Of a stretch of DNA of 16,765 nucleotides, positions 1 to 16,765 are shown one piece after another. This DNA comes from Nitrospirota bacterium (GTDB lineage Bacteria; JACPQY01). How positions within the stretch are numbered: position 1 is the first letter of the stretch; each line of letters opens with the position of its first letter. The position numbers were made by a program, and so were the translations under genes. The notes under the pieces are model-generated. The model saw only the letters and a program-made list of their open reading frames with translations. It did no database searches and was not told where the DNA came from. Location: positions 1-16,765 of the forward strand of contig JACPQY010000079.1 of NCBI GenBank assembly GCA_016190245.1, read 5' to 3'.

Positions 1-465
1 GACCAATGGGGTGCGACCGGGAAGGTGCACGTGGTGATGGATCGCCTGGCGGTGGGTCCGGATAGTTCGACGGAGAACGTGAAGCTCTACAAGGGCGGGG
101 ACATCACGATGAGCGGCCTGCTGAGACGTTCGGGTTGTCCGACCGGCTTTGTGATGCGCGGCCAGGGGCTTTGCGTGGAGGACGATGACACGTGCTACTT
201 CTCCCTCTCCGGCGCGGCCAACCGCTGCCGCACCGCCTTTCCCAGCTTCGGTGCCCACCAGTGCACGAACGTGGAAATCCGAATGGCGATGAGTCAGACC
301 ACGACGATCGGCGCCACATGGTATGACGACTACATCGCCGAGAATGAGGACGACAACGACTGCCCCTTCGTGAATGACGCCAACAATGCAAACGATCCCG
401 ATGGCGAGGATCAGGACTGCAATCCGGCAAATCACTGCAGCCGCTGCTGCATTGACATCGAATAG
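1..465 (+). CDS. C-terminal end of an exported Cys-rich protein, possibly with a C-type-lectin-like terminal module (5' partial)
   Basis: The frame is open from the first base, so the start lies outside the window; 154 residues are visible before TAG at 463-465. The first ~40 residues look like the end of a beta-rich stalk (VHVVMDRLAVGP...LYKGGDITMSG). From about residue 46 the pattern is CPTGF...GLCVEDD...C...C..., then ATWYDDY, and the protein closes with CSRCC. This order (CPxGF, a second Cys in xxCVE, a WxxD-like segment, terminal RCC) resembles the terminal lectin/sulfatase-modifying-factor-like modules at the end of large secreted bacterial proteins; that match is from memory of the pattern. 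An Asp/Asn-rich stretch near residues 116-141 could bind calcium. Eight cysteines point to disulphides and an extracytoplasmic location. The next gene starts one base after the stop, which suggests coupled translation. Function is not known. Confidence 0.75.
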   Translation, partial: DQWGATGKVHVVMDRLAVGPDSSTENVKLYKGGDITMSGLLRRSGCPTGFVMRGQGLCVEDDDTCYFSLSGAANRCRTAFPSFGAHQCTNVEIRMAMSQTTTIGATWYDDYIAENEDDNDCPFVNDANNANDPDGEDQDCNPANHCSRCCIDIE

Positions 466-466
466 C

Positions 467-1297
467 ATGGACCGGTGGGTGGAGCGGGGGAAGGTGATAC
501 ACGGTCTCGCGTGGGGCGCCGCGCTCGTCGGCCTCTGCATGGGGGGATGCGGGGACGACCGGCCGAAGCCCGGATCCCAGGTTGACCCTCATGTGATCGA
601 GGCGGAGCCCGGCACGTCTGCGAAGCCCCAGGGCCCGGCGGCAGGGCCCCGTGAGGGCCGCGTGGAGGCTTCCGCGGGTCAAGGGTCGTCGGCCCGCCCC
701 TCGATCGAGCGGCCAAACGCAAAGATGCCGCGCGTGGAAGCGGAGCCCGAACTGGACCTCTCAGACGCCGATCCAGGCGTTCGCCTGCAGGCGATCGAGT
801 CCCTTGCGGAGTCGCCAACCCCCGAGGCGATTGAGTCCATCGCGCGGAGCATGTCCGATGCCGACCAAGCCGTCAGTTTCAACGCCGGTCAGAAATTGGG
901 AGAGCTCTACCTCAAGGGTGATGCGCCGAGGTCGCTCCTGATCGAGAGGGCGCGCAATCGAATGCTTCGTTTCGAGGATCGCATGGGTGTATTGAGCGCC
1001 CTGTGCCGAAAACCGGATCCCGATGTGCAACCGTTCCTTCTCTCCGTCCTCAAGACCGGTGCCGCTGAAGAGAGGCGTCTCGTGGCCGGGATGCTGGGCT
1101 ACCAGGGGCCGGACGTCGCCGTGCCGCCCATCATCGAGGCCTTGGAGGATTCGGACGAGTGGGTCCGAAACAACGCCGCCGAGGCCCTGAGGCATATCTC
1201 GCGCGGGCGTGATTTTGGCCTGAACCGGGCGGCGTGGGAAGCGTGGTGGAGGCAGGCGTCGGAACGCAGGTCGCCGCGGCGGGGCGACCGGGGCTGA
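467..1297 (+). CDS. HEAT-repeat lipoprotein
   Basis: 276 aa from ATG 467. This start is preferred over an upstream in-frame ATG at 374, because it places a signal peptide at the N-terminus and begins one base after the previous stop. Residues 10-27 are hydrophobic and end in CMGGC, a slightly atypical lipobox with Cys28 as the lipidated residue. A Pro/Ala/Gly/Glu-rich linker follows (about 30-90). From about residue 96 to the end the protein is helical with HEAT-like repeats (DADPGVRLQAIESLAE..., DSDEWVRNNAAEALRHI) and a Trp-rich end, AAWEAWWRQ, often seen after such repeats. HEAT repeats are protein-protein scaffolds, so a periplasmic or outer-membrane-bound adaptor is likely. No catalytic motif is visible. 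It probably shares a transcript with the exported Cys-rich protein upstream. Confidence 0.85.
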   Translation: MDRWVERGKVIHGLAWGAALVGLCMGGCGDDRPKPGSQVDPHVIEAEPGTSAKPQGPAAGPREGRVEASAGQGSSARPSIERPNAKMPRVEAEPELDLSDADPGVRLQAIESLAESPTPEAIESIARSMSDADQAVSFNAGQKLGELYLKGDAPRSLLIERARNRMLRFEDRMGVLSALCRKPDPDVQPFLLSVLKTGAAEERRLVAGMLGYQGPDVAVPPIIEALEDSDEWVRNNAAEALRHISRGRDFGLNRAAWEAWWRQASERRSPRRGDRG

Positions 1298-1350
1298 ACG
1301 GGGAGGGGCGGGACTTCCGCCGGATCGGATCGCCCCGCCCACGGGTTGGG

Positions 1351-1379
1351 CAGACAGGGGCGGCGGGGTTGTGTATGAT
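1351..1379 (+). promoter_or_regulatory. putative sigma-70-type promoter for the PEGA lipoprotein gene
   Basis: CAGACA at 1351-1356 (four of six matches to TTGACA), a 17-bp spacer and TATGAT at 1374-1379 (five of six to TATAAT) lie in the 133-bp gap after the HEAT lipoprotein. The start of transcription would be near 1386, giving about 45 nt of leader before ATG 1431. A GGGCGGG...CCCGCCC inverted repeat precedes it in the same gap, without a T-run, so it is not an obvious terminator. Confidence 0.35.
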
Positions 1380-1430
1380 GTGCGCCGCATCGTGGCGTCG
1401 GCACTCGCGGGTCTGAGTCTCCGGAAGCGT

Positions 1431-3716
1431 ATGAGTCGCGCGGCCCGGCATGGTTCGCCGGGCAAAGGCGCGGCGGCATGGGGTGCCCTTGCCGTGGGCA
1501 TCACCCTCGGGTCATGTACTCCGAAATCAGCGCCTGCTGGGTGGGTCCCGCCGGGCGCGATGCTGACGGTGCGGGTGGACTGCCCGGCCGATCAACGGCT
1601 CGGCGTGCCGCGCGTATGGGTGGGCACGGCCGCTGCACTGGTCCGGAATTGGGACGCCGAGCGCGTTGTCTTCGTGATGCCGGCGGGGCTGCGTGCCGGC
1701 AGAGAACTGCCTGTTCGGATGCTGTGGGGTGGTTGCGAACCGTCCGGTCTCAAGGCCACGCCGGGAATCGGGGGCACGGGGAGTGGCGGCGACGGCGAGG
1801 GATTTGGGGTGACCGTCTCTTCCCAGGGGCGCGAGTCTCGGTCGCTCCGGCGCGCACAGGTGTTCCTGGACGGTGTCCCGGTGGGAGAGACGAACATGCG
1901 GGGGAGGATGAGAAAGGACCACGTCGCGGCGGGGCCTCACCGCGTCACGGTCCATCATGACGGGTACGGCTCCGCTACGCTGGCCGGATTCGAGGGGCGC
2001 ATTTACGATGTCGCGCTTCCGCGCCTCCAAGAGGGGGAGCCCGAGGCGGCCCGGACGGCGGTGGCGATCGAGGTGAAGGGAGCCTGCGCCGGTGAAGGTG
2101 TGTTGCGATGGAGCTACACGGATCCGATCACGCGCGAGCGGGACACGAGGGAAATCCCCTTCAAACACTCGCCGGAGCCGGGAGAGACCGCGCCGCCGAA
2201 GATCCTTGTCCAGAACGTTGCGGCGAGGGCGGGCGGCGCCATCCTCGGGTTGATGAACTGCCCGGCGGGATCGGCTCTGGTCGGCACCGCCGTGCGCGAT
2301 CAAGTCAGCGCGGAGCCGTTGGTCGTGCAACTGACCGAGGCCCGCGCCGCTGAGATACCGGTGCGAGTGTCGGGGGGTGCCGCGAAGGAGGGACAGGACC
2401 CGGGAGCCGAGGTGGCCGTCTTCATCCATGTGGCGAGGGAGGAATTGCTCGTCGCCACGGGCAGGGGGCCGGAGGCACGGCTTCAGGTCCCGGTCGTGCC
2501 GGGGGCGACTGTCTACACCGTCACGGTCCGTCGCGAGTCACCTGACGGGGAAGTGTGGTTGCGAGCGCCCCTCCTCGGACTTGGAGACATGGCCCGGGGG
2601 TTGAGCTTTTCGCTCCCGGCGATCCCGCGGGTGACGCGCGCTTCCACGGAGAACGGTTTGGTGACTTTCCGGTGGGAGGCCGTGCCGGGGGCTCAAGCGT
2701 ACCGGCTCCAAGTAGGCGAGGTGGCATCGAGCCGGCTGCTCCCGAGGTGGGACATCTGGGCGGCGGCGCCCTCCGTCGGCCTGCCGAGCCTTGGACTGTC
2801 CATTCCGCTGGATGAGGCGCCTGTCACACCTGCCCATGCCGGCGTCACGCTCACGGCCATCGGATCGCTCGGCTACTCCGCGGAGCAGATCACACTGTCC
2901 GGATTGATGGATCTCGCAACCGTTCTTGCGCGGCCGGCTGTGACGGTGCTGGAGCCAGGCGTGGCGTTGGGTCGGGTGGCAACCGCTCAGGATGCGCGGG
3001 AAGGGCCCGCGGCCGCCGGTCCGACGGCTCCCGGCCTGGCGCTCGATGGTGTGTGGCTGGCATCCTGGGAAGCGGGAGGTCTCCTGGCCAAGGCGATGCC
3101 GGGCCTTCTTGTTCGCAAGGATTCTGGAGCGTGGATAGCCGAGAATATGGGGGCTTATCCTACAATACTTGATATCAAACCTGATGGCATGGCAGCTCTG
3201 GTCGCGGCGCGGGCGGGACCGGACATGCCGTTTTCCAGCCTTGTTCTGCGCGGCGGTTTCGGTGTCGCCGAGGATGTCGGAGTCACGGAATTCAAGGGTG
3301 AGGTGGACCTGTCCGGCCCGGAGCAGGGGGGTGGCAACCCGTCAACGTCGGTCGTTCTGCGCCGGATCCCGGACGGCCCGCAGCGTTATCGTGCGGAGGG
3401 GTGGCGGCTCGTTTGGGGCAAGAAGAGGGGCCGGGTGTTGGCACGCGTGATTTTCGGCCCCGGCGGGCAATTCTTCTCGGGCGGTCTCCGTCCCGAAGGA
3501 ACCTGCGAGGGGGCGATCTGTTGGGCGGTGATGGAATCCTGGCAGGTTGCGAAGGACGGGTCGGTCGCCGCCCTCGCTACCAGTGCGGGAGACTGCCCGC
3601 AAGTGGTACGACTCTCCGCGACGCCATCCGCGGAAGGCAACCTCCGCGGCAGATTCGAACTTCAGGACTGCCGGGGGGCCGACTCCGGGTCCTTCACGGG
3701 CGAACGCCTGCGCTGA
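1431..3716 (+). CDS. large PEGA-domain lipoprotein of unknown function
   Basis: 761 aa from ATG 1431. The in-frame extension up to 1371 would overlap the -10 box and push the signal peptide inward, so 1431 is preferred; the ribosome-binding site is weak (GGAAG). A basic N-terminus, the hydrophobic stretch GAAAWGALAVGITLG and the lipobox LGSC (Cys29) mark a lipoprotein. Around residues 138-205 the sequence RRAQVFLDGVPVGETN...AAGPHRVTVHHDGY is a PEGA-type surface-layer module. Residues near 398-430 (VTFRWEAVPGAQAYRLQVGE) match the core of a fibronectin-III fold. The last ~220 residues, beginning LDGVWLASWE, are beta-rich with several Cys and end in SGSFTGERLR, resembling a lipocalin-like barrel. 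No enzyme motif is seen. A structural or ligand-binding envelope role is plausible. Its end is 21 bp from the end of the convergent radical SAM operon. Confidence 0.85.
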   Translation: MSRAARHGSPGKGAAAWGALAVGITLGSCTPKSAPAGWVPPGAMLTVRVDCPADQRLGVPRVWVGTAAALVRNWDAERVVFVMPAGLRAGRELPVRMLWGGCEPSGLKATPGIGGTGSGGDGEGFGVTVSSQGRESRSLRRAQVFLDGVPVGETNMRGRMRKDHVAAGPHRVTVHHDGYGSATLAGFEGRIYDVALPRLQEGEPEAARTAVAIEVKGACAGEGVLRWSYTDPITRERDTREIPFKHSPEPGETAPPKILVQNVAARAGGAILGLMNCPAGSALVGTAVRDQVSAEPLVVQLTEARAAEIPVRVSGGAAKEGQDPGAEVAVFIHVAREELLVATGRGPEARLQVPVVPGATVYTVTVRRESPDGEVWLRAPLLGLGDMARGLSFSLPAIPRVTRASTENGLVTFRWEAVPGAQAYRLQVGEVASSRLLPRWDIWAAAPSVGLPSLGLSIPLDEAPVTPAHAGVTLTAIGSLGYSAEQITLSGLMDLATVLARPAVTVLEPGVALGRVATAQDAREGPAAAGPTAPGLALDGVWLASWEAGGLLAKAMPGLLVRKDSGAWIAENMGAYPTILDIKPDGMAALVAARAGPDMPFSSLVLRGGFGVAEDVGVTEFKGEVDLSGPEQGGGNPSTSVVLRRIPDGPQRYRAEGWRLVWGKKRGRVLARVIFGPGGQFFSGGLRPEGTCEGAICWAVMESWQVAKDGSVAALATSAGDCPQVVRLSATPSAEGNLRGRFELQDCRGADSGSFTGERLR

Positions 3717-3737
3717 GGCACGCGCGCCGGACCGCGC

Positions 3738-4772
3738 CTACCCCGCAGACACGATGGCGTCCGGGGTGCGCCCGTTTCCAACGAGTTTGCGAATGTGCGT
3801 AGCTAGGATGTGGCCCACAAACAGCGGCACTGCGGTCAGGTGTGCCACCCGCATCGCGTTGAGCCAGCGAGTGGGGCGGAGGTAGAAGCGCAGGTAGGCG
3901 CCCAGCAGGATCCGTTCGAGCACGGATCGTGGCAGGTGTTCCAACTCGAGGGAGGCCCCCGCCTGCTTGCCGAACTTCGTCCAGTCCCTCGTCAACAGCC
4001 GCAGCCCGCCTTCTCCGCGTTCGGCCATCCGCATCACTTCCGTTCCGGGGAAGGGTACGAGAATGGAGAAACCCGCGCTGTCCGCGCCTAACTCCAGCGC
4101 GAACCGGATCGTGTCGCTGATCGTCTCGCGCGTTTCGTCGGGGTGGCCGATGATGAAGTTACTCTGCGTGAAGATCCCCAGTTCCCGGCACCAGCGGATG
4201 GCCTGAACGGCCTCTTCCTTCCGGGACTTTTTCCTGATGGCATCGAGCACGGCCTGATTGCCGGCCTCCACGCCGAAGGAGATGGCCTCGCAGCCGGCCT
4301 CCTTGAGCAGCGCCAGGAGATCCCGCGTGACGGCGTCCACCCGCGTCTCACAAACCCATCGCAGTCGGCGGGGCACGCCTCGGGAGAGCATCGCCTCGCA
4401 GAGGGCGGTGGTGCGCTTCCGATTGATGGTGAAGGTCTCGTCTGTGAACACAATCTGGCGGATGGGGTAGCGTTGCAGGTCGTGTTCGATCTCGTCCATC
4501 ACGGCATCGATCGAACGATAGCGGTACTGCGTGCCGCCCGGGTTCTGGCAGAAAATGCACTGATAGGGACACCCCCGGGCCGAGGAAAGCAGCAGGGCGG
4601 GATTTCGGCGGATGCGGTACATACCGTCGTAGGCCTCTACAGGAAAGGCGTCGAACGCCGGTAGCGGCAGGCGATCGAGGTCGCGACTGCGCGGACGCTC
4701 GGGTGTGAAGGCGAAGGTGCCGTTGGACCGGACGATCACGCCGGGGGGGGGGCCGTGCCGCGGATCGGCCAC
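3738..4772 (-). CDS. B12-type radical SAM enzyme, catalytic part (3' fragment of a frameshifted gene)
   Basis: This frame carries the radical SAM domain separated from its own N-terminal B12-binding domain (4736-5185) by a frame change at a C10 run. The GTG at 4772 is only the first possible codon in this frame and need not be a real start. The 4Fe-4S/SAM motif CPYQCIFC has Cys68, Cys72 and Cys75 of this fragment. The barrel continues with IVFTDETFTINRKR, SFGVEAGNQAVLDAIRKKSR and NFIIGHPDETRETI, typical of the BchE/MiaB-like fold. A hydrophobic helix lies near the C-terminus (HLTAVPLFVGHILA). Restoring the frame by one extra C gives a 482-aa protein, close to its 471- and 508-aa neighbours. 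Substrate unknown; members of this family methylate or rearrange unactivated carbons with cobalamin. Confidence 0.85.
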   Translation of the reverse strand: MADPRHGPPPGVIVRSNGTFAFTPERPRSRDLDRLPLPAFDAFPVEAYDGMYRIRRNPALLLSSARGCPYQCIFCQNPGGTQYRYRSIDAVMDEIEHDLQRYPIRQIVFTDETFTINRKRTTALCEAMLSRGVPRRLRWVCETRVDAVTRDLLALLKEAGCEAISFGVEAGNQAVLDAIRKKSRKEEAVQAIRWCRELGIFTQSNFIIGHPDETRETISDTIRFALELGADSAGFSILVPFPGTEVMRMAERGEGGLRLLTRDWTKFGKQAGASLELEHLPRSVLERILLGAYLRFYLRPTRWLNAMRVAHLTAVPLFVGHILATHIRKLVGNGRTPDAIVSAG

Positions 4773-5185
4773 GCCTCGATCAGCTCGACGAGCGCGTCCT
4801 CGCCCTCGCCGACAATGGCCGCATCGAACGAGGGAAACTGGCGGAGTGTCTCCTCCGCGATGGGTGTGACGTGATACCCCCCGAGGACGACGGGTTTTCC
4901 GGGAAGGGCGTCATGGAGGGCCCCGGCGGTCAACGCCGCCTCCACGATCTGGTAGGTATTGGCCGTGATCGCGAGGAAGTCCGGCGCGAACGCGCGCGCC
5001 CTCGCGACGACATCCGGAATCTGCTCGCCGGTGGCCGCGGCGTCGATGCCCAGAATCTCGTGGCCCGCCTGGCGCGCGGCCGCCGCGACGTAGGCCAGAC
5101 CGATGTGGGGAAGTCTCTCCTTGAACGCCACGTCCCGGCCCCAGCGCGTGAGGCGCGGGGGATGAATGAATACGACACGCGCCAT
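4736..5185 (-). CDS. B12-binding domain, 5' fragment of the same frameshifted radical SAM gene
   Basis: 149 aa from ATG 5185, which overlaps the previous gene's TGA by one base (TGATG), with GGGGAG five bases upstream. The fold is a Rossmann-like cobalamin-binding domain as in BchE-type enzymes: VVFIHPPRL at the N-terminus, HIGLAYVAAAARQAGHEILGIDA, then VVLGGYHVTPIAEETL and DAAIVGEGEDALVELIEAW. The His of the classical DxHxxG motif is absent, as is usual in this radical SAM class. The frame ends in TAPPPA-stop directly after the C10 run, whereas the +1-corrected reading continues into GVIVRSNGTFAF, the normal linker to the radical SAM domain. It is either a broken or switchable gene or an assembly error. 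Confidence 0.8.
   Translation of the reverse strand: MARVVFIHPPRLTRWGRDVAFKERLPHIGLAYVAAAARQAGHEILGIDAAATGEQIPDVVARARAFAPDFLAITANTYQIVEAALTAGALHDALPGKPVVLGGYHVTPIAEETLRQFPSFDAAIVGEGEDALVELIEAWPIRGTAPPPA
4743..4752. repeat. G10/C10 homopolymer at the frame break
   Basis: Ten consecutive G on the + strand (ten C in the coding strand) sit exactly where the B12-binding frame and the radical SAM frame part. Runs of 11 or 8 would restore one continuous ORF. It is the longest mononucleotide run noticed in the window; runs of 7-8 in other genes (7643-7649, 13283-13290, 14060-14067) leave their frames intact. Confidence 0.95.
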
Positions 5186-6600
5186 CAGTTCTCCCCCAGA
5201 AGCCCCAACGCGCCGTATACCATGTGTCGCAGGGGGATCGTGCGAATGCGCAGGATCTGCCGGGCGATCATGCGGCTTCGCAGGTAGAACCTGCGGTGTG
5301 CGCGCCGCTGCGCCTCGATGACCTGCTCCGCCGTCAGTCCCGGCGGCAGGTAGACGGGGGGATTGGCGGGGGTGGGGTAGCTCGTGTAGCGGACCCAGTC
5401 TCGGGGGAGACCGCCGTTGTCGCGGCTGAAGGTCGTGTAGATGTCTGTGCCGGGGTAGGGGACGAACACATTAAACTTGGCGAAGTCCACATCGAGTTCG
5501 ACGGCGAATCGAATAGTCCGCTCGATCGAGGCCGGGGTCTCGCCGGGACACCCGATCATGAAGAAGCCGACAATCTCGATGCCGGCGGCCTTCGTCCATT
5601 GAGCCGCCCGTCTGGCCTTCTCGATGGATGTCCCCTTGTCGATGGCATCGAGGCTTTCCTCCGTGCCCACCTCGAATCCGTACATGAGTCGCCGGCAGCC
5701 GGCCTCGCGTAGGGCCTCGAGAAGTTCGGGGTTGACGAGGTCCACGCGCGTCTCGGTCGTCCACACGATCTTCCGATGGAGGCCGCGGTCCACGAGAATC
5801 TTGCAGAAGTCCAGCCCCTCCTTCCGGCTGAACGGGAAGATGGGATCGATGAAGGAGATCTGACGGTAGCCGTACCGCTCATAGAGGTGCTCCATCTCAT
5901 CCGCCATGTTGGCGAGGCTGCGATGGCGGCGATCGTGTCCCATGACGAGCAGGCTGCAGTAGTTGCAATGGAAAGGGCAGCCTCGGGAGCCGAGGATGAG
6001 CGTTCCCGGCCGCTCGATCTCCGCGAAGGTGAAAAGGCGGTAGCGGTCGCGAGGGAAGAGATGCCACGCGGGGAAGGGGAAGGCGTCCAGGTCGGCCTCG
6101 GAGGACCGCGCCGGGGTCCGCCGGATGCTCTCGCCCTCGCGGTAGGAGATCCCGGCCACCTCGCCCGGATCACCGCCACGCTCCAGCGTGGACGCGAGAT
6201 GGGCAAACGTGCGCTCGCCCTCGCCGTGAACCACGATGTCCGCGTGCCCACTGTTCAGGACATCACGGTAGAAGTAGTCCGCGTGAAGGTTGCCCAGGAC
6301 GCGGCGGGCCTTGGGGACCGCCGTCCTGACGGCCTCCATGAGATCGAACACGTGGGGGGCGGATTGTGTGAGGCAGCCAAGCCCCACGAGGCCCGGATCG
6401 AACGCGCGCACGTGCTCGACCACTTCCGGCACGGTCAGTCGCTCCCCCGCCTCCTCCACAATCCTCACCTCGTGGCCTTCCTGTTCCAGTACCGCCGCGA
6501 GGTAGCCGAGGTTGATCGGCGGCATCACGCAGTAGACGCGGCTGAATGCCCCCACGGCCTTCAGCGCGTCCATATCCGGATTGATGAGCGCGATCCTCAT
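5185..6600 (-). CDS. B12-binding-domain radical SAM enzyme (BchE-like class)
   Basis: 471 aa from ATG 6600, three bases after the stop of the upstream gene (TGA-TCC-ATG). Residues 1-140 form the B12-binding Rossmann domain: RIALINPDM, INLGYLAAVLEQEGHEVRIVEE, VLGNLHADYF and DIVVHGEGERTF. A short linker with FPFPAWHLFPRDRY leads to the radical SAM barrel with CPFHCNYC (Cys208, Cys212, Cys215), then ISFIDPIFPFSRKEGLDFC, YGFEVGTEESLDAIDKGTS and GFFMIGCPGETPASIERTIRF. The C-terminus has basic and hydrophobic helices (RMIARQILRIRTIPLRHMVYGALGLLG), suggesting membrane contact. Full-length for the family. It would cleave SAM to the 5'-deoxyadenosyl radical and, with cobalamin, alkylate or rearrange an unknown substrate. 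Middle gene of a three-gene operon. Confidence 0.9.
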   Translation of the reverse strand: MRIALINPDMDALKAVGAFSRVYCVMPPINLGYLAAVLEQEGHEVRIVEEAGERLTVPEVVEHVRAFDPGLVGLGCLTQSAPHVFDLMEAVRTAVPKARRVLGNLHADYFYRDVLNSGHADIVVHGEGERTFAHLASTLERGGDPGEVAGISYREGESIRRTPARSSEADLDAFPFPAWHLFPRDRYRLFTFAEIERPGTLILGSRGCPFHCNYCSLLVMGHDRRHRSLANMADEMEHLYERYGYRQISFIDPIFPFSRKEGLDFCKILVDRGLHRKIVWTTETRVDLVNPELLEALREAGCRRLMYGFEVGTEESLDAIDKGTSIEKARRAAQWTKAAGIEIVGFFMIGCPGETPASIERTIRFAVELDVDFAKFNVFVPYPGTDIYTTFSRDNGGLPRDWVRYTSYPTPANPPVYLPPGLTAEQVIEAQRRAHRRFYLRSRMIARQILRIRTIPLRHMVYGALGLLGEN

Positions 6601-6603
6601 GGA

Positions 6604-8130
6604 TCACCCATCATACCATTCGGGCTTGAGCAGGCCAGTGTACACCTCGCGGTTCAGCGGATTGAGGCGCCGGGAGACGGCGTCCATGGCAATCCGCAGC
6701 GTGACGAGCAGCCACCACACGTACATGTTCCGTTTGTAGGCATCGCGGGAGAGGAGACCCGCGGCGAGCCAGCGCAGCGTGACGAACTTCCGGTTCATCT
6801 GGATGAGCACGTCTTCGATCTCGCGGCGCGAGAGATGCGTGCTGGACATGATCGGTGTCAGCCAGTCGTAGTAGGAGAAATCGTCGACCTCGATCCAGCC
6901 GCGAGCCTTGGCCTCCTGCCAGACTTCCGTTCCGGGAACGGGGGTGAGGGGATGGAAGCCCGGATAGTCAAGACCGAGTTGCCGGGCGTAGGCGAGTTGC
7001 TCGAGCATGGTCTCGCGAGTCTCGTCCCGCACACCCACGATGAAGGTGCCCTGGCGGAAAACGGCCGGATACCGCAGGCGGAGCATGTCGAAGCACTCGC
7101 GCGTCAGGTCGTCCCGGTAGAAGCCCTTCTTCATCTGCTGAAGGTCCACGTCCTGGTGGCGTTCGACGCCGATGCTGACGTGGTTCAGGCCCGCGGCCAC
7201 GAGGCGCTCCATGATCCCGAGCTTCTCGTCCCGCATCATGCAATCGGCGCGCATGAAAGCGAACCAGTGGGTGTCCACGTGGCGGCGGTCCATCTCGGCG
7301 GCGAAGCGCTCGCTCCAGTGGCAGTCGATGTTCCAGGCGTCGTCCACGAACACAAGGAACTTCTTGCCGTAGGCGCGACGGAGCAGCTCGATCTCATCCA
7401 CCACGCGGCCGACGCTCTTGGTCCGCCAGCGCGGGAACAGTTTCACCTCGCCGTTCACCACGCGGCGGTCGGCGTTCTGTACCCACCAGACGCAGAAGTT
7501 GCACCGGCTGACGCAGCCGCGGCTGTGCTGGATCGTCGTGGCGCCGGGGGCGAAGAGGTATCGGGAGCGGCCGTACGCACGCATGGGGAGGAGATCGAAG
7601 GCCGGCATGGGGTAGGCGTCGAGATCGTCTTCCAGAACCCGCGGGGGGGTGCGTGTGACGTGCCCGTCGGTGCGGAAGGCGAGGCCGGTCACACGATCGG
7701 GGCGGGGGTTGTTCCGCTCGATCTCGTCGAGCAACTCCACAAACGTCCGCTCCCCTTCGCCGATCACGATGTAGTCGATCGGATAGGCCATGAGGTTGGG
7801 CTCGACGAGATTGGTGAAATGGACGCCGCCGGCGACGGTGGTGATCGCCGGGTCGATCTGCTTGGCGAGCGAGAGGGCCTTGATCGCCTCGTGCGCGTAG
7901 AGACAGTGATTTTCCCCCACGCCCACGACATTCGGCCGCTTCGCCCGAATCAACTCCGCCAGTGCGCGCCACCCGATCTTGGATGCCATGCAATCGACCA
8001 GCTCCACCTCGTGACCCGCCCGGCGAACCATACCCCCAAGGCACGCCAGCCACTGCGGCATGAGGTGGTTGTCTCCCTCGCCGATGTACGGCCAGTAGTA
8101 GCGTGGCGGCTGGACGAGAAGGACTCTCAC
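6604..8130 (-). CDS. B12-binding-domain radical SAM enzyme, first gene of the operon
   Basis: 508 aa from GTG 8130. The frame stays open back to 8454, but the conserved family N-terminus VRVLLVQPPRYYWPYIG begins here, and GAGG lies six bases upstream, so 8130 is preferred. The B12-binding domain covers about residues 1-140 (GGMVRRAGHEVELVDC, TTVAGGVHFTNLVEPNL, DYIVIGEGERTF). The linker has YPMPAFDLLPMRAY. The cluster motif is CVSRCNFC (Cys206, Cys210, Cys213), followed by VWWVQNADRR, FVDDAWNIDC, SIGVERHQDVDLQQMKKG and TFIVGVRDETRET. The extended post-cluster segment (about 214-250) is longer than in the two siblings. A hydrophobic helix (NMYVWWLLVTLRIAM) lies near the end. Substrate unknown. 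A sigma-54-like element sits 63-79 bp upstream. Confidence 0.9.
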   Translation of the reverse strand: MRVLLVQPPRYYWPYIGEGDNHLMPQWLACLGGMVRRAGHEVELVDCMASKIGWRALAELIRAKRPNVVGVGENHCLYAHEAIKALSLAKQIDPAITTVAGGVHFTNLVEPNLMAYPIDYIVIGEGERTFVELLDEIERNNPRPDRVTGLAFRTDGHVTRTPPRVLEDDLDAYPMPAFDLLPMRAYGRSRYLFAPGATTIQHSRGCVSRCNFCVWWVQNADRRVVNGEVKLFPRWRTKSVGRVVDEIELLRRAYGKKFLVFVDDAWNIDCHWSERFAAEMDRRHVDTHWFAFMRADCMMRDEKLGIMERLVAAGLNHVSIGVERHQDVDLQQMKKGFYRDDLTRECFDMLRLRYPAVFRQGTFIVGVRDETRETMLEQLAYARQLGLDYPGFHPLTPVPGTEVWQEAKARGWIEVDDFSYYDWLTPIMSSTHLSRREIEDVLIQMNRKFVTLRWLAAGLLSRDAYKRNMYVWWLLVTLRIAMDAVSRRLNPLNREVYTGLLKPEWYDG

Positions 8131-8192
8131 GGCCAGCCTCGGGTTGGGCTGGAGTTCGGAATGAATGTAGGATGCCCCACGTATCCGGACGC

Positions 8193-8209
8193 AACAAGAA
8201 ATGTGCCAC
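8193..8209 (-). promoter_or_regulatory. sigma-54-like (-24/-12) promoter element facing the radical SAM operon
   Basis: Read on the - strand the site is TGGCAC-ATTTC-TTGTT, preceded by G. The -24 box is a perfect TGGCAC and the GG to -12 G spacing is the required 10 bp; the -12 box is TTGT instead of TTGC, which is a weakness. Transcription would begin near 8182, leaving about 50 nt before GTG 8130. The same 17 bp occur in mirror orientation at 8448-8464. A pair of binding sites for a shared regulator is the alternative reading. Confidence 0.45.
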
Positions 8210-8276
8210 CGCTCATGTCCACGAATGGAATATTGTAGACGGTGCAGGATGTTAGGCAAGTAGGAGCCCGCCGGTC

Positions 8277-8324
8277 CTCGAACCCATGAAATCTTTTCAG
8301 AGTGATTGAAAGGGTGGGTTCGAG
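8277..8324. repeat. 10-bp inverted repeat in the divergent control region
   Basis: CTCGAACCCA at 8277-8286 and TGGGTTCGAG at 8315-8324 are perfect reverse complements separated by 28 bp (half-site centres 38 bp apart). They lie between the two outward-facing promoter-like elements, where an enhancer-binding activator of sigma-54 would be expected. The right arm resembles a tRNA T-loop, but no tRNA fold forms around it. Confidence 0.5.
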
Positions 8325-8351
8325 TCCTTTCGAAATCCTGCAAGACTTGCG

Positions 8352-8376
8352 CGCTCGTGGAAGGTTTTGCCGAGCG
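8352..8376. repeat. 6-bp inverted repeat in the divergent control region
   Basis: CGCTCG (8352-8357) and CGAGCG (8371-8376) flank 13 bp. A further CTTTCG (8327-8332)/CGAAAG (8375-8380) pair overlaps it. These short dyads could be extra regulator sites in the 389-bp gene-free stretch 8131-8519, which shows no supported gene on either strand; they could also be chance at this length. Confidence 0.3.
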
Positions 8377-8447
8377 AAAGAATCCAGGAGACGAGCCGGG
8401 CGCAACACCTTGAAATGAACGCAAATATCTAGGCCGCGGTGGGGTTC

Positions 8448-8464
8448 GTGGCACATTTCTTGTT
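8448..8464 (+). promoter_or_regulatory. sigma-54-like (-24/-12) promoter element facing the small ORF
   Basis: GTGGCACATTTCTTGTT: a perfect -24 TGGCAC box, 10 bp from its GG to the -12 G, and TTGT in place of TTGC. Transcription would begin near 8474, about 46 nt before ATG 8520. It is identical to the element at 8193-8209 in mirror image and lies at nearly the same distance from its start codon. A sigma-70 alternative exists here: TTGACA at 8464-8469 with a poor -10 (TAGCCT, 17 bp on). Confidence 0.45.
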
Positions 8465-8519
8465 TGACACCAATGCGAGCGGATGTTAGCCTTCCGTAAC
8501 CAGAAAGGAGCAAGTGAGT

Positions 8520-8603
8520 ATGTTTGACGTTAGAGCGTGGTGGCCTGCCCCGCGGCGGAAGCCGCGCACACCGGCCAAGCCTGCCCAGGATTCGGGCAAG
8601 TAG
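8520..8603 (+). CDS. small ORF encoding a 27-aa basic, proline-rich peptide
   Basis: ATG 8520 to TAG 8601. AGGAG at 8506-8510 lies nine bases upstream, one of the better ribosome-binding sites in the window. The peptide begins MFDVRAWWPAPRRKPR and ends QDSGK; it has seven Lys/Arg against two Asp, five Pro and two adjacent Trp (TGG TGG). There is no signal peptide or Cys. Inside the ORF, CGCGGC-GGAA-GCCGCG (8551-8566) forms a strong hairpin with a GNRA-type loop. It may be a leader peptide whose translation controls the downstream acyltransferase, a small functional protein, or a precursor peptide for the divergent radical SAM enzymes. I do not recognise a family. The ribosome-binding site and the promoter-like element argue that it is translated. 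Confidence 0.5.
   Translation: MFDVRAWWPAPRRKPRTPAKPAQDSGK
8551..8566 (+). other. stable hairpin with GGAA tetraloop inside the small ORF
   Basis: A six-bp all-GC stem, CGCGGC (8551-8556) with GCCGCG (8561-8566), closes a GGAA loop, a GNRA-class tetraloop. It begins right after the tandem Trp codons, so ribosome stalling there would change its folding. GGCC at 8542-8545 could pair with GGCC at 8572-8575 around it. Confidence 0.45.
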
Positions 8604-8668
8604 CCGTTCGCGTTCCTCCAGATCAGCACTCGATCGTAGCCGCGCCGGGTCGTAGACCTTGGGACTGG

Positions 8669-8700
8669 GTGACTCGGGTGGCCAGTCACGCCATTGTGAC
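8669..8700 (+). promoter_or_regulatory. two mutually exclusive hairpins before the acyltransferase
   Basis: GTGACT (8669-8674) can pair with AGTCAC (8684-8689), or GTCAC (8685-8689) can pair with GTGAC (8696-8700). The middle segment belongs to both stems, the arrangement seen in attenuators. There is no U-run after either stem, so an effect on translation or Rho access would be likelier than intrinsic termination. Stems of 5-6 bp are short and could be chance. Confidence 0.3.
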
Positions 8701-8734
8701 GAGAGGTGGATCGTCCGCGATGGCGGGTGGCTGA

Positions 8735-9340
8735 ATGAAACGAAGACGTCTCCGCGGGGTACGGGTGCATCCGCTGGCCCTGGTCGAGTCCGGCACCATC
8801 GGCAGGGGAACTCGGGTTTGGGCCTTCGCTCACGTGATGCCGGGGGCGAGGATCGGCTCGCGGTGCAACATCGGCGAGCACTGCTTCATCGAAAGCGGCG
8901 CGGTTGTTGGGGACGATGTCACGGTGAAAAACGGCGTGGCGCTGTGGGATGGGGTGACGGTCGCGGATGGCGCGTTCCTTGGGCCGTATGCGGTGTTTAC
9001 GAACGACGCGAGGCCGCGTTCCGATCCACGCTACAAGACGCCGCGGGAGAAGTTCCTGCCGACGCGGGTGGGGCGAGGGGCGACGGTAGGGGCCAATGCG
9101 ACCGTGGTGTGCGGAATGCGGATCGGCGAGTGGGCCTTCGTGGGTGCGGGTGCCGTGGTAACAAGAGACGTTCCGCCGCATGCGATCGTGGTCGGAAACC
9201 CGGCCCGGCGCATCGGGTTTGTGTGTCGCTGCACGCGCCCGATCCGGACGCGCCGGGCGTGCGCGTGCGGGGCGCTCTACCGGATCCAGGGCGGCAAAGT
9301 CGAAACGGTCAGGCCGCCGGGGGACCGGGCGCGCCGCTGA
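8735..9340 (+). CDS. left-handed beta-helix N-acyltransferase, WlbB/WbpD-like
   Basis: 201 aa from ATG 8735. An in-frame TGA immediately precedes it, so no earlier start is possible. Hexapeptide-repeat signatures run from residue 12 to 160: HPLALVESGTIGRGTRVWAFAHV, ARIGSRCNIGEHCFIE, VTVKNGVALWDGVTV, FLGPYAVFTNDARPRS, ATVGANATVVCGMRIGEWAFVGAGAVVTRDV and VVGNPARRIG. The VFTNDxxPRS and NATVVCGxxIG segments are typical of acetyltransferases acting on 3-amino-2,3-dideoxy sugar nucleotides (WlbB, WbpD, FdtC group), which supply N-acylated sugars for polysaccharide or glycoprotein. The C-terminus has CRC (164-166) and CAC (176-178), a compact possible zinc site. No other nucleotide-sugar gene is nearby. 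Exact substrate is not determinable. It ends 12 bp from the convergent CoA-transferase gene. Confidence 0.88.
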   Translation: MKRRRLRGVRVHPLALVESGTIGRGTRVWAFAHVMPGARIGSRCNIGEHCFIESGAVVGDDVTVKNGVALWDGVTVADGAFLGPYAVFTNDARPRSDPRYKTPREKFLPTRVGRGATVGANATVVCGMRIGEWAFVGAGAVVTRDVPPHAIVVGNPARRIGFVCRCTRPIRTRRACACGALYRIQGGKVETVRPPGDRARR

Positions 9341-9352
9341 GGGAACCGGCTC

Positions 9353-10528
9353 TCAGATTGCGCCGTCGCGCTTGAGGCCGGCCAGGCGCTTCTCGTCCAC
9401 CCCGACTTCTCTGAACACGGTGCCGTTGTCGGCGCCCAGCGCGGGGGCAGGGGTGTAGTTGGCGTCCACAGCGCGCGCGTCGAAGAGGAACGGGAGCCGA
9501 TTGACGAGAATGCTCATGTCCCCGTGATCCACCTTCGTCAGCATCCGCCGGTGCTGATGCTGGGGGTGCTGCAGGACCTGCTCGAAATCCAGGACCGGCT
9601 CGCAGCAGCAGTCCGCCGGGGCGAGAACCTTGAGCCACTCCTCCTGCGTGCGGGTTTCGAAGAGGGCCTCAATCTCGTGGATGACGGCGTCCCGGCGCTC
9701 TGGGGAAGGAAACTGCTCCATGATCCATTCGGGCTTTCCCATCGCCGTGCAGAAGGCCTTCCAGAACTTGGGCTCGATCGCACCGAGGGTCATATAGCGC
9801 CCGTCCTTGGTGCGATAGACGTTGCAGAAGGGGTACTTGCCGTTGAGCTCCATCGTCTGCGGGGCCGGCACCTGGCCGTCGTGCCCGAACTTGGCAAAGT
9901 GATGCGCGAGGAGGGCGAGAGAGCCTTCGGTCATGGAGACATCGATGAAGGTGCCGCGTCCCGTTCTGGCCCGCGCCTGAAGCGCGGCCAGGAAGGAGAT
10001 CGCTCCGAAGAGCGCCCCGCCCGGAACGTCGGCGATCTGGACTCCCGGGATGACGGGCCGACCGCCGGCATCGCCGATGATGCCGGTCATACCCGCCAGC
10101 GCGTTGTAGTTGGGGTCGTGTCCCGCCCTGTCCCTCAGGGGACCCGACTGCCCGTAGCCTGTTATGGCCAGGTAGATCAGGGTCGGGTTGTCGCGCGCCA
10201 AGATATCATAGCCCACTCCGAGCCTGTCCAGCACGCCCGGCCGGAAACTCTCGACGAGGCCATCGGCCGTGCGACACAGCCGGCGGAAGACATCGCGCCC
10301 CTCGGGATGCTTGAGGTTGAGTGTCACGCTCTTCTTGTTCCGGTTGAGAGCGCGGAAGAGGACGCTCACGTCGCCGACGAGCGGCGGCATGTACCGGATG
10401 TAGTCGCCGCCGTTCGGGTCCTCGACCTTGATGACCTCCGCGCCCATGAGGGCGAAGAGGAGCGTGCAATAGGGGCCTGGCAGAAGGCGCGAGAGGTCCA
10501 GTATCCTAAGCCCACTCAGCGGCAGCAA
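9353..10528 (-). CDS. class III (CaiB/BaiF family) CoA-transferase or racemase
   Basis: 391 aa from TTG 10528. The frame is open to 10624, but the family's N-terminal motif (LPLSGLRILDLSRLLPGPYCTLLFALMGAEVIKVE) begins here, and the upstream codons come from a low-complexity heptamer repeat. GTG 10582, with GGGAG nine bases upstream, is a credible alternative and would add 18 residues. Further family motifs are NRNKKSVTLNLKHPEG, VESFRPGVLDRLG, LAITGYGQSGP and GHDPNYNALAG, whose Asp (residue 138 from this start) aligns with the catalytic Asp of family III CoA-transferases. DVSMTEGSLAL and the C-terminal P..DFEQVLQHPQHQHRRM are also typical. It moves CoA between carboxylic acids or racemises 2-methylacyl-CoA. 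It follows the acyl-CoA dehydrogenase gene, so it probably activates the acid that the dehydrogenase oxidises. Confidence 0.88.
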   Translation of the reverse strand: MLPLSGLRILDLSRLLPGPYCTLLFALMGAEVIKVEDPNGGDYIRYMPPLVGDVSVLFRALNRNKKSVTLNLKHPEGRDVFRRLCRTADGLVESFRPGVLDRLGVGYDILARDNPTLIYLAITGYGQSGPLRDRAGHDPNYNALAGMTGIIGDAGGRPVIPGVQIADVPGGALFGAISFLAALQARARTGRGTFIDVSMTEGSLALLAHHFAKFGHDGQVPAPQTMELNGKYPFCNVYRTKDGRYMTLGAIEPKFWKAFCTAMGKPEWIMEQFPSPERRDAVIHEIEALFETRTQEEWLKVLAPADCCCEPVLDFEQVLQHPQHQHRRMLTKVDHGDMSILVNRLPFLFDARAVDANYTPAPALGADNGTVFREVGVDEKRLAGLKRDGAI

Positions 10529-10581
10529 TGTGGCGTCCGGTGTTTCTGTCCGGCTCCCTGGTTCCCGGGCTCCCCGGCTCA

Positions 10582-10616
10582 CGACTGCCGACTCCCGACT
10601 CCCGACGGCCGATTCA
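10582..10616. repeat. degenerate heptamer tandem repeat (CGACTCC)
   Basis: Five 7-bp units run from 10582: CGACTGC, CGACTCC, CGACTCC, CGACGGC, CGATTCA. The array ends on the stop codon of the acyl-CoA dehydrogenase gene and fills the spacer before the CoA-transferase. It reads as (V/S)GSRES-type low complexity in the extended CoA-transferase frame, which argues against the upstream starts. Confidence 0.7.
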
Positions 10617-11780
10617 TAGCCCAATCATCTTCCCGACGATCTCCTTCATGATCTCGGTGGTTCCGCCGCCGATCGTGATGAGCCGGGAATCGCGCCAGGC
10701 CCGTCCCACTCGGTATTCCTCGATGTAGCCGTAGCCGCCATGGACCTGAAGGCAGCGGTCCGCAACGCGCGTCTGGAGTTCCCCCGCGATGATCTTGGCC
10801 ATGGAGACCTCTTTGACGCAGGGGACGCCGCGGTTGAAGAGGTCGCAGATGTAGTACACGAAAGCCTGGGTGCACTCGATGTCGGAGAGCAATTCCACGA
10901 GGCGGTGGCGCTGCACCTGGAACTTGCCGATCGGGCGCCCGAAGGCCTGGCGCTCGGTGGCGTACTTGTAGGTCTGCTCCCACGTGAGCCGCCCGCCCGC
11001 GACGGCCGTGACGGCGGCGATGAGCCGCTCGCCCTGGAACCCTTCCATGATGTAGTAGAACCCGTGACCCTCCTCGCCCAGGAGGCTGCGGGCCGGCACC
11101 TTGCAGTTGTCGAAGAACAGCTCGGCCGTGTCGGAGGCGTGCATGCCCACCTTTCGCAGGCGCTTGGTGACTTGGAAGCCTTTAGTGTCCGTTGGGAAAA
11201 GGATGAGCGAGATACCGCCGTAGCCGCTGTCGCCCGTCCGCACGGCAAGGGTGATGAAGTCCGCCCGCGCGCCGTTTGTGATGAAGGTCTTGGACCCGTT
11301 GATCACGTAGTCGCCGCCGACCCGCTTGGCCGTCGTCTTGAGGTTCGCCACGTCCGAGCCGACGAACGGTTCGGAGACGCCGATCGCGGCGATTCGTTCA
11401 CCCTTGATCGCCGGTGTCAGAAACTCTTTTTTCTGCTCCGGTGTGCCGTGGAGGTGGATCGCCGGTGTGGCCATGTCCGACTGGACCATGAGCGCCATGG
11501 CGACGCCGCCTGAACCGCAGCGCGGAAGCTCCTCCGCGTAGGCGGTCGTGTACCAGTAGTCGCCGCCGTTGCCGCCGACATCCTCGGGGAAACGCAGGCC
11601 CAGGAAACCCTGCTCGCCGGCCCGCTTGAAGACCCAGTTGGGGAAGTCCTCGGCGTCTTCCCACTCGTCCGCGTGGGGGGCAAGTTCCTGCTCCACCCAC
11701 TTGCGGAAGCTCTGGCGGAAGATGTTGTGCTCCTCCTTGAAATATCCGCTCCAGTCGCAAAACAGTTGGCCTTCCTGCAT
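10614..11780 (-). CDS. acyl-CoA dehydrogenase, LCAD/IVD-like active-site type
   Basis: 388 aa from ATG 11780, with AGGAGG five bases upstream. Complete family layout: N-terminal helical domain (FRQSFRKWVEQELAPHADEWE, GFLGLRFPEDVGGNGGDYWY), the FAD/substrate beta-domain with AAIGVSEPFVGSDVANLKTTA and YVINGSKTFITNGARADF, and the C-terminal helical domain with ERQAFGRPIGKFQ and LQVHGGYGYIEEY. The usual catalytic-Glu loop reads IGGGTTEI (370-377), with Gly where MCAD/SCAD have Glu. Glu251 in MEGFQGERLIA instead matches the helix-G catalytic base of LCAD and isovaleryl-CoA dehydrogenase, so the enzyme should be active. It makes 2-enoyl-CoA using FAD and passes electrons to ETF. Chain length or branching preference cannot be told. 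Operon with the CoA-transferase. Confidence 0.92.
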   Translation of the reverse strand: MQEGQLFCDWSGYFKEEHNIFRQSFRKWVEQELAPHADEWEDAEDFPNWVFKRAGEQGFLGLRFPEDVGGNGGDYWYTTAYAEELPRCGSGGVAMALMVQSDMATPAIHLHGTPEQKKEFLTPAIKGERIAAIGVSEPFVGSDVANLKTTAKRVGGDYVINGSKTFITNGARADFITLAVRTGDSGYGGISLILFPTDTKGFQVTKRLRKVGMHASDTAELFFDNCKVPARSLLGEEGHGFYYIMEGFQGERLIAAVTAVAGGRLTWEQTYKYATERQAFGRPIGKFQVQRHRLVELLSDIECTQAFVYYICDLFNRGVPCVKEVSMAKIIAGELQTRVADRCLQVHGGYGYIEEYRVGRAWRDSRLITIGGGTTEIMKEIVGKMIGL

Positions 11781-11790
11781 GGGGTCCTCC

Positions 11791-11805
11791 TAACGCAGTG
11801 CGTTA
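11791..11805. promoter_or_regulatory. perfect palindrome TAACGCA-G-TGCGTTA, candidate operator
   Basis: A 7-bp perfect dyad around one central base lies between the promoter and the start codon of the dehydrogenase gene, and its last base is shared with the AGGAGG ribosome-binding site. A protein bound here would block early transcription or translation. The size and position suit a TetR- or GntR-family repressor of acyl-CoA metabolism; the regulator is not in the window. Confidence 0.6.
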
Positions 11806-11824
11806 TGTTGCATCGCGCCGCGTC

Positions 11825-11852
11825 ATTATACACAGGTCGGCTGGAGGGACAA
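11825..11852 (-). promoter_or_regulatory. sigma-70-type promoter of the dehydrogenase/CoA-transferase operon
   Basis: On the - strand TTGTCC (11852-11847), a 16-bp spacer, then a perfect TATAAT (11830-11825). The start of transcription would be near 11818, about 13 bp before the palindrome and roughly 38 nt before ATG 11780. Confidence 0.6.
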
Positions 11853-11944
11853 CGGAATCCGGGTTGCGTGTGGCATCGTGTGTTGCTGCACCCGGCTCCG
11901 GCGCCACGCCCCCGCCCTTCGGCTCCGGTCCGCCCAAACCCCAT

Positions 11945-11976
11945 ACTGTACAGAGGACGGCCGTCTACTGTACAGT
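11945..11976. promoter_or_regulatory. triple palindrome: two CTGTACAG sites around GACGGCCGTC
   Basis: CTGTACAG (11946-11953), GACGGCCGTC (11956-11965) and CTGTACAG (11968-11975; ACTGTACAGT at 11967-11976) are each self-complementary. Their centres lie 11 bp apart, one helical turn each. The 30-bp block is a near-perfect palindrome itself. It sits about 95 bp upstream of the dehydrogenase -35 box and 24 bp past the stop of the upstream - strand gene. The outer sites recall SOS-box half-sites but lack the LexA spacing. An operator array for a dimeric regulator or a transcript-end hairpin without a U-run are both possible. Confidence 0.5.
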
Positions 11977-11998
11977 AACAACCGCCGAGGGTCCGGCC

Positions 11999-13123
11999 CT
12001 ACTTCTTCGAAGGTGTGGGAGCGGGCCTGTCCGCCGTGGAGGGCTTGTCCGCCTTGGCGGATTTGCCCGCCTTGGCGGGCTGGCGTTTCGGGGAAGGCTC
12101 GATCACGGGGGGAGGCACGTTACACGCCTTGGCGACTTGGGTGGCGAAGTAGTCCATGTTGAAGTAAAGAAGGGCGTAGGCTTCGGAGGTGAGGGGCTTG
12201 GGGGACTGGCCCTCGGGGACCGGACAGTCGAAATCCTTGCAACTGTTGCCTTCGACGAATTGCATGAACTGGGCGGCGAGTTCGAGGACCTGTCGGCCGG
12301 TCGTCAGTGAGATCTTGTTGTCGGTAAGGGCTGCAAGCTGACCGCTGATGGCTGACAGCTTGCCGCCGAGTTCGTCTGAGACGGCGGCATCTTTGATCCA
12401 GCCGAGTGTGAGGGACTGATTCTTGAGATCAAGGATGTACTCGACGTATTTCGCGGGGTCGAAAGGAATCGGCGGGGGAACCGGGCCGAGGCACTGTTTC
12501 ACAACAGCGTTGCTTTTCTTGTCGGGAAACTGAGCACGAAGAGCTTCATACACTGCGTCGAAATCCCTATTGATTTCATCCGTCGAGTAGTCGCCAGGTC
12601 CGCCGTCGTAGTCGACCCGCCTCTCTCCTACGAGGTCACATCGAACGATCCCCGGCAGCCCATCCGCTTGAAACCCGAATCCACTCTCCGATGACCCCGG
12701 GGCCATGCCAGGGGGATCCGAGTCGGTCTCCGACCACTCCCACTCATGTGTACCACTATGTTCTATAGAGAACCAGTCTGAGCTGGGCGAAACAGCGTCC
12801 CTGACCGACAGCGCCAACCTGAGTCGAAAGTCCCCGAGTCGTTGCCTCGCCATGGGGCCGTTGGCGAGCCTGTATGCGAATGAGAACGCAGTAGGGGCCG
12901 ACTTGGAAGCCTTCGCCCACACGGTGGGGTCAACCTTGTGGGCTGGATCGAGGATTGTCGTGAGGGTCCGTCCCGTCTCGGCATCGGGATACTCGAACAC
13001 GAACCAATCGTTGAGTGAATCGTATTCGCCCCGGACTGTTCCGACGACAACAGCTTCCGCTTGGACTGGATGAACAACCAAGGCTACGACGATGCAAACT
13101 AGGCCCAGACTACGATGGCACAT
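11999..13123 (-). CDS. secreted protein of unknown function with Pro/Ala/Lys-rich tail
   Basis: 374 aa from ATG 13123, two bases after the stop of the large upstream gene, with AAGGAG eight bases before the start; an ATG seven codons earlier (13144) overlaps that gene and is less likely. Residues 2-24 form a signal peptide (LGLVCIVVALVVHPVQAEA) with no lipobox. The mature part starts VVVGTVRGEYDSLNDWFVFEY and is beta-like to about residue 190, then helical (DEINRDFDAVYEALRAQF, TTGRQVLELAAQFMQFVEG) with a CKDFDC pair. The last ~35 residues are Pro, Ala and Lys repeats (KAGKSAKADKPS). I recognise no domain. Tight coupling to the large surface protein suggests they act together, for example as a periplasmic partner. 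Confidence 0.82.
   Translation of the reverse strand: MCHRSLGLVCIVVALVVHPVQAEAVVVGTVRGEYDSLNDWFVFEYPDAETGRTLTTILDPAHKVDPTVWAKASKSAPTAFSFAYRLANGPMARQRLGDFRLRLALSVRDAVSPSSDWFSIEHSGTHEWEWSETDSDPPGMAPGSSESGFGFQADGLPGIVRCDLVGERRVDYDGGPGDYSTDEINRDFDAVYEALRAQFPDKKSNAVVKQCLGPVPPPIPFDPAKYVEYILDLKNQSLTLGWIKDAAVSDELGGKLSAISGQLAALTDNKISLTTGRQVLELAAQFMQFVEGNSCKDFDCPVPEGQSPKPLTSEAYALLYFNMDYFATQVAKACNVPPPVIEPSPKRQPAKAGKSAKADKPSTADRPAPTPSKK
12048..12080. repeat. two adjacent perfect inverted repeats in the tail-coding region
   Basis: TCCGCC-TT-GGCGGA (12048-12061) and GCCCGCC-TT-GGCGGGC (12065-12080) are two perfect dyads with the same TT centre, 3 bp apart, in the part coding for the Ala/Lys-rich tail. They may be products of short tandem duplication or a small REP-like element taken into the gene. 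Confidence 0.5.
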
Positions 13124-13125
13124 GC

Positions 13126-16100
13126 TCACCGCTCCTTTTCGCATAACTCGAAGACACGTGGCCTATACGCCTTGTAATACACATGGTAGTGTTCGTTCGG
13201 AAGCCCCGCGTTCTCCAGCTTTGGGAAGCCATGCTGGCTGCAGACGATTCCCACGAACTTCTTCCGGTTTTCGGCAGGTATGCCCCCCCCTCCCGGCAGG
13301 CCGAGCTTCGTTCGGATGTCCAAGTCCGTTCCTTCCCGGTGATACGTGTGCGGTGGCTTCCAGTAGGCCGTTACCGTGTCGTCGCCGCCGCCGTCGTGCA
13401 GACCACCCCAAGGCAAACTCGCGTCCGTGATCATGATCGTGGGCGCGAAGGGATAGGTTTGGCCATAGGAGAGTGATGTGTCCTCGACATGGGTGATCGT
13501 GGATCGCAGCGCCCAGAACCGATCGGGATGAACTGAGGCGGACTGGTCTTTGAGGAGGTACAACGCGGAACCCAGCGGTTCCAGCCCCTTGACGCGCGCC
13601 GGGACCTCCACGGTGGCGGTTTTCTCGGGGAGGGTCTTGATCCAGCCCTTGATCGTCACCTTGCCTCCCAACTGGCCGGCCACGTACTTGACGCAATTCT
13701 CCACCGTGCCCGTCCCGCTCGCGTCGGTCTCCACCGTGCACTTGCCATCACCCTCGATCTTGCCGATCAGTTTCTCCCTCTCCGCCCCCTCCGCCGGCAG
13801 CGGCGGGTCGTTGTGCGCGTGCCCCCCAGCCGCGGGGTCGAACGATTCGAACTCGATCTTCACTCGATAGGAACCGGGCTTGGCCCCATCCAGGATCTTC
13901 GCCTCGATCTGCGTCTCGTGGGCGGCGAGCCTCACGTCCACTTGCCGCGATCGCCCGCTCGCCATGCTCGGCAGCCCCTCCTCCTCGCAAGCCTCCGCCG
14001 GGCAGACCTCCTCGGGCACCGCGGTGAGGAACAACGTGGGATTGATCTCCTCCGGCCCACCCCCCCCGGGACCCGCCGCCGGGAAGGCGTACGTCTTGTA
14101 CCCCCCCACTCCGGAGTGGCTGATGGGACCCTCCCAGTAGCCATCCGCCACGGTGTAGCTGCACGTGCTCGGCCCAGTGGGCATGACGATCCCCTTCACA
14201 TTCCCGAACGTTGCCCCGCCTATGCAGGTGGTGCATCCCAAAAAGTCCTGCTTGCAGGTCTCATCCAAGCTTTCCAAGCCTGGGACGCCTATGGCCGCCA
14301 AGCTGCCGGTCGCCCAGCCGATGAAGTGGATGTTGGCCCCATAGGGCAGAGTCGAGGAAAACTCGTACGTCATCCGGTCATCGTTCTTCACTACGTACCA
14401 CTCGCGCTTGGCCACCTTGCCCGCACTGTTATACCTGACGGTGGCCAGATCGACCTCCGAGTGCCCGCCCCCGAACGCGGTGCTGAGCTCGCCAGAGACC
14501 GACAGAGGATACTCGCCGCCGCCGCTGTTTTGGTACGCCTTTTCATAGCAACAGTTTGCGAGCGCTGCGAGCTCCGGGGCCCCGGACCAGAAGCTGCAGC
14601 AACCCCAGTGCCCTTCAGGCAGGCACTTTCTTTCAAACGTCGAGCCCCACGTGCCGCTGTTGGTTGCCCCCGAGGCTTGGAAGTGAGACTCGTAGGTGAA
14701 CGTGCACGTCCAGCAGTCCTCTCCGGTCGGGAAGTAGTCGCAGCTCTTGGCCTCGTTGAAGCGGTTCTGGGTAGTCACGAGGCTGTCCAAGAGACGGGAG
14801 GGGGAGTCCCCCGGCGCCTGACGGGGTTTCGCCCCCCCTGGGGTGGATCGCGCGGCTCCTTGGGACCGGCCGGCTACCCCCGCTGAGCCGTCACGCACAA
14901 GCGTCCCCTCGCGGAAGACGGTCACCCACGTCATGGTTGATTTCTCGACGCAGGCGCCGGTGTGGACATGAAGTTCCACCAGATAGCTTCCGGACAAGAC
15001 CGGCACAAAGAGTTGCGGCCTGCCGAAGAGGGACACTGGGCCGGATTCCGCCACGATCGGCCCCTCGGGCGACCGGTACCACGCGGCCGAAACGCCCTCC
15101 ACGCCGTCCCCCGGCCACACGAAAACCGGCAGCGACCCCCTCTCCTCGACGAAGACTTCCTCCAGCACCATCATCCGGCCGCGGTCCTCGCACGGTCTCT
15201 CCGAGGCGGCCCTCGCCGGCGAGGCGGATTCGGAAGACGCAAACACGCACACCTGCGTGTCCACGATGAAGACGATCGGGCCGGTGGTGGCGGCGTTGCC
15301 CAAGTTGTCCGCGATGGAGACGGCGAGCGTGTGCGTGCCGTCTTCGAGGGTGCGCGTGAAGTCGACTTGGAAAGGTTCCAACAAAGGAGGGGTGATGTCC
15401 TCGCCGTCCAGTTCGATCCGCAGAGTAACGGGGGCCACGCCCACGCCGCCATCCACGTAGCCGATCCGGAAGGGGACCTCGGTGACGGCCACGGCGGAGC
15501 CGGGCGCGGGCGAGTCAATGAGAATGTCGGGCGGTGTGGTGTCCACGGTGAACGAGACCGGCATCGCCTCGCCCGTGTTCCCCGCCCGATCCGCGATCGA
15601 GGCATGAAGGGTGTGGAGACCGTCGCCGGGCTCGATCGTGAACTCGACGAAGGATTGCCCCGGCAGGGGCGGGGTCGCGTCCACGCCGTTGATGGAAACC
15701 ATCAGCGTGGCCGGGTCCACGCCGGTCTGGGAGTCCAAATAGCTCACGCGCACTGGCACCTGGCGGTTCGCCGTCTGGAAGGCGGGCGGAGGGAAATCCA
15801 CGCTGACGAGAGGCGGGTGGGCATCCACGGTGACCGAGCGCGTCACGGGTTGGGCCGAGTTGCCGGCAAAGTCCCGCGCGGTGACGGTGACGACGTGCGT
15901 CCCCTCGGGCAGGCGGATCCGCGTCTGAAAACCGAGCGGGTCGTCCAGCGGCTGATCGAGGGGCGCGACGGCATACGCCTGGTCTGCTCCTTGGGCCTCC
16001 AGGTACGGCTCGATGCACTCGGCCAGGGAGGCGACCGGGTCCACTCCGGCCTGGAGGATGCGCAGGATGTCGAGGCAGCGATGCCGCGAGAGGACCGTCG

Positions 16101-16765
16101 AGTGCGCCCCGGAGCCCCGAAACTCGATCAACGCGAGATGGATGTCCTCCACCCCCGTCACGTCGCCCACGCGCAGGCCGCACCCCGCCGACAACGGCTC
16201 GCCTTCCGTGGCCTCGCCTGGGGGCGGGGTACAGGGCCCTCCCGGCCCGTCCTCGGGGATCGGAACGAGTTGCCCCTGCATGGTGAGGTACATCGCACCC
16301 CGCTGGAAGAAATCGAGGTTCTCCTCGGGCGAGAGGATGTCATCGAAAGTAGAACCCAGCGCCATCGGCGGCGCCGAGAGGGCGTACCCCCCCGGCACGA
16401 GGATGTCGCTTGCCAGGTTGTCGATCGCCACCGCCACGCGGCTGTCCGAAGTGAGCGGCACGCTCCCGGGCGCCACGCCGCCCCCAACCTCGGCCGCAAA
16501 GACGTTCAACACCACCCCCACGGGAAAGTCTACCACGAATCCCCCCACCGAGCGGTCAAAGAGCGTCCGGCTCTCGTCCATCATCTGCGCGGTCACCTTG
16601 TGCAGCGCCGCGTCATACGAGAGATCGAAACGCAAGAGCGTGCCGGGGGCGATCACAGGAAGGAGCCCGATCTGCATGGCCTGCTCCCCCGAGGGGCGCG
16701 TTGCACTCAGGTAGGCCACGGGAAGCAGGGTACTCGGGTCGAGACCGATCCTGGCCTGCATGAGC
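13126..16765 (-). CDS. giant exported multidomain protein: Ig-like repeats, Cys-rich region, M15-peptidase-like C-terminus (5' partial)
   Basis: The frame is open to the window edge. The first Met (16761) is followed by no signal peptide, so the true start lies upstream; numbering below is from that Met (1211 aa). Residues 1-270 are beta-rich and unassigned. About 278-502 hold three Ig-like repeats of ~95 residues with recurring DxxGN and VDTTPP signatures. A further beta-domain (about 505-620) and a Gly/Ser/Pro linker precede a region from 675 to 870 with many Cys. The end contains PWGGLHDGG...PPHTYHREGTDLDI and NEHYHVYY. His1141 and Asp1148 (HxxGxxxD) with the HxH at 1191-1193 fit the zinc ligands of M15/VanY-like peptidases. 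It is probably a cell-surface or secreted protein with a possible peptidase; catalytic activity is inferred only. Confidence 0.85.
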   Translation of the reverse strand, partial: LMQARIGLDPSTLLPVAYLSATRPSGEQAMQIGLLPVIAPGTLLRFDLSYDAALHKVTAQMMDESRTLFDRSVGGFVVDFPVGVVLNVFAAEVGGGVAPGSVPLTSDSRVAVAIDNLASDILVPGGYALSAPPMALGSTFDDILSPEENLDFFQRGAMYLTMQGQLVPIPEDGPGGPCTPPPGEATEGEPLSAGCGLRVGDVTGVEDIHLALIEFRGSGAHSTVLSRHRCLDILRILQAGVDPVASLAECIEPYLEAQGADQAYAVAPLDQPLDDPLGFQTRIRLPEGTHVVTVTARDFAGNSAQPVTRSVTVDAHPPLVSVDFPPPAFQTANRQVPVRVSYLDSQTGVDPATLMVSINGVDATPPLPGQSFVEFTIEPGDGLHTLHASIADRAGNTGEAMPVSFTVDTTPPDILIDSPAPGSAVAVTEVPFRIGYVDGGVGVAPVTLRIELDGEDITPPLLEPFQVDFTRTLEDGTHTLAVSIADNLGNAATTGPIVFIVDTQVCVFASSESASPARAASERPCEDRGRMMVLEEVFVEERGSLPVFVWPGDGVEGVSAAWYRSPEGPIVAESGPVSLFGRPQLFVPVLSGSYLVELHVHTGACVEKSTMTWVTVFREGTLVRDGSAGVAGRSQGAARSTPGGAKPRQAPGDSPSRLLDSLVTTQNRFNEAKSCDYFPTGEDCWTCTFTYESHFQASGATNSGTWGSTFERKCLPEGHWGCCSFWSGAPELAALANCCYEKAYQNSGGGEYPLSVSGELSTAFGGGHSEVDLATVRYNSAGKVAKREWYVVKNDDRMTYEFSSTLPYGANIHFIGWATGSLAAIGVPGLESLDETCKQDFLGCTTCIGGATFGNVKGIVMPTGPSTCSYTVADGYWEGPISHSGVGGYKTYAFPAAGPGGGGPEEINPTLFLTAVPEEVCPAEACEEEGLPSMASGRSRQVDVRLAAHETQIEAKILDGAKPGSYRVKIEFESFDPAAGGHAHNDPPLPAEGAEREKLIGKIEGDGKCTVETDASGTGTVENCVKYVAGQLGGKVTIKGWIKTLPEKTATVEVPARVKGLEPLGSALYLLKDQSASVHPDRFWALRSTITHVEDTSLSYGQTYPFAPTIMITDASLPWGGLHDGGGDDTVTAYWKPPHTYHREGTDLDIRTKLGLPGGGGIPAENRKKFVGIVCSQHGFPKLENAGLPNEHYHVYYKAYRPRVFELCEKER

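Follow-up and report, generated by a model that had tools for sequence, protein, structure and literature searches.

The intergenic region and its neighbouring genes

The window analysed here is a stretch of 16,765 bp from a Nitrospirota genome (G000), in which a leftward operon of B12-binding radical SAM genes and a rightward gene for a 27-residue peptide are separated by a gap of 389 bp, limited by a GTG start at 8130 (minus strand) and an ATG start at 8520 (plus strand). The phylum is represented in our collection by two genomes, this one and a relative, G001. The features discussed below are as follows.

3738-5185, minus strand: B12-binding radical SAM gene 3, in two overlapping frames (4736-5185 and 3738-4772)
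5185-6600, minus strand: B12-binding radical SAM gene 2, 471 aa, assigned by profile matches; also second in G001
6604-8130, minus strand: B12-binding radical SAM gene 1, 508 aa, PF02310 and PF04055; first gene of the leftward operon
8193-8209, minus strand: second, exact copy of the 17-mer, facing the radical SAM operon
8277-8324, no strand: 10-bp perfect dyad CTCGAACCCA / TGGGTTCGAG, candidate activator (enhancer) site
8448-8464, plus strand: first copy of the 17-mer, GTGGCACATTTCTTGTT, facing the small peptide gene; TGGCAC-N5-TTGT, a sigma-54-like -24/-12 element
8463-8491, plus strand: sigma-70-like TTGACA-17-TAGCCT, overlapping the end of the plus 17-mer, found by direct reading
8520-8603, plus strand: peptide gene MFDVRAWWPAPRRKPRTPAKPAQDSGK, 27 aa, with an AAAGGAG ribosome-binding site and a homologue in G001
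L050 5811-5894 (G001), plus strand: peptide homologue MTDTRSWWPAPRRKPRGPAKPIQTPSK, 27 codons, directly upstream of radical SAM gene 1

The best-scoring family for radical SAM proteins 1 and 2 is BchE, at about 210 bits and thus far under the family cut-off of 481, and no orthologue of gene 1 was confirmed in the named genome collection. In G001, the orthologue of gene 1 is 76% identical and gene 2 follows it in the same order. The frame of gene 3 is split at a run of ten C (4736-4772), a frameshift that may be an artefact of sequencing or may mark a tract prone to slippage.

The small open reading frame also has its counterpart in G001. The two peptides are 72% identical over 25 residues, and across codons 7-23 their genes differ by 2, 2 and 10 bases at codon positions 1, 2 and 3, while similarity between window and G001 is not detectable for the DNA of the region as a whole. 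The gene is divergent from the radical SAM operon in the window and runs in the same direction in G001. The mostly silent differences in the core, and the same radical SAM neighbour in both genomes, indicate that the small ORF is a genuine gene under selection and is linked to this operon. The peptide is rich in Trp, Pro and Arg, with the core WW-P-A-P-R-R-K-P-R. A DNA-pattern search for homologues elsewhere returned 19 matches, none a convincing small gene; no homologue was found outside the two phylum genomes, and none was seen beside the distant radical SAM homologues of other phyla. Within the two genomes, the further weak matches beyond the two orthologues look like chance. One of the other-phylum radical SAM loci, L044, has a sigma-54-like match scoring 21.4 at 644 bp upstream.

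That the gap holds a perfect 17-bp inverted repeat, as a sequence-only reading of this DNA had reported, is borne out by both copies, which end 62 and 55 bp from the start codons. The match covers exactly 17 bases, and the sequences on either side of it are dissimilar. When the window was shuffled with dinucleotides preserved, 0 of 200 shuffles held two matches at three or fewer mismatches, and chance origin of the pair is excluded for random sequence. The search for further copies that the earlier reading had proposed found no third 17-mer, with up to two mismatches allowed, anywhere in the genome (3.29 Mb, 85% complete), in which the surrounding 551-bp region also occurs once. For background, 400 kb of this genome were sampled. 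They contain three further closely spaced perfect inverted repeats that reach the 17-bp minimum (arms of 18-26 bp, separated by 94-264 bp), each within DNA that looks like a mobile element, so the rarity of the repeat is by itself no evidence for promoters.

Several short elements with terminal repeats were seen in the course of this survey. L130 6352-6655 is an element of about 300 bp with 20-bp perfect terminal inverted repeats, whose reading frame resembles a GIY-YIG nuclease (MHYVYVLHSL...WAYIGYTSD). L134 12215-12371 and 19655-19800 are MITE-like, with terminal repeats of 18 and 26 bp, and each occurs in more than one copy in the sample. G001 has a comparable element in front of its peptide gene (L050 5592-5697), with ends of about 19 bp and internal hairpins.

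Sigma-54-like elements in the two copies

Each 17-mer was scored with a weight matrix built from 42 intergenic sense sigma-54 sites identified by ChIP-seq in E. coli (PMC4591121). On this E. coli-derived matrix it reaches 16.7, against a median of 15.95 for held-out E. coli sites, and ranks 19 against the 42. Shuffled sequence gave no match scoring at least as high, and the 400 kb of this genome gave two. The matrix score thus supports each copy as a putative sigma-54 site of confirmed-site quality. Both copies carry the -24 element TGGCAC with its invariant GG, in agreement with TGGCA[CT], and the 10-base GG-to-G spacing claimed earlier is present in both. Predicted transcription starts, placed from the 17-mer positions by the +19-from-centre rule of PMC4591121, would fall at about 8475 (plus) and 8182 (minus), that is about 45 and 52 nt from the genes, distances within those tabulated for E. 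coli in the same work.

The -12 box reads TTGT instead of TTGC in both copies, with correct spacing. The sequence-only reading had called this T the weak point of the promoter interpretation; the deviation is present, but the same base is known at confirmed promoters. It occurs at 3 of the 42 E. coli sites, namely pspA, pspG and ygeW (CTGGCACACTTATTGTT), of which pspA and pspG, not ygeW, are marked as confirmed promoters (PMC4591121), and the pspG site of Yersinia is TTGGCACGTTTCTTGTAA (PMC7657599). One-base changes in the GC or GG are known among characterised promoters, and in three promoters, changes in the -12 box (GC to TT), the -24 box or the spacer lower activity by a factor of about 3 to 11 (PMC7910581). 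Within this genome, all matches to TGGCAC-N5-TTG[CT][AT] have TTGC, with the exception of the 17-mer pair and one intragenic site. The core alone proves little, because matches to TGGCAC-N5-TTG are hardly above those of a reversed-pattern control (24 versus 16 in G000, 27 versus 31 in G001), and it is the full matrix score that carries the argument.

The genome is equipped for this form of control. A lack of rpoN would, according to the sequence-only reading, have told against it; rpoN is present, full-length and intact, with the RpoN box SRRTVAKYRE. There are 29 places that match the sigma-54 activator domain PF00158, most of them strongly, and none of these matches marks an activator gene on the contig of the 17-mers. 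Canonical sigma-54-like sites occur at other loci; one of them, TGGCACTGCGCTTGCA, precedes a gene that starts MKKIEAIIKPFKLDEVKEALN and encodes, by sequence, a P-II protein. The promoter interpretation is accordingly strengthened by matrix score, rpoN and activators, but weakened by the absence of the sites from the relative G001.

Alternative readings of the repeat

In G001, neither of the two orthologous genes is preceded by a 17-mer or a sigma-54 site, the best score being 7.3. The G001 peptide gene is preceded by TTGACACC and TAGTCT, and its radical SAM gene by a sigma-70-like TTGACA-17-TAGTTT. Both TTGACACC and TAG[CT]CT are common to window and G001 upstream of the peptide gene, and, contrary to a sigma-54 interpretation, the shared TTGACA box sits on the plus copy of the 17-mer. 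The -10 of the window element at 8463-8491 is weak, and a consensus scanner gave no match there. Because this box recurs in G001, whose genes are without a sigma-54 site, on the peptide side the sigma-70 promoter may have come first, with sigma-54 control added in the lineage of the window; alternatively, the 17-mer may be an operator beside the sigma-70 promoter on that side. A fixed common regulon is disfavoured, since the sites are absent from G001 and the orthologous genes there carry TTGACA boxes.

The last possibility can be extended to both sides, with the 17-mers serving as two operators at which one conventional transcription factor controls sigma-70 promoters. Relative to the starts suggested by TAGCCT and TACATT, they would lie at about -42 (plus) and -44 (minus), the position of a class II activator, and full identity over 17 bp suits a protein that reads all 17; the elements shared with G001 (TTGACACC and TAG[CT]CT) and the TTGACA-17-TAGTTT before its radical SAM gene suit the sigma-70 promoters. 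We nevertheless consider this arrangement unlikely: the sigma-54 matrix match is far above chance, the 17-mer is without a clear internal palindrome and is missing from G001, and the minus side has no -35 box, the consensus scanner having detected neither promoter. The mobile-element setting of the three other perfect repeats in the 400 kb raises the question of whether the 17-mers are instead the ends of a 272-bp MITE-like element in the gap, their sigma-54 appearance being incidental. This is disfavoured, since the noncoding elements of this sort are multi-copy in the sample, whereas the 17-mer pair and its 551-bp region are single-copy and a clean target duplication is not seen on reading the flanks (GGACGC versus TGACAC); a repeat end would also only rarely agree with the sigma-54 matrix this well by chance, and we hold such an origin to be quite improbable.

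Still less probable, to the point of being barely credible, is an invertible segment in which the 17-mers flank a promoter that flips between the two arms. The perfect inverted repeats do enclose 238 bp of noncoding DNA with one promoter-like match (TTGCCT-16-TACAAT, 8259-8232, reading left), and the genome has seven tyrosine recombinase matches. None of the recombinases is on the contig, however, the promoter-like sequence of each arm already lies outside the segment, and a single internal match is little over the chance expectation of 0.3.

A candidate divergent promoter pair

We favour, with a probability of about 0.6 judged from the sequence, a reading in which the two 17-mers are back-to-back sigma-54 promoters, a candidate pair opened by one activator between them. 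RNA polymerase with RpoN would be bound at each -24/-12 element as a closed complex, and an NtrC-type activator bound between the promoters, possibly at the dyad at 8277-8324, would open both; the leftward output would be the B12/radical SAM operon and the rightward output the 27-aa peptide gene. Transcription from the two elements, their joint activation and the action of the dyad as an enhancer are parts of the model that we infer. The dyad is possibly the activator site by virtue of its distance, which suits both promoters, and CTCGAACCCA / TGGGTTCGAG occurs nowhere else in G000 or G001.

Identical, symmetrically placed copies had been taken to imply joint control of both arms. The identity is indeed beyond chance in shuffled sequence, but joint control follows from it less strongly than was claimed, since the spacer need not be identical for sigma-54 to bind. 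Nor is spacer identity alone extraordinary, as one other pair among the TGGCAC-N5-TTG matches of this genome also has a common spacer (GGGCC). The most plausible reading of the 17-base identity is that a promoter core was copied or homogenised, sigma-54 binding alone being insufficient to account for it: sigma-54 leaves spacer and edges unfixed, and therefore either such a core or an additional protein reading the same bases has to be assumed.

The pair is probably a further case of a known kind of promoter, here set beside a conserved peptide gene. PspF is the activator of the pspA and pspG phage-shock promoters. These promoters in E. coli and Yersinia (TTGGCACGCAAATTGTA, TTGGCATGATTCTTGTA, TTGGCACGTTTCTTGTAA) resemble the window pair in their TGGCA[CT]-N5-TTG core, in the T of the -12 box and in a similar distance to the gene, but they are single promoters, whereas the window has a divergent, identical pair upstream of unrelated genes. 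Two outward sigma-54 promoters also leave one intergenic region at hycA/hypA of E. coli (OS27/OS28, PMC4591121), where, in contrast to the identity over 17 bp found here, spacer and edges differ and the boxes are canonical TGC. Sigma-54 control of specialised metabolism is known for natural-product genes of Myxococcus xanthus (PMC7910581), whose genome is activator-rich like the present one; unlike the candidate pair of the window, the promoters there are proven by mutation and activator binding.

The promoter pair is in itself ordinary. If the proposal is true, one sigma-54 switch would govern the B12/radical SAM operon together with a peptide gene that is conserved and unannotated, and an experimenter would look for the two in one and the same condition. 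With its WW-P-A-P-R-R-K-P-R core and its place beside B12/radical SAM enzymes, the peptide prompts the thought that it is modified. One trait of RiPP precursors is present, namely a short conserved gene adjoining the gene of the same radical SAM enzyme in both genomes; the window proteins scanned included no protease or exporter and no domain that binds a RiPP leader. It is a tentative and rather doubtful suggestion that the Trp-Trp-Pro/Arg-rich 27-aa peptide is substrate or partner of the tandem B12-dependent radical SAM enzymes, the whole forming one module under sigma-54 control.

Some minor features of the gap may be recorded. RNA folding is not in notable excess (z -0.48 on the plus and -1.77 on the minus strand), and neither a tRNA nor a known structured RNA was found in the gap despite the T-arm-like GGTTCGAGTCC at about 8317-8327, which stands without any tRNA. 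TTCGA-N6-TCGAA accompanies the dyad in the window at 8277-8334.
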